Assembly: GCA_017544165.1 (NCBI GenBank) | Contig: JAFYER010000002.1 | Location: 69,228 to 133,227, forward strand | Source: Bacilli bacterium | Lineage (GTDB): Bacteria > Bacillota_I > Bacilli_A > RF39 > UBA660 | Direction: 5' to 3' | Length of the DNA: 64,000 nt | Shown: piece by piece, positions 1 to 64,000 of the stretch | Layout: each line of letters opens with the position of its first letter | How positions within the stretch are numbered: the first letter of the stretch is position 1 | Notes under the pieces: model-generated | What the model saw: only the letters and a program-made list of their open reading frames with translations | Databases searched by the model: none | What the model was told of the DNA's origin: nothing | Program-made: the position numbers and the translations under genes

Positions 1-3
1 TCA

Positions 4-1329
4 ATGATGGTTAATGTTCTTTTAACGGACTTCAAAAAAAATTATGTTGATGTTCCTGGATCTAAAATAGAATTTATTAGAACCATAACACTTGAGGATT
101 TAAAACAATTAATTTTTTCCTCAGAGTTTTTAAGTGAAGAAGAAAAAAACTATTTATATAACGAAGATTTTTTAAATGATATTTTACCTTTTGTTAACGA
201 AGACTTTTTAAGAAGATTAAAATATCAAATACACTTTACCAACATTTTAATCCATGGATATACTAATGACGAATATGGTGGCAACTATTTAGGCTATTAT
301 ACAGAATCAGAACCTAGTACTCTTCATATTCGTAATTATGACAAAATTGAAAATCATAAAGATACTGCTGCCCACGAATTTATCCATTTATGTCATGTAT
401 TAGGTTGTTATAATTTAATAACTGAAGCTTGTGCAGAAATAATATCTTTCGAATACTTTGAGGAAGCTAATGTGGATGTTTATACAAGCCAAGTAAGATT
501 AGTCAAAATACTAATGGAAATAATCGGTTCAAATCCAATCTGGGTTTATAATTTTACTGGAGATTTTAGTCTTATTGAAAATGCAGTAAAACCATATCTT
601 TCTTCTGAAGAATATTATGAATTTTTATCATGTTTGTCATTTGTAGCAGAAGATGACGAAAATAATTTAATAAAATTTAAAAGATTAGATGAATTATTAA
701 AAATATTATATAAAAACAAATTTGATGATGATATAGAAAATAATGAGGCTATTTCCGCTTTAAAAGACTATACTGCCGTTTTAACAAGATACTATTTTAA
801 TCCAAGATTAATAAATCAAGAAAATTCTTTTTATTATAAACGCACAGATGTTGAATATGGACAAATTGACTATGCAACCGCTATGGAAAGAAATTTATTT
901 TATGCTTGCGCTATAAAACATGAACCAGTTACTTATGAACAGGCAATGAATGAACTTGCAAATGGAACTCTTACTTTAAGAAGGGACATCGATTTTACGG
1001 CAAATGACATTATAATTTATCGTAGTAGAGTTGGCTCTAATGAAACAATTATAACTGCCAAAATTGATGGAGTTATGTATGAAGAAGCAAATGTTGATGA
1101 TTTGGTAAAACAAGGAATATTAAAAGTGAATTACTTTAGAATATACTACAAGTCATTAACTGCCCAAGAGTATTTAAAGAAAGATTATTTAGAGGGCGCT
1201 GAAGTATACACAATTTATTATAAAGATCAATTGACATTATATGATGATTATATTGAAGGATATATTCCCAAAATTCATTATTTAATTCCAATTAACAAAG
1301 CCGATTTTACAAGGAAGTTAACAAAATAA
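4..1329 (+). CDS. Putative zinc metalloprotease-like protein (start uncertain)
   Basis: A predicted cytoplasmic protein of up to 441 residues that I cannot assign to a named family. It contains an HEFIH zinc-binding motif at residues 124-128, followed about 13 residues later by a TEACAE stretch whose glutamates (141, 145) could supply the third zinc ligand, as in gluzincins. The remaining C-terminal two thirds is charged and shows no recognisable domain or membrane segment. The frame is open to the left edge of the window, so the ATG used here may be internal and the gene may be cut. It is followed 45 bp later by a CatA-like gene on the same strand. A peptidase role is inference from the motif alone. 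Confidence 0.6.
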   Translation: MMVNVLLTDFKKNYVDVPGSKIEFIRTITLEDLKQLIFSSEFLSEEEKNYLYNEDFLNDILPFVNEDFLRRLKYQIHFTNILIHGYTNDEYGGNYLGYYTESEPSTLHIRNYDKIENHKDTAAHEFIHLCHVLGCYNLITEACAEIISFEYFEEANVDVYTSQVRLVKILMEIIGSNPIWVYNFTGDFSLIENAVKPYLSSEEYYEFLSCLSFVAEDDENNLIKFKRLDELLKILYKNKFDDDIENNEAISALKDYTAVLTRYYFNPRLINQENSFYYKRTDVEYGQIDYATAMERNLFYACAIKHEPVTYEQAMNELANGTLTLRRDIDFTANDIIIYRSRVGSNETIITAKIDGVMYEEANVDDLVKQGILKVNYFRIYYKSLTAQEYLKKDYLEGAEVYTIYYKDQLTLYDDYIEGYIPKIHYLIPINKADFTRKLTK

Positions 1330-1374
1330 TATGTTATAATTTTGTTAATTAAAATTATTATAGGAGTTGAAAAT

Positions 1375-2040
1375 ATGGAAACAATCGATATAAATAATTG
1401 GCATAGAAATAAAACATTTGAATGGTTTAAAGGATTTTCTAACAGTACATATAGCATGAATGTTAAAATGGATGTAACAAAATTATTAAAACACACTAAA
1501 AATAATAATGAATCGTTTTTCATTGATTTATTATTTATAGTATTAAAAGGATTAAACTCAATTGAGGAAATGAAAATGAGACTAGTAGATGGTCACCCAG
1601 TTATATATGAGGAAATTAATCCGGCTTTTACAGTAATGACTGAAACAGGCACATTTGAAAATGTAAGATTTAATAATTGCGATGATTATGAAAAGTTTTA
1701 TCAAATTGCCTCTGAACATATTGAAAGTGCAAAAAAGCAAAAGGAAATAAAAAAAGAAAATTATAATCCTGAAAATTGCTACAATGAATACTACATAACT
1801 TGCATTCCATGGGTAGATTTCACACAATTTATTCACCCTATTCCCGATGACATAGCATCTCAATGTATTCCAAGGATTTGTTGGGGAAAATACACTGAAC
1901 AAAATGAAAATTATGAATTAATGTTAAATATTACGGTTAGTCATATTTTTGTCGACGGATACCCTTTATCACAAGCGTTTATTGCAATTCAAGAGTTTTT
2001 AAACAATCCAGATAAAATACTAATTAAAAAAGGAAAATAA
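1375..2040 (+). CDS. Chloramphenicol acetyltransferase-like (CatA family) acyltransferase
   Basis: A 221-residue protein close to the usual CAT length of about 215. It has the family's signatures: the N-terminal HRNKTFEWF segment, the INPAFTVM strand (81-88) and the catalytic HxxxD motif as SHIFVDGY, with His190 and Asp194. The enzyme class moves an acetyl group from acetyl-CoA to a hydroxyl acceptor; the true substrate here is unknown, and many chromosomal CatA-like proteins are not proven resistance determinants. The start is the ATG at 1375, which has a good AGGAG site at 1362-1366, rather than an upstream in-frame ATG. It abuts the next gene by a single base, suggesting co-translation. 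Confidence 0.85.
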   Translation: METIDINNWHRNKTFEWFKGFSNSTYSMNVKMDVTKLLKHTKNNNESFFIDLLFIVLKGLNSIEEMKMRLVDGHPVIYEEINPAFTVMTETGTFENVRFNNCDDYEKFYQIASEHIESAKKQKEIKKENYNPENCYNEYYITCIPWVDFTQFIHPIPDDIASQCIPRICWGKYTEQNENYELMLNITVSHIFVDGYPLSQAFIAIQEFLNNPDKILIKKGK

Positions 2041-2041
2041 G

Positions 2042-2635
2042 ATGAGAATAGGTATTGATTTAGATGGTGTAGTTATTGATAGCAACTCAACTTTTAGAGT
2101 ATATGAAGAAATATTTGCAATTGAAAATCTTAATCGCAAAAAAATAATTGATTATAAAGAACCAAATTATCAACAAAGATACAACTGGAATAAAGAAGAA
2201 GAGCAAGCATTTAATGAAAAATATCTTTTAAAGGCATCAAAAGAAAGTAATTTAATGCCCGGTTTTTTACTTGTCTATAACAAACTTAAAGCTATGGGAT
2301 TTGAAATGATAGTAATTACTGCTAGAGGCGTATTTATAGAAGAAATGAAGGAGGATGCCATAAGATTACTAAAAGAAAATAATATTGTTTTTGATAAATA
2401 TTATTGGAATATTCATGATAAATTAGAGGTATGTCAAAAAGAAAATATAGACTTTATGATTGATGATGACTATAGGATAATCAAACAAATTAGTAAAGCT
2501 AATATAAAAACATTATATTTTAGAGATGCAAGGCTCAAAAAGCTAAAAGAAACTGATTACGTTTACGAAGTTAATAATTGGGGCGATGTCTATAGATATT
2601 TTATTGAATTAAACGATCAAAATAATCTTAATTAA
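2042..2635 (+). CDS. 5'(3')-deoxyribonucleotidase-like HAD phosphatase (NT5C type)
   Basis: A 197-residue HAD-superfamily hydrolase. Motif I is IDLDGVV near the N-terminus (nucleophile Asp and acid/base Asp), motif II is VITARG in the middle, and motif IV is the acidic FMIDDDYR stretch. The short cap and a C-terminal half of the form LENF..NxxxKLxxC..NIDFMIDD match bacterial NT5C-like deoxynucleotidases, which dephosphorylate dUMP or dTMP-type nucleotides in the cytoplasm. It starts one base after the CatA-like stop codon. A Ham1-like pyrophosphatase lies convergently downstream, so the neighbourhood leans towards nucleotide clean-up, although that link is inference. Confidence 0.8.
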   Translation: MRIGIDLDGVVIDSNSTFRVYEEIFAIENLNRKKIIDYKEPNYQQRYNWNKEEEQAFNEKYLLKASKESNLMPGFLLVYNKLKAMGFEMIVITARGVFIEEMKEDAIRLLKENNIVFDKYYWNIHDKLEVCQKENIDFMIDDDYRIIKQISKANIKTLYFRDARLKKLKETDYVYEVNNWGDVYRYFIELNDQNNLN

Positions 2636-2643
2636 TCTTTAAA

Positions 2644-3219
2644 TTATTTTATATTTAGACTCATTAACCCTTCTTTTACATATTTTAAGCTATAATCTAT
2701 TATTTCATCGTTACTTAACTCACATAATGGTTTATCAAAGCCTATCGGATAAGAGACATTTGATAAAGGGTAAGTATTATCTTCAATAACAATATTTTCT
2801 TTTAAGGGGTGATATATTTCTGGGATATCTAAAGAAACTTCATATAGATTTTTTTCTTTATCTATAATGCAATATGCTCTATTAAAGGCAAATTGTTCCC
2901 CATCCTCAAGATAATTTCCATATAATATTATATTCAAGTGATTTTTAATATTCGGTTCAATTCTGCCTTTAATAAAAAGAGCATCATCAAGGCCCACTAT
3001 ATAATCATAATTATAATTTTTTAAATATTCGTAAGCATTTAAAGCTTTAGTTCTAGCTCTTTGAATATTAGTACCCTCTTCAGTGATTGAAGGAAGTTTT
3101 ATATCACTTGTGGGACGAATAATTTCATATTCATTTTCTGGAAATATTGTATTTTTAAATATTGTTGATACAATAGTAAATTTATCTTTATTAGTTGTTG
3201 CTATTAATACTTTCTTCAT
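2644..3219 (-). CDS. Divergent Ham1/RdgB-type non-canonical purine NTP pyrophosphatase-like protein
   Basis: About 191 residues. The start MKKVLIATTNKDKF is the characteristic Ham1/ITPase nucleotide-binding strand, followed by an RARTKA helix and a VGLDDALFI segment at the position of the family's conserved acidic strand. The family hydrolyses dITP or XTP to monophosphates and pyrophosphate to keep damaged purines out of nucleic acid. The usual DSGL motif is altered here, so activity is uncertain. The ATG at 3219 is preferred because an upstream in-frame GTG lies inside the AGGTGA ribosome-binding site. The gene converges on the deoxynucleotidase gene and is divergent from the OLE-like RNA. 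Confidence 0.65.
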   Translation of the reverse strand: MKKVLIATTNKDKFTIVSTIFKNTIFPENEYEIIRPTSDIKLPSITEEGTNIQRARTKALNAYEYLKNYNYDYIVGLDDALFIKGRIEPNIKNHLNIILYGNYLEDGEQFAFNRAYCIIDKEKNLYEVSLDIPEIYHPLKENIVIEDNTYPLSNVSYPIGFDKPLCELSNDEIIDYSLKYVKEGLMSLNIK

Positions 3220-3292
3220 AAAAATCACCTAAACTAATTTTATCACATATTGTTACTTCTTTCGAATACAATTGATAATAGCCATAAGAAAT

Positions 3293-3321
3293 TTGCATTA
3301 TTTATGAAAATATGCTATTAT
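3293..3321 (+). promoter_or_regulatory. Candidate promoter of the OLE-like RNA
   Basis: TTGCAT at 3293-3298 and TATTAT at 3316-3321 are separated by exactly 17 bp, placing a start site near 3328. The -10 box matches 5 of 6 consensus bases and the -35 box only 3 of 6. The position fits the left edge of the G+C-richer non-coding block. Confidence 0.5.
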
Positions 3322-3327
3322 TATGCG

Positions 3328-3818
3328 CGTGGTGCATTATGCTAGTCACAAACTCCATTTGAAGATGGGGCTAAAAATCCATTAATTGATATTAAGGACT
3401 TTGTATATCTGCTTTTTCGGCCCAAGTTGGGGTGGATATATAATTTTAAATGTTAGGGAAAATCATAATGGCATATGAAAAATTACCCTGATATTGATTC
3501 GAGCATTAACATAATCATGTCGTGAGTGGTTATTCGGGATTGAAAATGAAATTATAACTGCAAAAGCGAATAAGAGTGTGATCGTTTGTGTTTGAGAAAA
3601 TCTCTAGCGTGTATTTATCATAAAGTTTGAAGTGCGGACTATGTGGCAATCGAGTAATTATTAAGGCAACTGATAATTATTTCTAATAAAGGAGAAATCG
3701 CCCGAGGGCAACCAAAGGAATAGAAATAGAGAAATTCAACTCGACCAAAGCCGTAAAATTAATTTATGATAAACCATATATTTTAACTTTATAAATTTTT
3801 TTATAAAGTTTTTTTATT
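3328..3818 (+). ncRNA. ole: OLE-like large ornate RNA upstream of oapA
   Basis: A block of roughly 490-590 bases with no open reading frame and visibly more G and C than other intergenic DNA here. It contains many short pairing segments, including GCGCGTGGTGCA near the 5' end and CGCCCGAGGGCAACC near the 3' end. It sits immediately upstream of a gene I recognise as oapA, which is the defining arrangement of OLE RNAs, and its length is in the range known for that class (about 600 nt). Known OLE RNA binds the membrane protein OapA and has been linked to cold, alcohol and magnesium stress and carbon-source adaptation in alkaliphilic bacilli. The right end is set by a perfect terminator hairpin and the left end by the candidate promoter. 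The identification rests mainly on context because I could not align it to the family model. Confidence 0.75.
3785..3818 (+). terminator. Intrinsic terminator between the OLE-like RNA and oapA
   Basis: AACTTTATAA (3785-3794) pairs perfectly with TTATAAAGTT (3801-3810) across a six-base loop and is followed by TTTTTATT. It ends 15 bases before the oapA start, so most transcripts probably stop as free RNA and oapA is made by read-through. Confidence 0.7.
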
Positions 3819-3833
3819 CTATGGAGGATATTT

Positions 3834-4352
3834 ATGAAAAATAAAAAGTGGATTATTGAAGTTTTTATATGGTCATTTGTTTTAGCAATTGTTTTTAGTT
3901 ATGCCACAAATATCGTGGCGATTCATTCAAATATTATTCTGACAAGCATTTTAATAATAATCGTAATTAATGTTGGCATAATTTTTGATATGATTGGAGC
4001 GGCATCACTTACAAGTAGTGAAGCTACATTTCACGCAATGAATTCACAAAAGATTAAGGGTGCAAGTATTGCTATTAAACTTATCAAGAACAATGTTAAA
4101 GTATCAAGCATATGCAATGATATCATTGGTGATATATGTGGTATTGTAAGTGGTGGTCTTGGAGCAATGCTTGCAATATCACTACACTCTATTTCAAAGA
4201 TGGATTTAGCAATTATCACAATAATAATATCTGCGCTTATTTCATCACTGACAGTTGGTGGGAAAGCTTTATTTAAACAAGTAGCAATAAAAAATGCTGA
4301 TAAGATTATCAACATTACTTCGAGGGTTATTTATTTCTTTAAGAAAAAGTAA
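3834..4352 (+). CDS. oapA: OapA-like OLE RNA-associated membrane protein
   Basis: A 172-residue integral membrane protein with four likely transmembrane segments: about 9-30, 34-55, 100-120 and 125-145. Between segments 2 and 3 lies a conserved soluble stretch with IIFDMIGAAS, EATFHAMNSQKIKGA, AIKLIKN and CNDIIGDICGIVSG. I recognise these as OapA hallmarks; orthologues are often labelled as CorB-like magnesium/cobalt proteins. OapA binds OLE RNA at the membrane. It has a strong site (GGAGG at 3823-3827) seven bases before the ATG and lies 15 bases after the terminator of the RNA. Typical orthologues are slightly longer. The nusB-xseA-ispA type neighbours often seen around ole-oapA are absent. 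Confidence 0.82.
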   Translation: MKNKKWIIEVFIWSFVLAIVFSYATNIVAIHSNIILTSILIIIVINVGIIFDMIGAASLTSSEATFHAMNSQKIKGASIAIKLIKNNVKVSSICNDIIGDICGIVSGGLGAMLAISLHSISKMDLAIITIIISALISSLTVGGKALFKQVAIKNADKIINITSRVIYFFKKK

Positions 4353-4359
4353 TCCTTTT

Positions 4360-5367
4360 TTATTTTCTTCTAAGAAATGATACTAAATAAGCAAAGAATC
4401 CTAAAATGATGAACAAATAAAATGTAATTCCCCTTGAAAGAAGCATCGCACTCACTAAAGCTTCGCTTGAATAAAAACGGCCAAATATACTTAAATAAGC
4501 AAATTCACTAGCCCCAATAGCACCTGGTAAAGGAACCCAAGAAGCCATAGCGTACAATAAAGCCTGACTTAATATAATTGATACAAATCCAAATTCATTA
4601 AAACCAAGTGATAGATATATAAAATAAGAAACAAAATAACAACAAATTACTCCAATTAAAAATATTAGAATTGATTTTATAAATATATCTTTGTTTTCTT
4701 TAAAAAATGATGCATACTGATTATACTTATCTATTTCTGCATCTACTAATTTTTGTTTTTCTTTTGGTTCTTTAATACCAATTCGATGTAAAAAGTTAAT
4801 AATGCCATTTGTTATTTTAATCATAAAAGATGGATTAAATATACATAAAACGATTAATATAAGAGGAACTAAATAAATAATAAATCCTATACAAAAAAAT
4901 ACCCTATTTATATTTGAAAGAATGTTAAAATTTATAACAAATGCAAGTAATGCTAAAGATAAACAAGCTATTTTATAACTAAATAGTTGAACTAATACTG
5001 CTAAAGTTGCTTTTGAACCATTAATACCATCTTTGCCCATATAATAAACCTCGACAGGTTGACCACCTGTTGCTCCAGGTGTAATACCACTAAAGAAAAA
5101 GCAAAGTAAAGTATACCTAAATCCCTTAAATAATGATATTTTTTCATCCAACTTTTTTAATAAAAACTTTAAATTAATTGATTGAATAATAAAAAATAAA
5201 AACATACTAACAATTGCTAAAATAACAAAAGCTCTATTAGCGTTTTTAGTATTTTCAATTATTAAGGATAAATTATTTTTTCGCAAAACGAAATAATATG
5301 TTAAGAAAATAATTATAATAAAAAAGATACTATTTTTAAGAAATTTTTTATCTTGCTTTTTTTCCAT
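4360..5367 (-). CDS. LPG_synthase_TM / YbhN-family multi-pass membrane protein
   Basis: A 335-residue polytopic protein with seven to eight hydrophobic segments. It carries the family signature GITPGATGGQPVEVYY around residue 95 and a C-terminal WVPLPGAIGASEFAY stretch. This is the flippase-like membrane portion related to MprF and AglD, without the catalytic lysyl-transferase domain. Members are thought to move or influence membrane lipids; the substrate here is unknown. An AGGAGTAAG site precedes the ATG. It converges with oapA, leaving only seven bases between stops, and is divergent from the cortex-hydrolase gene. Confidence 0.85.
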   Translation of the reverse strand: MEKKQDKKFLKNSIFFIIIIFLTYYFVLRKNNLSLIIENTKNANRAFVILAIVSMFLFFIIQSINLKFLLKKLDEKISLFKGFRYTLLCFFFSGITPGATGGQPVEVYYMGKDGINGSKATLAVLVQLFSYKIACLSLALLAFVINFNILSNINRVFFCIGFIIYLVPLILIVLCIFNPSFMIKITNGIINFLHRIGIKEPKEKQKLVDAEIDKYNQYASFFKENKDIFIKSILIFLIGVICCYFVSYFIYLSLGFNEFGFVSIILSQALLYAMASWVPLPGAIGASEFAYLSIFGRFYSSEALVSAMLLSRGITFYLFIILGFFAYLVSFLRRK

Positions 5368-5463
5368 ATCTTACTCCTACCATATAATTATAACTTATAA
5401 AAACAGTTTTTAAAATTAAATATCGCTTTTTTACATTAAACATACTATAAAATAGGTGATAAA

Positions 5464-5883
5464 ATGATAATTTCATATACTACGAAAGAATTAGAATTGC
5501 TCGCAAGAATTATGCGTGCTGAAGCCCTAAATGAAGGTGATTTGGGAATGCTTATGGTAGGAAATGTTGTAGTAAATCGTGTCTTAGCTGACTGTCTTAC
5601 TTTTAAAAATATTAATACAATAACCGATGCTATATATCAAAAAAATCAATTTGTAGGAATAAATAGTTCCCTATTTCAATCTAATCCCACAACCAAAGAA
5701 AAAGAATTAGCTAAAAGAATTCTTTCTGGAGAGTATTATTATCCTGCAACTAACGCCTTGTGGTTTTATGCTCCAGGAAACAATTCTTGTAAAAGTGCAT
5801 GGTATTCACAGCCACTAGCAGGATCATATAAAAACCATTGTTTCTATAAACCAAATTCTGGAGTTTGCAATCAAATTTATTGA
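5464..5883 (+). CDS. SleB/CwlJ-family cell-wall hydrolase
   Basis: A 139-residue single-domain protein of the Hydrolase_2 family. The segment LLARIMRAEALNEGDLGM near the N-terminus carries the expected catalytic Glu, followed by VGNVVVNRV and, towards the C-terminus, ALWFYAPGNN and HCFYKP. Relatives open spore cortex peptidoglycan during germination. No signal peptide is visible, as in CwlJ, which is deposited on the spore from the mother cell. A textbook AGGTGAT site precedes the ATG. Together with spo0A and a CwlD-like amidase in this window it supports a spore-forming ancestry. Confidence 0.85.
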   Translation: MIISYTTKELELLARIMRAEALNEGDLGMLMVGNVVVNRVLADCLTFKNINTITDAIYQKNQFVGINSSLFQSNPTTKEKELAKRILSGEYYYPATNALWFYAPGNNSCKSAWYSQPLAGSYKNHCFYKPNSGVCNQIY

Positions 5884-5933
5884 AAATAAGCTTATAGTAT
5901 GTTATCATTTTAAATATAGAATAGTGGGTGACT

Positions 5934-7835
5934 ATGGTGTTTGGAAAAATATTATATATTAGTGATAACATAGCTTTTATTGAAAATAAGATTGATGTTT
6001 CTTTAGGAAATGACATACTAAACTTACATTTAATCTTCGAAACAAACGGTAATCGTATTTTAGGAGAAATAGTAGAGATAAATTTTGATAAAATTCAAGT
6101 AAAACTACTCGGAGAATTTAATGAAAGTGGTCATTATAGTAATGGTATTTTACATAAAGCAAGTTTAAATAGTTCAATAAGAATAATTAATTCTGCTGAA
6201 CTTCTTGAACTAATTGGGCAAGCCTCTAAAGACAATTTCTTGCTTGGGCAATGCGCAATGTACAAAGGCTTTAATGTTTATCCAATAATTAATGATTTAT
6301 TTGCTAATCATACATGTATTTTTGGTAACAGTGGTTCTGGTAAATCGTGTGGTGTGGCAAGAATTATTCAAAACATATTGCAAAATCCAAATGCCTTTGC
6401 TTGTAATTCAAACTTAATATTTTTTGATTCATTTGGTGAATATAAAAATGCTTTTAGTAAAATTAATGAAATAAATAATGAGTATAATTATAAGTTCATT
6501 ACTTGTAATGTAAAAGATGATAATGATGTGCCTATTCAAATACCACTGAATCTTTTAACAGTTGATGATTACGCTATTTTACTTCAAGCTGATAAACACT
6601 CACAATTAACCATTATTGATCGTGCTTTAAAATACGCAAGAATTTTTGCAACAAAAGATGAAGAAGCAAGAAAATATAAAAATATGATTATTGCTAATGC
6701 ATTAACAACAATCCTTTATAGTAACAATACAGTGCAACAAAAAAAGGATGATGTTTTTAGCATTATTAACACTTGTAATACTCCAGAATTTAGTTTTGAT
6801 TCAATTATACCAGGGCTTGGTTATACAAGAACATTTAGTGAATGTTTTGCTTTAGATTCAAGCGGCCGTTTTGGTGAAGAAGTTCTTATCATGGAATATA
6901 TTTTAAAATATACAAGTGATAATACAAATTATGATATAAAAGAAGACGTGTCATTTACTTTAAGCGATTTTTCTAAAGCTCTAGATTTTACTTTAATAAG
7001 TGAAGGTTTCACCCAAAATAAAAACATGCATGACGATGCCCAATTATTAAAAGTAAGATTACATACGATTTTAAATAATGAAATAGGAACATTTTTTACT
7101 GAAAAATATGTACCAGTTCATGATTTCATAGATGGATTAATTACTATTAATAATAAAAAAGCACAAATTATTAATATAAATCTTGAATCTCTAGATGATT
7201 CTTATGCAAAGTCACTTGTTAAAATATATGCTCATATTATCTTTGAATTTGCAAAAGGTAATGCTAGTAGAGCAACAATCCCTTTCCATTTGTTTTTAGA
7301 GGAAGCCCACAGATATATTCAAAGAGATAACGATGTCTTCTTACTTGGCTATAATATTTTTGAAAGAATAGCTAAAGAAGGAAGAAAATACGGAACACTT
7401 TTAAACATTATCAGTCAAAGACCTATGGAGATTTCTGATACAGTTATATCTCAATGCTCAAACTTCTTAATATTTAAAATGACTCACCCAATGGATATTA
7501 AATATGTCGAAGAAATGCTTCCAAACATATCTCAAGATGTTATTGAAAAAATGAAAGTATTGCAACCGGGTACATGTGTATCATTTGGTACTGCATTTAA
7601 AATTCCACTTATTTGTAAATTAGAAATGCCCAATCCAAGGCCATACTCATCTAGTTGTGATGTTTCAACATATTGGGCTACGAAACCAGTTATTAAAGAA
7701 AAAAAAGCTGATAAAAATGATGATGCAAGTTCTCAAGTTGAGGCTTCATCTACAGCAAATGATGTAGATACTGGTACAGGAATCTTATATGATCCTACCA
7801 ACAGTAGTAAATCTCCAATAGAAAATAGTTTATAA
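5934..7835 (+). CDS. HerA-like (HAS-barrel plus FtsK/HerA ATPase) protein
   Basis: About 633 residues. The N-terminal 90 residues form a HAS-barrel-like domain (GKILYISDN...ILGEIVEI). The ATPase core has Walker A GNSGSGKS (131-138), Walker B HLFLEEAHR (about 447-455), an arginine-containing GRKYGT stretch and an SQRP sensor. HerA proteins are hexameric DNA translocases; in archaea they work with NurA, and in bacteria some act in phage defence with a nuclease or SIR2 partner. No NurA or defence partner is adjacent. The C-terminal 55 residues are a charged, Ser/Asp-rich tail. The first possible GTG at 5928 lies in the ribosome-binding site, so ATG 5934 (or GTG 5937) is preferred. Confidence 0.85.
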   Translation: MVFGKILYISDNIAFIENKIDVSLGNDILNLHLIFETNGNRILGEIVEINFDKIQVKLLGEFNESGHYSNGILHKASLNSSIRIINSAELLELIGQASKDNFLLGQCAMYKGFNVYPIINDLFANHTCIFGNSGSGKSCGVARIIQNILQNPNAFACNSNLIFFDSFGEYKNAFSKINEINNEYNYKFITCNVKDDNDVPIQIPLNLLTVDDYAILLQADKHSQLTIIDRALKYARIFATKDEEARKYKNMIIANALTTILYSNNTVQQKKDDVFSIINTCNTPEFSFDSIIPGLGYTRTFSECFALDSSGRFGEEVLIMEYILKYTSDNTNYDIKEDVSFTLSDFSKALDFTLISEGFTQNKNMHDDAQLLKVRLHTILNNEIGTFFTEKYVPVHDFIDGLITINNKKAQIININLESLDDSYAKSLVKIYAHIIFEFAKGNASRATIPFHLFLEEAHRYIQRDNDVFLLGYNIFERIAKEGRKYGTLLNIISQRPMEISDTVISQCSNFLIFKMTHPMDIKYVEEMLPNISQDVIEKMKVLQPGTCVSFGTAFKIPLICKLEMPNPRPYSSSCDVSTYWATKPVIKEKKADKNDDASSQVEASSTANDVDTGTGILYDPTNSSKSPIENSL

Positions 7836-7841
7836 CAAATA

Positions 7842-7870
7842 AAAATCCCTTATATATATAAAGGATTTTT
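7842..7870 (+). terminator. Intrinsic terminator after the HerA-like gene
   Basis: AAAATCC pairs with GGATTTT around an AT-rich TTATATATATAA inner stem with a one-base bulge, then a T run. It lies between convergent genes and may work in both directions. Confidence 0.7.
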
Positions 7871-7880
7871 TTATGAAATG

Positions 7881-8597
7881 TTAATTATTTAAATTAGAAT
7901 TATTTTGGTTTTGTTCAGTTTGTATATTATGATTTGTTGATAACTCATAGTTATTAATAGAAACATTAGAGTTTTGATTTTGTCCTTGTATAACATCTGA
8001 ATTCATTTGATAATTATTATCAAGTACATCATTAGTTTCATTAATTTCTTTTCGATATATTCTAATTAATATACGCATACATATATTTGAACCAGCTAGT
8101 AAAACAACAATTACATAAAATAGTCTACCTAAAAATCCATCAGGAAAATCTTCTGCTAAAACAATAAGTATTACAAAAATGCTAAAAATTGATGTTAAGG
8201 ATATAGTTATACTTTTAAATGTTTTTATTATATTATTAATCGAATTATAAGATAATACCCATGATATTAAAGCTAATGCCCAAACCAAAACAGTAAAAAT
8301 TGATACGCTTTTGATTAATACTTCATTCCATTCCATTATTTCTAACACGCCTAATATACAAATAAACGCTGTAATACCAGCTAAAATGGTACCAGTAATT
8401 GCAATGTTTTTATATTTATTATTATCATATATTCCAGCATAAAATAGACAAGGAATAGAAAAGGTAAAAATAATTGCAATTGAACCCATAGATTTCACTG
8501 CAATAGAATCAAAAGAACCAATTAAAATAAATAAACATACTAATATAGCTTCGCCAATAACTGATCCCAACATTACTTTTAAAACATTTTTCTTCAT
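7881..8597 (-). CDS. Polytopic membrane protein of unknown function with Asn/Gln-rich tail
   Basis: About 238 residues with six likely transmembrane helices spread over residues 8-180. A hydrophilic tail of about 50 residues follows, very rich in Asn, Gln and Ser (QGQNQNSNVSINN). I do not recognise a family. The ATG at 8597 is used because it has an AGGATGAG site six bases upstream; an in-frame GTG three bases earlier is a weaker choice. It is convergent with the HerA-like gene and stands alone on its strand apart from the upstream LysM amidase 60 bp away. Confidence 0.7.
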   Translation of the reverse strand: MKKNVLKVMLGSVIGEAILVCLFILIGSFDSIAVKSMGSIAIIFTFSIPCLFYAGIYDNNKYKNIAITGTILAGITAFICILGVLEIMEWNEVLIKSVSIFTVLVWALALISWVLSYNSINNIIKTFKSITISLTSIFSIFVILIVLAEDFPDGFLGRLFYVIVVLLAGSNICMRILIRIYRKEINETNDVLDNNYQMNSDVIQGQNQNSNVSINNYELSTNHNIQTEQNQNNSNLNN

Positions 8598-8661
8598 CAC
8601 ATACTCATCCTATTGTTACAACATAATTGTATCATATAATTAAGTTTTTAATTAAATTTTT

Positions 8662-9510
8662 TTATTTTATTGTTAATTTTTGTCCTATATTAAGTAAATC
8701 AGATTTTAAATTATTAACGCTTTTAAGATTATTAACCGTTGTATTATATTTCTTAGCAATGCTATACAATGTATCACCCTTTTTTACAGTATATGTATTA
8801 TTTGTAAGCAATAACTTTTGACCAATACTAAGTAAATTTGATTTCAGATTATTTATCTCTTTTATTTTTTCTACAGTAGTTCCATTATTTTTAGCTATAC
8901 TCCATAAAGTATCTCCTTTTTTTACAATATAATAATTTGATATATCTTTACTATATGGTACACCAACATAATCTGCAATAGCTTTTACCACAGCTTCAGC
9001 AAGATTTTCCCAACTGTTTTTAATTAAATTAGCATCATTTGAATTATCTGTAAAACCATACTCAACAATAAGTGTCTCATTGTTTGGCGTATTTCTCAAT
9101 AAATAATAATAATCTTTCGCGGAATTGCTTGGTAATCTTTTTTGATAATATTTACGAACATTTTGACCGGCATTTTCCAACTCTTTAGCTATTTTTTTAG
9201 AAAGAGTGTCATTATTTCTTAGAGAATATATAACTTCAGCGCCATCGCCGCCGCCTGCATTAAGATGATTTGAAAGAACAATTACATCGCTACCAGATCC
9301 ATAAAAGCTTTGCGCTCTTTTTGGCCTTGTAGTTTGATCAAGAAGTTCATCGGTTGTTCTAGTCATACTATTTTGTATTCCCAAATCATCTAATCTTTTT
9401 TTTATATAATTACTAATCTTTAATGTATAATCCTTTTCAACAATTCCATTATTAACAGTTCCACTATCTTTTCCACCATGGCCAGCATCAATAACTACTT
9501 TTTTAGCCAT
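8662..9510 (-). CDS. N-acetylmuramoyl-L-alanine amidase with two LysM domains
   Basis: About 282 residues. Residues 1-180 form an Amidase_3 domain: KKVVIDAGHGGKDSG (zinc His), the conserved LSNHLNAGG and the catalytic IVEYGFTDN. Two LysM repeats follow, each starting YIVKKGDTLWSIA or YTVKKGDTLYSIA and ending in IGQKL. It cleaves the amide bond between muramic acid and L-alanine in peptidoglycan. There is no signal peptide, so export may be by spore, phage-like or non-classical routes, or mother-cell release. The start is ATG 9510; an earlier in-frame GTG overlaps the AGGTGAT site. Confidence 0.92.
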   Translation of the reverse strand: MAKKVVIDAGHGGKDSGTVNNGIVEKDYTLKISNYIKKRLDDLGIQNSMTRTTDELLDQTTRPKRAQSFYGSGSDVIVLSNHLNAGGGDGAEVIYSLRNNDTLSKKIAKELENAGQNVRKYYQKRLPSNSAKDYYYLLRNTPNNETLIVEYGFTDNSNDANLIKNSWENLAEAVVKAIADYVGVPYSKDISNYYIVKKGDTLWSIAKNNGTTVEKIKEINNLKSNLLSIGQKLLLTNNTYTVKKGDTLYSIAKKYNTTVNNLKSVNNLKSDLLNIGQKLTIK

Positions 9511-9575
9511 ATTTATCACCTAGTGTATTATATGAATCTTTAAAAAAATAGAACCATTAATAATGTATAAAACTA

Positions 9576-9603
9576 TTTACAATTATTTTTAAAATGATAT
9601 AAT
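9576..9603 (+). promoter_or_regulatory. Promoter of the yitT-like gene
   Basis: TTTACA (9576-9581) and a perfect TATAAT (9598-9603) with a 16-bp spacer lie just upstream of the GAGGTG ribosome-binding site. Confidence 0.6.
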
Positions 9604-9617
9604 TGTCGAGGTGTTGT

Positions 9618-10496
9618 ATGAAAAAAATAAAATTAATAATCAATTGGGATTTAAAAGATTTTTGGAAAGCATTACTTGGATCATTTTTATTTTGTATTGC
9701 CATGAACTATTTTGTTGTTCCAAATCACTTATATACGGGCGGTGTTCTCGGACTTTCCCAATTAACAAGAAGCATTGCAATAGATATATTTCATTTACAA
9801 ACGCCTTTTGATTTTAGTGGAATTATTTACTATATAATAAACATACCATTATTTATCCTAGCCTATAAAACAATTGGGAAGACATTCTTTTTTAGAACTA
9901 TTTTTACTGTTTCATTACAAGCTTTACTTTTATTAGTATTGCCAAATAGATTAATACTAAATGATATTCTAACAAACGTTATTGTCGGAGGAATTATTGG
10001 TGGGATAGGAGTTGGAATGATTTTATCAAGTGGTGCTTCAACTGGTGGCACAGATATTATAGGTCTAGCATTAGCTAAAAAGAACAATCATTTTTCAGTA
10101 GGAAAAACTGGATTAATTATTAATCTTTTTATTTATATTATTGCCGGTTTTAGATATGGATTGCCAATAATGATTTATTCAATAATCTATTCAGCTGTAG
10201 ATAATCTAATGGTGGATAAACTACATGAACAAAATATATGTTCAACAGCATTTATTTTTTGTAAAGAAAATCCGAAAATAATAAATGAATTTATAAAAAA
10301 TGATCTTAAAAGAGATTTTACTTATTGGGATGCTAAAGGTGGTTATGATGATTCAAGAACCTATATTATTTATACAGCATTAACTAAATATGAATTAACT
10401 AAACTAGAAAAAGCAATGAATCATTTTAACATACAAACATTTATGATAAAAAGTGAAGGCATAGGAATAAAAGGAATATTTAATAAAAAATTTTAA
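9618..10496 (+). CDS. YitT family membrane protein (DUF161/DUF2179)
   Basis: About 292 residues with five to six transmembrane segments in the first 200. These include the signature NYFVVPNHLYTGGVLGLSQ and the glycine-rich GGIIGGIGVGMILSSGASTGGTDIIG. A soluble C-terminal DUF2179 domain follows (TYWDAKGGYDDSRTYIIYT). The family is common in Firmicutes and its biochemical role is not established. The ATG at 9618 follows a GAGGTG site; the earlier TTG in frame would place the ribosome-binding site inside the gene. Confidence 0.88.
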   Translation: MKKIKLIINWDLKDFWKALLGSFLFCIAMNYFVVPNHLYTGGVLGLSQLTRSIAIDIFHLQTPFDFSGIIYYIINIPLFILAYKTIGKTFFFRTIFTVSLQALLLLVLPNRLILNDILTNVIVGGIIGGIGVGMILSSGASTGGTDIIGLALAKKNNHFSVGKTGLIINLFIYIIAGFRYGLPIMIYSIIYSAVDNLMVDKLHEQNICSTAFIFCKENPKIINEFIKNDLKRDFTYWDAKGGYDDSRTYIIYTALTKYELTKLEKAMNHFNIQTFMIKSEGIGIKGIFNKKF

Positions 10497-10519
10497 AAAA
10501 AATAGGTGAAAACCCTATT
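10493..10519 (-). terminator. Intrinsic terminator after dut
   Basis: Read on the minus strand, AATAGG-loop-CCTATT is followed by a run of eight T residues. The stem starts in the dut stop region. It lies between convergent yitT-like and dut genes. Confidence 0.7.
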
Positions 10520-10973
10520 ATTTATCAGTCGATCCAAATCCACCAGATCTAATACCCTGGGCTACATCATCATCTACTTTCAAATACTTCATAAATATAA
10601 CTTGACCAATAACATCGCCTTTTTTAATTTCTAAATCAACATCCAAAAAATTATAATATTGGAAATAAAAATGTCCATCATTAGATTCATTATTGTAATA
10701 ATCAGCGTCAATAACGCCAATACTATTAGCCATTACTAATCCTTTTTTGGGCCCTGAACTGCGATTTGCAAGCATAAACCATTCATCATCTTCACAAAAC
10801 GCTTTTAATCCTGTAGGGATTAAAGTTGGTTTAATCCCTGGTTTAAATACAGGTATAATGACATCTTCAGCCGCCTCTATATCATAAGCAGCCGCATTTT
10901 TGGTTTTTCGAATAGGTAAATGAATATCTTTGTCTTCCCATCCTTTTGCAATTTCAAAGCCTCTTGATTTCAT
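10518..10973 (-). CDS. dut: dUTP diphosphatase
   Basis: A 151-residue trimeric-type dUTPase. All five family motifs can be traced: AAAYDIEAAED near residue 28, ANRSSGPKKGL, NSIGVIDADYYNN, a GDVIGQVIF strand and the C-terminal RSGGFGSTD that closes over the active site. It hydrolyses dUTP to dUMP and pyrophosphate, protecting DNA from uracil and feeding dTMP synthesis. The AAGGAAG site supports the ATG. It follows the coiled-coil gene by 12 bp on the same strand and is probably co-transcribed with it. Confidence 0.93.
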   Translation of the reverse strand: MKSRGFEIAKGWEDKDIHLPIRKTKNAAAYDIEAAEDVIIPVFKPGIKPTLIPTGLKAFCEDDEWFMLANRSSGPKKGLVMANSIGVIDADYYNNESNDGHFYFQYYNFLDVDLEIKKGDVIGQVIFMKYLKVDDDVAQGIRSGGFGSTDK

Positions 10974-10985
10974 ATTACTTCCTTA

Positions 10986-11471
10986 TCATTCAAATTTATC
11001 AATCTTTTTATTAAATGTCGCAACGATTTTTTCAAATTGTTTATAGTTATTTGCTAATGCTGCTTTACTATCTTTTAAAATATCAAGTTGTTCACTACGA
11101 TATTTTTCAAAATCGCGATTTTTACGTGATAATTCTTCACGCATTTCTTGGATATCGTTATATACACGATTTTTTTCTTGTTCAAATCTACTCTTTTCAT
11201 CATTTAACTTTTGATATTCATCTTTCATTAAATTATCAAACTTAACGCGTTCTTCTTTAAAAGCTTGGTTCTTTTCTTCTAAGTCCCTTCGTTCTTTTTC
11301 AATAATATCTTTTCTACGCATCAATTCGCTAACACTACCATCAGCAGTACTTACTTGTTTATTTAATTCATTGAGTAAAGATTCAAAATCACTAGTAAAA
11401 ACATCCTCATTATCACTAGTTTCGTTTGGCAAATTAATAATATTTATAAAATTGTTATTCTCGTTTTCCAT
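10986..11471 (-). CDS. Coiled-coil protein of unknown function
   Basis: A 161-residue, highly charged cytoplasmic protein. A long predicted coiled coil from about 45 to 160 is dominated by Glu, Lys, Arg and Asp heptads (DIIEKERRDLEEKN, DEKSRFEQEKNR). The first 40 residues are acidic and probably disordered. There is no catalytic motif and no membrane segment. An AGGGTAG site precedes the ATG. It lies directly upstream of dut in the same direction. I do not recognise an orthologue family; a structural or cell-division-type scaffold role would be speculation. Confidence 0.65.
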   Translation of the reverse strand: MENENNNFINIINLPNETSDNEDVFTSDFESLLNELNKQVSTADGSVSELMRRKDIIEKERRDLEEKNQAFKEERVKFDNLMKDEYQKLNDEKSRFEQEKNRVYNDIQEMREELSRKNRDFEKYRSEQLDILKDSKAALANNYKQFEKIVATFNKKIDKFE

Positions 11472-11536
11472 AATACTACCCTCTTTATTCTATAAATCAT
11501 TGTACTATAATTTAGTATTATTGGCAACAATAAAAC

Positions 11537-12094
11537 TTATTTTAAACTTAAATCTTTTTCTAATTTTTTATCATATAAGACTGTTGTTTGTTCTTTATCA
11601 GTAGGTACCAAATCATATCCCAATCTTAGTAAACTATTTTGAAAATCAAAGTCTCTAATTGGAACTTCAAAAGAAAGGTAATCACCTACATTATATCCTT
11701 TAAGTGAACTTTCAATAGATTTGATAACATCTGTTACTATATTTAAGTTGTCACGTACAATAGGCAATAATTCCGAAATGCATACATATGCACTACTTGG
11801 TTCAATAACTATTCTAATCCGGCTTACCGCAGATAATATATCATTTTCGTCATATGCTCCTATCATAACCACGTCGTGATTATCCACGCTGTTCTTTATA
11901 GCTTCTTGTGCAAACGCTAAGTTAGAATCCATAAACGCATAAGAAGGATGTATTTGACCCTTATTATTTAGTTTTCGATGAATTACATAACTGGTTGGAT
12001 ATTTTCCATAAATACTTTCAAATAAACCGTAATATGCAATTAACAATTTATTATAATTTGCTTCAATATCAACAGCTTTAATCTTATATTCCAT
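11537..12094 (-). CDS. Hypothetical protein, possibly GNAT-like fold
   Basis: About 185 residues, soluble, no signal peptide. The pattern of alternating strands (VVMIGAYDENDILSAVSRIRIVIE) followed by a helix and a late GYDLVPTDKEQTTVLYDKKL strand resembles an N-acetyltransferase fold. The acetyl-CoA loop motif is not clear, so this is only a structural suggestion. The start is ATG 12094, which follows GGAGGG; upstream in-frame codons run into the divergent tRNA-Cys promoter region. It follows no operon partner closely. Confidence 0.5.
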   Translation of the reverse strand: MEYKIKAVDIEANYNKLLIAYYGLFESIYGKYPTSYVIHRKLNNKGQIHPSYAFMDSNLAFAQEAIKNSVDNHDVVMIGAYDENDILSAVSRIRIVIEPSSAYVCISELLPIVRDNLNIVTDVIKSIESSLKGYNVGDYLSFEVPIRDFDFQNSLLRLGYDLVPTDKEQTTVLYDKKLEKDLSLK

Positions 12095-12140
12095 ATTATC
12101 CCTCCACTGAATATAAAACATATTCTATCATATAATGTAA

Positions 12141-12169
12141 TTGACAGCAAACATAAAATATAATAAAAT
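12141..12169 (+). promoter_or_regulatory. Promoter of tRNA-Cys
   Basis: A perfect TTGACA (12141-12146) and TAAAAT (12164-12169) with a 17-bp spacer lie 20 bp before the tRNA. The overlapping TATAAT at 12159 would leave only 12 bp and is less likely. Confidence 0.65.
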
Positions 12170-12189
12170 AAAATTACTTGAGTGTAAAT

Positions 12190-12263
12190 GGAACCGTAGC
12201 CAAGTGGTAAGGCGTGGGTCTGCAAAACCTTGAGCACCGGTTCAAATCCGGTCGGTTCCTCCA
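12190..12263 (+). tRNA. tRNA-Cys (GCA)
   Basis: A complete cloverleaf of 74 nt. The acceptor stem GGAACCG pairs with CGGTTCC, the D-loop contains AGTGGTAAGGC, and the anticodon loop CTGCAAA gives anticodon GCA. The T-arm is CCGGTTCAAATCCGG. The discriminator base is U, as expected for cysteine tRNA, and CCA is encoded at 12261-12263. It stands alone with its own promoter and terminator. Confidence 0.96.
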
Positions 12264-12271
12264 TTAATAAT

Positions 12272-12297
12272 AAGTCTTGATTATAAGACTTTTTTTA
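12272..12297 (+). terminator. Terminator of tRNA-Cys
   Basis: AAGTCTT (12272-12278) pairs with AAGACTT (12285-12291) across a six-base loop and is followed by T residues. Confidence 0.85.
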
Positions 12298-12320
12298 TGT
12301 AAATAAGATATACACATTTG

Positions 12321-12350
12321 TTGACTTTAAAAATAAACCTTATGTATAAT
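12321..12350 (+). promoter_or_regulatory. Promoter of trxB
   Basis: TTGACT (12321-12326) and a perfect TATAAT (12345-12350) are separated by 18 bp, ending 21 bp before the trxB start codon. Confidence 0.75.
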
Positions 12351-12371
12351 TTTATTATAGTAGGTGATAAT

Positions 12372-13268
12372 ATGTATGATTTAATAATTGTTGGGGCTGG
12401 TCCAGCGGGAATGACAGCTGCTTTATATGCCTTAAGAGCTAATAAAAAGGTACTAATACTAGAAGCTAAATCATATGGTGGGCAAATTTTATTAGCAAGT
12501 AATATTGAAAACTATCCTGCAATAAAAGAAATATCTGGCTATGATTATTCTAAAAATCTATATGATCAAATTAAAGCATTAGGAGTTGAATATAAAAATG
12601 AAATTGTATTAAAGGTTGATAGTGACAAGACTGTTACCACAAACGATAATACATACCAAGGAAAGGCTGTTATTTTAGCTACTGGAGCCTCAAGTAGGAA
12701 ATTGGGGTTAAAAAATGAAGACATATTAACAGGAAAAGGTGTTTCTTATTGTGCCACATGTGATGGTAATTTCTTTAAAAACAAAATAGTAGCAGTTAAT
12801 GGTGGTGGAAACACTGCAATTGGAGATGCACTTTATTTATCAAATATTGCCAAAAAAGTATATTTAATTCATAGAAGAGATGATTTTAGAGCTGATAAAA
12901 AAAGCATTAAAGAATTAAAAGCTAAAGAGAATATAGAAATAATGACAAATAGAATAATAGCAAAATTAAATGGTACCAAAAAACTTGATAGCATTACTAT
13001 AGTGGATAATGATGGTGAGCAAGATACGGATATCGTAGTTGATGCACTATTTATTGCTATAGGCCAAGAACCCAAAAATACAATCTTTACTAATGTTGCA
13101 GAAATTGACGAAAACGGATATTTTATAAGTGAAGATGGTGTTCACACTAAAACACCAAATATATATATTGCTGGGGATGCAAGACAAAAAGTATTAAGGC
13201 AGTTAACAACTGCAGTTAGTGATGGATCTATAGCGGCCGTTGTAGCAATAAAAGAAATGTCAGAATAA
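12372..13268 (+). CDS. trxB: Thioredoxin-disulfide reductase
   Basis: About 298 residues. The N-terminal FAD-binding GAGPAGMTAALYA follows immediately on the start MYDLIIVG. The redox-active CATC is at residues 127-130 within SYCATCDGNFF, and the NADPH-binding loop is GGGNTAIGDA. The C-terminal FAD motif is YIAGDARQKVLRQLTTAVSDG. It transfers electrons from NADPH to thioredoxin in the cytoplasm. The ATG at 12372 has a canonical AGGTGAT site; the frame extends 18 codons further upstream over the promoter, which is not coding. Confidence 0.95.
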   Translation: MYDLIIVGAGPAGMTAALYALRANKKVLILEAKSYGGQILLASNIENYPAIKEISGYDYSKNLYDQIKALGVEYKNEIVLKVDSDKTVTTNDNTYQGKAVILATGASSRKLGLKNEDILTGKGVSYCATCDGNFFKNKIVAVNGGGNTAIGDALYLSNIAKKVYLIHRRDDFRADKKSIKELKAKENIEIMTNRIIAKLNGTKKLDSITIVDNDGEQDTDIVVDALFIAIGQEPKNTIFTNVAEIDENGYFISEDGVHTKTPNIYIAGDARQKVLRQLTTAVSDGSIAAVVAIKEMSE

Positions 13269-13269
13269 A

Positions 13270-13299
13270 AAAAATAGAATTAATTCTATTTTTTTTATG
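13270..13299 (+). terminator. Bidirectional terminator between trxB and a convergent membrane gene
   Basis: AAAAATAGAAT and ATTCTATTTTT form a near-perfect palindrome flanked by A residues on the left and T residues on the right, so it can terminate both strands. Confidence 0.75.
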
Positions 13300-14902
13300 G
13301 ATTAATATTCACAAAGTATTTTTTATCTCTAATTGTTATAATTAATTGAATCAAATCCGCATATTCGATATTTTGAGGCACTTCGAAAGCAATAAAATCA
13401 GAAGCATTAATTGGCGTAATATTAACAGCATCATTAAACAATTCTCCACTTATTCGATATTGTACAGAGCAATAATTGCTTGCGAAAGCAGAAAGGCTCG
13501 TATAATTAAGTGAGTAACCGGTATTCATATCTTGATTGTACTCACCTTCAAAAACGAGTATTACTTTATTAGTAATATTTGATTTTAGTGTTAACATATC
13601 ATCAAATATACCACAATTATCTTTAGTTATGCAATCTTGATACTTATATATATAACGTTTATATATAGAATGGGAATCAATTCTTAAACTAGTATTTTTC
13701 AACATTGATTTTTCAAATGAAATATTTTGTTCAATTGAATAATCTCCTGCTTTTTCTACAAATTTTACTTTTTTATTTTTTATTTTAACATAAATATGTT
13801 TATCTATATACTTACCTTTAGTATAAACAACTCCATTATGTATTTCAATTTGATCGACACGGTTTATTTCATTAGAGTTTAATTCATAAACTAACACAAA
13901 GGTGTGATTAGTCCGGTGATTAATTACTGTAGGAACAACACTTGATGCTAAATCGATAAAATACTTTGAATCAGTAATTGTTGGATTAATTAACCTATCA
14001 CCTATTGATAGTTTAAAGTTGTTATAATCAATTCTAACTGATGAACCAGATTCATTGCTAATATTAATTTTTAAAGCTAAATAATACTTACTATCATCAA
14101 TTTTTCTACCATTAAAATCAAGATTTGTTATTATTGAATCAAGAAAAGTAATATCTGTTTTTTCATATTTAAACGTTTTATTCATATGATAAGATTGATC
14201 ATAATTGCCGTGAACATTGTTACGAACAAAATTAAAGAATGCTATTAAAGCTATAATACAAACAATAATTACAACAAACCTATTCTCTTTTATATAATAA
14301 ACAAGTTCCCGTAATAATCTTCTTAATTTTCTTCTTGCCTTATAAACATCTAAATTAATATTTAATTCAAATTCTTCAGCATCTTTGCTACTATAATTCA
14401 TTTGCCTTAAATCACTAGCAAAATTAAATTTTTTTAAGTCAAAACCAATTGCTCGAAGAAATACACTAAATATAAAACCATATTGCGGTAATGATGCAAT
14501 TATTAAAATATCTCGCAAACTTCTAGCCGTAGTAGCGGCCAATAATGTTTCTTCAAAGCTAGCTAAAATTGATCTTATATAAAATAAACTTAAAAAAATA
14601 AATAAATAATAAAGTGTTGTAAATAAATATAGTTTATATGGTTTCTTTTTATGAATCATTAAAATCAAAAAAAGACTTGATGTAACAACAATTAGTAAAA
14701 CAATAAATATTAAAGAAACGGGAGCATATAATTTTGGAAGTCCAGTTACTACGGATGTTTGATAATTGTTTCTTACATAACTATTGAAAAACTGTAAAAT
14801 ACTTCTACTTTTATAAGCAAACCACACTAAAAAAGAAAGTAATAAAAAGTGAATTACTCTAAAAAATTTAATTAAAAATGCATAAGGTTTCTTTAGTATC
14901 AC
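13295..14902 (-). CDS. Large membrane protein with extracytoplasmic Ig-like domain, unknown
   Basis: A 535-residue protein. Residues 1-165 contain four hydrophobic helices. A basic RRKLRRLL stretch and a fifth helix at about 208-226 follow. The remaining 300 residues are probably extracytoplasmic and rich in beta strands; the segment around YYLALKINISNESGSSVRIDY resembles a DUF4352/telokin-like Ig fold. The start is GTG with a GGTGGG site five bases upstream. It is the last gene of a minus-strand group with LysM and PH-domain proteins. I do not recognise the family; an envelope role is inferred. Confidence 0.65.
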   Translation of the reverse strand: MILKKPYAFLIKFFRVIHFLLLSFLVWFAYKSRSILQFFNSYVRNNYQTSVVTGLPKLYAPVSLIFIVLLIVVTSSLFLILMIHKKKPYKLYLFTTLYYLFIFLSLFYIRSILASFEETLLAATTARSLRDILIIASLPQYGFIFSVFLRAIGFDLKKFNFASDLRQMNYSSKDAEEFELNINLDVYKARRKLRRLLRELVYYIKENRFVVIIVCIIALIAFFNFVRNNVHGNYDQSYHMNKTFKYEKTDITFLDSIITNLDFNGRKIDDSKYYLALKINISNESGSSVRIDYNNFKLSIGDRLINPTITDSKYFIDLASSVVPTVINHRTNHTFVLVYELNSNEINRVDQIEIHNGVVYTKGKYIDKHIYVKIKNKKVKFVEKAGDYSIEQNISFEKSMLKNTSLRIDSHSIYKRYIYKYQDCITKDNCGIFDDMLTLKSNITNKVILVFEGEYNQDMNTGYSLNYTSLSAFASNYCSVQYRISGELFNDAVNITPINASDFIAFEVPQNIEYADLIQLIITIRDKKYFVNINP

Positions 14903-14938
14903 TATAACCCACCATTATTATTTTATCACAAAATAAAA

Positions 14939-14954
14939 ATGGTGCATAGACCAT
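14939..14954 (-). terminator. Terminator after the triple-LysM gene
   Basis: On the minus strand ATGGT-loop-ACCAT is followed by TTTTATTTT. The five-base-pair stem is short, so efficiency is uncertain. Confidence 0.5.
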
Positions 14955-14956
14955 AA

Positions 14957-15409
14957 TTATCTTCGTTTACTAACTAAAACTTGCCCAGCTAATAAATAAA
15001 TAGTGTCATTTTCTTTTAAAATTTGATCCTTATTTTTGTTGAACATATCCGCGACAGAATCAAGTGTGTCGCCATCTTTTGTTATATAATAGCTATATGA
15101 GCTTATTGGCAACAATAATACTTGATTTTGATATATATAATCATCCATATTAAGGCCATTTAAAGCGGCAAGTAATTCAGGATTAATATTATACTTTCGG
15201 GATATGCCATATAAAGTATCCCCACTGTTAATTGTATATGTGTCAAAGTATTTCTCTTTATTTTTAGGGACGATAATATCCATGCCCTCTCTTAACATTT
15301 CACCAAATGATAGATTATTTAAATCTTCTATATATGATATGTTTGTCCGAAATTTTTTGGCTATATCCTCAATGGTTTCATTTCCTTTTACTCGATATTT
15401 TTCAAACAT
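14957..15409 (-). CDS. Triple LysM-domain protein
   Basis: A 150-residue protein made almost entirely of three LysM repeats: YRVKGNETIEDIAKKF (from residue 5), YTINSGDTLYGISRKY (about 58) and YYITKDGDTLDSVADMF (about 107). LysM domains bind N-acetylglucosamine-containing glycans in peptidoglycan or spore cortex. There is no signal peptide and no catalytic domain, which resembles spore-coat/cortex anchoring proteins such as SafA-type adaptors, but that assignment is inference. An AGGTGAT site precedes the ATG. Confidence 0.88.
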   Translation of the reverse strand: MFEKYRVKGNETIEDIAKKFRTNISYIEDLNNLSFGEMLREGMDIIVPKNKEKYFDTYTINSGDTLYGISRKYNINPELLAALNGLNMDDYIYQNQVLLLPISSYSYYITKDGDTLDSVADMFNKNKDQILKENDTIYLLAGQVLVSKRR

Positions 15410-15453
15410 TTTTTATCACCTATTATAAAATATGCTATTTATTATTAGGCGTT

Positions 15454-16497
15454 CTAAAAAACATAAATATTTTGATTATTGAAAACCCATTCACTATATG
15501 ACATTATTTTAGTCAACCTTTTATCTATATCAACATAGTATAACGAATCGTCTGAAATAAAGTAGCAAATTTGATTATCGCTTTGAATAATTCTATTTAC
15601 CACTAAATCCGATACAAGTATTTTATTAATAGGAGTAATATAATATAACTTACCGTCAATAATATCATAATAATAATTCTTATCTATTCTAAAATGAGCT
15701 TCCTGTTTTTTTAACTTATTAAGTGATGTTTTTTGCCATTTACCATTAATTAAAACTTCATATTTATTCTTTTCAATAGTATTTTTAAACGGGTTAATTA
15801 CATATTCAATTTCTTTGTTGTTATCATAAAGATAAAAATTATTTTTATATGTACCTAAAATATAGCTATCATAATATATTTTACGGTTTAGTTTAGATTC
15901 TTTTACATGACCATTTTTTGAATCAATTATATACAATTTTTCAAAATAATATTTTTGATTATAATCCGCTACTATTAAATATCTATCTAAACTAGTAATA
16001 ATTTTTAACTCATAAATATCTGAATCAAAAAGATTAATTTTTTTAACTTTTTGTCCATCAAAATATAAAAAGTTTTCATAATTCCACACAAAAATCTTAT
16101 TATCAAAATTATTATAGATTACTATATTTTCATAGATATCAATTCCTTTTTCATTATTATCTTGATTGAAAAAACTTGTTAGATATTCTTCGTCATTTTT
16201 GCATATCATGAAGTCTTTTATCTTCAAAGTTTTAACAGATAAACAATTATCCTTTTTTGATATTTTATTAATTAGGCCTCTTTTACTAACATATTTAGAA
16301 TCCAAAGAATAAACAAATAATTCCTTTTTGGATTCAATTTCAAAAAAGTAAGAATGTTTATCTTTATTATATTTTTCCGTTATCAAATAATTATCCAAAA
16401 TATATTTATAATTGTAGTCCCGAGCTACAAAAACAATATTTAAGTATATTATAAATAATAATATTAGAGAAATAATTAATGATAATAACTTTTTCAT
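15454..16497 (-). CDS. Membrane-anchored extracytoplasmic protein, possible beta-propeller
   Basis: A 347-residue protein with an N-terminal signal anchor (residues 1-27). A long exported domain follows that is rich in repeated strand pairs with Tyr, Phe, Asp and Lys (NKIFVWNYENFLYFDGQKV, RYLIVADYNQKYYF, YILGTYKNNFYLYD). The spacing suggests a propeller-like repeat, but no family signature is visible. It starts inside the stop codon of the upstream PH-domain gene (ATGA overlap), so the two are translationally coupled. Function unknown. Confidence 0.6.
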   Translation of the reverse strand: MKKLLSLIISLILLFIIYLNIVFVARDYNYKYILDNYLITEKYNKDKHSYFFEIESKKELFVYSLDSKYVSKRGLINKISKKDNCLSVKTLKIKDFMICKNDEEYLTSFFNQDNNEKGIDIYENIVIYNNFDNKIFVWNYENFLYFDGQKVKKINLFDSDIYELKIITSLDRYLIVADYNQKYYFEKLYIIDSKNGHVKESKLNRKIYYDSYILGTYKNNFYLYDNNKEIEYVINPFKNTIEKNKYEVLINGKWQKTSLNKLKKQEAHFRIDKNYYYDIIDGKLYYITPINKILVSDLVVNRIIQSDNQICYFISDDSLYYVDIDKRLTKIMSYSEWVFNNQNIYVF

Positions 16498-16928
16498 TTT
16501 TTATCCTTTTTATATTCCTTTTTTGCTTCCATCATAAAGCTTGAAATAGCTGTTTCAATTTCGTCTAAAGAGGATTTTGCTAGGTTAGAAATAACAACTT
16601 CTTCTTTAAGTGTATCAATTATTATACGTCCAAAAAAAAGTCCGCGATATATTTTCATATCATTATATAAATCAGGTGTTATTTGTGTTAAAAAGCTACC
16701 CCAAACAACTCTTTTTTGACCAATTAATATTCTTTTATTTGTTAAAACCACAACACAACTAGTAAAAAAGTCTCTAAATAAATGATTCTTTTGGCCACAA
16801 AAAACATATAAAACTTTTTCATCAGGATTCACATATTCTTCAACAATTTTGGCATGCTTATCAATTCGCCAGCAAATTGTTCCAGAATATTTTTTCTTAA
16901 ACTCCCAAGCTCTTTCAGCAATTGACAT
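16494..16928 (-). CDS. Bacterial PH-domain (YokE-like) protein
   Basis: About 144 residues, cytoplasmic. The central part has the bacterial PH-domain pattern: CVVVLTNKRILIGQK, a short turn with ITPDLYNDMKIYRG, the strand FGRIIIDTLKEEVVISNL and a C-terminal helix SSLDEIETAISSFM. A preceding segment holds IDKHAKIVEEYVNPDEKVLYVFCG. Such domains are found in Firmicute stress or membrane-associated proteins; ligand unknown. ATG 16928 follows AGGTGAT; two in-frame starts just upstream fall within or at that site. Coupled to the downstream exported protein by a 4-bp overlap. Confidence 0.75.
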   Translation of the reverse strand: MSIAERAWEFKKKYSGTICWRIDKHAKIVEEYVNPDEKVLYVFCGQKNHLFRDFFTSCVVVLTNKRILIGQKRVVWGSFLTQITPDLYNDMKIYRGLFFGRIIIDTLKEEVVISNLAKSSLDEIETAISSFMMEAKKEYKKDKK

Positions 16929-16991
16929 ATACATCACCTAATAATATTCTATAATATATCTTAAAAATTAGCAAATGAAAAGCAAGTATTA

Positions 16992-19532
16992 CTACTCGCT
17001 TCTTAGTGCTTCAACTGGGTCTTTTTTGCTTGCCATCTTTGAAGGAATTAGACCTGCAATAACGGTAAGTAATATACTAATAATAACTAGGATTATTCCT
17101 CCTATAATAGGTAAAGATGCTATATGACTAATACCAGACAATTTTTTAATAATTAAATTGATAGGAATATCTAGAATTATTGTTATTAAAATACCGATAA
17201 TTCCTGCGAAAGATCCGACAATAAATGTTTCGGCATTAAATACCCTAGAAATATCTTTTTTACTTGCTCCTATACTTCTTAAAATACCAATCTCTTTAGT
17301 TCTTTCTAAAACAGAAATATAAGTTATGATACCAATCATTATTGAAGATACAATAAGAGAAACCGATACAAAAGCAATAAGGACATAACTAATTACATCG
17401 ACAATTGTTGTAACACTACTCATTAATAGTCCTACATAATCGGTATAACTAATAACTTCCTCATCTTTATTATCTTTTTGTTTTTTTTGATTATAATTAT
17501 CAATTAAATCTTTTAGGGCATCTTTACTATCAAAATCTTTTGGATAAATACTAATCATACTTGGATTATCAAGATCAACTATACCTAAAGTTAAAAGATT
17601 TCCCTCATAAGATGAATTACTATAGGAAGATATTAAATTAGTTATTTCTTGTGGTGTAAGACTAGCTAACATCATTTGATTTTCTATAGACAAATTATTT
17701 ATATTAAAATCGCCAGTAGAAAATGGCATATTATTTAAAACATTAATCTCGGGATTTGCAAGTTGTTCTTTAGCTATTTCTGATTCATTAATCTTATTAA
17801 TAACATACTTTTTTAAACCTTTTGTATAGCCAATATTGCCATATGATGAGTAACCACTTAATACAGAATCACTATTTATTTTAACAATACCAACAATCTT
17901 AATTTCTAAAGCATTTGCTAAAATACTTTTCATATAATCTTCATCATTTTCCATGTTAATCCAAAACGATTTAGATTTTTGATAATAATCAGTATTGAGT
18001 ATAACCTTAAATGAGGTATTTAATAATTCATCATAAGTAAATGATGTTTCCTCAAAGTCTACTTCCTCGCCTGCAATAAGCTTAGCCATTACTTCATCAA
18101 GTTCTTTAGTATCCTTTAAACCAATAGTATATGCTGTATAATCACTTATTTTGTTGTTATCATCAACTATTAAAACGACTTCATCATACTTTTTAGGCAG
18201 CGAGCCTGCTAAAACCTCATATTGTTTTTTATTAAAATCATCATTGTCAAGAAGCTCCATAAAAACACTATTAGAAACTGACATTAAAGAATTGGAATTC
18301 ATTCCAAATGACTCTAAAATATTGTTGGGATTTAGTTTTACCACCTCATCAGTAGTATTTTTATAGATTTGCAAATTTAGATTATAACCATATTGAATAG
18401 CGTTACTATATTTTTCATATTTATCTTTGTTTTTTTCAAGATGTTTTTTAAAAGTTTTTAAATCATTTGATTGAACTTCTTTTGACATAATACTTATCAT
18501 ATTACCCATTATATCATTGGTTACAATTGTATCATTAGACTCATTTTTAGATTGTTCTTTACTACTTTTCATTGTTTCCAAAAGACTTGAAGCATCAATT
18601 TGTTTAGCCTCAATCATTATTGGGTAACTAGATAAAGTATCCTTTTCAACTGAAGCGATGTAATTTCTAACACCTGTAGATATACTAAGTACTAAAGCAA
18701 TACCAATTATACCTATAGCTCCCGCAAAAGATGTCAAAATTGTTCTTCCTTTTTTAGTTGATAAATTATTTAAACTTAGGCCAAGCGCTGTTTTAAATGA
18801 CATAAAATTTTTTCTTGTTTTGACTTTTTTAACATCATTTTTGATTTTTTGTCCATCATAAGGATTTGAATCACCAGTTATTTTGCCATCGGATAGGTTT
18901 ATAATTCTTGTAGCATATTTTTTTGCTAAATCAGGATTATGAGTAACCATGATAACTAGTCTATCTTTAGCAATTTCCTTTAATAAATCCATTATTTGAA
19001 TACTTGTTTCACTATCTAGTGCCCCAGTAGGTTCATCTGCAAGAAGGATATCAGGATTATTGACAAGAGCTCTAGCAATGGCGATTCTTTGTGTTTGACC
19101 ACCTGACATTTGACTTGGTTTTTTATATAACTGATCGGCAAGGCCTACCTTTTTTAATGCCTCAATTGCTCTTTGACGACGTAAATTTTTACTAACACCG
19201 GATAAAGTTAAAGCAAGTTCGACATTGGAAAGTGCATTTTGATGGGGTATCAAATTATAACTTTGAAAAACGAAACCGACTTTATGATTTCGATATAAAT
19301 CCCAATCATTATCTGTATATTTTTTTGTCGATTTTCCATTAATAATTAAATTACCATCTGTATAATTATCAAGCCCCCCAATAATATTTAAAAGAGTTGT
19401 TTTACCACAACCAGAAGGGCCCAATATAGCCACGAATTCACTTTCTCTAAATTTTAATGATACATCATTTAACGCTTGAACTACAATATCTTCGGATGAA
19501 TATACTTTAGTAATATTATTTAACTCTAACAT
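16992..19532 (-). CDS. MacB/FtsX-type ABC transporter, fused ATPase and permease
   Basis: An 846-residue fusion. Residues 1-225 are an ATP-binding domain: Walker A GPSGCGKTT, Q-loop VFQSYNLIP, signature MSGGQTQRIAIARAL, Walker B ILLADEPTGALD and the switch VTHNP. A first membrane helix near 265 is followed by a long extracytoplasmic region of about 400 residues. Three C-terminal FtsX-like helices contain LERTKEIGILRSIGASKKDI. Such transporters export peptides, act as mechanotransmitters in envelope stress or secrete lipoproteins. It overlaps the RDD gene by 17 bp, which implies one operon. The AAAGGTGG site supports the ATG. Confidence 0.92.
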   Translation of the reverse strand: MLELNNITKVYSSEDIVVQALNDVSLKFRESEFVAILGPSGCGKTTLLNIIGGLDNYTDGNLIINGKSTKKYTDNDWDLYRNHKVGFVFQSYNLIPHQNALSNVELALTLSGVSKNLRRQRAIEALKKVGLADQLYKKPSQMSGGQTQRIAIARALVNNPDILLADEPTGALDSETSIQIMDLLKEIAKDRLVIMVTHNPDLAKKYATRIINLSDGKITGDSNPYDGQKIKNDVKKVKTRKNFMSFKTALGLSLNNLSTKKGRTILTSFAGAIGIIGIALVLSISTGVRNYIASVEKDTLSSYPIMIEAKQIDASSLLETMKSSKEQSKNESNDTIVTNDIMGNMISIMSKEVQSNDLKTFKKHLEKNKDKYEKYSNAIQYGYNLNLQIYKNTTDEVVKLNPNNILESFGMNSNSLMSVSNSVFMELLDNDDFNKKQYEVLAGSLPKKYDEVVLIVDDNNKISDYTAYTIGLKDTKELDEVMAKLIAGEEVDFEETSFTYDELLNTSFKVILNTDYYQKSKSFWINMENDEDYMKSILANALEIKIVGIVKINSDSVLSGYSSYGNIGYTKGLKKYVINKINESEIAKEQLANPEINVLNNMPFSTGDFNINNLSIENQMMLASLTPQEITNLISSYSNSSYEGNLLTLGIVDLDNPSMISIYPKDFDSKDALKDLIDNYNQKKQKDNKDEEVISYTDYVGLLMSSVTTIVDVISYVLIAFVSVSLIVSSIMIGIITYISVLERTKEIGILRSIGASKKDISRVFNAETFIVGSFAGIIGILITIILDIPINLIIKKLSGISHIASLPIIGGIILVIISILLTVIAGLIPSKMASKKDPVEALRSE

Positions 19533-20169
19533 AATCGACCACCTTTGTTTTTAATAATTTATCATGAACAGACAAATGATTTTTATTAATAAATAATGTA
19601 ATGACATCTATATAACAATATATTGCTAAAATCATTGATATAGAACCATTTACATAAAAATATGACCACGGTTTTAAAAAAAATACTAAAACCGCTAATA
19701 AAACATTTTTAACTAATGTGTATAAAAAAATATTTGTACATATTGGCATAAACAAAGAATACAATAATAATTTGCCAAACCCTACATTACTATCATTATT
19801 ATTGATAATTCTTATTTTCATAAATTCCTTGCCAAAAGTTTGACCATTATTAAATAAGGGCAATATTGTAAAATATAGAATAAATACAACAATTTCAATA
19901 ATTGTGTAACTTACGCCATAGTAATCAATTTTTTTTACATATTTAACATACTCATCAGTTAAAAGAGCCTCTGAATCTACAGTTTCCATTTTTTTAATTT
20001 TTTCTTGCAATTCTTTATTATATTCAGTATATTCATCGACTGCTTTTTTATACTTATTTCGATTAGGATTTAAAAATTTTACTTGTGAAAGTAATACAAT
20101 CAATATTGATATTATAAATAAATCAATAAAATAGGCTAAAAACCTTTTAAAAACTATACTATTTGTCAT
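19516..20169 (-). CDS. RDD-family membrane protein
   Basis: A 217-residue polytopic protein. It begins with the RDD core RFLAYFIDLFIIS and includes NNGQTFGKEFMKIRIINNND, the second conserved motif, and the C-terminal HLSVHDKLLKTKVV. The central 40-residue insert is charged and probably extracytoplasmic or a coiled loop (EYTEYNKELQEKIKK). RDD proteins are poorly characterised; some act as ion antiporters or assist transport. Its stop overlaps the start of the MacB-like ABC gene, so the two proteins are likely made together. Confidence 0.85.
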   Translation of the reverse strand: MTNSIVFKRFLAYFIDLFIISILIVLLSQVKFLNPNRNKYKKAVDEYTEYNKELQEKIKKMETVDSEALLTDEYVKYVKKIDYYGVSYTIIEIVVFILYFTILPLFNNGQTFGKEFMKIRIINNNDSNVGFGKLLLYSLFMPICTNIFLYTLVKNVLLAVLVFFLKPWSYFYVNGSISMILAIYCYIDVITLFINKNHLSVHDKLLKTKVVDYVRVK

Positions 20170-20230
20170 AATAACTCCTTTTGTTTCTTTAATATTTTAC
20201 AATAAAATAATATGATAAGTCAAAAATAAA

Positions 20231-20250
20231 AAAGAGCAATTATGCTCTTT
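20231..20250 (-). terminator. Terminator after the HtrA-like gene
   Basis: AAAGAGC and GCTCTTT form a perfect seven-base stem overlapping the htrA stop codon; on the minus strand it runs into TTTATTTTTG. Confidence 0.85.
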
Positions 20251-21349
20251 AGTATAAGTTTTTATTTGTACCTAATGTAACCGTAGTTACTTTTTCGTTT
20301 CCATCGCGAATATAAGTAATTTTCACTTTATCACCAGGTTCATAATTATATAAATAATAACGGAAGTAACCTATACTTTTTACATTATCATCATTTACTT
20401 TTATAATAACATCGCCTTCCTCGAGACCTGCCTTATATGCAGCTGAATCTTTTTCAACACTAAGTATTACAACACCACTTGTTATACTATATTTAGAAAG
20501 CATCGTATAATATTGAAGATTATAATAAGCATCTGCTACATTGACCATCGAAATACCCATATATGGTTGTGTTATTTCCTCACCATTAATAAGTTTTTCA
20601 GCATACTCAATTGCAGTTTCAATAGGAATTGCAAAGCCCATTCCTTCGATTGACTCATTGATAAGTTTTAAAGAGGTGATTCCAACAACCTCACCATTAG
20701 CATTGCAAAGTGGTCCACCACTATTACCAGAGTTTATTGCAGCATCAGTTTGTAATACTTTCATTACGTAATCGCCACTATTTGAAGATAATTCTACTTC
20801 AACCATCCGATCTTTACCAGAAATAATACCCCTTGTAACAGTCCATGAATAAGCATTATCAAGAGGAGCCCCGACTGTAAAAGCAGTATCTCCTACTCTT
20901 AAATCATTACTAGAACCAAGTTCTGCAACAGAAATAATATCTTTTTCAGGAACTGACAATACAGCTATATCAGAAAGCAAATCATTACCAACGACGTCTG
21001 CTTCGACTACTTTGCCATCAGTAAATGTAACTGTAATTTTATTTCCTTCGCTAATAACGTGATTATTTGTTAGTAAATACGCAACTTTACCCTCTTTTTT
21101 ATATACAAAGCCAGTTCCGGTAGCGTATAAATTATCATTTTTATATGTTGAAACAATAACAACTGCATCGTATACTTTCTCAACGGAGTCTGCGATACCT
21201 AAGTCAGTTACAGTAACATTTTTCTCAAGGATTGTTTTTGAAAATAGATTAGGGAATCGGTAGATAACACCATACATAACCATACATCCTACAAAAAAAA
21301 CTAAAATGGGAATTATAATTCTAAATATAGTCTTTTCATTTTGATTCAT
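20249..21349 (-). CDS. htrA: HtrA/DegP-like membrane-anchored serine protease with PDZ domain
   Basis: A 366-residue protein with one N-terminal transmembrane anchor (11-30). The trypsin-like domain carries His97 in LTNNHVI, Asp127 in DLLSDIAVL and the nucleophile Ser210 in NSGNSGGPL. A single PDZ domain occupies about 265-355 (GVVILSVEKDSAAYKAGLEEGDVIIKV). It degrades or checks misfolded exported proteins at the outer face of the membrane. Its ATG overlaps the stop of the upstream Abi-like gene by one base and its AGGAGG site lies inside that gene, so the two are coupled, an unusual pairing. Confidence 0.95.
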   Translation of the reverse strand: MNQNEKTIFRIIIPILVFFVGCMVMYGVIYRFPNLFSKTILEKNVTVTDLGIADSVEKVYDAVVIVSTYKNDNLYATGTGFVYKKEGKVAYLLTNNHVISEGNKITVTFTDGKVVEADVVGNDLLSDIAVLSVPEKDIISVAELGSSNDLRVGDTAFTVGAPLDNAYSWTVTRGIISGKDRMVEVELSSNSGDYVMKVLQTDAAINSGNSGGPLCNANGEVVGITSLKLINESIEGMGFAIPIETAIEYAEKLINGEEITQPYMGISMVNVADAYYNLQYYTMLSKYSITSGVVILSVEKDSAAYKAGLEEGDVIIKVNDDNVKSIGYFRYYLYNYEPGDKVKITYIRDGNEKVTTVTLGTNKNLY

Positions 21350-22281
21350 TATTTCATCCTCCTTATATCTAAATAATTTAATGGGAATCCCATTTCATCT
21401 AAAACTTTATCAATAGATATTGAGTTTAGTTTACCACTTAATATGTTAATTTCATACTCTAATTCATTTAACATCATTGTAAAGTCTGAATCCTCAAGGA
21501 TCCTTTTTAATATTATAATAAGTGCAAATAAATCATTTTTTCCATATATATACTCACCATTTATTTTTGGTATATTTAATAAATTATGATATATCGTATT
21601 AGTAATTGCCGATTGGGATTTGTTTAAATAACAAATATCTTCATGCGCGCATAAATTACGATAATTTGCTAGTATTGGTAGGTATTCCTCTAAAATATCC
21701 ATTTCAATTCTAAAATTAGTTGCAACTTCTTTTTTATCATCATACTGAAGTATTGTATAAAGTTCACCAACTATACCAAATGATAGTACTTTTACAACAA
21801 TCCATAAGGGAATAAATCCATAATGTGATAAGTAGTGGCTTGTGGCACTGTGTTGTTTACCATTAATATTGATTTGTCTTTTCATTTTATGAATTAAATC
21901 ATTTATTTGTCTATTACGGCTAGCATCATGAACAAAGTTATTAGGATTTAAGTAATTTTTTTCTTTAAAACCATGATTTTTACTAACAACATATGACAAT
22001 ATACTTTTTAAATTGTTTTCCACTACCAAAATATTTTTAAAAAGAATATTTCTTATTTGTCTATCAAAGATAAACATTGCGTATAGTTCTTCGAAAGTCG
22101 TTCCAGGCAAAAAACGGCGATCGGCCATTGATCGCATGAATAAAAAGCGGTACCCAGTCAAGAAGAAGTAATTTTCCCGAAGCAATATTTCTTTGGCAAA
22201 ATCGACATCCTCAATCGTAAGTCCCTTCCCGCGCAGGATTTCAATCTGTTCGTCTAATGATTTAAATGTCTTTTCCTTCAC
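21349..22281 (-). CDS. Abi_2 (AbiD/AbiF-like) HEPN-type protein
   Basis: About 310 residues. The N-terminal part has the family pattern SLDEQIEILRGKGL and NYFFLTGYRF, then FIFDRQIRNILFKNILVVENNLKS. The C-terminal half holds YRNLCAHED, an RNxxxH motif typical of HEPN ribonucleases (about residues 208-213 with the start used here). The Abi_2 family includes abortive-infection proteins and the proposed relatives of Cas13. The GTG at 22281 has an AGGGTGA site with the usual spacing; an ATG at 22302 is an alternative without a clear site. Only about 40-60 bases separate it from the upstream amidase gene, so no companion non-coding RNA like those of AbiF loci is visible. Confidence 0.85.
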   Translation of the reverse strand: MKEKTFKSLDEQIEILRGKGLTIEDVDFAKEILLRENYFFLTGYRFLFMRSMADRRFLPGTTFEELYAMFIFDRQIRNILFKNILVVENNLKSILSYVVSKNHGFKEKNYLNPNNFVHDASRNRQINDLIHKMKRQININGKQHSATSHYLSHYGFIPLWIVVKVLSFGIVGELYTILQYDDKKEVATNFRIEMDILEEYLPILANYRNLCAHEDICYLNKSQSAITNTIYHNLLNIPKINGEYIYGKNDLFALIIILKRILEDSDFTMMLNELEYEINILSGKLNSISIDKVLDEMGFPLNYLDIRRMK

Positions 22282-22341
22282 ACTATTCACCCTATTATGC
22301 ATAATAATTATACCACAATAATTAATAAATATATTAGATAA

Positions 22342-22992
22342 TTAATCAAATTGTGTAAAATAAATCTTTAAGGATTCCACCACTGTCTTGGCAAATTTTA
22401 ATTGATAAGCATAATCAGTTAGCCTTTTTCTATCTTCATTATTGGATATAAATCCACATTCAATTAGTAAGCCATTAATATTTAGTTTCTTATACATATA
22501 TACATTATCAGGAATAGTTTTAATACTTCGATTAGAATTAGATACTTCATTTAATCTTTTTTGCATAATATCAGCTAACTTCTCGTTGTCTTGATAAAAC
22601 ACCTGAGGGCCATAATAATGTGAATCATTTAAATAATTTAAGTGTATCGAAATATATAAATCGGCATTACTATTATTAATAATAAAAATTCGATTATCAA
22701 AGTCGCTTTTTTTACGATGCATGGCATTTGGATAGGATAAATCATAATCACCATTACGAGTCATTATTACTTTAGCATTTTCCTTTTCTAATAATGATTT
22801 AAGAATTTGGCTAATTTTCAAATTAATAGTTTTTTCATATAAATCATTATAAATTGTTCCTGGATCTACTCCACCATGTCCGGGATCTATTACAATTATT
22901 TTATTATTTAAGATAGTATTACTACGCGCATTAACCACACATGTCCAAAAAATAATCCCAATTAAAAAAATAATTATTAAATACTTTTTCAT
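22342..22992 (-). CDS. cwlD: CwlD-like N-acetylmuramoyl-L-alanine amidase
   Basis: A 216-residue Amidase_3 protein with an N-terminal membrane anchor or signal (1-22) and then KIIVIDPGHGGVDPGTI with the zinc His, an LYISIHLNYLND strand and the catalytic LIECGFISN. Size and membrane anchor match CwlD, which with PdaA makes muramic delta-lactam in spore cortex; a vegetative amidase is the alternative. No clear Shine-Dalgarno sequence is seen before the ATG, which is unusual in this window. It is followed by the Abi-like gene and preceded by gtrA on the same strand. Confidence 0.85.
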   Translation of the reverse strand: MKKYLIIIFLIGIIFWTCVVNARSNTILNNKIIVIDPGHGGVDPGTIYNDLYEKTINLKISQILKSLLEKENAKVIMTRNGDYDLSYPNAMHRKKSDFDNRIFIINNSNADLYISIHLNYLNDSHYYGPQVFYQDNEKLADIMQKRLNEVSNSNRSIKTIPDNVYMYKKLNINGLLIECGFISNNEDRKRLTDYAYQLKFAKTVVESLKIYFTQFD

Positions 22993-23015
22993 AATAAAAA
23001 TATATGTTTAAATAT

Positions 23016-23408
23016 TTATTTGTTTGAATCTATACTATTTTTAAAAACAACATATCTTTGAAATAAAAACTCTGTTATAAAATTGATTATCATATTCATA
23101 ATAGTAACTATATATTCATTTACTTTATGATTTACTAGAAACTGACCAAATAATGTCGAAAAAGGTGTGAAAACTAAATAATAACAGAATACTAAAAACA
23201 TCGCTTTGGGAATATTACTAGCTGATTTAAAAGTAAATTTTCGATTTAAAGTAAAATTCCATAAAACAGATAATACAAGTGCGCTTAAATAGCAAAACCA
23301 ATAAGGCAAAGATGTAAATTCATTTAAAATAGTAAAACTTAAAAATTGTATTAGACCTGCACTAATTGAAAAAAAAGTAAATTTTAAAAATCTTTTAACT
23401 TCATTCAT
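23016..23408 (-). CDS. GtrA-family membrane protein
   Basis: A 130-residue protein with four transmembrane helices. The pattern RFLKFTFFSISAGLIQF, a helix with LSALVLSVLWNFTLNRKFTF and the ending TEFLFQRYVVFK is typical of GtrA. Family members are thought to help flip or present polyprenyl-linked sugars for wall polysaccharide glycosylation. It lies ten bases after the SGNH protein gene with an AGAGGTAG site, suggesting a joint role in envelope glycan modification. Confidence 0.9.
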   Translation of the reverse strand: MNEVKRFLKFTFFSISAGLIQFLSFTILNEFTSLPYWFCYLSALVLSVLWNFTLNRKFTFKSASNIPKAMFLVFCYYLVFTPFSTLFGQFLVNHKVNEYIVTIMNMIINFITEFLFQRYVVFKNSIDSNK

Positions 23409-23417
23409 TACTACCTC

Positions 23418-24272
23418 TTATAAACATGTATCAATTATATTATATATCTTTTTATAAGTTTGAGCATTATAATGCAATCCATCTCCCGTAACATAATCAC
23501 TAATTACACTTTTATAAGTATCACAATAAGAAATATTTTTTATTTTTAAATTATTAATTGATTGAATCAAATTATTATTAAAGTCAACAACATTTTTATT
23601 AATTACACTATACCCATGATTTAAAGAAAGAGTATCATTAATAGGGTTTACTGAAACATAAATAAAGCTACTTTTAGAATAATTATTTGCATAATCACCA
23701 ATAATACCTATATAATTGTCAGCTAATTTTGCATTATATAAATCATTAGCTCCCATTAAAAAAATAAATTCATAATTGCCTTTCAAAAGATAATAATCTA
23801 TTTGTTTTATTGCATCATTTATAAACCAATTATAACCAGCTGATACTTTTGCATACCAAATTTCTTGATCATTTGTAATTGAAATAAAATTGTCATTTCC
23901 CCCATATATAGCATTATACATTCCTACTGTTCGCGAGTCCCCTATGTATACTTTTTTTAAAAATTCAGCTTTTTCTGTTTTTGAGTAATCAAAAACCAAT
24001 TCATCTTCTTTAATGTATCTATTTTCAAACGATGAATAATTATGGCTTTTAACAAGTAAGGAAGATGTATTATATAAAATTGGTATCATCATAACAATTA
24101 AGCAAATTAATATATGAACTGCCGAAAGAATAAATAATTCATCCTTATTAAAATATTTAATTATCTTTATAATTGATATTCCTATAATAAATAAAGGCAC
24201 AAAAACAAAAACAAAATTAATAATTTGTTTAAATGAAAAAGATAAAATTAATGTTTTTATTAAATTAGCCAT
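23418..24272 (-). CDS. Membrane-anchored SGNH/GDSL hydrolase
   Basis: A 284-residue protein with two N-terminal transmembrane helices (about 12-35 and 45-67) and an exported SGNH domain. Block I is IGDSRTVGMY with the catalytic Ser, block III is MGANDLYN, and block V is DGLHYN with the catalytic Asp-x-x-His pair. Such enzymes act as esterases, often O-acetyl esterases on peptidoglycan or polysaccharides; the substrate is unknown. The ATG has no strong Shine-Dalgarno site nearby. Next to gtrA and cwlD, which suggests cell-envelope work. Confidence 0.85.
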   Translation of the reverse strand: MANLIKTLILSFSFKQIINFVFVFVPLFIIGISIIKIIKYFNKDELFILSAVHILICLIVMMIPILYNTSSLLVKSHNYSSFENRYIKEDELVFDYSKTEKAEFLKKVYIGDSRTVGMYNAIYGGNDNFISITNDQEIWYAKVSAGYNWFINDAIKQIDYYLLKGNYEFIFLMGANDLYNAKLADNYIGIIGDYANNYSKSSFIYVSVNPINDTLSLNHGYSVINKNVVDFNNNLIQSINNLKIKNISYCDTYKSVISDYVTGDGLHYNAQTYKKIYNIIDTCL

Positions 24273-24308
24273 GATATTAGTATATTAAAAAGAGACAAAA
24301 AATACAAA

Positions 24309-25025
24309 TTAAATTTCAAATATTTCTCCATCCTTGGGAATAATAACATTTTTTAATTTTAATTTTTTTAAATATTTTCTAGTATCATCTGCCATATGCG
24401 AAGCAACATATTTACAATTAGGATATTTTTTTATAATTATTTCTAAAAGGTCCGCTCCCATATGTTTTGCAGTTGCTTTTTTAAAAGTACACTCTCCGAA
24501 AACATAATCACAATTTCTCATCATATATTCTAAACCATCACAAAGAGTAGTATCACCCGTAAATCCTATTTTTTTATTATCATATTTAATAATATACCCA
24601 TAAGCAGGTTTAAATGAACCATGATCTACTAAAACTCTTTCAATTTCATATTTATCATTTATTGAAAAGAATTCTTTTGAAAAAAAACTAACATTCATTG
24701 TCTTAAAAATTCGATGGTAAGAATGAGGAAATGCTAGTTTATATAGTCTCCTTATTTTTTTCTCGCCGTTTATAGCACAATATATATTGATGTCTGGACA
24801 ATCAATTTTCTTTTTAAAAAGAATAAAAAACGGCATATCAAAATAATGATCTCCATGAAAATGAGTAATCAACACATTTTTGATATTTTCGTATGAAATG
24901 CCTTGACGATTAAGCGCCTTGCAAGTTCCATTTGGAATATCTACTAAAATGTTATCATCAATTAAATAACTTGCACTATTATATTCACCCCATAAATTAC
25001 CTGAACCAATTACTTGAATTTTCAT
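24309..25025 (-). CDS. Metallo-beta-lactamase-fold hydrolase (RNase Z-like)
   Basis: About 238 residues. The metal site THFHGDHYFD (HxHxDH) is near residue 70, followed by VDHGSFKPAYGY, the GFTGDTTLCDG strand with the bridging Asp and a late ASHMADD with the final His. The general layout resembles RNase Z and related phosphodiesterases, but the exosite arm of tRNase Z is not evident, so substrate is open. ATG 25025 follows GGAGTAAT and starts one base after the stop of the upstream membrane protein; an earlier in-frame start would lie within that gene. Confidence 0.85.
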   Translation of the reverse strand: MKIQVIGSGNLWGEYNSASYLIDDNILVDIPNGTCKALNRQGISYENIKNVLITHFHGDHYFDMPFFILFKKKIDCPDINIYCAINGEKKIRRLYKLAFPHSYHRIFKTMNVSFFSKEFFSINDKYEIERVLVDHGSFKPAYGYIIKYDNKKIGFTGDTTLCDGLEYMMRNCDYVFGECTFKKATAKHMGADLLEIIIKKYPNCKYVASHMADDTRKYLKKLKLKNVIIPKDGEIFEI

Positions 25026-25026
25026 A

Positions 25027-25905
25027 TTACTCCTTTTTTTCCTCAACTTGATAAGTATCTCTTGCAATTTTTATATTATATTCTTTTTTATCACCCTCAG
25101 GTGAGGTTAATTCCAGCTCAGTTTTACCACTTTTTTTAAATAGAGCATGGACACAGAAAAATGCCTCATCAAACGAATCATAATTCTTAATAGATACTTC
25201 ACCATATTTTTTATCTTTTAGGTAAACAGTATATGTGTCATCAAATATAAGCTTATCAGTACCACCAGTACATAGTACATCTGTTTCATAAACCGGTTTA
25301 TTGAATAATGTCATTAAAGAAAAAGCAATAATTAGAACAATACCTAACGATAAGCCACCATATTTCGCAAATTTATTATTAAAAATAGCTAAAGGATAGA
25401 TTATCATTGTTAATACACTAAATATTAAACTAAGTATATGTCTTGGGAAAGAATAAATAGTATGACTTAAATAAGTAGAAACACCAATCCCTAATAAAAA
25501 CATCATTGGAATTAAAAAAATAATACCCCACCATTTATCTTTTTTCATATAATAACCAAAAAATCCCATTGGTAAGCAAAGGATTGTCCAATAAAACCAA
25601 AACTTATAATAATTAAATAATTGCCATCCTAAATATGAGAAAGGTACTTCCACTAAATAAATTAATGGTTGACTAATAAGAAAAAAAGCAAAACATTTTA
25701 AAGCTGAATCAATATTACTCGTACTATTCATTATGATCAAAATGCCAAATAAAATCCATACATCAAAATAAATAGCACTATCGGTAAAAGATGTATCTTT
25801 AAATAAAGGAATTGAATTTAATCCACCAACTAGTATTCCTATAATAATTGCAAATAATATAACTTTTTTCCATGTTAGATTAATACCTCCAAAAAGCTTT
25901 TTCAT
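25027..25905 (-). CDS. Polytopic membrane protein of unknown function
   Basis: About 292 residues with seven or eight transmembrane helices in the first 210. A small exported or soluble C-terminal domain of about 80 residues follows (YETDVLCTGGTDKLIFDDTYTVYLKDKKYG), ending in a charged VEEKKE tail. I do not recognise a family. ATG 25905 with AGGAAG upstream is favoured over an in-frame start seven codons earlier that would overlap the site. Its stop is adjacent to the start of the MBL-fold gene, so the two are probably co-expressed. Confidence 0.65.
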   Translation of the reverse strand: MKKLFGGINLTWKKVILFAIIIGILVGGLNSIPLFKDTSFTDSAIYFDVWILFGILIIMNSTSNIDSALKCFAFFLISQPLIYLVEVPFSYLGWQLFNYYKFWFYWTILCLPMGFFGYYMKKDKWWGIIFLIPMMFLLGIGVSTYLSHTIYSFPRHILSLIFSVLTMIIYPLAIFNNKFAKYGGLSLGIVLIIAFSLMTLFNKPVYETDVLCTGGTDKLIFDDTYTVYLKDKKYGEVSIKNYDSFDEAFFCVHALFKKSGKTELELTSPEGDKKEYNIKIARDTYQVEEKKE

Positions 25906-25934
25906 ATAACCACTTCCTATTATCATTATAGCAC

Positions 25935-25957
25935 AAAAAAACGAGCATTTTTAGCTC
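25935..25957 (-). terminator. Terminator after the GlsB/YeaQ gene
   Basis: On the minus strand GAGC-loop-GCTC is followed by GTTTTTTT. The stem is short but the T run is strong. Confidence 0.6.
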
Positions 25958-25958
25958 A

Positions 25959-26201
25959 TTATTTTGAAATTAATCTAGCAACTAGTATTACTAGGCAAGC
26001 TCCTATTAAAGATGTAATAATTGTAGAAACTATTTCACTAAATGGTAAACTTATATTAAGAAGGCCTAAAACATATCCGCCAACAAATCCACCAATGATA
26101 CCTAAAACAACATTCTTAATGATACCACCTTTAGTGTTCATAATTAAACTTGCAAGCCAACCAGCTACACCACCAATAATAATTGAAATAATAAGATTCA
26201 A
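25959..26201 (-). CDS. GlsB/YeaQ/YmgE-family small membrane protein
   Basis: An 80-residue protein with three transmembrane helices and the characteristic glycine pattern IIGGVAGWLASLI, KNVVLGIIGGFVGGYVLG and LIGACLVILVARL. The family (transglycosylase-associated, general-stress) has no proven enzymatic role. The start codon is TTG, set by an AGGAGGTG site about eight bases upstream. It is followed by its own terminator and preceded closely by the GNAT gene. Confidence 0.9.
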   Translation of the reverse strand: MNLIISIIIGGVAGWLASLIMNTKGGIIKNVVLGIIGGFVGGYVLGLLNISLPFSEIVSTIITSLIGACLVILVARLISK

Positions 26202-26218
26202 CTAACAACACCTCCTTC

Positions 26219-26962
26219 CTACTTTATTATCTTTGAAAATGCATTTGCATTTAAGATTGTATTTGAAATAAATTTTCCTTTATAAAAATTAGCCCAGTTA
26301 TTAACAATACATGGTGCATTTTTTGCTTTATCTAATGTATCAATTTTGATAAAATTTAATTTAATATTATTATCCTTAGCATAATCACTAAGTTCTTTTA
26401 CTTCATACTCCACATATGGACATTCATTCGTATAATAAATGGTAAAATCTTTGCTATCTATTTCCATTTTGCGAGCATTATCTCTAAATTTTGGAAGATC
26501 TTTATCATCAAAAGAAAGCGCCATTAATTCATAATCATTTATAGTATCCACTACTTTAAAACCAAAATGTTCAAAAAACTTTTTGTCACCAATAAATGGT
26601 TTTTTCTTTTGCGTTACAATCGTACAAATACCGCTTTTTTTCTTATCTTTTGCATCATTAATCGCATATTCTAGTAACTCTTTACCAATTCCTTTACCTT
26701 TAAAACTCCCAGCAACCCATAAACAATAAATGTATTCATAATTTTTGCCATCAATTGGTGCCCAAGCGGTTTCAACAGGTTCATATTCAATAAATATTTT
26801 ACCACGTGCATTAAGTTTGCGAAAAACATGACCATCTTTTAACTTACTTTTAATCCATTCTTTTTTCTTATCAACACCATTTTGATGTTTAGGATCGCCA
26901 ATAGCACAACAAATATGTTCATTATCAATATTATTAATATCTAAATTTATATATTCATTCAT
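26219..26962 (-). CDS. GNAT acetyltransferase with YoaP-like C-terminal domain
   Basis: About 247 residues. The N-terminal GNAT domain has the acetyl-CoA loop VAGSFKGKGIGKELLEYA around residues 90-107, and EHFGFKVVD. The C-terminal 80 residues start with FTIYYTNECPYVEYEV and resemble the YoaP domain, whose Cys-Pro motif hints at thioredoxin-like chemistry. The substrate is unknown. ATG 26962 has AGGAG seven bases upstream; an in-frame start 11 codons earlier is not supported by a site. Confidence 0.85.
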   Translation of the reverse strand: MNEYINLDINNIDNEHICCAIGDPKHQNGVDKKKEWIKSKLKDGHVFRKLNARGKIFIEYEPVETAWAPIDGKNYEYIYCLWVAGSFKGKGIGKELLEYAINDAKDKKKSGICTIVTQKKKPFIGDKKFFEHFGFKVVDTINDYELMALSFDDKDLPKFRDNARKMEIDSKDFTIYYTNECPYVEYEVKELSDYAKDNNIKLNFIKIDTLDKAKNAPCIVNNWANFYKGKFISNTILNANAFSKIIK

Positions 26963-26999
26963 ATAAACTCCTAGTAAAAATATTATATCACACAAGTTA

Positions 27000-27797
27000 T
27001 TATTTTAAAGTCAATATGGATATAATTATTGTGGCGACATTAGCACACATCGTATATAATGCAATTTTTAATTTGCTTAAATCCCTAAATCGATATAAAT
27101 ATACTAATAATTCACAAATAATAACAATTAATTCACCAATAATAAATGTTAATAAGAAATTCTTTGTTAATAATAGTAATAATATTTGTAATCCTAAATT
27201 AGTAATCAAATTAGTTATAGTAATAATTTTATAATAGCCCATTTTAAATAAATGAGCAATTAATACTTCGATAATAATCGTTAAGATCAAAGCAATTAAT
27301 GCCTTTATAATTGTATTATTAGATTGTTTACTAATAGTATTCATAGTTTTATAATCTATAGTGATGCTACTATTAAAATCTTCTCTAACTATTTCGTTAG
27401 ATATTTTTATTTCACCAGTATCATTATTAATAATAACTACTTTATACTTAGTAGGCGTTCCAAAATAACTAAAATGGTGTGTATGGTCTTTATTGCCAGC
27501 ACAATCCGCAAATAATAAATAACTAGACCATCTAGTTGATTCAGAAATCCAACCTTCATAATTTAGTTCATATAATTTAGTAATTTGTTCTTCAGTTAAA
27601 CCTTCACCATTATAACTTTTTTCGGAAGAATAATCTTTTCCATCCTTATCATAAACAAAAAGATCAATTAAATAATTGCTTGTTTTCAAATTATCAACTT
27701 TTACATCAATCGATGGTTTAGGCCCGATATCAGCACGTACTTTCAATGGTAATATTAATAAACAAACGATTAGTATAATAAATAATTTTCTATTCAT
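27000..27797 (-). CDS. Exported/membrane protein with ADIGPKPS motif, unknown
   Basis: A 265-residue protein with a cleavable-looking signal peptide (1-22). An exported domain begins ADIGPKPSIDVKVDN and contains HTHHFSYFGTPTKYKVVI; three to four C-terminal transmembrane helices follow (about 165-265). I have a general impression that similar architectures with a DxGPKP start occur in other Firmicutes, but I cannot name a function. GAGGTGG precedes the ATG. It lies upstream of the GNAT gene with a gap of 37 bp. Confidence 0.65.
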   Translation of the reverse strand: MNRKLFIILIVCLLILPLKVRADIGPKPSIDVKVDNLKTSNYLIDLFVYDKDGKDYSSEKSYNGEGLTEEQITKLYELNYEGWISESTRWSSYLLFADCAGNKDHTHHFSYFGTPTKYKVVIINNDTGEIKISNEIVREDFNSSITIDYKTMNTISKQSNNTIIKALIALILTIIIEVLIAHLFKMGYYKIITITNLITNLGLQILLLLLTKNFLLTFIIGELIVIICELLVYLYRFRDLSKLKIALYTMCANVATIIISILTLK

Positions 27798-27844
27798 TTT
27801 CCACCTCAGTTACATTATAACACAAAATAAATTTAATTAAAAAA

Positions 27845-27862
27845 AGGGACATACTTGTCCCT
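27845..27862 (-). terminator. Terminator after the thioredoxin-like lipoprotein gene
   Basis: AGGGACA and TGTCCCT form a perfect seven-base stem with a four-base loop overlapping the stop codon; the minus strand then reads TTTTTTT. Confidence 0.9.
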
Positions 27863-28586
27863 AACAATCTTTTGAATTTTTATCGGTGCATACACCATTT
27901 TTTATTTGTTTACCATAATTTTGAAAAAATTCATCAAACATTTTTTTCTCATCGGCAATAATTTCATCCGTTAGCTTTGAATTATAACTCTCTTGATTTT
28001 CAGAAATACCTTCAATTAACTCTTTTGCTTCTCCATTAATAACGGATACAAAGTTTGGTAAAAAAATTCTTTTTTCACCGACATTTATAGTATTACCATC
28101 ACTATCTTTTAAAGTGTAATCTTCTAAAACATTATCTAAATAATCAATTAGTTTAGCATATGCATCTGAACCTTTTTCTTTTAATACTGGTTTATTATTT
28201 TCATCTAATTCATATACATCTCTTATAATTTCTTTGTGAAAACCATTCCAAAAACGAACATAATAAATCTTATCTATATCATTTTCATTTGCTGATTTAA
28301 TAGCCTCTTCGATAACACTACGGCACCAAGGACATTCAGGATCACCAAAGTAAACAATAAATGATTCATCATTTTCTACTTTTTCAACAATCTCAACATC
28401 TGTAGAGTATACAAAAGGATTTTTTACATCTAAATCCAAGTCACGATATTCAAAATAATCATTTTTCTTATCATTGAAACTTTCATACTCCTCTTTAAAC
28501 TTTTTACTATCTAAATTCTTTTTTGCACAGCTAGATACACTACACACTAATAATAATGCTATAAATAATACACTAATTTTTTTCAT
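27861..28586 (-). CDS. Lipoprotein with thioredoxin-like fold (CPWC)
   Basis: About 241 residues. The signal sequence ends in a lipobox around VCSVSSC, so the mature protein is likely anchored on the outer membrane face. The thioredoxin-like domain has YFGDPECPWCRSVIEEA at its active-site position and a KIYYVRF strand; long charged inserts separate the elements. Probably an extracytoplasmic disulfide or redox-related protein. ATG 28586 follows AAAGGAG directly; the in-frame ATG five codons upstream overlaps the site. It is the last gene of a four-gene minus-strand group. Confidence 0.8.
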   Translation of the reverse strand: MKKISVLFIALLLVCSVSSCAKKNLDSKKFKEEYESFNDKKNDYFEYRDLDLDVKNPFVYSTDVEIVEKVENDESFIVYFGDPECPWCRSVIEEAIKSANENDIDKIYYVRFWNGFHKEIIRDVYELDENNKPVLKEKGSDAYAKLIDYLDNVLEDYTLKDSDGNTINVGEKRIFLPNFVSVINGEAKELIEGISENQESYNSKLTDEIIADEKKMFDEFFQNYGKQIKNGVCTDKNSKDC

Positions 28587-28674
28587 AATAACTCCTTTCA
28601 TGAATTTTATTATAAATAATTAACTAAATATTCCATATAATATAAAAGTTGAACTAACTAAAATTAAAGTTGAA

Positions 28675-29370
28675 TTAATGTTTTTTTCTTGTAAGTTTCA
28701 ATTCTTCGGCATAGATGTATTCCTCGATATGAATTTGATGACCGATATCATTAATATCGTCAACCTCTTTCATCGCATTATACATACGCATAAATACTAT
28801 ATTAAATGGACTATATGAACTACCTGAATTGCGAAATCTTATCGGAATATAATATGACTTATGAAAATCTTCATCATAACCATCAAGATGAGGTTGAATA
28901 GAAAATTCTATAATAAACCTATCATCTTCTTTTCTTATCTTTAAGATATTTGCTACTTCATGAGCGGTTTCATCAGAGTACCAGGTTATTGTCTTTGTTT
29001 TTTCATCAAATAATTCGTGATAATTTGCATAACCAAGTTCTCGATATTTAATTTTTTCACTTTCATTTCTTTGTTTTAATTCTTCGAGATATTCCAACTT
29101 TTCCAATTCGGTTTCAATATAATAGGGTAAATCATCCTCATCCAATTCAAAAATATTGATGTTTTTGATATCCTCGAATAATTGTTCAAACAAATCATAA
29201 ATACCATAGTTTTCCTTGGTTATAACAAATGTTTTATCTTCATCATGATTTTTTGTCTTAATTAACCAATATAAATCGCCGTTTCCTCCGAAAGTAAACC
29301 CTAGCTGTTTTCCATCTTTTTCTAAGAAAACATTTAACCCAGATTCGCTTTTTTCTTTTTTTACTACCAT
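28675..29370 (-). CDS. Hypothetical acidic protein
   Basis: A 231-residue soluble protein with high Glu, Asp and Tyr content, no signal peptide and no recognised motif. The start contains KQLGFTFGGNGDLYWLI, then a charged helix (ETELEKLEYLEELKQRNES) and a C-terminal half with mixed strands. AGGAGG precedes the ATG. It lies 19 bp after the deoxyribosyltransferase-like gene and probably belongs to the same transcript. Function unknown. Confidence 0.6.
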   Translation of the reverse strand: MVVKKEKSESGLNVFLEKDGKQLGFTFGGNGDLYWLIKTKNHDEDKTFVITKENYGIYDLFEQLFEDIKNINIFELDEDDLPYYIETELEKLEYLEELKQRNESEKIKYRELGYANYHELFDEKTKTITWYSDETAHEVANILKIRKEDDRFIIEFSIQPHLDGYDEDFHKSYYIPIRFRNSGSSYSPFNIVFMRMYNAMKEVDDINDIGHQIHIEEYIYAEELKLTRKKH

Positions 29371-29389
29371 AAAATCCTCCTGAATATTT

Positions 29390-29812
29390 CTATGTTATTT
29401 GTTTTAAATTTCCGTTAATAACAATTGGACCAAAACCTTGAATTTCATCATAAAGCATTCCGTCAGGAATATCGTTTATTAAATAAATCTTTTTACCTAA
29501 TCTAAATGCGTCATACATTTCTAGAAAAGTAGCACCACCGATATAATTTTTATAAGTAATGCCGTCCTTTTCTTTATCATAGTTTAAAACTAATACAGCA
29601 TCTATATTCTTAATTTTTTCTTCACTTAATTTAAACATTTTAGCTTTAAATTTTTGATGTTCTTCATTACCTAACCCCCATGTTCTTGCCTCAGTAGTGG
29701 GATCATTATAACAATTTGGCAAAAAAATCTCAATATTTCTTTTTTCTAATTCATTTTTTATTTTTTCAATTCTTGGATAAAATTGTTTACTACACATTAT
29801 AAATAATTTCAT
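29390..29812 (-). CDS. Nucleoside 2-deoxyribosyltransferase-like protein
   Basis: A 140-residue Rossmann-like protein. It begins MKLFIMCSKQFYPRIEKI and has a predicted central strand IDAVLVLNYD. The segment GGATFLEMYDAFRLGKKIYLI matches the region of nucleoside 2-deoxyribosyltransferases and related hydrolases where a Glu acts as nucleophile. The general class breaks or exchanges N-glycosidic bonds of nucleosides; exact reaction unknown. Only three bases separate it from the upstream unknown gene, so they are likely co-translated. Confidence 0.75.
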   Translation of the reverse strand: MKLFIMCSKQFYPRIEKIKNELEKRNIEIFLPNCYNDPTTEARTWGLGNEEHQKFKAKMFKLSEEKIKNIDAVLVLNYDKEKDGITYKNYIGGATFLEMYDAFRLGKKIYLINDIPDGMLYDEIQGFGPIVINGNLKQIT

Positions 29813-29815
29813 TTC

Positions 29816-30400
29816 TTACTCCAATTCTTTTTTAGGTGGACGAAGCACTCTAATCATCGGAGGTTCATCCTTACTTTCTGTTATAAGCATATCAGCAGTT
29901 TTATCCAGTGCAATTGTTTCGAACATATAACATATTTCTAAGCTATTATTATACTGTTGAATTAATGATTCAAACTTATCTTGCCAATTTTCATCAAGCA
30001 TAGAAACATTTGTTATCAAATTGCGTTTATATGCCTCATTCTTTGCTTCAGCATACTTTTTTGCTTCTTCATAAGAGTCAAATAAATCACCAACAATATT
30101 AACAGGATAAGGATGATCACAAGCATCATATGATGGTATTTGTTCCTCACCAATATTTTTTCTTCCATATTGAAGAGATGTTTTTAAACAATCTATATCT
30201 TCGTAAGGAAATACTACTTTGTGAGTGATACTATGACTACCATCTTGATGATAGACAATATTGGTTTCCACTACATAACATTTTGAAGCAATAAATCCCT
30301 GAGTAATATCTCTAAATCCAACCAACCAACCACCACGAGATTTAAGTTCTAATACTGCATATTTTATCGGATAGTTAATATTTTCCTTTTCTTTTAACAT
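29816..30400 (-). CDS. Hypothetical protein
   Basis: About 194 residues, soluble. The N-terminal half is strand-rich (IKYAVLELKSRGGWLVGF, ASKCYVVETNIVYHQDGS) and the middle has a helical ATP-neutral segment (SYEEAKKYAEAKNEAYKRN). No recognised family. ATG 30400 is chosen for its GGGAGG site; the longer frame upstream has none. First gene of the group that continues with the deoxyribosyltransferase-like protein. Confidence 0.55.
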   Translation of the reverse strand: MLKEKENINYPIKYAVLELKSRGGWLVGFRDITQGFIASKCYVVETNIVYHQDGSHSITHKVVFPYEDIDCLKTSLQYGRKNIGEEQIPSYDACDHPYPVNIVGDLFDSYEEAKKYAEAKNEAYKRNLITNVSMLDENWQDKFESLIQQYNNSLEICYMFETIALDKTADMLITESKDEPPMIRVLRPPKKELE

Positions 30401-30517
30401 AATAAACCTCCCTATATAAATAGATTTGTAATATCTTCCTCTAAAACAAAGAATTAGTGATGGCTTCAATATTCTAAGTTTTATTCATACTACTTACTTT
30501 TTTATTATAACATAGCA

Positions 30518-31165
30518 TTAGTTTTCTTGAAAAAAATCATTTATTGGATTTTCCTTAACATACTGTGAAACTTTCATAAAATTTGTATCATAATATTTTT
30601 TTATTTGACCATACTCTAGCCACATATTAGACCACGAACAACCAGTTTTTAATAATTCTTTTACAAGATTATTATTAATGATCTGATTTCCTTCTTGATG
30701 ATTTAAATCAACACAGCCCTCTTGATCATATAATTTACATTGAATATCACATTCTAATTTGTCACACTGATAAGCAAATTTTGCTTCAGGCGTCTCACGT
30801 GCATCAAATTCAAGAAACAATTTCTCAATTTGCTTACCATCAATAAGTGGTTTTAATATTTTGTGAACTGCCTCATGTTCTTTCTTTATCTTTTCCTTTT
30901 GACCAATTTCAAAAGGAGTGATATCCCCAATAATAATTTCACCCAATTCATGAATCGCAAGCATATAAATAACTTTTAAAATATCTATATCATATTTATA
31001 TTCCGATTTCATAGCTATGGCAAGCATTTGAACACCAAAGATATGTTCTGCAATACTTTCAATTCTTTCTCTTTTAACCCCCCAGCTAATCCATCCCATC
31101 CTAATAACATCTTTTAATTTATTACATAATAAATAATAATTAATAACATTTTGTTCTTTTGACAT
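30518..31165 (-). CDS. HD-domain phosphohydrolase (YfbR/HDDC2-like 5'-deoxynucleotidase)
   Basis: About 215 residues. Metal-binding signatures are SIAEHIFGVQ, AIHELGEIIIGDITPFE and CDKLECDIQ. The second motif reads HE rather than the usual HD, a conservative change that can still bind metal. Members of this group hydrolyse deoxynucleoside monophosphates to nucleosides. ATG 31165 is preceded by AGGAGG; the frame extends upstream through a terminator and is not coding there. It stands alone between the unknown-gene group and the accessory island. Confidence 0.8.
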   Translation of the reverse strand: MSKEQNVINYYLLCNKLKDVIRMGWISWGVKRERIESIAEHIFGVQMLAIAMKSEYKYDIDILKVIYMLAIHELGEIIIGDITPFEIGQKEKIKKEHEAVHKILKPLIDGKQIEKLFLEFDARETPEAKFAYQCDKLECDIQCKLYDQEGCVDLNHQEGNQIINNNLVKELLKTGCSWSNMWLEYGQIKKYYDTNFMKVSQYVKENPINDFFQEN

Positions 31166-31222
31166 ATAGGCCTCCTGAATAAATATATTATAACACATTA
31201 TGCATTTTTGTATTTTAGTCAT

Positions 31223-31250
31223 AAAAAAAGCCCAAATATTCGGACTTTTA
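31223..31250 (-). terminator. Minus-strand terminator at the left edge of the accessory island
   Basis: On the minus strand AAGTCC pairs with GGGCTT (one G-T wobble) and is followed by seven T residues. It lies just upstream of the HD-domain gene and downstream of the repeat and toxin region, so it isolates transcription arriving from the right. Confidence 0.65.
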
Positions 31251-31296
31251 AAACCATAGATTAACATTTATAAATTTGCTTTCATTTATTTATGCT

Positions 31297-31357
31297 TTTG
31301 TAGCCCACTTTTAATCTACACAAAGACAATTAACGATGCCTTAATAAGGCTTAGCAA
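31297..31357. repeat. GTAGCC-rich island repeat, copy A
   Basis: Begins TTTGTAGCCCACTT and contains, at 31325-31357, a 33-base segment that differs at only two positions from 32107-32139, including the inverted repeat CCTTAATAAGG. It flanks the toxin locus on the left. Confidence 0.75.
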
Positions 31358-31385
31358 AATATTTCCTATTATTAACGCAAAATTA

Positions 31386-31414
31386 TTGATTTGCATACAA
31401 ATGTTTGCTACAAT
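31386..31414 (+). promoter_or_regulatory. Promoter of the small hydrophobic toxin mRNA
   Basis: TTGATT (31386-31391) and TACAAT (31409-31414) have a 17-bp spacer and an extended -10 TG dinucleotide. The expected start at about 31421 coincides with the first base of the 14-base segment that pairs with the transcript's 3' end. Confidence 0.7.
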
Positions 31415-31478
31415 TAATTTAGGAACACTTAATAAGTTGGGTGGAGCCAAACTTCTTGAAAAGAAGGGAGGCGAGAAC

Positions 31479-31562
31479 ATGAACAAGAAGGATTTTTTAA
31501 TTCTATCTTTAGTAATTATTATCTTCCTTTTATTATTCTTGCTATTTATAGTATTAATATAA
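31479..31562 (+). CDS. Small hydrophobic peptide, candidate type I toxin (27 residues)
   Basis: The peptide starts MNKKDFLILSLV and continues as a single hydrophobic helix rich in Ile, Leu and Phe, ending without a charged tail. The ribosome-binding site GGGAGG (31466-31471) is very strong and is next to a hairpin. Size, sequence character, own promoter, own terminator and an opposing promoter all fit membrane-acting type I toxins such as the Fst, TxpA and Ldr groups. I do not recognise it as a member of a named family. It is too short for a normal ORF search. Confidence 0.65.
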   Translation: MNKKDFLILSLVIIIFLLLFLLFIVLI

Positions 31563-31569
31563 AAGAAAT

Positions 31570-31597
31570 CCACCTAACTCAGCAATGATTTAGGTGG
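31570..31597 (-). terminator. Terminator of the antisense RNA
   Basis: CCACCTAA (31570-31577) and TTAGGTGG (31590-31597) form a perfect eight-base stem. On the minus strand it is followed by ATTTCTTTTAT, on the plus strand by no T run, so it is oriented for the antisense transcript. Confidence 0.6.
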
Positions 31598-31629
31598 AAA
31601 CCATTTTATTGGCAACACTCAACATAGCG

Positions 31630-31650
31630 TATTAAGTGTTCCTTTTTTTA
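31630..31650 (+). terminator. Terminator of the toxin mRNA
   Basis: TATTAAGTGTTCC is followed by TTTTTTTATT. Its local partner GGCAACACTCAA (31612 onward) is imperfect, whereas the distant 5' end of the same transcript is a perfect partner, so two alternative stems compete. Confidence 0.6.
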
Positions 31651-31678
31651 TTATATGAAGTTTCCTTCATCTACATAC

Positions 31679-31707
31679 AATATATCATATTTTTTATTAT
31701 TATTCAA
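31679..31707 (-). promoter_or_regulatory. Promoter of the antisense RNA
   Basis: On the minus strand TTGAAT (31702-31707) and TATATT (31679-31684) are separated by 17 bp, with TGA just before the -10 box. The start is expected near 31672. Confidence 0.55.
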
Positions 31708-31930
31708 GGTATTTCCTATTTATACATAGTTCATATATACCATTCCTAAAAATTCAATTTTTTTGATATTTAGGGAATTAAGTGTTCAATAATAATCATA
31801 AGTGAATATTTACTATTAAAAAAATTATCGTTTTAATTTTAATAATTTTACAACTTCACTATCAAGTCTTTTGTCATCATTTAATACTATTTTTATTTCC
31901 TACACTATTACATCAGATTGGTGAGCTTTT

Positions 31931-31952
31931 ACAGCCTACCTGTAGCCTACAA
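31931..31952. repeat. GTAGCC-rich island repeat, short copy D
   Basis: ACAGCCTACCTGTAGCCTAC holds two tandem units of the GTAGCCTAC type, as in copies B and C, but lacks the downstream CCTTAATAAGG segment. Confidence 0.6.
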
Positions 31953-31984
31953 GTTCAAAACGCAAAAAAAATTTACCATTTTGG

Positions 31985-32014
31985 CATAAAAAAATCCCGA
32001 ATATACGGGATTTT
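31985..32014 (-). terminator. Terminator next to the rpsI-end duplicate
   Basis: AAAATCCCG and CGGGATTTT pair perfectly across a six-base loop; the minus strand continues with seven T residues. It stands directly beyond the copy of the rpsI 3' end and could be the original rpsI terminator. Confidence 0.75.
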
Positions 32015-32029
32015 CGAAATTTCCTTTTT

Positions 32030-32040
32030 TATCTCTTACT
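32030..32040. repeat. 11-bp duplicate of the rpsI 3' end (candidate att site)
   Basis: TATCTCTTACT occurs here and at 33178-33188, where it spans the last codons and stop of rpsI (minus strand). The two copies bracket the TM2 and XRE genes and both are followed, in the rpsI direction, by a strong terminator. This is the expected scar of integration at the rpsI 3' end; no integrase is present. Confidence 0.45.
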
Positions 32041-32078
32041 AAGTTAGCGTCCCTTTATTTATGGGGCTTTGAGAGACA

Positions 32079-32145
32079 TTTGTAGCCTACTTGTAGCCTG
32101 CGGATAGACAATTAACGATACCTTAATAAGGTTTAGCAATATCTT
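32079..32145. repeat. GTAGCC-rich island repeat, copy B
   Basis: A 26-base segment starting TTTGTAGCCTACTTGTAGCC is identical to 33064-33089. The following 33 bases (32107-32139) match copy A with two differences, and TTAGCAATATCTT matches copy C. Tandem GTAGCCTAC units resemble integrase arm-type sites, which is inference. Confidence 0.75.
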
Positions 32146-32158
32146 TCATATTTAATTA

Positions 32159-32617
32159 TTACACTAAAATATTCCCGTTTGCATCGGACTTTTTACATAA
32201 TGCAACTATAAATTCAATAAATGCTATAAAAGCAGGGATAAATGTCCAACAAAATAGAAGATATAATATACCAGATCCTGTTTTACCGGCATAAAACTTG
32301 TGAATTCCTATACCGCCTAAGAAGAATACTAACAAACAGTATACAACTTTATTAACAGCCTTTGTATTATTGGCTATATATATTGGTTGCCCGGCATTTT
32401 GTGAATTACTAACATTAATATTGATACCTGAATTAACATTTTCTTCAATTTTGCTTTTCTTCTTTGAAACAATAACTGCACCATCATTTTCAAATACTTC
32501 AACTTCATCTCCAACGGCTGGAACAAAATTTACGTCTAAAGCTCTTACTTCCTTTATCTTACCATCATCAGTACCAACAGAGATTACTTCACCATCAATT
32601 TTAATTATCTTTGCCAT
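32159..32617 (-). CDS. TM2-domain membrane protein
   Basis: A 152-residue protein. The first 55 residues are a soluble strand-rich domain (IDGEVISVGTDDGKIKEVRALD, VGDEVEVFENDGAVIV), then a polar linker. The C-terminal 60 residues form a TM2 domain: two helices joined by GGIGIHKFYAGKTGSGILYLLFCWT, the hallmark sequence. TM2 proteins are small membrane proteins of unknown activity. GAAAGGAG precedes the ATG. It is divergent from the XRE regulator, with twin operator-like palindromes between them, so it is probably under that regulator's control. Confidence 0.85.
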   Translation of the reverse strand: MAKIIKIDGEVISVGTDDGKIKEVRALDVNFVPAVGDEVEVFENDGAVIVSKKKSKIEENVNSGININVSNSQNAGQPIYIANNTKAVNKVVYCLLVFFLGGIGIHKFYAGKTGSGILYLLFCWTFIPAFIAFIEFIVALCKKSDANGNILV

Positions 32618-32652
32618 ACTAAACTCCTTTCAATTTTAATTATATCATACAT

Positions 32653-32692
32653 CTCACCGAATAGGTGAGTATAATTTCACCGAGTAAGTGAG
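32653..32692. promoter_or_regulatory. Twin operator palindromes around the XRE promoter
   Basis: CTCACC-GAATA-GGTGAG (32653-32669) is a perfect palindrome and TTCACC-GAGTA-AGTGAG (32676-32692) a near copy, 23 bp centre to centre (about two helical turns). A perfect TATAAT (32670-32675) lies exactly between them. This is the arrangement expected for autoregulation by the adjacent XRE protein. Confidence 0.7.
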
Positions 32693-32722
32693 AAAATATA
32701 ATTAGTAGGGTGTGATGCTATA

Positions 32723-32980
32723 TTGATAAATAAAAAAGACGAAAACTATATATATTATCTTGTAGCTAAAAACCTTAAAAAGCAAAGAAAATTAAAAGGT
32801 TTAACTCAATCTAAATTTGCTGAGTTATGTAATTATAGTGATGGGTTTATAATGAATATAGAAAGCGAAAAATATCATCAAACTTTTAGTTTAGGAACTT
32901 TATGGAAATTTGCAGAAGTACTAAACATTGATATAAGAGAATTTTTTACACCTATTGATTCAAATAACAAGGATGAATAA
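32723..32980 (+). CDS. XRE-family transcriptional regulator
   Basis: An 85-residue Cro/CI-type helix-turn-helix protein. The HTH region is LKKQRKLKGLTQSKFAELCNYS followed by GFIMNIESEKYHQTFSLGTLWKFAEVLNID. It probably binds the twin GGTGAG palindromes upstream as a dimer. The start is TTG with AGGGTG about ten bases upstream; an ATG between site and TTG is closed by a stop within four codons. Divergent from the TM2 gene and enclosed by island repeats, so it belongs to the accessory island. Confidence 0.85.
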   Translation: MINKKDENYIYYLVAKNLKKQRKLKGLTQSKFAELCNYSDGFIMNIESEKYHQTFSLGTLWKFAEVLNIDIREFFTPIDSNNKDE

Positions 32981-33063
32981 ATCATTCTTTTTTATTTAAA
33001 TAATTTGCTTTGTTCACCTTACTAGTTCTGCTAGCCGAAGATAAATACAGGATGCATGTAAAC

Positions 33064-33119
33064 TTTGTAGCCTACTTGTAGCCTGCGGAGAGAAACGGAG
33101 CGACAGTTAGCAATATCTT
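33064..33119. repeat. GTAGCC-rich island repeat, copy C
   Basis: 26 bases identical to copy B (start TTTGTAGCCTACTTGTAGCC), then a different 17 bases, then TTAGCAATATCTT shared with copy B. It flanks the XRE side of the island near rpsI. Confidence 0.75.
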
Positions 33120-33130
33120 AAATTGAAAAA

Positions 33131-33159
33131 AGCCCTGAAAACGCTGAGTTTTCGGGGCT
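33131..33159 (-). terminator. Terminator of the rplM-rpsI operon
   Basis: AGCCCTGAAAAC pairs with GTTTTCGGGGCT (12 bp with one mismatch) across a five-base loop; the minus strand then reads TTTTTTC. Confidence 0.85.
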
Positions 33160-33176
33160 TTTCAAACACATAATTA

Positions 33177-33596
33177 CTATCTCTTACTGAATTGTGGAGC
33201 TCTACGAGCTTTCTTAAGACCATATTTCTTTCTTTCTTTTACTCTAGGGTCTCTTGTAATAAATCCAGCATTCTTAAGAATATGTCTATAACTATCTTCT
33301 CTTGATTGATCAGTGTTTGCATCAAATGCAAGTAGTGCTCTTGTTATACCTAAACGAATAGCACCAGTTTGACCAGAGAAACCTCCACCAACAACTTTAA
33401 CATCGATATCAAAACGATTTAAGTTATTAGTAATTACTAATGGTTGAGTTAAATCCATAACTAGTGTTTGATAAGGCATGTATTCATTAACATCTACACC
33501 ATTAACAGTAATATTACCTGTACCACCAGTTAAAGTAACTTTAGCAATACTTTTCTTTCTTCTTCCAGTAGCAGTCCATACTTGTTTATTTGCCAT
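33177..33596 (-). CDS. rpsI: 30S ribosomal protein S9
   Basis: A 139-residue S9 with the usual GRRKKSIAKVTLTGGTGNITVNG core, the GGGFSGQTGAIRLGITRALL motif and the conserved C-terminus APQFSKR that reaches the P-site tRNA. It is co-transcribed with rplM 12 bp upstream. Its last codons and stop provide the sequence TATCTCTTACT that is duplicated at 32030, a likely integration target. Confidence 0.97.
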   Translation of the reverse strand: MANKQVWTATGRRKKSIAKVTLTGGTGNITVNGVDVNEYMPYQTLVMDLTQPLVITNNLNRFDIDVKVVGGGFSGQTGAIRLGITRALLAFDANTDQSREDSYRHILKNAGFITRDPRVKERKKYGLKKARRAPQFSKR

Positions 33597-33608
33597 ATTT
33601 CCTCCCTA

Positions 33609-34037
33609 TTATATTTCCATTTTGATTGGTTTTTGAGCTTCTTGTTTGTGATTTTCATCACGATAAACGAATAATTTTTTACCCATTGCTCTACCTAATC
33701 TATTATGAGGAAGCATGCCTTTAACAGCTCTTTCCATCATTTCCTCTGGATATTTTTCTAACATTTCTTTAGCAGTTCTTTCTCTTAATCCTCCTGGATA
33801 ACCTGAATGATTATAGTATTTCTTATCTTCAAGTTTATTGCCAGTTAAATTAACTTTTCCTGCATTAATAATAATTACATAGTCACCACAATCTACATAT
33901 GGAGTATATGTTGGTTTATGTTTACCACGTAATACACGAGCAGCTTTTGTAGCTACTCGTCCAAGGTTTTGACCAGCAGCATCAATTACATACCAATCTC
34001 TCTTGATATTTTCTTTTGTTTGCATAAATGATTTCAT
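33609..34037 (-). CDS. rplM: 50S ribosomal protein L13
   Basis: About 142 residues, the usual L13 length. It starts [20 protein letters not shown], followed by [25 protein letters not shown] and the MLPHNRLGR motif. The open frame extends 24 codons upstream, but that part covers the leader RNA and has no counterpart in L13. The AGGGAAA site precedes ATG 34037. First gene of the rplM-rpsI pair. Confidence 0.97.
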
Positions 34038-34108
34038 ATTATTTTTCCCTTTCATTACGCCAAAGCTTTGCCTTCCCACAGCTAACCTCTTTGTAAAAAA
34101 ATGTACCA
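34038..34108 (-). promoter_or_regulatory. L13-leader-like RNA upstream of rplM
   Basis: The 70-nt leader on the minus strand contains GAGGTTAGCTGTGGGAAGGC and CTTTGGCGTAATG, a compact, purine-rich block resembling the Firmicute L13 leader that mediates autoregulation by L13. The match is from memory of that motif, not an alignment. Confidence 0.5.
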
Positions 34109-34114
34109 TTTAAA

Positions 34115-34143
34115 ATTATATGAGATTTACCCCTAAAAGTCAA
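34115..34143 (-). promoter_or_regulatory. Promoter of rplM-rpsI
   Basis: On the minus strand TTGACT (34138-34143) and a perfect TATAAT (34115-34120) are separated by exactly 17 bp; the start falls near 34108. Confidence 0.85.
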
Positions 34144-34168
34144 TTAAAATCTCGATTTTACAGCGATT

Positions 34169-34885
34169 TTAATACCAAATTTTATTCAAATATAACCCTT
34201 GAGGAGGTGCTGTAGGTAATCTAAGCTCTTCATCGGGATTATCGAGCATTTTTTTGATGTAATTTCGATCTATTTTATACTTACCAACCTCCAATAGAGC
34301 TCCAACTAAATTTCTAACCATATAGCGATAAAAACCAACACCAACAAAAGTAATTTCTAATTTTTGAAACGTTTTAGTAATTGTAATACTATGAATTGTT
34401 GAAACATAATCATCACGAAAACCGGCAACAAAATTATGAAAATCATGAGTTCCAAGCATTACTTTCGAAGCATCTTTCATTAGAGACACATCAAGTTGAT
34501 AATTTGGTTGGTAATAATAATCGTTTAAACTGCTTTGAAATGGCCCAAGATTTATTTTATAAACATATTCCTTCTTTTTTGCATCTTTTCTTGCATGAAA
34601 ATCATCATCAACTTTTTTAATATTTTTAACATATATACTTGGTCTTAATAAATTATTAAGTTCCTCTTTTAAATTTGGTCGCAAATCCTCAACATTAAAA
34701 TGGGCAACTTGATTGTTGGCATGAACACCAGCATCAGTTCTTCCAGCGCCTTTTATTGTAATTGGTGTATTATATATATTAGATAAAGCACTTTCAATTG
34801 TTCCTTGAATACTCGGCATACTTTTTTGTCTTTGAAAGCCATTAAATTTAGAACCATCATAACTAAATACCATTTTTATTCTCAT
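34169..34885 (-). CDS. truA: tRNA pseudouridine(38-40) synthase TruA
   Basis: A 238-residue TruA. The catalytic Asp is in the motif KGAGRTDAGVHANNQVAHF near residue 52; other conserved parts are YDGSKFNGFQRQ at the start and a FYRYMVRNLVGALLEVG segment. It isomerises uridines 38, 39 and 40 in tRNA anticodon stems. TTAAGGAG precedes the ATG, and it follows whiA by ten bases. Confidence 0.96.
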   Translation of the reverse strand: MRIKMVFSYDGSKFNGFQRQKSMPSIQGTIESALSNIYNTPITIKGAGRTDAGVHANNQVAHFNVEDLRPNLKEELNNLLRPSIYVKNIKKVDDDFHARKDAKKKEYVYKINLGPFQSSLNDYYYQPNYQLDVSLMKDASKVMLGTHDFHNFVAGFRDDYVSTIHSITITKTFQKLEITFVGVGFYRYMVRNLVGALLEVGKYKIDRNYIKKMLDNPDEELRLPTAPPQGLYLNKIWY

Positions 34886-34895
34886 AGTTTACTCC

Positions 34896-35792
34896 TTAAT
34901 TATTCTTTTTATGATTAACTACCATATTATTTACTTTAATAAAATGATGATTTACCCCTGACTTACCTATTTTATAATTATATTCACTTGTAATTATTTC
35001 TGCAAGTTCAGTAAGGGAACTTTCTGGATATTTCTCTCTTGCCTCAATAACTATTTTTAATTTATCATCTAAAAGACTTAATAAATTATGCTCTTTTAAA
35101 TACTTTATATTTTCAAGTTGTTTAATTCCAGTTTCAATACTTCTAGTTTGATTTGATAGTTCACAATTATTAAGACGATTAACCATATTCTTATGGTCAC
35201 GATAAATTCTTATATCTTCGAAAAAGAAAAGAGATTGAGTTGCTTTAAACGTTTTTAATAAATCACTAATATTTTCACTAGATTTTAAATAAACGACAAA
35301 TTTATAACCTCTTGTAACAATCTTTGAATTCATATTAAAAACTTTTAATAAACTATTAATTTGTTTAGCATCACTTTCTTTTTTACAAATAAATTCCAAA
35401 TGATAGCCACTTGTCTGAGGATTAGAAATATTACCAATAGCTAAAAATGCTCCTTGTAGATAAGCTATCTTTTCTTCATCAGATTCCAAAACAATACTAG
35501 AATTTAATATATCTTCCTTAATCTTTTTAACATTTTCTTTTATTGTAATAATATATATTTGTTTAACTCTAAATCTTTTTTGAATTCTGACAGTTAATAC
35601 CGGGCTAAAGTTATAAACTAGTTTTATGTCTTTATATATTTTTCTAGCAACTGAAGCATTTTCAAGGGTAATTACTATTTCATTTCCTAGTTTTCCACAG
35701 AATTTAATAAATGAAAAAAGTTCACATCTTGCTTCGATGGGACTTAATTCAATTTTAGATATTTCTTCTTTTAGCGAGGTAGTAAAGGTCAT
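34896..35792 (-). CDS. whiA: DNA-binding protein WhiA
   Basis: A 298-residue WhiA with the N-terminal homing-endonuclease-like part (TTSLKEEISKIELS, CELFSFIKFCG, YLQGAFLAIGNIS) and a C-terminal helix-turn-helix (SLTELAEIITSEYNYKIGKSGVNHHFIKV). It influences cell division, chromosome segregation and, in actinomycetes, sporulation. Its ATG overlaps the yvcK stop (ATGA), the standard coupling for this pair. Confidence 0.96.
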   Translation of the reverse strand: MTFTTSLKEEISKIELSPIEARCELFSFIKFCGKLGNEIVITLENASVARKIYKDIKLVYNFSPVLTVRIQKRFRVKQIYIITIKENVKKIKEDILNSSIVLESDEEKIAYLQGAFLAIGNISNPQTSGYHLEFICKKESDAKQINSLLKVFNMNSKIVTRGYKFVVYLKSSENISDLLKTFKATQSLFFFEDIRIYRDHKNMVNRLNNCELSNQTRSIETGIKQLENIKYLKEHNLLSLLDDKLKIVIEAREKYPESSLTELAEIITSEYNYKIGKSGVNHHFIKVNNMVVNHKKNN

Positions 35793-36745
35793 TTCTCATT
35801 TTCCATTAAATATGAAAAGACTAAATAAGCTGTTTTTAAGGAATCATGACGATAATATCCACCTTCGATTGTATATAATTTATCTGATATAACATGAATA
35901 TTTCTTTTTTCTAATACATCACTATCTAATAAAACTGGGTCTTTTTGTTCATCAGTTGAGTATTTTTCTGCTAAATCACTACGCATAGGTTTAGAATTTG
36001 TTACAACTACATCAATCGTATTTGTTCCTAAATATTGCTCTAAAATGTCAATATGCTCAGAAACTTTTAAACCATCAGTTTCACCTGGTTGAGTAAATAG
36101 ATTACAGATATACATCTTTTTAGCTTTTGCTTCATTTATTTTAGTAACCAACTTTTGATCAATTAAATGAGGAATGATACTTGTAAATAGACTACCTGAC
36201 GAAAAGATAATAAGATCTGCATCATTAACTGCTTGAAAAACCTTTGGATTAACATTAATCTCTTTATCATATTTTATCTTTACAACTTTATGTTTAGATT
36301 TAGTTATTTGTTCTTCACCAACGATAGTTTTACCATCTTCAGTAATACCCACTAGATTTACAGAATCTTCGGTTAAAGGTAAAATCTTACCATTTGTAAT
36401 ATCTAAAATATCCTCGAGAACCGGCAAACTATTAGCAAAATTACCTTTCATATCAAGAAGTGCAGTCAACAATAAATTCTTTATTGAATGATTACCTAAT
36501 GTTTTTGATTTAGTAAAACGATAATTCATTAAATTAACTAAATCATCATTTACATTAGCCATTGAAAGCATTACTTTTGTAATATCTCCAACTGCAGGTT
36601 GATGCATTTCTTTGCGCAATCTTCCTGTACTTCTTCCATTATCAGAAACAGATACTACTGCCGTTATATCAATAGGAAATAATTTTAAACCTTTAAGGAT
36701 TTGTGATAGACCACTACCCCCACCAAAAATTACAATTTTTTTCAT
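35789..36745 (-). CDS. yvcK: YvcK-family gluconeogenesis/cell-shape factor
   Basis: About 318 residues of the CofD/YvcK family. It starts MKKIVIFGGGSGLSQILKGL with the UDP-sugar-binding glycine loop, then VVSVSDNGRSTGRLR and PAVGDITKVMLS. The family is required for growth on gluconeogenic carbon sources and links UDP-GlcNAc binding to cell-wall synthesis. rapZ, its usual upstream partner, is missing here. ATG 36745 follows GGAGTG; in-frame starts just upstream lie in that site. Confidence 0.95.
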   Translation of the reverse strand: MKKIVIFGGGSGLSQILKGLKLFPIDITAVVSVSDNGRSTGRLRKEMHQPAVGDITKVMLSMANVNDDLVNLMNYRFTKSKTLGNHSIKNLLLTALLDMKGNFANSLPVLEDILDITNGKILPLTEDSVNLVGITEDGKTIVGEEQITKSKHKVVKIKYDKEINVNPKVFQAVNDADLIIFSSGSLFTSIIPHLIDQKLVTKINEAKAKKMYICNLFTQPGETDGLKVSEHIDILEQYLGTNTIDVVVTNSKPMRSDLAEKYSTDEQKDPVLLDSDVLEKRNIHVISDKLYTIEGGYYRHDSLKTAYLVFSYLMENEK

Positions 36746-36799
36746 ACACATCACTCCTTTAATATTATCATATTATTAAAATAATCACTATATATGTGA

Positions 36800-37942
36800 C
36801 TATTTTTGCTTTTTATTTAACAGTTTTACTAAAAAAGATGTTTTAACTATCATAGCTCCCACAGGGCAAAATTCTTGACAGCAATAACACTTTATACATT
36901 TATTTCGATCAATTAATGGTTTACCATTTACCATAGTAATGGCTTTCGCAGGACATATATTTCTACATTTAGCACAACCAATACATTTTTTAGTTTTACA
37001 ATATGGCTTATTAGTAAATATTCTATTACCCCCGATTGATATAATTTTCTTTATTAAACCATTTTCATTTTGACCAAAAGCAATTGAATTTTGTCCTTTT
37101 TTTACTTCAAAATCTTTAACTAAAAAATTATCTAATTTATCATTTAATTCAATTTTTTCTGGATTAAATAGATTTCTTTTGAATGATTCTTTTATAGTTT
37201 GAACGTCATCCATATTTAAATTAATAATTTTAGCACATATATAATCTAGTTCATATGGATTTTCTGAAGATAAAATACATCCTACTTTTTTGGGATTACC
37301 CATTGTAGGACCATTACCATCCATACCAATAACTGCATCAACGATATTAACAACTGGTTTAAAGTATTCATTTAAATCAATTAACATGTTGGCAAAGTCA
37401 TCATGATTTGGAAAACGATAATGGTACTCTGGTTTCATTGTACCCGGTATAGTACCAAAAAGATTTTTAACAGCACAGCTCATTTTCATCATACCATGAC
37501 TTTTTAATTTACAAAAATTAATTATAATATCTGCTTTATCTAAATATCCTGTATAATCAAATGTTTTTAATACTTTTGCTTCTTTAAAAATAGCCTTTTT
37601 GACTGAAAAATCATCATTTAACTCAGCGCCAGTTTCATTCATTTTAGTTACATTATAGACATGGTTTAAAAATGTTTTTGTATAAATACCTCCGGGACTA
37701 TCACCTATTGTAACAGTGCAACCCTTAGATTTTAAGTAAGTAGTTAATTCTTTTAAAAGAACTGGATGAACGGTTGCGCTTTTTTCTGGATCCATCGCCG
37801 ATACTAAATTTGCTTTAATAACTACATTGCTGCCCTTTTTAATATTTTTTAACACATCAAAAGAAGCAATAGTTTGCTCTATTGCTTTTTTAGCGTTTAT
37901 TTCATCGTAATTTTCACATTTATAAATATATACTTTTCCCAT
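36800..37942 (-). CDS. DUF362 protein with 4Fe-4S ferredoxin domain
   Basis: A 380-residue protein. The DUF362 domain covers residues 1-290 (NVVIKANLVSAMDPEKSATVHP, IGDSPGG, CKLKSHGMMKMSCAVKNLFG). A bacterial ferredoxin-like domain follows with CIGCAKCRNICP and CIKCYCCQEFCP, giving two 4Fe-4S clusters. Electron-transfer partner and reaction are not known for the family. The ATG lies three bases after the ychF stop and lacks a strong site, so translation may depend on ychF. Confidence 0.9.
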   Translation of the reverse strand: MGKVYIYKCENYDEINAKKAIEQTIASFDVLKNIKKGSNVVIKANLVSAMDPEKSATVHPVLLKELTTYLKSKGCTVTIGDSPGGIYTKTFLNHVYNVTKMNETGAELNDDFSVKKAIFKEAKVLKTFDYTGYLDKADIIINFCKLKSHGMMKMSCAVKNLFGTIPGTMKPEYHYRFPNHDDFANMLIDLNEYFKPVVNIVDAVIGMDGNGPTMGNPKKVGCILSSENPYELDYICAKIINLNMDDVQTIKESFKRNLFNPEKIELNDKLDNFLVKDFEVKKGQNSIAFGQNENGLIKKIISIGGNRIFTNKPYCKTKKCIGCAKCRNICPAKAITMVNGKPLIDRNKCIKCYCCQEFCPVGAMIVKTSFLVKLLNKKQK

Positions 37943-37944
37943 AA

Positions 37945-39045
37945 TTATACATTAAACCTAAAATAACAAATATCGCCATCTTGCATAAGATAATCTTTAC
38001 CCTCAAGGCGCAGTCTACCTGCTTCTTTAACTTTGAGCTCACTACCATATTTTTCTAAATCTTCGAAAGATGTTACTTCGGCTTTAATAAATCCTTTTTC
38101 AAAATCAGTATGAATTATACCAGCGCACTCTGGAGCTTTCATACCTTTTTTAAAAGTCCAAGCCCTTACTTCATCTTTCCCACTTGTAAAAAATGTTGCA
38201 AGGCCTAATAAATCATAAGTAGCATATATAAGTTTATCAAGGCCACTATTGGTAACACCTATTTCATTTAGATATGCTGTTTTTTCATCATCAGCAAAAG
38301 AGGATAGATCTTCTTCCATTTTTGCACACATAACAATAACACCAGAATTTTCACCTTCGGCATACTCTTTTACTTTTAAAGTATAATCATTATCACCAAC
38401 TGCTATCGTGTCTTCATCAACATTTGCAGCATAAATAATTGGTTTAGCAGTTATTAGACTATAATTTTTTATTATTCTTTGTTCATCTTCATTTAATGTA
38501 AGATTTCTAACGGGAATATTTCGTTTCAAAGATTCTTCGAGTTTTTTAAGTAAAGATACTTCCAAAAGAGCATCCTTATCTTTCGTAGCTTGGGCTTTCT
38601 TTTCAATTTTTTCTAATCTATTTTCAATTACATCTAAATCCGATAAAACAAGTTCCACGTTAATAATTTCAATGTCTCTGATTGGATCTGTTGAACCTGA
38701 AACATGCGTTATCTCCGGATTATCAAAGCATCTTACCACTTCGACTATTGCATCGACTTCCCTAATATGTGATAAAAACTTATTACCAAGTCCTTCACCA
38801 TTCGAGGCACCCTGCACTAAACCTGCAATATCGATAAATTCATACGTCGTAGGCACCAAACTTTTTGGTTCATACATGTTATTTAAAAAATCTAATCTTT
38901 TATCGGGAACCACAACTATTCCCACATTTGGTTCAATTGTCGCAAATGGATAATTTGCAGACAATATATTTTTCTTAGTAATTGCATTAAATAATGTCGA
39001 TTTACCAACATTAGGTAAACCTACAATTCCTGCTTTTAATGACAT
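37945..39045 (-). CDS. ychF: Ribosome-associated ATPase YchF (Obg family)
   Basis: A 366-residue protein with the P-loop GLPNVGKSTLFN, the switch FIDIAGLVQGASNGEGLGNKFL, an altered G4 motif typical of the ATP-preferring YchF group, and a C-terminal TGS domain (TFFTSGKDEVRAWTFKKG). It binds ribosomes and responds to redox stress. AGAAAGGAG precedes the ATG. Part of a long minus-strand run from parA to rpsI. Confidence 0.96.
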   Translation of the reverse strand: MSLKAGIVGLPNVGKSTLFNAITKKNILSANYPFATIEPNVGIVVVPDKRLDFLNNMYEPKSLVPTTYEFIDIAGLVQGASNGEGLGNKFLSHIREVDAIVEVVRCFDNPEITHVSGSTDPIRDIEIINVELVLSDLDVIENRLEKIEKKAQATKDKDALLEVSLLKKLEESLKRNIPVRNLTLNEDEQRIIKNYSLITAKPIIYAANVDEDTIAVGDNDYTLKVKEYAEGENSGVIVMCAKMEEDLSSFADDEKTAYLNEIGVTNSGLDKLIYATYDLLGLATFFTSGKDEVRAWTFKKGMKAPECAGIIHTDFEKGFIKAEVTSFEDLEKYGSELKVKEAGRLRLEGKDYLMQDGDICYFRFNV

Positions 39046-39057
39046 AATGACTCCTTT

Positions 39058-40611
39058 CTAGATGTTAATATGGCCACCAAAGCCTAATGGTAATGATATT
39101 ATATACCATAAAATAATAATTGCAAGAAGTAATCCTCCGATACATAATGAATAAGGTATTTGATATTTAAATGATGTCCAAATACTCATACTTTTTTCGT
39201 TTTTGTTATACCTTTCAAGATAGGCAAGATAAACGATATAATAGGCAAATACTGGAGTAAGACCTAGAGTCATACATTCACCAAATCTAAATACAACTTG
39301 TGTAAATTCAGCAGATATTCCAACATTTAAGAAAGTTGGAACTACTTGAGAACTCATAATAACCCATTTATTTAAAGTTGATGGCACAAAAATTGTAGCA
39401 ACCGCAGAAGCTAAAAATAACAAAATGACCAAAGCAAGTCCTGTAAAATGGGAATTAACAATTAAATTAGATAGTAATACCACCACGACATTTCCAATAT
39501 TAGTTTGTTTAAAAATACTGATAAACGTTGCACCTGCAAAAATGAAGACTAATGTTTTACCAATTCCATTTAAACTATAACCAAGGGCATCGACAAATTC
39601 CCGATTATTCTTAATCGTTTTAGCACCTATACCATATAAAAGTCCCCATATAATAAATAGCATTGTTACAATAAAGACAAAGCCGTCTGCAAAAAAGGAA
39701 TTGGCCCCAAATAATTTATCAATATACATTGCCTCTGAATAATTTAAAAAATTACCAGAGAAAGGAAGACCTGGAATAATATTGTAAATAAATATTAATA
39801 AATAAGCAACACTTCCTAAAAGCGCTAAAATAAGCCCTCTTAATTGAGGTTTAGTAAGCTCTCCAGTTTCAATTTGTTCAAGTTCGTCTTCCGAAAATTC
39901 ATATTTAGGAATAACCCTTGCTATATAGTTTTCTGTAAGTAGTGTAATAGCTATTGACACAACTATTATTGATATCAACATAATTAATATCATTGAAAAT
40001 TGACTAATACTATATTCAGGCATAATTATATGGGATGCTGGTACAGTCATTTTGGTAAGAGCAGAGTCAATACCTGTAAAGAAAAGTGACAATCCATATC
40101 CACATGTAAGCGCAGCAAATGATGCAATTATACCAATATTTGGATTTCTTTTACCATATTTAAAAATGAGTGCCGAAAGAGGAATGAAGGCAATAAATGG
40201 TAAATTATCTGTAATACTTGCAAGAACACAAATTAACACGATAACAAATGTTATCGAATACTTTTTAGCTCTTTTTGTAAGAAGTTCTATAGCCACTTTC
40301 AAAAAGCCACTATACTCCATTACTCCAATACCTAAAAGAACAATAATTAAATGTGATAATACCGTAAAATTAGCAAAATTTGATACTGTATTTGAGAAAA
40401 CATACTTAATTCCCCTTAGGTTTAGTAATGAAGTTACAGACTCAGTAGTCGAAGTATAATCCATTCTTAATGTATTTAGAGCATTATATGTTCCTGAAAA
40501 ATTAAGAAGTTTTAATATACCACTTATAATAACAACAATAAAACATATCACTATAAAAGTCATTACAGGATGCAGTTTAACATGTGTTTTAATCTTCTTT
40601 CTGCGTTTCAT
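39058..40611 (-). CDS. AbgT-family transporter
   Basis: A 517-residue polytopic membrane protein with about 12 helices. Characteristic segments are SHLIIVLLGIGVMEYSGFLK, DNLPFIAFIPLSALIFK and a STLNKWVIMSSQVVPTFLNVG helix. The family imports p-aminobenzoyl-glutamate or exports antifolate sulfonamides; which applies is not visible. Its ATG lies within the last codons of the DUF951 gene (23-bp overlap) with an AAAGGTGAT site, so the two are coupled. Confidence 0.9.
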   Translation of the reverse strand: MKRRKKIKTHVKLHPVMTFIVICFIVVIISGILKLLNFSGTYNALNTLRMDYTSTTESVTSLLNLRGIKYVFSNTVSNFANFTVLSHLIIVLLGIGVMEYSGFLKVAIELLTKRAKKYSITFVIVLICVLASITDNLPFIAFIPLSALIFKYGKRNPNIGIIASFAALTCGYGLSLFFTGIDSALTKMTVPASHIIMPEYSISQFSMILIMLISIIVVSIAITLLTENYIARVIPKYEFSEDELEQIETGELTKPQLRGLILALLGSVAYLLIFIYNIIPGLPFSGNFLNYSEAMYIDKLFGANSFFADGFVFIVTMLFIIWGLLYGIGAKTIKNNREFVDALGYSLNGIGKTLVFIFAGATFISIFKQTNIGNVVVVLLSNLIVNSHFTGLALVILLFLASAVATIFVPSTLNKWVIMSSQVVPTFLNVGISAEFTQVVFRFGECMTLGLTPVFAYYIVYLAYLERYNKNEKSMSIWTSFKYQIPYSLCIGGLLLAIIILWYIISLPLGFGGHINI

Positions 40612-40792
40612 TTTTTATCACCTTTTTCAGTTTTTTTTGAAATTCTAGACGATCCATCATAATTTCGCGTCCACAATTTTTACACTTAATTTTGATATCG
40701 GCACCTGTTCTTGTAATAACCCAAAGATTAGTCCCACATGCATGGGGCTTTTTCATAATAACGTCATCATTAAGTGCATATTCTATTTTCAT
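40589..40792 (-). CDS. DUF951 zinc-ribbon-like protein
   Basis: A 67-residue protein with MKKPHACGTNLWVI and IKCKNCGREIMMDR; the three Cys and one His are spaced as in a small zinc-binding fold. DUF951 is widespread in Firmicutes next to parB or ychF and has no proven role. GAGGATT precedes the ATG; two bases separate it from parB. Confidence 0.9.
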   Translation of the reverse strand: MKIEYALNDDVIMKKPHACGTNLWVITRTGADIKIKCKNCGREIMMDRLEFQKKLKKVIKNETQKED

Positions 40793-40794
40793 TT

Positions 40795-41661
40795 TTAATC
40801 CTCAATTTTTATATTTAATATTTCCATAATTCTATTTAAATCAGTCATTGAATCATATGAAATCTCAATTTTTTTATCATTAATCTTTACTTTACTTCCT
40901 GTTGCATCACTAATTGCTTCTTCATAAATACGTAAAGTAGGATCTAACTCTTTCACAACTTTGTTAGATTGCTTTTTAGAAAGAATTTTTTCAATATCTC
41001 GAACATTTAATCCTTCTTTTTCAATTCTATCAGCTAAATAAAAGATTTTTTGTTCATCATCAAGCTTACTAAGGCTTCTTGCATGAGACATAGATAATTT
41101 ACCCTCTTTTACTTTAGCTTGAACTTCTTTAGGAAGCTTTAAAATACCTAGTAAATTAGTTATATAACTACGACTTTTACCAAAACGTCTAGCAAATTCT
41201 TCTTGGGTATAACCTTTTAGTCTAATAATCTCAGAAATAGAAGCAGCCTCATCAATAGGATTTAAATCCTCTCTTTGAATATTTTCAAGTAAAGCAATTT
41301 CCATCATATCACTATCAGAAAAATCTTTTACTATCGCAGGAATTGTTGTTAAACCAGCCATCTTAGCTGCTTTGGTTCTTCTTTCACCAGCTACTATTTC
41401 ATAGCCCTTAACACTTTTCTTAACAATGATAGGTTCTACTACACCATATTCTTTTATTGAATCTGCAAGTTCTCTTAATGATTCTTCATTAAAAGTCTTT
41501 CTTGGTTGATAAGGATTTGATCTAATTTCATCAAGAGGTATTTCTATTGAATTTTTCTTTTCTTCTTTGACAATTTCTTCTTCAAAATCATCAAATGTAA
41601 ATGAGGCATTTGAGAATAGTTCCTCTAAGCCTTTACCTAATGCTTTTTTCTTAGTTTCCAT
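40795..41661 (-). CDS. parB: Chromosome-partitioning protein ParB
   Basis: About 288 residues. The N-terminal CTPase/ParB domain has IPLDEIRSNPYQPRKTF and GYEIVAGERRTKAAKMAG; the central HTH is YTQEEFARRFGKSRSYITNLL. It binds parS and spreads as a CTP-gated clamp. ATG 41661 overlaps the parA end by 11 bp; a TTG three codons upstream is an alternative. No parS-like TGTTTCACGTGAAACA was found in this window. Confidence 0.95.
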   Translation of the reverse strand: METKKKALGKGLEELFSNASFTFDDFEEEIVKEEKKNSIEIPLDEIRSNPYQPRKTFNEESLRELADSIKEYGVVEPIIVKKSVKGYEIVAGERRTKAAKMAGLTTIPAIVKDFSDSDMMEIALLENIQREDLNPIDEAASISEIIRLKGYTQEEFARRFGKSRSYITNLLGILKLPKEVQAKVKEGKLSMSHARSLSKLDDEQKIFYLADRIEKEGLNVRDIEKILSKKQSNKVVKELDPTLRIYEEAISDATGSKVKINDKKIEISYDSMTDLNRIMEILNIKIED

Positions 41662-42436
41662 CTCTTTCAATCACTTCCCTTGCTAAATTATGATACGCTT
41701 CAGCTCCTCTACTTTCAGGATCATATTCATTGATAGGTTTTCCGTGGGAAGGAGCCTCAACGAGTCTTACGAGTCTAGGTATTATTGTATTAAATACCTT
41801 ATCTTTAAAATATTTCCTAATTTCTTCGATTACTTCTAATCCGATATTGGTTCTTCCATCAAGCATTGTAAGTAAAACTCCTTCAATTCTTAAATCCGGA
41901 TTCATACTATTTTGAACCATGATTATTGAATTTAAAAGTTGAGTAATACCCTCTAAAGCGTAAAATTCACATTGAACAGGAATTATTACAGAATCACTTG
42001 CAACAAGTGCATTCATTGTACATAAACCTAAAGATGGTTGGCAATCAATTATAATATAATCATATTTTTCTTTTATAGTGCTTAAAACTTCTTTTAGTTG
42101 ATTATTTCTTTGAAATTCTTTATCAGAAAACATTTTTTTGACAAATTCAACATCAATTCCTGCCAAGTTTAATGTCGAAGGAATAACACTTAAATTTTTA
42201 AATTTTGTCTTAATAATTGCCTTTTCTATTTCACACTTTTTTGTAATTGTTTCATATATATCGTAATCAAAATCACTTGAATTTAAACCAACCCCAGTAG
42301 TCGCATTACTTTGGGGATCCATATCAATTAGAAGTGTTTTTTTACCTAGTTGACCTAATGCAGCAGCTAAATTGATGCTAGATGTAGTCTTACCTACACC
42401 ACCTTTTTGATTAACTAGGGAAATAACTCTTGCCAT
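41651..42436 (-). CDS. parA: Chromosome-partitioning ATPase ParA (Soj)
   Basis: A 261-residue ParA with the deviant Walker A KGGVGKTTSSINLAAAL, the A' motif LLIDMDPQSNAT and the Walker B IIIDCQPSLG. It forms an ATP-dependent sandwich dimer on the nucleoid and, with ParB, segregates origins and influences DnaA. AGGAAGTG precedes the ATG. It shows no signal of transfer and sits upstream of parB as usual, but rsmG is not nearby. Confidence 0.96.
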   Translation of the reverse strand: MARVISLVNQKGGVGKTTSSINLAAALGQLGKKTLLIDMDPQSNATTGVGLNSSDFDYDIYETITKKCEIEKAIIKTKFKNLSVIPSTLNLAGIDVEFVKKMFSDKEFQRNNQLKEVLSTIKEKYDYIIIDCQPSLGLCTMNALVASDSVIIPVQCEFYALEGITQLLNSIIMVQNSMNPDLRIEGVLLTMLDGRTNIGLEVIEEIRKYFKDKVFNTIIPRLVRLVEAPSHGKPINEYDPESRGAEAYHNLAREVIERDGN

Positions 42437-42530
42437 ATAAACACTTCCTTATCGCTACTTTATATTTTAACATATTTATCAAAATATTAGAATAAGAAAA
42501 GTTGTATATATAAATAAATCTAATAAAAAA

Positions 42531-42551
42531 AGCATAGCTTTACACTATGCT
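42531..42551 (-). terminator. Terminator after the orphan membrane-anchored gene
   Basis: AGCATAG and CTATGCT form a perfect seven-base stem with a seven-base loop, then a T run on the minus strand. It is a near copy of the rplQ terminator at 43423-43443. Confidence 0.85.
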
Positions 42552-43363
42552 ATTTTTGTAATTTCTTTAAAGATTAAATTACCATTTTTTAATTCAAACT
42601 CTAATTTATATTGGCTGAATAAATTATAATTAGACTCATTAATTAAACTATCCTTTTCTTCATATGATGAATAAGTAATACTAGATACTTTTTCCATATT
42701 AATATCCAAATATACTTTAGCAGGTGGTTCATATAAAGGATCTGCGACACCAATACTTTGGTAAACAAAGTAACTATCACCTATATGAGTGTATTTATAA
42801 TTATAAGAAATCACCTCTTCATGTGAAGTATATCCTCCACAACCACCTTCATAATATAATCCATTTTCGTAAGTATACGGAAAGCCATTAATACCAACAA
42901 CATTACCTTCAAACAATGTCATAAATTTCTTTTCAACTACAGATTTTTCAATGTAACCATTCAAACATTTTTCTTCACTTTCAGAATCAGTTAATTTAGT
43001 AAAATCTTTAGATAAAGTTTTAAGTGTTATAAAAGTTTTATTCTCATTACTCAATCCTGTATTTTTATATAAATCCCATGTATATCCATTATAAGAACCA
43101 TCATCTAATAATTCCACTCTTTCTTTTAATTGAGAAAGAATTGTATTATCATCTACAATAATTTCTTCATCACCATTATTATCAATAGTGGTATTAGATG
43201 TTGTGTTTCCATTATTAACATCAATTGTATTGTTTGCCTGTGTATTATCTGGTTTATCGTAAATACTCTTACCAATTAATATACCTAGTGGCATACAAAA
43301 CATAACACATATAATTGCTACAATAACTAATGCGGCAATACCATATCTAGAGCTTTTTTTCAT
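42545..43363 (-). CDS. Single-pass exported protein of unknown function
   Basis: A 272-residue protein with one N-terminal transmembrane anchor (10-32), a Thr/Asn-rich linker (about 38-70) and an exported domain of 200 residues with a GGCGGYTSHEE segment and paired aromatic strands. I do not recognise the family. It is a single-gene unit enclosed by two nearly identical terminators, between parA and the rplQ operon end. GAGGTTGAT precedes the ATG. Confidence 0.65.
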   Translation of the reverse strand: MKKSSRYGIAALVIVAIICVMFCMPLGILIGKSIYDKPDNTQANNTIDVNNGNTTSNTTIDNNGDEEIIVDDNTILSQLKERVELLDDGSYNGYTWDLYKNTGLSNENKTFITLKTLSKDFTKLTDSESEEKCLNGYIEKSVVEKKFMTLFEGNVVGINGFPYTYENGLYYEGGCGGYTSHEEVISYNYKYTHIGDSYFVYQSIGVADPLYEPPAKVYLDINMEKVSSITYSSYEEKDSLINESNYNLFSQYKLEFELKNGNLIFKEITKIA

Positions 43364-43422
43364 ATTATCAACCTCTTTACTATTATCAGTATAACATGCT
43401 TTTTGTAAGTAAGCACAAAAAA

Positions 43423-43443
43423 AGTATAGCTTTACACTATACT
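43423..43443 (-). terminator. Terminator of the S10-spc-alpha operon run
   Basis: AGTATAG and CTATACT pair perfectly with the same seven-base loop as the terminator at 42531-42551; the stem includes the rplQ stop region and is followed by TTTTTTTG on the minus strand. Confidence 0.85.
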
Positions 43444-43778
43444 AATTCTATCTTTACTTCTAAAGCATCATCGCCACGGCGTTCTGCAAGTTTAATAATT
43501 CTCGTATATCCGCCATCTCTAGATTCATATCTTTTAGCAAGATCATTAAATACTTTTGATACTACTTCGTTATCATTATGTAAGAAAGCAAGTGCTTTTC
43601 TACGAGAAACTAGTGTACCATTTTTTCCGTAAGTAATCATCTTATCAACAAATTTGCGAACTTCTTTAGCTCTAGTCTCAGTTGTAATTATACTTTCATG
43701 CATAATTACATCTTTTGTAAGACCTGCTAAGATGCTTCTTCTTACTTGAGTATCTCTACCTAATTTACGATATGCCAT
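43437..43778 (-). CDS. rplQ: 50S ribosomal protein L17
   Basis: A 113-residue L17, close to the bacterial standard of about 120. It has the start YRKLGRDTQVRRSILAGLTK and the KEVRKFVDKMITYGK helix. It is the last gene of the ribosomal run and lies four bases after rpoA. Its stop codon is part of the terminator stem. Confidence 0.97.
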   Translation of the reverse strand: MAYRKLGRDTQVRRSILAGLTKDVIMHESIITTETRAKEVRKFVDKMITYGKNGTLVSRRKALAFLHNDNEVVSKVFNDLAKRYESRDGGYTRIIKLAERRGDDALEVKIELV

Positions 43779-43781
43779 ATT

Positions 43782-44726
43782 TTACTCCTTAAATTCTAGT
43801 CCTAAATCAGCAACTTTATCAAGAACTTCTTTTAAAGATTTCTTTCCTAAGTTTCTAATTTTAGTAACTTCTATTTCTTTTTTGTTTACTAAATCTTGAA
43901 TAGTGTGAATTCCTGCTCTTTTTAAGCAATTGTACGCTCTTACAGAGAATTCAACTTCTTCGATTGGTGTTTCTAATGTTTTAGTCATTGTATCAACAGT
44001 TTTTTCTTGCATTAAGCCAGATACATTGGCAATACTATTTAAATCACATAATAGGTTAAAATGTTCTACTAAAATTTTAGATGCAAGAGCAATAGCTTCT
44101 TCAGGAGTCATACTACCATCAGTAGTAACCTCTAAAACAAGCTTATCATAATTCTCGTTTTGACCAACACGAGTGTCTAATACTTCGTATTTAACTACTT
44201 CGATTGGTGAGAAGTTTGAGTCAACCGGAATAACACCAACTTTAGTTTCTCCTAATAATTCTTTATTAGTTTTAGCTTCAACATAACCACGACCATTTGC
44301 AATAGTAAGTTCCATATCGATTTTGCCACCTTTTACAAGGTTACAAATTACTAGGTCAGGATTAATGATTTCAATATCTGCATCTTTATCAAAGTCAGCA
44401 GCAGTTACTACGCCTTCTTTTTTAGCAGATAATTTTAATGTTTTAATATCTTCAGAATGATTTTTTACAACCAATTTCTTAATATTTAATACGATTGTTG
44501 TTACGTCTTCGATAATTCCATCAATTTTTTGGAATTCATGCATAACGCCATCGATTTTAACAGATATAACACTGCTTCCTGGTAAGCTAGATAGCATAAC
44601 TCTTCTTAGAGCATTACCAATTGTCGTACCAAAACCTCTTTCAAGTGGTTCTAGTTCAAATTTTCCATAATTATTAGTTTCTTGGTATTCAGTAATCTTA
44701 TATTCTGGTTTTTCAAATTTTATCAT
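43782..44726 (-). CDS. rpoA: DNA-directed RNA polymerase subunit alpha
   Basis: A 314-residue alpha subunit. The N-terminal assembly domain has GTTIGNALRRVMLSSLPG and the C-terminal domain has EFSVRAYNCLKRAGIHTIQDL and the helix-hairpin-helix RNLGKKSLKEV, the part that contacts UP elements. GGGAGGATATTTGA precedes the ATG. Gene order rpsM-rpsK-rpoA-rplQ is the standard alpha operon. Confidence 0.98.
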   Translation of the reverse strand: MIKFEKPEYKITEYQETNNYGKFELEPLERGFGTTIGNALRRVMLSSLPGSSVISVKIDGVMHEFQKIDGIIEDVTTIVLNIKKLVVKNHSEDIKTLKLSAKKEGVVTAADFDKDADIEIINPDLVICNLVKGGKIDMELTIANGRGYVEAKTNKELLGETKVGVIPVDSNFSPIEVVKYEVLDTRVGQNENYDKLVLEVTTDGSMTPEEAIALASKILVEHFNLLCDLNSIANVSGLMQEKTVDTMTKTLETPIEEVEFSVRAYNCLKRAGIHTIQDLVNKKEIEVTKIRNLGKKSLKEVLDKVADLGLEFKE

Positions 44727-44744
44727 TCAAATATCCTCCCTAAA

Positions 44745-45128
44745 TTAATTTCTTGGTCTTTTTGGTGGACGACATCCGTTGTGTGGAACTGGTGTTTCAT
44801 CAGTTATACTTGTAATTTCAAGACCAGCTGTTTGAATACTACGAATAGCATTTTCTCTTCCAGGTCCTAAACCTTTAACATAAACATCTACTTTAACAAC
44901 ACCTTGTTCTTTAGCAGCAGCGGCAGCAGCTTCAGCAGTAAGTCCTGCAGCAAATGGAGTTTTCTTCTTGCTACCCTTGTAACCAATTCTACCAGCTGAT
45001 GACCAACTGATTGCATTACCATTATGATCGCTGATTGTTACGATAGTGTTATTATATGTTGCATGAATATGAGCTTCAGCTTCGGTAACTGTATTTTTAA
45101 CTTTTTTCTTTCTTCTGTTATATGCCAT
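44745..45128 (-). CDS. rpsK: 30S ribosomal protein S11
   Basis: A 127-residue S11 with the core [18 protein letters not shown], the glycine-rich [19 protein letters not shown] and the C-terminal [10 protein letters not shown]. It forms part of the platform near the 16S 690 loop. It follows rpsM by ten bases. Confidence 0.97.
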
Positions 45129-45138
45129 AAACTAACAC

Positions 45139-45513
45139 CTACTTTCCAACCTTTTTCTTGTTTGCAACAACTTTTCCACGACCCTTACGAGTGTGAGCGT
45201 TACGATTTGTTCTTTGCCCTCTTACAGGAAGACCTTTTTTATGTCTGATACCTTCGTAACAGTTGATTTCCATTTTGTTTTTAATGCTCATTTGAACATC
45301 ACGACGAAGATCACCTTCAGTTGTATGCTTATCTACTTCTTTACGAAGAGAATTAACTTCGTCTTCAGTTAAATCCTTAACCTTTTTTTGAGGATCAACT
45401 TTTGCATTTTCACAAATTGTTTTACCTAAATTCTTACCAATACCATAGATAGCAGTAAGGCCAATCCATGCTTGTTTTTCGTTTGGTAATTCAATATTCT
45501 TAATTCTTGCCAT
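45139..45513 (-). CDS. rpsM: 30S ribosomal protein S13
   Basis: A 124-residue S13 with the start ARIKNIELPNEKQAWIGLT, the helix YGIGKNLGKTICENA and the basic tail RGQRTNRNAHTRKGRGK that contacts the P-site tRNA. Located between rpmJ and rpsK as in other Firmicutes. Confidence 0.97.
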   Translation of the reverse strand: MARIKNIELPNEKQAWIGLTAIYGIGKNLGKTICENAKVDPQKKVKDLTEDEVNSLRKEVDKHTTEGDLRRDVQMSIKNKMEINCYEGIRHKKGLPVRGQRTNRNAHTRKGRGKVVANKKKVGK

Positions 45514-45522
45514 ATTTTTCTC

Positions 45523-45636
45523 CTATCCTTGAACTTGTTTATGTTTAGGGTTATTACAAATAACCATAACTTTACCTTTTCTCTTAATTACTTTGCATTT
45601 TTTGCAAATCTTTTTTACTGATGGTCTAACTTTCAT
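45523..45636 (-). CDS. rpmJ: 50S ribosomal protein L36
   Basis: A 37-residue L36 read directly from the sequence. It starts [17 protein letters not shown] and ends [10 protein letters not shown]. The Cys and His residues (CKKC, C, H) give the zinc-binding C+ form of L36. It lies between infA and rpsM in the canonical position. Confidence 0.95.
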
Positions 45637-45648
45637 ATAAATACACTC

Positions 45649-45873
45649 CTATCTTTTATTCCATGTTATAATCCCACGTGTTAAATCATAAGGCGACAAT
45701 TCTACTGTAACGGTATCACCTGGTAAGATACGAATCATATGGATACGCATTTTACCAGAAACGTAGGCTTTTACAGTATGTCCGTTTTGAAGTTCAACAA
45801 GATAATCACTACCTTTTAAAACTTCGATAACTTTGCCTTCTACTTCAATTTTATCACTATTTTTTTTGGCCAT
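45649..45873 (-). CDS. infA: Translation initiation factor IF-1
   Basis: A 74-residue OB-fold protein with [11 protein letters not shown], the central [17 protein letters not shown] and the ending [12 protein letters not shown]. It binds the 30S A-site during initiation. GGGAGAGTGAT precedes the ATG. It follows map by nine bases. Confidence 0.97.
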
Positions 45874-45882
45874 ATTTTTATA

Positions 45883-46626
45883 TCACTCTCCCGTTAATAT
45901 TTCATAGCCATCTTTGGTAACTACGACTGTATGCTCAAAATGAGCAGCTGGAAGTCCATCTTCCGTAGCAATTGTCCAATTATCATCTTTCATATATACA
46001 TATCTTTTGCCAAAGGTTAGCATTGGTTCTATTGCAATAACCATACCTTCCTTTAAAATGGTTGGCATATTTGTATAATAATTGGGAACATCTGGATCTT
46101 CATGAATACTTGTTCCAAGTCCGTGACCCACTAGTTCTCTTACTACTCCTAAATTATGATCCTTAGCATATTTTTCAATAGATGCACCTATATCGCTAAC
46201 TTTAGCTCCCGGTTTGACCTTTTTAATACCAACATATAAACTTTCTTCGGTATATTTTACAAAGTCTTCAATTTCTTTCGGAGCGCTACCCACAATATAG
46301 GTTCTAGCAGCATCGCTTTGATATCCTTTATACTCGACACAAAAGTCAATTGATACCACATCGCCATTTTTTAACTTGCGATTTCCTGGTATTCCATGAA
46401 CAACTTCATCATTTACAGAAATACATATACTTTTGGGAAATCCTTCATAATTTAAACAGCTAGGTTTACCTTCATGCTCACGCATAAACTTATCAGCGAT
46501 ATCATTTAACTCACCAGTTGTTATACCTACTCTTATATGCTTAGCTAACTCTTGGTGAGTTAAATAATTGATATGACCAGCTTGTTTCATTAGTTCAATT
46601 TCTCTTGGACTTTTTATACTAATCAT
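45883..46626 (-). CDS. map: Methionine aminopeptidase
   Basis: A 247-residue type I enzyme. Metal ligands are recognisable in VSIDFCVEYKGYQSDAARTY (two Asp), VGHGLGTSIHEDP (His), AIEPMLTF (Glu) and the final HFEHTVVV. It removes the initiator Met from nascent proteins in the cytoplasm. It sits between adk and infA, the typical arrangement. Confidence 0.97.
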   Translation of the reverse strand: MISIKSPREIELMKQAGHINYLTHQELAKHIRVGITTGELNDIADKFMREHEGKPSCLNYEGFPKSICISVNDEVVHGIPGNRKLKNGDVVSIDFCVEYKGYQSDAARTYIVGSAPKEIEDFVKYTEESLYVGIKKVKPGAKVSDIGASIEKYAKDHNLGVVRELVGHGLGTSIHEDPDVPNYYTNMPTILKEGMVIAIEPMLTFGKRYVYMKDDNWTIATEDGLPAAHFEHTVVVTKDGYEILTGE

Positions 46627-46641
46627 AACCCGCCATCCTTT

Positions 46642-47274
46642 TTATTCAATAATATTTTTAATACTATTTGATACTTCGCTTTTATCAAGTGAACTATCAA
46701 CAATATTTAAAATACCTTTATTTTGATAATACTCAATGATTTTTGGTGCGTTTTCCTCATAAACATCAAATCTTTGATTAAATGAATTTTCGTTATCATC
46801 ACTTCTTGATGTAAGAGTAGCCCCACATTTATCACAAATATTATCTACTTTTGGTTTCGACTCTTCGAAATAGATATTGTATATTTTGCCACATTTATCA
46901 CAGTTTACTCTTCCTAGAGTTCTTTTCATAGCTATTTGCCTTGGAATATCAAGAATTATTACTTGATAGTTATCAAAGATCGTATCAAGTAATTTAGCTT
47001 GATCAATATTTCTTGGGAAACCTTCGATTACAATAGGTTTGCCTTCATATTTCACAAGTTCGTTTTTTAAAGCCTTTATTACTATGTCATCAGGCGTTAA
47101 AATACCTTTATCTTGCGTTTCAATAATCTTACGACCAATCTCTGTATCATTTGAACGTTGATTACGTAAGACTTGACCAATTGAAATAACTTCATAACCA
47201 TAATCTGCTTTAAGCATTTCACATTGCGTGCCTTTGCCTGCGGCAGGTGGTGCATATAATACAATATTTTTCAT
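46642..47274 (-). CDS. adk: Adenylate kinase (zinc-LID form)
   Basis: A 210-residue adenylate kinase with the P-loop APPAAGKGTQ (8-17) and IEGFPRNIDQA. The LID contains VNCDKCGKIYN and ICDKCGATL, four Cys that bind structural zinc as in Gram-positive Adk. It converts AMP and ATP to two ADP. Its first base overlaps the secY stop, so the two are coupled. Confidence 0.96.
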   Translation of the reverse strand: MKNIVLYAPPAAGKGTQCEMLKADYGYEVISIGQVLRNQRSNDTEIGRKIIETQDKGILTPDDIVIKALKNELVKYEGKPIVIEGFPRNIDQAKLLDTIFDNYQVIILDIPRQIAMKRTLGRVNCDKCGKIYNIYFEESKPKVDNICDKCGATLTSRSDDNENSFNQRFDVYEENAPKIIEYYQNKGILNIVDSSLDKSEVSNSIKNIIE

Positions 47275-48539
47275 TATCTTAATCTCTTCCTTTTTGCCGA
47301 ATAACTTCTTGAAACTAAACTACTTTCAAGTTGTTTATATGTTTCAATAGCAACACCGACTACGATAAGTATACCAGTTCCTCCGATTGTTACACTTGAA
47401 GGTAAATTAGTAAACTTAGATAGTAATATTGGCATTGCTGCTAAAACTATTAAGAATAGTGAACCTACTAAAGTAAGTCTTGATAAAGAATTACTTATGT
47501 AGTTAGCAGTATCTGTTCCTGGTCTAATGCCTGGAATATAACCACCGCGTTCATTTAAATCCTTACTCATTTCGGTTGGATTCATTATAAGGAAAGTATA
47601 GAAATATCCAAAGAATAATATCAATACTAAATATAAAATGAATCCTGTATTAGAAGTATAAATAATATACTTATTAACAAAATTTATAAAACCTTGTTTT
47701 TTAGTTAAAGCTGCAATTGTTGCTGGTATCGTAGTAACGATTGAGGCAAAAATTACAGGGATTACACTAGCAGAGTTAATCTTAAGGGGCAAATAATTAG
47801 TTTGCGCACCATATGCAGCATTCGTTCTGTTTGAATATTGAATTGGAATTCTTCTTTCAGCAAGTTGAACCCAAATAATACCCACAATAATTACTACATA
47901 GATTAAACAGAATAATGTAAATAATGTAATACCTAATGCATTACTATAAGTACCTGCCGTTATAAAGGCACTATAAGCACCTCTGAAAATGTTTGGCATA
48001 CTTTGAATAATACCAGCCATAATTAGCATTGATTGTCCATTACCAAGACCCTTGTTAGTAATTTGGTCGCCCATCCACATACAAAATGATGTACCAGCAA
48101 CCATAACAAGTGTTGTCTTTAATATAGCCATAGCACTTAAGCCATTCATATAGAAAGCTGTAAGAGCATAGGCTTGTAAAAAGGCAATGGCAATACCAAG
48201 GTATCTTGTTATTTGATTAATTTTTTGTCTTCCTGTATATCCTTGATCTTTTAAATCCTTAAAGTATGGAATAATATCCATTTGTAAGATTTCGGTAATG
48301 ATCGAGGCAGTAATATAAGGTGAAACACCTAATGCAAAGATTGAAAAGTTTTGCAAACCGCCTCCACTCATGATATTGAATATTTCTAGGAATCCAAGTT
48401 CTTCATAAACAGCAGATGCCCAAGGAATAGTAATTCCTGTACCTAAGCAAAAGATTCCTAAACAAAACATTGTAAAATAAATCTTTTTTCTTAAGTCTTT
48501 ATTACTTTTACTAAATAGTCCTTTTAGACCTTTAAACAT
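47274..48539 (-). CDS. secY: Preprotein translocase subunit SecY
   Basis: A 421-residue protein with ten transmembrane helices. Hallmarks are GGGLQNFSIFALGVSPYITASIITEIL (plug and TM2 region), the GLGNGQSMLIMAGI helix, and the cytosolic loops with QYSNRTNAAYGAQTNYLPLK and RPGTDTANYI that contact SecA and the ribosome. It forms the protein-conducting channel. It starts one base after rplO. Confidence 0.97.
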   Translation of the reverse strand: MFKGLKGLFSKSNKDLRKKIYFTMFCLGIFCLGTGITIPWASAVYEELGFLEIFNIMSGGGLQNFSIFALGVSPYITASIITEILQMDIIPYFKDLKDQGYTGRQKINQITRYLGIAIAFLQAYALTAFYMNGLSAMAILKTTLVMVAGTSFCMWMGDQITNKGLGNGQSMLIMAGIIQSMPNIFRGAYSAFITAGTYSNALGITLFTLFCLIYVVIIVGIIWVQLAERRIPIQYSNRTNAAYGAQTNYLPLKINSASVIPVIFASIVTTIPATIAALTKKQGFINFVNKYIIYTSNTGFILYLVLILFFGYFYTFLIMNPTEMSKDLNERGGYIPGIRPGTDTANYISNSLSRLTLVGSLFLIVLAAMPILLSKFTNLPSSVTIGGTGILIVVGVAIETYKQLESSLVSRSYSAKRKRLR

Positions 48540-48983
48540 CTAGATCACCTCAGCTTTGCCGCCAGCTTCTTCGATTTTAGAAACGGCTGTAGTAGTAAAA
48601 CGATTAGCTTTAATAGTTAATTTCTTTTCTAAATTACCATTACCTAATATCTTAATACCACTAAGTCTTTTCTTAATTATACCTCTTTCTTTTAATACTT
48701 CTTCAGATACAACATCGCCATCTTTAAAGAATTTATTTAAATCACTTAAATTAATTATTGCATAGCGAGTTGTAAATCTTGCATTATTAAATCCTCTTTT
48801 AGGAATACGACGATAAAGTGGAGATTGACCACCTTGAAACCAAGGTTTAATTGATGCACCACTTCTTGATTTTTGACCATTTTCTCCGCGAGTAGAGGTT
48901 TTACCCATTCCACTTCCTGGTCCACGGCCAACCCTTTTAGATGCTTTAAGTTCAGCAGTTTTTGGTAAATTTTCTAATTTCAT
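48540..48983 (-). CDS. rplO: 50S ribosomal protein L15
   Basis: A 147-residue L15 with the N-terminal KRVGRGPGSGMGKTSTRGENGQKSR, the GGQSPLYRRIPKRGF motif and a beta-strand C-terminus. Its first base coincides with the last base of rpsE, leaving no room for rpmD, which normally lies between them. Confidence 0.97.
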   Translation of the reverse strand: MKLENLPKTAELKASKRVGRGPGSGMGKTSTRGENGQKSRSGASIKPWFQGGQSPLYRRIPKRGFNNARFTTRYAIINLSDLNKFFKDGDVVSEEVLKERGIIKKRLSGIKILGNGNLEKKLTIKANRFTTTAVSKIEEAGGKAEVI

Positions 48984-49507
48984 TATAACTCCTCAACTTT
49001 CTTTCCTCTAAGTTCAGCAATGTGTTCCTTAGTACGTTGGGAAATAAGTGCATTAAGTGTTGCTTTGGCAACATTAACTTGTGTGTTACTTCCTAAAGAT
49101 TTTGCAACAATATCCTTAACACCAGCTAGTTCTAGAACAGCACGAGCTGCACCACCAGCGATGATTCCACGACCTTCTTTAGCAGGTTTAACAAGCACAA
49201 CTGCTCTACCTACTTTTCCAGTAGCTTCATGAGGAATTGTTCTATTATCAACAAGTGATACTTTTACGACATTCTTATTAGCAGCTTGTAGTGCTTTTTT
49301 GATAGCTTCAGGAACTTCGTTAGCTTTACCGGTACCAATACCAACAATACCCTTACGGTTACCTACAGCAACAGTAGCACTAAAACGGAAATGTCTACCG
49401 CCTTGTGTAACTTTTGTTACACGTCCAATGTTGATAACTTTTTCTTCTAATAAATTGTTTTTTGTTTTATCAACGCTTTTTTTGTTATCAAATTTTTCCT
49501 TTGCCAT
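48983..49507 (-). CDS. rpsE: 30S ribosomal protein S5
   Basis: A 174-residue S5 with [35 protein letters not shown] and the C-terminal [21 protein letters not shown]. It contributes to decoding accuracy and helicase activity at the mRNA entry tunnel. It follows rplR by nine bases. Confidence 0.97.
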
Positions 49508-49516
49508 AATGCCTCC

Positions 49517-49870
49517 CTATATCTCTAATCCTGCTTCTCTTGCAGCATCTGCAAGGGCAGCTACTCTTCCGTGATATAAGTAACCACCACGGTCAAAAAC
49601 TACTTTTTTGATTTTAGCTTTTTTACATTTTTCAGCAACATCTTTTCCTACTGCCTTAGCAGCTTCAATGTTACCACCCTTTTTAATCTTTAATTCTAAA
49701 GTTGATGAGCTAACTAAAGTAGCACCTGCTACATCGTCAATTACTTGAGCATATATAGCATTATTTGATCTAAAAACATTTAATCTAGGCATCTCTTTTG
49801 TACCAGACACAGTCTTACGTACACGAGCATGTCTTCTAATTCTTGCTTCTCTTTTTTCTTTACTTATCAT
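49517..49870 (-). CDS. rplR: 50S ribosomal protein L18
   Basis: A 117-residue L18 with [17 protein letters not shown] at the start, [18 protein letters not shown] and the ending [17 protein letters not shown]. It binds 5S rRNA. It lies between rplF and rpsE. Confidence 0.97.
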
Positions 49871-49881
49871 AACTTGCTCCT

Positions 49882-50421
49882 TTACTTAGCCGCTTTCTTT
49901 CCTTCTTTACGGCGAATATGTTCTTCTTTGTATCTAATACCTTTACCTTTGTATGGTTCTGGTTTTCTGATCTTACGAATATTTGCCGCAAATTCAGAAA
50001 CTTTTTGCTTATCAAATCCACTAATAGTAAGTTCAGTGTTTGATGGAGATGTTACAGTTATACCACTTGGTACTTGAACATCTACATTGTGTGAGAAACC
50101 TGCACTTACAGTAATCTTATTACCAGATACTGCAAAACGATATCCTACACCGACAGCTTCAAGCTCTTTTGTAAAACCTTCACTAACACCCTTTATCATA
50201 TTATTAATGTTTGAATTTGTCGTTCCAGACATTATATTAGCTTCTTTAGTATCTTTAATTTTTGATACTACAACTTCATTGTCTTCAACAGTTACTTTTA
50301 ATAGGTTACTAAAAGTTAAACTAAGTTCACCTTTAGGACCTTTAACTGTTATAACGTTGTCAGTTATATTAACTTCAACTTTTTCAGGGATAGTAAGTCT
50401 TCTATTTCCAATTCTACTCAT
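49882..50421 (-). CDS. rplF: 50S ribosomal protein L6
   Basis: A 179-residue L6 with two related domains: [19 protein letters not shown] and a C-terminal [26 protein letters not shown] with the conserved [16 protein letters not shown]. It sits near the sarcin-ricin loop. It follows rpsH by six bases. Confidence 0.97.
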
Positions 50422-50427
50422 ATTACC

Positions 50428-50826
50428 TTACCAAATATAGGCAAGTACTTCGCCTCCTAACCCTGCACTTCTAGCTTCTTTATCAGTCATAAGACCTTTT
50501 GAAGTAGAAATAATTGCGATTCCAAGTCCATTTAGTACTCTAGGAAGTTCGTTTGCGTTAGCATAAACTCTTAATCCAGATTTACTAATTCTTTTAAGAC
50601 CTGTGATAACTCTTTCTTTCTTAACACCATATTTTAGTGTTAATACAAGTTTGTCACCAGTAGTATTCTTTTCATAATTATAATCAGCAATAAATCCTTC
50701 TTTTTTAAGAATTTCAGCAATGCCTAAAGTCATCTTTGTTCCACAAACTTCAACTGTTTCGTAACGCATTTGATTAGCATTTCTTATTCTTGTAAGCATA
50801 TCAGCTATTTTATCTTGTACAAACAT
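50428..50826 (-). CDS. rpsH: 30S ribosomal protein S8
   Basis: A 132-residue S8 with [21 protein letters not shown] and the C-terminal [26 protein letters not shown]. It binds helix 21 of 16S rRNA and in many bacteria represses the spc operon. It lies between rpsN and rplF. Confidence 0.97.
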
Positions 50827-50840
50827 AAACTATCTCCTTC

Positions 50841-51026
50841 CTACCAACTAGATTTCTTTACACCAGGAATTTGGCCTTTATTAGCAAGTTCTCTGAAGCA
50901 AATACGACATAATTCGAATTTACGAAGAACACCATGAGGTCTTCCACATCTTTTGCATCTTGTGTAAGCTCTAACTTCATATTTTGGTTTACGATTATTT
51001 TTTACAATCATACTTGTTTTTGCCAT
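50841..51026 (-). CDS. rpsN: 30S ribosomal protein S14, zinc-binding form
   Basis: A 61-residue short S14. Four Cys in [10 protein letters not shown] and CRICFRELA bind zinc, which defines the C+ form found in Gram-positives and distinguishes it from the long zinc-free S14. It lies between rplE and rpsH in the normal place. Confidence 0.97.
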
Positions 51027-51037
51027 GTTTTCTTCTC

Positions 51038-51577
51038 CTATCCTCTAAAAGGCATTCCAAATGCTTTTAGTAAACTTCTTGCTTCATCGTCAGTTTTAGC
51101 TGTTGTAACAATAACAACATCCATACCACGAATCTTTAGAACATCATCATATTCGATTTCTGGGAATATTAATTGTTCTTTAATTCCTAAAGTGTAATTT
51201 CCTTTTCCATCAAAACTCTTTGGAGATACACCCCTAAAATCTCTAACACGAGGAAGGGCAACTTTAATAAGTTTTTCAAGAAAACAATACATATTTTCAC
51301 CACGAAGGGTTACTTTAGCTCCGATTGATTGACCTTCTCTTAAATGAAAGCCAGCAATTGATTTACGAGCCTTAGTTACAACTGGTTTTTGACCAGCAAT
51401 CAAAGTAAGATCTTTAACAGCTGCTTCCATGAATTTAGAATCATGTGCGCCATCACCAACACCCATATTGATAACGATTTTCTCAATTCTAGGTACTTGC
51501 ATTACAGTTGTGTAATGATATTCGTCCATTAAAGTCTTAATAATTTCTTTATTATATAGTTCTTTAAAATTACTCAT
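51038..51577 (-). CDS. rplE: 50S ribosomal protein L5
   Basis: A 179-residue L5 with [38 protein letters not shown] and the conserved [20 protein letters not shown]. It binds 5S rRNA and contacts P-site tRNA. It follows rplX by seven bases. Confidence 0.97.
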
Positions 51578-51584
51578 AATTCAC

Positions 51585-51878
51585 CTACTTTGATTCTTTC
51601 TTAGAAGCTGTTTTCTTTTCTGTTTTTACTTCTTTTGTCTTAGCTTCTTTTACTTTTTTGTCACCAATTACTTTGACATTTGATACATGAATAGGTGCTT
51701 CAATATCAATAATTCCGCCTTTTTCTTCAGTAGTACGAGGTTTTGAATGCTTTTTAACAATGTTTATACCTTCGACTACTACGCGGTTTTGAAGCTTCAT
51801 GGTTTTAATTACTTTGCCTTCTTTGCCTTTATCTTTTCCAGCAAGAATTTTAACATTATCTCCAACTCTAACCTTCAT
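51585..51878 (-). CDS. rplX: 50S ribosomal protein L24
   Basis: A 97-residue L24 with the KOW motif VRVGDNVKILAGKDKGKEGKVIK and the GINIVKKHSKP loop. Compared with the classical L24, the C-terminus is replaced by a Lys-rich tail (EAKTKEVKTEKKTASKK). It initiates 50S assembly. The KOW domain should not be mistaken for OapB. Confidence 0.95.
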   Translation of the reverse strand: MKVRVGDNVKILAGKDKGKEGKVIKTMKLQNRVVVEGINIVKKHSKPRTTEEKGGIIDIEAPIHVSNVKVIGDKKVKEAKTKEVKTEKKTASKKESK

Positions 51879-51886
51879 ATATCCTC

Positions 51887-52255
51887 CTATAAAACCTCAG
51901 GTGCTAAAGAAACAATCTTCATGTAATCTTTTTCACGAAGTTCTCTAGCAACTGGACCTAGTACACGAGTACCAATTGGTGTTTTATCATCTTTAATAAG
52001 GACACAAGCATTATCGCCAAACTTAATGTAACTTCCATCAGAACGTCTAACACCTTCGACAGATCTTACAATAACAGCTTTAACTACTTTGCCTTCTTTA
52101 ACAGTACCATTAGGAATAGCTTTTTTAACAGTACCTACTACGACATCACCGATATTAGCAGATTTAACTTTACTACCGCCCATTACTCTAATAACAAGAA
52201 GTTCACGAGCGCCACTATTATCAGCAACTTTTAATCTAGATTCTTGCATTACCAT
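51887..52255 (-). CDS. rplN: 50S ribosomal protein L14
   Basis: A 122-residue L14, the exact usual length. It has [21 protein letters not shown], the [12 protein letters not shown] loop and the C-terminal [26 protein letters not shown]. It forms inter-subunit bridges. It lies between rpsQ and rplX. Confidence 0.98.
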
Positions 52256-52265
52256 AGTTTGCCTC

Positions 52266-52523
52266 CTATAGAACTACAGCTTTTTCGATGACTTTAACTA
52301 ATTCATAATGTTTAGTTTTTGAAATAGGTTTAGTCATTCTGATTCTAACTGTATCTCCTACTTTTGCTTCATTCTTTTCATCATGAGCAGCATATTTTTT
52401 AGAGTATTTAACTCTTTTTCCATATAATGGATGTTTCTTATGAGTTTCAACTAAAACGGTAATAGTCTTATCAGTTTTATTACTAACAACTCTTCCAACT
52501 AATTCTTGTTTAGATTCATTCAT
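52266..52523 (-). CDS. rpsQ: 30S ribosomal protein S17
   Basis: An 85-residue S17 with the OB-fold core [21 protein letters not shown] and [19 protein letters not shown]. Its first base overlaps the last base of rpmC. It binds the 5' domain of 16S rRNA. Confidence 0.97.
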
Positions 52524-52732
52524 TATTTTTCACCATCCATTTCTCTTTCTTTTAATACGGTTTTCATTCTAGCAATTTCTCTACGTAAAATGCGAAGTTC
52601 AGCAGGTTTTTCTAAAGTTCCTGATGATGCTTGCATTCTTTTTGTGAATAACTCTTCTTTCTTAGCTGTAATTTTCTTTTTTAGATCTTCACTAGACATT
52701 TTTCTAATTTCACTAATTTCCAAGAGTTTCAC
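52523..52732 (-). CDS. rpmC: 50S ribosomal protein L29
   Basis: A 69-residue helical protein with [22 protein letters not shown] and the conserved [18 protein letters not shown]. It overlaps rplP by 20 bases. It sits near the peptide exit tunnel. Confidence 0.96.
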
Positions 52733-53138
52733 TCTCCTTTGCTACGAATTTTGTTTTAAGTGGTAATTTATGAGAAGCAAGTCTTAATGCTTCACGAGCT
52801 GTTGCTTCGTCAACATCACTTATTTCAAACATAATTTTACCCTTTTTAACTACTGCTACCCATTCTTCTACGTTACCTTTACCTTTACCTTGACGAGTTT
52901 CTAGAGGTTTCTTAGTTCTAGGCATATGAGGGAAAATGTTAATATAAACTTTTCCTCCTCTTTTCATATAACGAGTCATCGCAATACGAGCAGCTTCAAT
53001 TTGACGAGCTGATATCCAAGTACCTTCAGTAGCTTGAAGACCATATTCGCCTTGTGTTAAGGTAGTATTTCCTTTTGCTTTACCTTCATAACTAAGTCTA
53101 TGACTTTTACGATACTTAGTTCTCTTTGGCATCAACAT
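52713..53138 (-). CDS. rplP: 50S ribosomal protein L16
   Basis: A 141-residue L16 starting [14 protein letters not shown]. It has [41 protein letters not shown] and [16 protein letters not shown], all conserved. It helps position A-site tRNA. The start overlaps rpsC by 23 bases and the end overlaps rpmC, a tightly packed arrangement. Confidence 0.97.
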
Positions 53139-53799
53139 TTGAATCTACCTCCTTTTTTACTGTTTTCTTTCTAACAGGTAGGATTTCATCTTTATAAATC
53201 CAAACCTTTACACCGATTTTTCCATATGTAGTATTGGCTTCGCTAGTAGCGTAGTCAACATCTGCTCTAATTGTATGTAAAGGAACTGTTCCTTCAGTGT
53301 AACCTTCAGTACGAGCCATTTCAGCTCCACCAAGTCTTCCGGAAACAGCTGTTTTTATACCTTTAGCTCCAGCTTTCATTGTGTTTCTAATAGCTCTTTT
53401 TTGAACACTTCTAAATGGTGCTCTATTTTCAATTTGCATTGCGATGCTATCAGCAACTAATTGTGCATTTAAATCTGGATTCTTTTCTTCAACGATATTG
53501 ATGTAAACATCTTCTTTAACTAATTTAGATATTTTCTTACGTAATTTTTCAATATCTTCACCACCACGTCCGATAATAACACCAGGTTTAGCAGTTGTTA
53601 AAGTTAGTTCACAACGATCTTTCTTTCTCTCGATGATTACTTTTGATATAGCAGCATCCTTTAAATTCTTTTCAATATATTCACGGATTTTGATATCCTT
53701 TAATAATTTTTGAGAATAATCTTTGTCTGCATACCATCTTGAATCCCAATCTTTATTAACACCGATACGATATCCTATTGGATTAACTTTTTGTCCCAT
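53116..53799 (-). CDS. rpsC: 30S ribosomal protein S3
   Basis: A 227-residue S3 with the start [17 protein letters not shown], the KH-domain [18 protein letters not shown] and the C-terminal domain [19 protein letters not shown] short charged tail ends it. It lines the mRNA entry channel. Its first base overlaps the rplV stop. Confidence 0.97.
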
Positions 53800-54146
53800 T
53801 ATTCTAAAGCCTCCTTGTTATCAGTTACATATACTACGATATGGCTTGTTCTCTTATCGTGTCTATCAACATTTCCACGAGAAGCGAATTGAATTCTTTT
53901 ATAAATAGGTCCAGGATTAATAAAGCATTTACTAATAACTAAGTCTTTTTCTTCAGCTCCATTATTGTTAACAGCGTTAGCAACAGCGGAATTTAAAACC
54001 TTTAGAATAAGACCACTAGCTTTAGTATTAGTGTTTTCTAGAATGCCTCTTGCAGCATCAACACTTTTACCTCTGATTAAATCCATTGTCATTCTTGCAA
54101 GACGAGGTTTAATCATAGCAGTTTTATGAATTGCATATGTTTCCAT
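53799..54146 (-). CDS. rplV: 50S ribosomal protein L22
   Basis: A 115-residue L22 with [20 protein letters not shown], the extended loop ([19 protein letters not shown], shorter than in some species) and the closing strand [10 protein letters not shown]. The loop reaches the exit tunnel near the macrolide site. It lies nine bases after rpsS. Confidence 0.96.
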
Positions 54147-54154
54147 GTTTCCTC

Positions 54155-54418
54155 CTATTTATTTCCAGCATGACCAGTAAATTTACGAGTTTGTGAAAAT
54201 TCGCCTAATTTATGACCAACCATTTCTTCAGTTATATAAACTGGAATAAAGTCTTTACCATTATGAACTGCAAGAGTATGTCCTACAAATTCTGGATAAA
54301 TAGTACTTCTTCTTGACCAAGTTTTAATAACTGTCTTTTTATTTTCTTCGTTCATTTTATTTACTTTTTTAAGAAGACTTTCTTCAACAAAAGCACCTTT
54401 TTTTAAACTTCTTGCCAT
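54155..54418 (-). CDS. rpsS: 30S ribosomal protein S19
   Basis: An 87-residue S19 with [17 protein letters not shown], the conserved [20 protein letters not shown] and [15 protein letters not shown]. It forms the head with S13. It lies nine bases after rplB. Confidence 0.98.
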
Positions 54419-54426
54419 ATATCCTC

Positions 54427-55257
54427 CTATTTTGACTTCCTACTAATGATTAGCTTACTAGAAGCTTTCTTAGGTTTACGTGTCTTATGACCAAGTGCAG
54501 GTTTACCCCAAGGTGTCATTGGACTCTTACGTCCGATTGGAGCACGACCTTCACCACCACCATGAGGGTGATCGTTAGGGTTCATAACAGAACCTCTATT
54601 TGTTGGTCTAATACCCATATGTCTTTTTCTTCCGGCTTTACCTAAGTTAACAAGATTAATATCTTCATTACCAACAACACCGATTGTTGCATAGCATACG
54701 CCTAATACTTTTCTTGTTTCACCAGATTGAAGTCTTAGAAGAACATATTTACCTTCACGGCCTAGAATTTGAGCAGAAGTTCCAGCACTACGACATAGTT
54801 CTGCACCCTTACCAGGACGAAGTTCAATACAGTGAACAACTGTACCTACAGGTATGTTTTGAAGTGGTAGAGCATTACCAATTTTAATATCAGCATTCTC
54901 ACCATTTTCAATTATTGCACCAACAGTTAAATCTTTTGGAGCAATGATATATCTTTTTTCACCATCGCGATAATTAATTAACGCAATGTTTGCTGTTCTA
55001 TTTGGATCATATTCGATTGAAGCAACTTTACCAGTAACACCAAATTTATTTCTTTTGAAATCAATAACACGGTATTTTTGTTTATTGCCACCGCCGATAT
55101 GACGAACAGTCATTCTTCCTTGGTTATTTCTTCCACCAGTTTTTTTCTTAGTTTGTAATAAACTTTTTGTTGGCTTATTTGTAGTAAGTTCTTCATTAAC
55201 TAATGTAGACATTCCTCTTTGACCATTTGTAACTGGTTTGTAATGTTTAATTGCCAT
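54427..55257 (-). CDS. rplB: 50S ribosomal protein L2
   Basis: A 276-residue L2, full standard length. It has the start [39 protein letters not shown], the RNA-binding core and the C-terminal [19 protein letters not shown] that carries the conserved peptidyl-transferase-associated His. It lies 15 bases after rplW. Confidence 0.98.
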
Positions 55258-55272
55258 TTGTAATCCTCCTTA

Positions 55273-55548
55273 CTACATTTCTATAGAAGAACCATCTTTT
55301 AAAGTAACAATTGCTTTTTTATAAGTTTTAGTTCTTCCAGAGTATTTTCCAACTCTTCTTTTCTTAGATTTAGTATTTAATGTATTAACACTTGCTACTG
55401 AAACGTTGAAAGCTTCTTCGATAGCTTTTTTAATTTCGTCTTTAGTAGCAGTATCAACTACTTTAAATGTATAAACGTTATTTTGTCTATTAGCCATAGA
55501 CTTTTCAGTAATAACTGGTGCAATAATAATATCACTATAATGTTTCAT
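55273..55548 (-). CDS. rplW: 50S ribosomal protein L23
   Basis: A 91-residue L23 with DIIIAPVITEKSMANRQNN, the helix KDEIKKAIEEAFNV and the RRVGKYSGRTKTYKKAIV loop that forms the docking site for trigger factor and SRP. It starts on the last base of rplD. Confidence 0.97.
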   Translation of the reverse strand: MKHYSDIIIAPVITEKSMANRQNNVYTFKVVDTATKDEIKKAIEEAFNVSVASVNTLNTKSKKRRVGKYSGRTKTYKKAIVTLKDGSSIEM

Positions 55549-56171
55549 TATTTAAGCACCTCCTCAATTTGTTTTAAACTTGCTTCATCAACTACTAGAA
55601 CATCTGCATTGACAACATCAAATACGTTTAATTCATCTGCAAATAACACTAATACATTGTCAAGATTTCTTGTAGCCATGTATAAATTTTCAGCATCTTC
55701 GTTTGCTACGAATAAGATTTTACCTTCTAAAGATAAATCCTTTAATAATTTATTAGCATCCTTTGTCTTAAGAGAATCTAATACGAGATTTTCTAATACA
55801 ACTAAGTTTTTAGATGCAACTTTTTCACTTAATGCACTCTTAAGTGCTAATACTCTTTCTTTTCTATTAATTTTGAAACCGTAATCGCGAGGGTTTACAC
55901 CACCAGCAACTGCGCCACCACGCCATTGAGTTGAACGTGTTGATCCTTGTCTAGCACGGCCAGTCCCTTTTTGCTTCCAAGGTTTTCTTCCTCCACCAGA
56001 AACTTCGCTTCTAGTTTTAGTTTTAGCTGTACCTTGTCTTGAAGCATCAAGTTGTAATCTAATTGCCTTTTTCATGCTAGCAGCATTTGCTTCAACGTTC
56101 CAAACGCTATCTGCTAAAGTGATGTCTTTAACTTTTTCGCCTTTTAGGTTTTTAATTGCTATTTTTGTCAT
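55548..56171 (-). CDS. rplD: 50S ribosomal protein L4
   Basis: A 207-residue L4 with RQGTAKTKTRSEVSGGGRKPW, the tunnel-facing loop KQKGTGRARQGSTRSTQWRGG and the C-terminal DELNVFDVVNADVLVVDE. In some bacteria L4 represses the S10 operon through its leader. It follows rplC by 18 bases. Confidence 0.97.
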   Translation of the reverse strand: MTKIAIKNLKGEKVKDITLADSVWNVEANAASMKKAIRLQLDASRQGTAKTKTRSEVSGGGRKPWKQKGTGRARQGSTRSTQWRGGAVAGGVNPRDYGFKINRKERVLALKSALSEKVASKNLVVLENLVLDSLKTKDANKLLKDLSLEGKILFVANEDAENLYMATRNLDNVLVLFADELNVFDVVNADVLVVDEASLKQIEEVLK

Positions 56172-56189
56172 TTTAAATCCTTTCTAAGA

Positions 56190-56993
56190 CTACTTGTCTT
56201 CCTCTTCTTTAGCATCTTCATTAGTATTTTCTTCTTCAGTAGTTTCTTCTACTGTTTCTTCTGCTGGAGCTTCCTCTACAGTTACTTCTTCAGTAGCAAC
56301 TTCTTCTACTACTTCATCAACAACTGTTTCAGCATCCTCATATTCCATAAGTTCTTCAGCTTTTCTAGGTTTTTCACCTTTAACTGCAGTTTTAATTAAT
56401 ACTAATGAATTTCTTACGCCAGGAACATTACCGCTAATTAACATATAATTTTCAGCTGGGTTAACTTCTATTACTTCAAGATTTTGAATAGTAACAGTTT
56501 CTACACCCATATGACCTGGTAAATTTTTACCCTTTAATACTCTTTTTGGAAGCATTGTTCCAAGTGAACCCGGTCTTCTATGATAGTGAGAACCATGTCC
56601 CATAGGTCCTCTTGATTGATTGTGTCTTTTAATAACACCTTGAAAACCTTTACCTTTAGTAGTACCAGTAACGTCTACTACTTCACCGCTAGCAAATACA
56701 TCTACACTAACAGCATCTCCAACATTATAAGAGCCTTCATAATCTCTTATTTCTTTTAAGAAGCGCTTAGGAGTAGTGTTTGCTTTTTTTGCATTGCCAA
56801 TTTCAGCTCTAGTTGCATTTTTTTCTTTCTTTTCAAATACGCCAAGTTGAATAGCGTTATAACCATTCTTTTCAGTGGTTTTAACTTGCATTACTACGTT
56901 TGGTTCAACTTCTACTACTGTAACAGGAATAAGTTTACCATCTTTAGTAAATACTTGAGTCATTCCAACTTTGCGCCCTAAGATTCCTTTCAT
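56190..56993 (-). CDS. rplC: 50S ribosomal protein L3 with acidic C-terminal extension
   Basis: The first 210 residues are normal L3: [20 protein letters not shown], the [18 protein letters not shown] loop near the peptidyl-transferase centre and [14 protein letters not shown]. They are followed by about 55 extra residues made mostly of Glu, Val and Thr ([17 protein letters not shown]). Ordinary L3 stops near residue 210, so this 267-residue form is unusual. The tail is in frame and ends with a normal stop; it is probably disordered and surface-exposed. Confidence 0.96.
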
Positions 56994-57015
56994 TTTAATT
57001 TTCCTTTCTTTCTAA

Positions 57016-57324
57016 TTATAATTTTATGTTGATATCAACGCCACTTGGTAAATCTAAATGAGCAAGAGCATCAACCGTCTCTTTACTTGGGTTTTTAATA
57101 TCGATAAGTCTCTTGTGAGTTCTTCTTTCGAATTGTTCACGAGCATCCTTATATTTGTGTACAGCTCTAAGTACAGTAAATTTTTCAATTTCTGTAGGAA
57201 GAGGTACAGGTCCAGATATTTCTCCCCCAGTTCTCTTTACAGTTTCACATATTTTTCCAGCAGCTACATCAAGTGCTCTATGATCATATGCTTTTAATGT
57301 AATACGAACTTGTCCTTTTGACAT
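57016..57324 (-). CDS. rpsJ: 30S ribosomal protein S10
   Basis: A 102-residue S10, the exact usual length. It has [21 protein letters not shown], the [24 protein letters not shown] loop and RTHKRLIDI. It also serves as NusE in antitermination. First gene of the S10-spc-alpha run, which reads continuously to rplQ at 43.4 kb. Confidence 0.98.
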
Positions 57325-57448
57325 TATTACACGTCTCCTTTCGCCTATATCTAGTATAGACTTGCTCGACGCAAATTACCTGAAACGTATAAGCAATATT
57401 ACCAACTTTGCCAAGCGTATCAGCAACCTCGCGTGTCTTTGCAGTCAT
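57284..57448 (-). CDS. Possible leader-encoded small ORF overlapping rpsJ
   Basis: A 54-codon frame starting [18 protein letters not shown] in the S10 leader and ending inside rpsJ in another frame. A GGTGAG site lies five bases before its ATG. Codon use is G+C-richer than the neighbours, and the predicted transcription start is only a few bases upstream of the ATG. It could be a leader peptide or simply part of a structured leader; no homologue is known to me. Confidence 0.3.
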
Positions 57449-57452
57449 ACAC
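57325..57452 (-). promoter_or_regulatory. S10-operon leader
   Basis: The roughly 128-nt leader has clearly higher G+C than other spacers here, with segments such as CACGCGAGGTTGCTGATACG and TTTGCGTCGAGC that can pair. It is a candidate for ribosomal-protein autoregulation, but I see no match to a named S10-leader motif. Confidence 0.45.
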
Positions 57453-57457
57453 TCACC

Positions 57458-57487
57458 ATATTATCATAAAAGATATGCGAAAATCAA
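57458..57487 (-). promoter_or_regulatory. Promoter of the S10-spc-alpha run
   Basis: On the minus strand TTGATT (57482-57487) is followed after 18 bp by TAATAT (57458-57463), or after 16 bp by GATAAT (57460-57465). Confidence 0.55.
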
Positions 57488-57504
57488 GCATAAAATCACA
57501 AAAA

Positions 57505-57523
57505 AACTGGATTTTCTCCAGTT
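57505..57523 (-). terminator. Terminator of gpmI
   Basis: AACTGGA and TCCAGTT form a perfect seven-base stem with a five-base loop at the gpmI stop; the minus strand continues with seven T residues. Confidence 0.9.
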
Positions 57524-59015
57524 ATTCTTCAATTAATGATTCACTTGTCATCTGACTAGGTATGGCAATATCCATATAATCAAGAATTGTCGGTGCAACA
57601 TTTGTTAAATCGCCATCATCTCTAAGCTTTACCTTTTGATCACTAATAATGAATGGAACTTTAGCAAGAGAGTGGGTTGTACATATGCTTCCATCATCAT
57701 TAATCATCGTATCGCAATTGCCATGATCTGCCATCAATATAATTGTATAAAAATTATCTTCAGCAGATTCTATTAATTTGCCTAAACAGACATCTACTGC
57801 CATGCACGCTTTAGTCGCAGCATCCATATCACCGGTATGGCCAACCATGTCGGGATTAGCAAAATTAACAAAGATAAAATCATAATCTTTTTCCATACAT
57901 TCAATTACTTTTCGACATACAGCAACACAGCTCATCTCCGGTTTTAAATCATAGGTGGCTACCTGCGGTGATTCAATATGAAATTTATCGCATCCTTCGA
58001 CTTTACCATTAAATCCGCCATCAAAGAAATATGTTACATGAGGATATTTTTCGCTTTCTGCTACCCTAGCTTGTTTTAAACCTAATTTAGAAAAATAAAT
58101 ACCAAGAGGATTATCAACAACTTCTTCAGGGATAAAAGCATTTGTTTTTATAGCTTTATCAATAGGAAATAGTGTGTATACTGGTAAATTAGTGTATCCT
58201 CTAGTTGCAAATCCTTCGAATTTTGAACCGTTGACAAGAGCATCCAAAAATTGTTTTGCTCTATCAGCTCGATAATTTATCCATATAACTGAGTCGCCCT
58301 CTTGAATAATGCCATCATCAGCACATACTAAAGGTTTTATAAATTCATCAGTAGTATTATTTGCATAACTATCTTCAATGGCCTTTTTGATATCAATTAT
58401 ATGTTTACCAATTCCTTTAGCAACAACATCGTAAAATACTTTAGTTCTATCATATTTGTTATCACGATCCATAGCATAAAATCTACCACATAAGGTTGCT
58501 ATTTTACCAACACCATGTTTTTTAATTAAATCTTCGATTGTTTTAACATAATTATAAGAAACATCAACAGCAGTATCTCTTCCATCAGTAATTAAATGAA
58601 AATAAATCTTATTAAAACCCCGACTAACTAATAATTCATACATTTGAATAAAATGCGTAATACTAGCATGAATATTGCCATCACTACAAAGACCTACTAA
58701 ATGAACTCTTTTATTAGGATTACTTACTAGTTCACTAAAAGCAGGTGAACTATCAGGACTATTAAAAAAGTCCGAAATCTTATCCATATTGGATTTAATA
58801 AGACGGCCTGCCCCAATTGTCATATGGCCTACCTCGCTATTACCCATTTGTCCTTTTAAAAGCCCAACTCTTTCTTCCGATGCATAAAGGGTTGTATGGG
58901 GATACTTATTCCAAAAGCCCTCGAAATTGTGCATATTAGCAGCCTTTACAGCATTGCCTTTTACTTCATCACGAATACCAAAGCCATCAAATATTATTGT
59001 TAATATCTTTTTCAT
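57522..59015 (-). CDS. gpmI: 2,3-bisphosphoglycerate-independent phosphoglycerate mutase
   Basis: A 497-residue manganese-dependent iPGM. It has the alkaline-phosphatase-like metal site DGFGIRDEVKGNAV, the catalytic Ser in MGNSEVGHMTIGAGR, RFYAMDRDNKYDRT, NFANPDMVGHTGD and ADHGNCDTM. It interconverts 3- and 2-phosphoglycerate. It stands between the S10 leader and spo0A with its own terminator. AGAGAGTGAT precedes the ATG. Confidence 0.97.
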   Translation of the reverse strand: MKKILTIIFDGFGIRDEVKGNAVKAANMHNFEGFWNKYPHTTLYASEERVGLLKGQMGNSEVGHMTIGAGRLIKSNMDKISDFFNSPDSSPAFSELVSNPNKRVHLVGLCSDGNIHASITHFIQMYELLVSRGFNKIYFHLITDGRDTAVDVSYNYVKTIEDLIKKHGVGKIATLCGRFYAMDRDNKYDRTKVFYDVVAKGIGKHIIDIKKAIEDSYANNTTDEFIKPLVCADDGIIQEGDSVIWINYRADRAKQFLDALVNGSKFEGFATRGYTNLPVYTLFPIDKAIKTNAFIPEEVVDNPLGIYFSKLGLKQARVAESEKYPHVTYFFDGGFNGKVEGCDKFHIESPQVATYDLKPEMSCVAVCRKVIECMEKDYDFIFVNFANPDMVGHTGDMDAATKACMAVDVCLGKLIESAEDNFYTIILMADHGNCDTMINDDGSICTTHSLAKVPFIISDQKVKLRDDGDLTNVAPTILDYMDIAIPSQMTSESLIEE

Positions 59016-59077
59016 ATGATCACTCTCTTATCATACCAATGATAACATAATCACATCAAAAACTCAAACATTAAAAA

Positions 59078-59102
59078 ATGTGCTTATTATTTCAAAGCAC
59101 AT
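59078..59102 (-). terminator. Terminator of spo0A
   Basis: ATGTGCTT and AAGCACAT form a perfect eight-base stem overlapping the stop region, followed by TTTTTT on the minus strand. Confidence 0.85.
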
Positions 59103-59842
59103 CTTGTTAGCTTAATACGATCAGCAATAGTTGACAAGAATTCTGAATTAGTAGGTTTTGCTTTATCACAGCTGACACTAAAACCGAAAAGCTCTTCCAT
59201 TAAAGCTAAGTCTCCTCTTATCCAGCTTACTTCAATTGCGTGTCTTATTGCTCTTTCAACTCGCGAGGGAGTTGTATCATATTTATATGCTATCTGAGGA
59301 TATATCTCCTTAGTTATAAATGACAAATTGTCATTGTTATAAATCATTATTATTCCATCTCTAATATATTTATAACCCCTAATATGCGAGGGTATACCTA
59401 AATTATGCAGAATATCACTTATTTCTAAATCAATATTTTCATTTTTTCTTGGATTCGTTGTCTTAGTTGTAAATAAATCTTTAATTCGTTTTTCTAATGC
59501 TAAAATACTAAATGGTTTCAAGATATAATACGAAACACTATAGTTTGAACATCGGTTGATTACTATTTCATCCTTATAATTCGATAGGACTATAATCTTC
59601 TTGTTAATGTTTCTTTCTTTTAGTTCGGATAGGAATGTTAGTCCATCAATTCCTGGGATTAAAATATCCATTATTATTAAGTCAATTTCCCCTTGATGGT
59701 TTACAACGTAGTTTAATGCCGCATCACCGCTTGTAAAAACAGCTGTTATCTTAACACTTTCACTACTTGCAAAATGAGATTTTAAGTTGTTTATTACCAT
59801 ACTGCTGTCATCAATAATTACTGCTTTAATAACTTTGTTCAT
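59087..59842 (-). CDS. spo0A: Sporulation master regulator Spo0A
   Basis: A 251-residue response regulator. The receiver domain has the acidic pair Asp11-Asp12, the phospho-acceptor Asp59 in LIIMDILIPG and Lys109 in YYILKPF. The C-terminal DNA-binding domain contains TTPSRVERAIRHAIEVSW (191-207) and KAKPTNSEFL, which are essentially diagnostic. Phosphorylated Spo0A binds TGTCGAA boxes to start sporulation. One such box occurs upstream at 59959. The gene lies between pgk and gpmI, an unusual neighbourhood. GGAAAGAGAG lies before the ATG. Confidence 0.96.
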   Translation of the reverse strand: MNKVIKAVIIDDSSMVINNLKSHFASSESVKITAVFTSGDAALNYVVNHQGEIDLIIMDILIPGIDGLTFLSELKERNINKKIIVLSNYKDEIVINRCSNYSVSYYILKPFSILALEKRIKDLFTTKTTNPRKNENIDLEISDILHNLGIPSHIRGYKYIRDGIIMIYNNDNLSFITKEIYPQIAYKYDTTPSRVERAIRHAIEVSWIRGDLALMEELFGFSVSCDKAKPTNSEFLSTIADRIKLTRCALK

Positions 59843-59958
59843 AGTTCAAAAGTCTCTCTTTCCTAAAAACAAACTAAGCACGTAATTAAATTATAAATTA
59901 TATATTTTTAAAAATCTATTAAAATAGATGTATAATCGTGTCTAATAATGTAAATCAA

Positions 59959-59965
59959 TGTCGAA
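59959..59965 (+). promoter_or_regulatory. 0A box-like heptamer upstream of spo0A
   Basis: TGTCGAA, the exact Spo0A-binding consensus, lies in the spo0A-pgk spacer about 117 bases before the spo0A start, on the strand opposite to the gene. The heptamer also occurs by chance in coding DNA here, so autoregulation is only a suggestion. Confidence 0.35.
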
Positions 59966-59974
59966 AATAAAAGA

Positions 59975-61102
59975 TTATCCTTTGTTTATGTAATCAATTG
60001 CTGTCAATTTTTTAGAAGAAACATACTCTAAAGAGGCCCCACCACCACTTGATAAAAAATTAAAACAATCTTCTAAACCATATTTATGAATAACATTTAA
60101 GGTATCTCCGCCACCTGCTACCTTATATGCATCTATTTCCCTTAAATAAGAAAATAAATCCACTGTTCCTTTAGCAAATCTTTCAACTTCAAACTTACCA
60201 CATGTACCATTAACAAATATCGTCTTGCACATACCTAATACATTTTTATATTTAGTAATCGATTTTAAACCCAAATCTAATATACTTGTTCCATCAAAAA
60301 CAAAATCAATAGGTAAAATTATCTTTTCCCGATACTTTTCTACAAGCTCTTTTAATTTATTTAATATTTCCCCATCTTTAGTATATAGGCTATCGCCAAC
60401 ATCGTATCCTAAAGCATAAAGAAACGAATTAGCAATACCTCCACCAATTAATAAGAAATCAATATTTGGAAGCAGTTCTTCAATATAAGGAAGTTTATCA
60501 TCTACTTTAGCACCACCCATAAACACAGCATATGGATGTTCAGGTTCTATTACTTTAGAAAGGCCTTCCATTTCCTCTTTGACAAGAAGTCCGAAATAAG
60601 ATGGGATAAACTTTGATATTCCTGCAACCGAGGAATGAAGACGATGAAGACTACCAAAAGCATCACAAACAAACACATCACCTAGGGCACTCCAATATTT
60701 AGCAAGGTTTTCATCATTACTGCTTTCTAATTTTTCTGGGTAATCACAAAAACGAACATTTTCAAGCATAACTATTTCTTTCGGTTTTAAATCCTTACAT
60801 TTATTTAATACTTCCATACCAACCGGATTATCAATAAAATCAATAGTTCTTCCCAATAATTGGGATAATTTATCAGCAACTATTTTTAAACTTTTATTTA
60901 TCTTATCCTCTCTTGATTTAACTCTTCCTAAATGACTTAAAATAATAAGACTATTATTACCATCTAATAAAAACTTAATTGTTTTTAAAGATTTTTCAAT
61001 ACGAGTTGTATCGCTAATAACACCATTTTCAATAGGAACATTTAAATCAAGCCTTAATAATACCTTTTTATTTTGAATATCTACTTCATCAATATACTTC
61101 AC
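59975..61102 (-). CDS. pgk: Phosphoglycerate kinase
   Basis: About 375 residues. It starts VKYIDEVDIQNKKVLLRLDLNVP (first residue read as Met from a GTG), then SHLGRV, a GDVFVCDAFGSLHRLHSS strand, FMGGAKVDDKL and the C-terminal GGGDTLNVI and SSGGGASLE nucleotide-binding loops. It makes ATP from 1,3-bisphosphoglycerate. GTG 61102 has an AGGGTGAT site with standard spacing; the longer frame reads through the gapA terminator and is not protein. It lies downstream of gapA with an attenuating hairpin between. Confidence 0.95.
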   Translation of the reverse strand: MKYIDEVDIQNKKVLLRLDLNVPIENGVISDTTRIEKSLKTIKFLLDGNNSLIILSHLGRVKSREDKINKSLKIVADKLSQLLGRTIDFIDNPVGMEVLNKCKDLKPKEIVMLENVRFCDYPEKLESSNDENLAKYWSALGDVFVCDAFGSLHRLHSSVAGISKFIPSYFGLLVKEEMEGLSKVIEPEHPYAVFMGGAKVDDKLPYIEELLPNIDFLLIGGGIANSFLYALGYDVGDSLYTKDGEILNKLKELVEKYREKIILPIDFVFDGTSILDLGLKSITKYKNVLGMCKTIFVNGTCGKFEVERFAKGTVDLFSYLREIDAYKVAGGGDTLNVIHKYGLEDCFNFLSSGGGASLEYVSSKKLTAIDYINKG

Positions 61103-61161
61103 ATTAATCACCCTATCTTTTAATTTAAGTTTATCAAAATGACCATTTATTATCAAGAAAA

Positions 61162-61182
61162 AAGATGTTATTCAAACATCTT
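61162..61182 (-). terminator. Terminator or attenuator between gapA and pgk
   Basis: AAGATGTT pairs with AACATCTT (61175-61182) over a short loop at the gapA stop; on the minus strand TTTTTTCTT follows. Confidence 0.75.
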
Positions 61183-62175
61183 TTTAGCAGTTCTAAGCAT
61201 TTGAGCTGTGTAACCATATTCATTATCGTACCAAGCTACAACTTTAACCATTTGTTTTTGTCCATCATCGACTATCATCGTTGAAAGCCCATCAACTGTA
61301 GCGCCAAATTTCTTGCCAATAACATCACTAGATACAATTGGGTCTTCAGTATAACGAATTGTTTCATTTTGATTTGCTTTAAAACAATTATTAATTTCCT
61401 CTTTGGTTACGTTTCTTTTTAGTTCAAGATTTACTTCGACAACAGAGCCATCAAAAGTCGGAACCCGATAAGCAAGACCATCTAATTTGCCTTTTAGACT
61501 AGGAATTACTAAGCCGATTGATTTAGCGGCTCCAGTAGTTGTTGGAACAATGTTAGCTCCAGCAGCTCTTCCTCTTCTTGATAAAATACCTTTTTTATGA
61601 GAATTATCAAGTAACTCTTGATCTGAAGTATAAGCGTGAATCGTACACATCATACCTCTTTCTATGCCAAAATGACTTTCTAAAATATTTAATACTGGTG
61701 CAAGACAATTTGTTGTACAACTTGAAGCACTTACAATACTTTCTTTTACAGAGGCGTCATTATCATTTACATTAGCGACAATCGTAGGCATTTCATCTTT
61801 ACCTGGTGCAGATATCAAAACCTTTTTAGCACCTGCTGTTAAATGAGCGGAAGCGCTTTCTTTAGAAGTAAATGCTCCGGTACACTCTAGAACTAAATCG
61901 ATATTTAATTCACCCCAAGGTAGATTTGCAGGATCGGATTCATTTAATACTTTTATATGTTTTGAATTACAGATAACTACGCTATTTTCATCAAATGATA
62001 TTTCATCTTCATGAAATGTTCCATGTACTGAATCATACTTTGCTAAATAAGCAAAATCCTCTGGAGTACCAGTTCTTGAATTAATTGCTACAACATCGAA
62101 ATCTTTACTAGTAAGCATTTGTCTAAAAGCAAGCCTTCCTATGCGGCCAAAACCATTAATAGCTACTCTAATCAT
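61168..62175 (-). CDS. gapA: Glyceraldehyde-3-phosphate dehydrogenase
   Basis: A 335-residue type I enzyme with the NAD(P)-binding INGFGRIGRLAFRQ, catalytic Cys153 in SASSCTTNCLAP, HAYTSDQ and the closing WYDNEYGYTAQM. The cofactor loop after the second strand reads AINSRTG instead of the NDLTD form, so the Asp that normally reads the ribose hydroxyl of NAD is absent; this may broaden use to NADP. Its start overlaps the upstream kinase gene by eight bases. AGGAGG precedes the ATG. Confidence 0.95.
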   Translation of the reverse strand: MIRVAINGFGRIGRLAFRQMLTSKDFDVVAINSRTGTPEDFAYLAKYDSVHGTFHEDEISFDENSVVICNSKHIKVLNESDPANLPWGELNIDLVLECTGAFTSKESASAHLTAGAKKVLISAPGKDEMPTIVANVNDNDASVKESIVSASSCTTNCLAPVLNILESHFGIERGMMCTIHAYTSDQELLDNSHKKGILSRRGRAAGANIVPTTTGAAKSIGLVIPSLKGKLDGLAYRVPTFDGSVVEVNLELKRNVTKEEINNCFKANQNETIRYTEDPIVSSDVIGKKFGATVDGLSTMIVDDGQKQMVKVVAWYDNEYGYTAQMLRTAKKMFE

Positions 62176-63817
62176 CTATATCTCCTCCTATAAATTCTCT
62201 TAGTATTGAATCTCTTGGTACAAATTCACTACTAATTGTAAAGAATTGTTTTAAAAAACTTAATAATCTTCTTGATTCATTAAAGAACTCTGAATCACTA
62301 GGTACTGCAAATAAAAGTGGCTCCGCAAATACCTTTAAAACACCCACTTCATAAGGTAAAGACGTATTTATAATCTTATCTGCCTGATGAATATAAGGAT
62401 TTATATACTTAAACTCTCCTTCGCGGACTTTTTTATTACTTTTAATTGTTTTTTCAACCGGAAATCCTCTTGTTCTAAAATCTCTTACTATTCTTCTTAC
62501 TAAACGTAAATCTTCACAAGTAATATAATTATGCTCATCAAGGCAAAGTGGTATATATGGACTTACGTATATCTTATATTTTTCATTTTTAGATATCATG
62601 GGAAGTAAATCGTCATTAATTGCATGTAATCCCTCGAATAATAAGATACTGTTTTCTTTTAATTTTATTTTTTTGCTCGATATTTCCTTACATCCAGTAA
62701 CAAAATTAAATTGCGGTAAATTAATCTCTTCATTATTAAGCAGTTTAGTCATATCGCTTGCTAAATATTCAAGATCAATAGCTTGTAAACATTCAAAATC
62801 ATATTCGCCTTTTTCGTCTTTTGGGGTATCAACTCTTTCTTTAAAATAATCATCAAGTGATATTACAATTGGATCAAGTCCGTATATTTCAAAATAATTA
62901 GCAAGTCTTTTGGTAACAGTCGTTTTTCCGCTTGTCGAAGGACCTGCAATCATAACATATTTAATTTTTGGATTTTTAGAAATGTATTTTGCCGTATCAT
63001 TAATTCCTAGGTTGAAATTTAACTCTGATGATTTAACAAAATTACTGATTTTGCCATTAGTTACCTCTCTATTAACATCGTTAATATAAGGAACATTCAT
63101 TGTACTTAGCCATTTTTTACCTTGACTATAAGCATCAATAATGCCCTCATAATTGACAAATTCCGGAGTCTTACCATTATCATTTTCAGTCGGATAATTA
63201 AGAGCAAAACGCTTGCGGCCCAAATACCTTACCTCATATTTATTTATAACACCTGTCGAATGAGGCATTTCTGAATAATAATAGTTTATTAAATCATCTA
63301 ATCTATATAAAACAACAGTAGCATCTGTTATATTTTGAATATTTTCTGATTTTACTTTGTTACCTATTTCTTCGTAATAAGCAATACCATCATTGTTTTT
63401 TACTATTAATTTTTCAATAATAATATTATCGCTTACCGCTTTAGCCATGCTTTTACGAATAAGACCCACTAGTTCATTTGTTATTTCTTTGTCATATTCA
63501 ACATCGGCAATTATACCTTTTGGTAAGTTATATGAAAATTTAACTACAGCTTGCGGCAAGACTTTTTTAAGAGCATACTCAAAAACCATTTTTAAACCTG
63601 CTACATAAATTCGGTTGCCATTATAACCAGTTAAATCTAAAAACTTAATATTAGCATTGTGATCAGCTCGATCATTTAAAGAAGTTATTCTATTATTAAC
63701 CATGATACCAATAACGTCATGTTCCATTTCAAAATTCTTACTAATATCATAGTAAGTAGTATATTTTGGAAAGCTTCTTTTTTCACCATTTGGAAGTGTT
63801 AATTGTATCTCACTCAT
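62168..63817 (-). CDS. Nucleoside kinase with TGS domain (uridine kinase-like)
   Basis: About 549 residues. The N-terminal 65 residues are a TGS-like domain (LTLPNGEKRSFPKYTTYYDI), then a region of threonyl-tRNA-synthetase second-domain type. From about 285 a phosphoribulokinase/uridine kinase domain has the P-loop AGPSTSGKTT (291-300), ISLDDYFKER and LFEGLHAIND. The family phosphorylates uridine or related nucleosides. ATG 63817 follows AGGGGC; the longer frame has no good site. It overlaps gapA by eight bases, so it may be co-regulated with glycolysis. Confidence 0.9.
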   Translation of the reverse strand: MSEIQLTLPNGEKRSFPKYTTYYDISKNFEMEHDVIGIMVNNRITSLNDRADHNANIKFLDLTGYNGNRIYVAGLKMVFEYALKKVLPQAVVKFSYNLPKGIIADVEYDKEITNELVGLIRKSMAKAVSDNIIIEKLIVKNNDGIAYYEEIGNKVKSENIQNITDATVVLYRLDDLINYYYSEMPHSTGVINKYEVRYLGRKRFALNYPTENDNGKTPEFVNYEGIIDAYSQGKKWLSTMNVPYINDVNREVTNGKISNFVKSSELNFNLGINDTAKYISKNPKIKYVMIAGPSTSGKTTVTKRLANYFEIYGLDPIVISLDDYFKERVDTPKDEKGEYDFECLQAIDLEYLASDMTKLLNNEEINLPQFNFVTGCKEISSKKIKLKENSILLFEGLHAINDDLLPMISKNEKYKIYVSPYIPLCLDEHNYITCEDLRLVRRIVRDFRTRGFPVEKTIKSNKKVREGEFKYINPYIHQADKIINTSLPYEVGVLKVFAEPLLFAVPSDSEFFNESRRLLSFLKQFFTISSEFVPRDSILREFIGGDIDD

Positions 63818-63910
63818 GCCTAAGCCCCTTATCATAAATGATTATATCATAAATAATAATTTTTATGAATAAAAAATAGAAATAATTCTATTATATTGGT
63901 AGGTGATACC

Positions 63911-64000
63911 ATGAATTTAATTCCTATGATTATAGATAATACCGAAAATAAAGAATGTGCTTATGATCTATATTCATTATTATTAACTAAAAGAATTATT
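63911..64000 (+). CDS. clpP: ATP-dependent Clp protease proteolytic subunit ClpP (partial)
   Basis: Only the first 30 codons are in the window, running off the right end. MNLIPMIIDNTENKECAYDL matches the ClpP N-terminus (processing region, then DIYSRLL-type helix with LYSLLLTKRII). An AGGTGATACC site precedes the ATG. ClpP forms the barrel protease with ClpX or ClpC. The active-site residues lie outside the window. Confidence 0.8.
   Translation, partial: MNLIPMIIDNTENKECAYDLYSLLLTKRII

Follow-up and report, generated by a model that had tools for sequence, protein, structure and literature searches.

A shortened OLE RNA beside oapA in an RF39 bacterium and stepwise reduction of the RNA among its relatives

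Twenty years on, what OLE RNA does biochemically is still unsolved. Published work on H. halodurans and by cryo-EM describes OLE as an RNA that dimerises, binds OapA and resides at the membrane, that cells require when stressed by Mg2+, cold, alcohol or carbon source, and whose partner OapA resembles Mg2+ exporters (PMC11332333, PMC12265935, PMC12286853, PMC9723947). The cryo-EM structure identifies a palindromic loop in P9 as dimer bridge B3 (PMC12286853). Besides the full-length RNA of about 600 nt known from H. halodurans, Clostridium and Thermoanaerobacterium (Rfam RF01071), the text of Fernando and Breaker (2024) describes a "variant 2", common in the RF39 gut clade, which lacks P7 and P8 and occurs in reduced genomes that mostly lack OapB and OapC (PMC11332333). 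Here, we show that a stretch of 64,000 nucleotides from an RF39 Bacilli genome (contig JAFYER010000002.1; hereafter the window) carries a genuine, shortened OLE RNA beside the gene of its membrane partner OapA.

A search with the RF01071 covariance model, proposed by a first-pass annotation of the window made from the sequence alone, gave a match on the plus strand at 3313-3793 with 210.6 bits (E 8e-58), well above the gathering score of 50 bits. With 481 nt it is shorter than the model (616), yet it spans the whole of it (positions 1-616); a tRNA is the only other Rfam match in the window. This match, the protein alignment, conserved gene order, the joint occurrence of RNA and protein across genomes and covarying base pairs together confirm the identity of OLE and OapA and bear out the central proposal of that annotation, an OLE-like RNA with its OapA partner. 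The roughly 600 gene-free bases that it placed upstream of oapA indeed contain no open reading frame of at least 60 amino acids (3229-3833), and the fold of 3328-3818 has a z-score of -2.9. Its description of this DNA as unusually G+C-rich went too far, since the content of 0.28-0.335 in 200-base windows is only modestly raised and is equalled by nearby coding windows. The genes on either side (2644-3228 upstream; 4360-5367 downstream, an LPG_synthase_TM flippase) both lie on the opposite strand, and thus ole-oapA forms a unit of its own, outside the nusB-xse-ispA context of full-length OLE, as had also been noted. The frame at 1342-2040 encodes a CatA-like protein of the chloramphenicol acetyltransferase family, scoring well below the equivalog cut-offs.

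The transcript likely starts near 3328 and ends near 3818. The start is suggested by a candidate promoter at 3292-3321 (+), in which a -35 box (TTTGCA/TTGCAT, 3292-3298) and an extended -10 box, TGCTATTAT (3313-3321), are separated by a spacer of 17-18, placing the -35 element about 17 bases upstream. This promoter scores 9 of 12 with its extended -10. Among relatives, TTGACA-N16-18-TATAAT upstream of GTGGTGC reaches 11-12 of 12 in 24 of 49, and the same score was obtained by 2 of 980 shuffles. The end is suggested by a terminator-like hairpin of 11 A/U-rich base pairs with a U-run at 3787-3818 (+), just before oapA, and the predicted transcript (3328-3818, +; about 491 nt) agrees with the first-pass estimate of a shorter RNA of some 490 nt from the best promoter. 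A similar A/U-rich hairpin and U-run are found at the same-genus locus L026, and at L027 with a different stem sequence; a generic, stricter terminator scan did not pick up the hairpin at 3787-3818 because its stem has few G-C pairs.

The window RNA shares with full-length OLE the 5' motifs GUGGUGCA/CUAGUCA, the A-rich loop of P4, the P5.1/P6.1 kissing loops, the base of P9, domain 2 and the position of oapA directly downstream. P4 (3365-3382), whose A-rich loop CUAAAAAU corresponds to dimer bridge B1, is 100% paired in its helix, with two-sided changes in 4 of 5 pairs and a loop invariant in 31 relatives. Alignment, structure map and covariation of relatives place the two halves of bridge B2 in P5/P5.1 with its GCCCA loop (3404-3440) and P6/P6.1 with its AUGGCA loop (3449-3495). 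Across the 31 short RNAs compared, the P4 loop as well as the GCCCA loop of P5.1 and the GGCA loop of P6.1 are invariant or nearly so. Structure map and covariation likewise define domain 2 (3614-3773), with an 11-bp closing helix, UUUAUCAUAAA/UUUAUGAUAAA, and helices nested within it.

By contrast with full-length OLE, P7 and P8 are absent from the window RNA according to both the model alignment and the spacing between the P6.1 loop and P9, while the remaining conserved motifs are present. This distance is 48 nt in the window and 43-69 nt in other forms without P7/P8, as opposed to 84-167 nt in forms that have them, and a short unpaired joint occupies the place of the two stems (3496-3519). 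The GGAGA kink-turn strand (J6/7) is missing there, and so is its counterpart UGAAR (J4a/5), leaving no OapC kink-turn at the base of P5; the pair is present in 27 of the 29 RNAs that have P7/P8 and in 0 of the 37 that lack them. J4a/5 has not kept its ATCGAT palindrome either, which may belong to an OapA site. P9 (3520-3569) retains the base of its stem, and its distal arch with the palindromic L9.3 kissing loop of bridge B3 is missing. Among relatives, P9s of 78-85 nt carry the palindrome GGCC or AGCT at their midpoint, with one measured exception (GTAC in L017); in L013 the parser misplaced P9, and the GGCC loop is visible. Truncated P9s of 34-67 nt, including the 36-nt P9 of the window, mostly lack a palindrome, and GATC is kept in L055 and L060 (72-73 nt) and in L054 and L064 (51-57 nt).

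The oapA gene (3834-4352, +), preceded by a GGAGG ribosome-binding site at 3824-3828, encodes a membrane protein of 172 amino acids that contains both motifs quoted in the first-pass annotation. Its identity to relatives is 35-72%, and D96 and D100 of its DxxxD motif, which according to the text of PMC11332333 separates OapA from CNNM proteins, are invariant in the alignment. An AlphaFold2 model (pLDDT 88) gives four long helices, as foreseen for a four-helix membrane protein. The Pfam CNNM match of 22 bits lies below the cut-off of 28.4, 13 of 22 aligned relatives match CNNM at E <= 0.001, and a sequence search of the PDB with OapA gave no match. The best PDB structure matches of the model in Foldseek were CNNM/CorC proteins (MtCorB 7m1t and 7m1u; also 7cff and 7cfg), with weak E-values of 9e-3 at best, and the TM-score against the CNNM membrane domain of MtCorB was 0.62 by query length. 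OapA is thus predicted to adopt a CNNM-like fold resembling the membrane domain of the MpfA/CNNM-CorC magnesium transporters, from which it differs in its DxxxD motif and in having neither a CBS nor a CorC_HlyC domain. At loci found by OapA alone in named genomes (L002-L007), among them Thermoanaerobacterium saccharolyticum, OLE lies just upstream in every case, with 517 bits in Thermoanaerobacterium.

RNA and protein co-occur tightly. In a sample of 193 genomes from the window's family, OLE was detected in 129 and OapA in 130, and 127 have both, 2 OLE only, 3 OapA only and 61 neither (Fisher p ~6e-44); outside this family, OLE was found in 0 of 23 genomes belonging to the same class. Within the window's genus, 4 of 10 genomes have OLE, and it was not found in one that is 96% complete (G006). 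In OLE-negative species of this genus, the neighbouring hydrolase stands in a different context. MpfA, considered as a replacement in OLE-negative family members, had to be rejected: its CorC_HlyC domain (PF03471) was found in 0 of 193 family genomes and in 11 of 14 control genomes. The 61 genomes without OLE and OapA thus lack MpfA as well, which argues that MpfA is no simple substitute for OLE, that OLE loss is tolerated without it and that the complex is dispensable.

The known partner proteins follow the RF39 pattern in the text of PMC11332333, in which OapB and OapC are absent. The L7Ae family, to which OapC belongs (PF01248), was found in 0 of 37 family genomes, as opposed to 21 of 23 other members of the class. 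OapB was not found in the window's genome, which is 88% complete, because its only two KOW proteins are sized as L24 and NusG, namely a 97-amino-acid protein in the ribosomal operon (51585-51878 of the window, L24 by position) and a NusG-sized frame of 194 amino acids. Nor was bS21, present in most relatives, found in this genome. At that completeness, absences from the window's genome alone are weak, and the weight lies on the family-wide pattern. Full-length OLEs of the family (e.g., L008-L011) retain the kink-turn sequence for OapC despite the lack of any L7Ae-family hit in the 37 genomes, and something other than OapC may bind it.

OLE is pared down in steps among these relatives. In 128 family genomes, its length is at least 566 nt in 86, 525-565 nt in 10, 464-519 nt in 29 and at most 381 nt in 3. 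The OapA tree groups the window within a 34-row clade (support 100/98), in which 29 rows lack P7/P8 and the arch, 3 are mini forms and 2 have the arch; the sister clade consists mostly of full-length forms, and both lie within one bacterial family. Most of the window's clade resembles the window RNA in lacking the P9 arch, the kissing loop and both OapC kink-turn strands. Loss of P7/P8 and loss of the arch are separable, because L012 and L016 keep P7/P8 without the arch and kissing loop, a combination also seen in L006, a Bacillota contig.

The mini OLEs, matched by RF01071 with 134-139 bits, are 378-381 nt long (L078:2069-2446; L079:2016-2393, minus strand; L080:2063-2443). They come from three genomes in two genera and form a single clade nested inside the window's OapA clade; their exact junction pattern was found in these loci only among 386 family genomes. 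Model positions of about 74-277 are replaced by a few nucleotides, so that P5, P6, P7 and P8 are gone and P4 and domain 2 kept, and OapA starts 4-6 nt past the match. Since all of P5-P8 is dropped, bridge B2 is lost, and the P9 loop region contains TGATCA. The window type keeps B1 and B2 without B3, and the mini type has B1 together with a P9 loop that is palindromic (GATC). One may tentatively speculate, with more doubt than confidence, that reduction in this family leaves OLE with domain 2, the P4 bridge and OapA as its core and that the dimer contacts are interchangeable. The mini P9 palindrome is weak evidence alone, because its three carriers are close relatives that inherited it from a single event. 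If such trading of contacts were true, RNA dimerisation would be the selected feature, and P5-P8, OapB and OapC would be dispensable.

The first-pass suggestion of a divergent OLE class holds insofar as the window RNA is a reduced OLE form; it is not a new class, given that a form without P7/P8 was published in 2024 as variant 2. According to the text of that paper, variant 2 and the window share the lack of P7/P8, a gut-type reduced genome, retention of OapA and absence of OapB and OapC (PMC11332333). They differ in the P9 arch, whose loss in the window and most of its clade goes unmentioned in this text and may be new. The mini OLE is likewise not among the three types in that text. Beyond it, our work adds the family-scale tests and, unless the published figures already show them, the loss of arch and kink-turn as well as the mini OLE.

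The stepwise shrinkage of the RNA and the absence of OLE and OapA from about a third of the family genomes would fit a decaying remnant that has ceased to function in reduced genomes and is shedding parts for that reason. Covariation makes this reading highly improbable. With the window structure, which derives from aligning one of the 31 short RNAs to the Rfam model, 56 of 80 base pairs show changes on both sides (321 cells), and sliding the partners by 1-3 columns left only 35-62 such cells. These two-sided changes are a stronger measure than the proportion of cells that pair, 95.7%, which leans toward the structure because it was derived from one of the same sequences. Neutral decay would not yield covarying helices, loop motifs invariant across 31 species, a conserved promoter and OapA frames that, among those listed, contain no stop codons; purifying selection on both RNA and OapA is already indicated by the covariation.

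Membership in another RNA class with only a likeness to OLE, such as a leader RNA regulating oapA in cis, would account for the RNA's position immediately ahead of oapA at nearly all loci and for the terminator-like hairpin between the two in the window. However, the full-model Rfam match has the motif order of canonical OLE, forms with and without P7/P8 belong to sister clades of the OapA tree within one bacterial family, and in a few genomes (L052, L019) the RNA and OapA are about 1 kb apart, which leaves this explanation scarcely credible.

We consider it very probable that OLE RNA and OapA form a two-part membrane complex for Mg2+ and stress homeostasis, reduced along with the genome. Transcription from a promoter of its own would yield an OLE RNA of about 490 nt, ending for the most part at the A/U-rich terminator, with oapA expressed by read-through or from a separate signal. 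By analogy with H. halodurans, the conserved loops would let the RNA dimerise, and it would sit at the membrane bound to the CNNM-like OapA and adjust the traffic of divalent metal (Mg2+) as well as stress tolerance; dimerisation, membrane location and metal or stress role are here carried over from publications on other species. The core of this complex is probably RNA and OapA alone, because OapB, OapC and MpfA were undetected in the genome. A naturally reduced OLE that keeps OapA without the known partners and several stems points to the indispensable parts, and such forms provide smaller constructs for binding and structure work.

Two further observations concern OLE loci elsewhere in the family. 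A murA-like gene upstream and bL31 downstream, named by sequence reading, recur around ole-oapA in several genera (L025, L054, L058-L060, L065, L079, L080), the window's genus not among them. One genome, G033, has two different OLE genes (L084:1956-2424; L010/L085), one of them cut by a contig end; with 4% contamination in this genome, one copy may be foreign.
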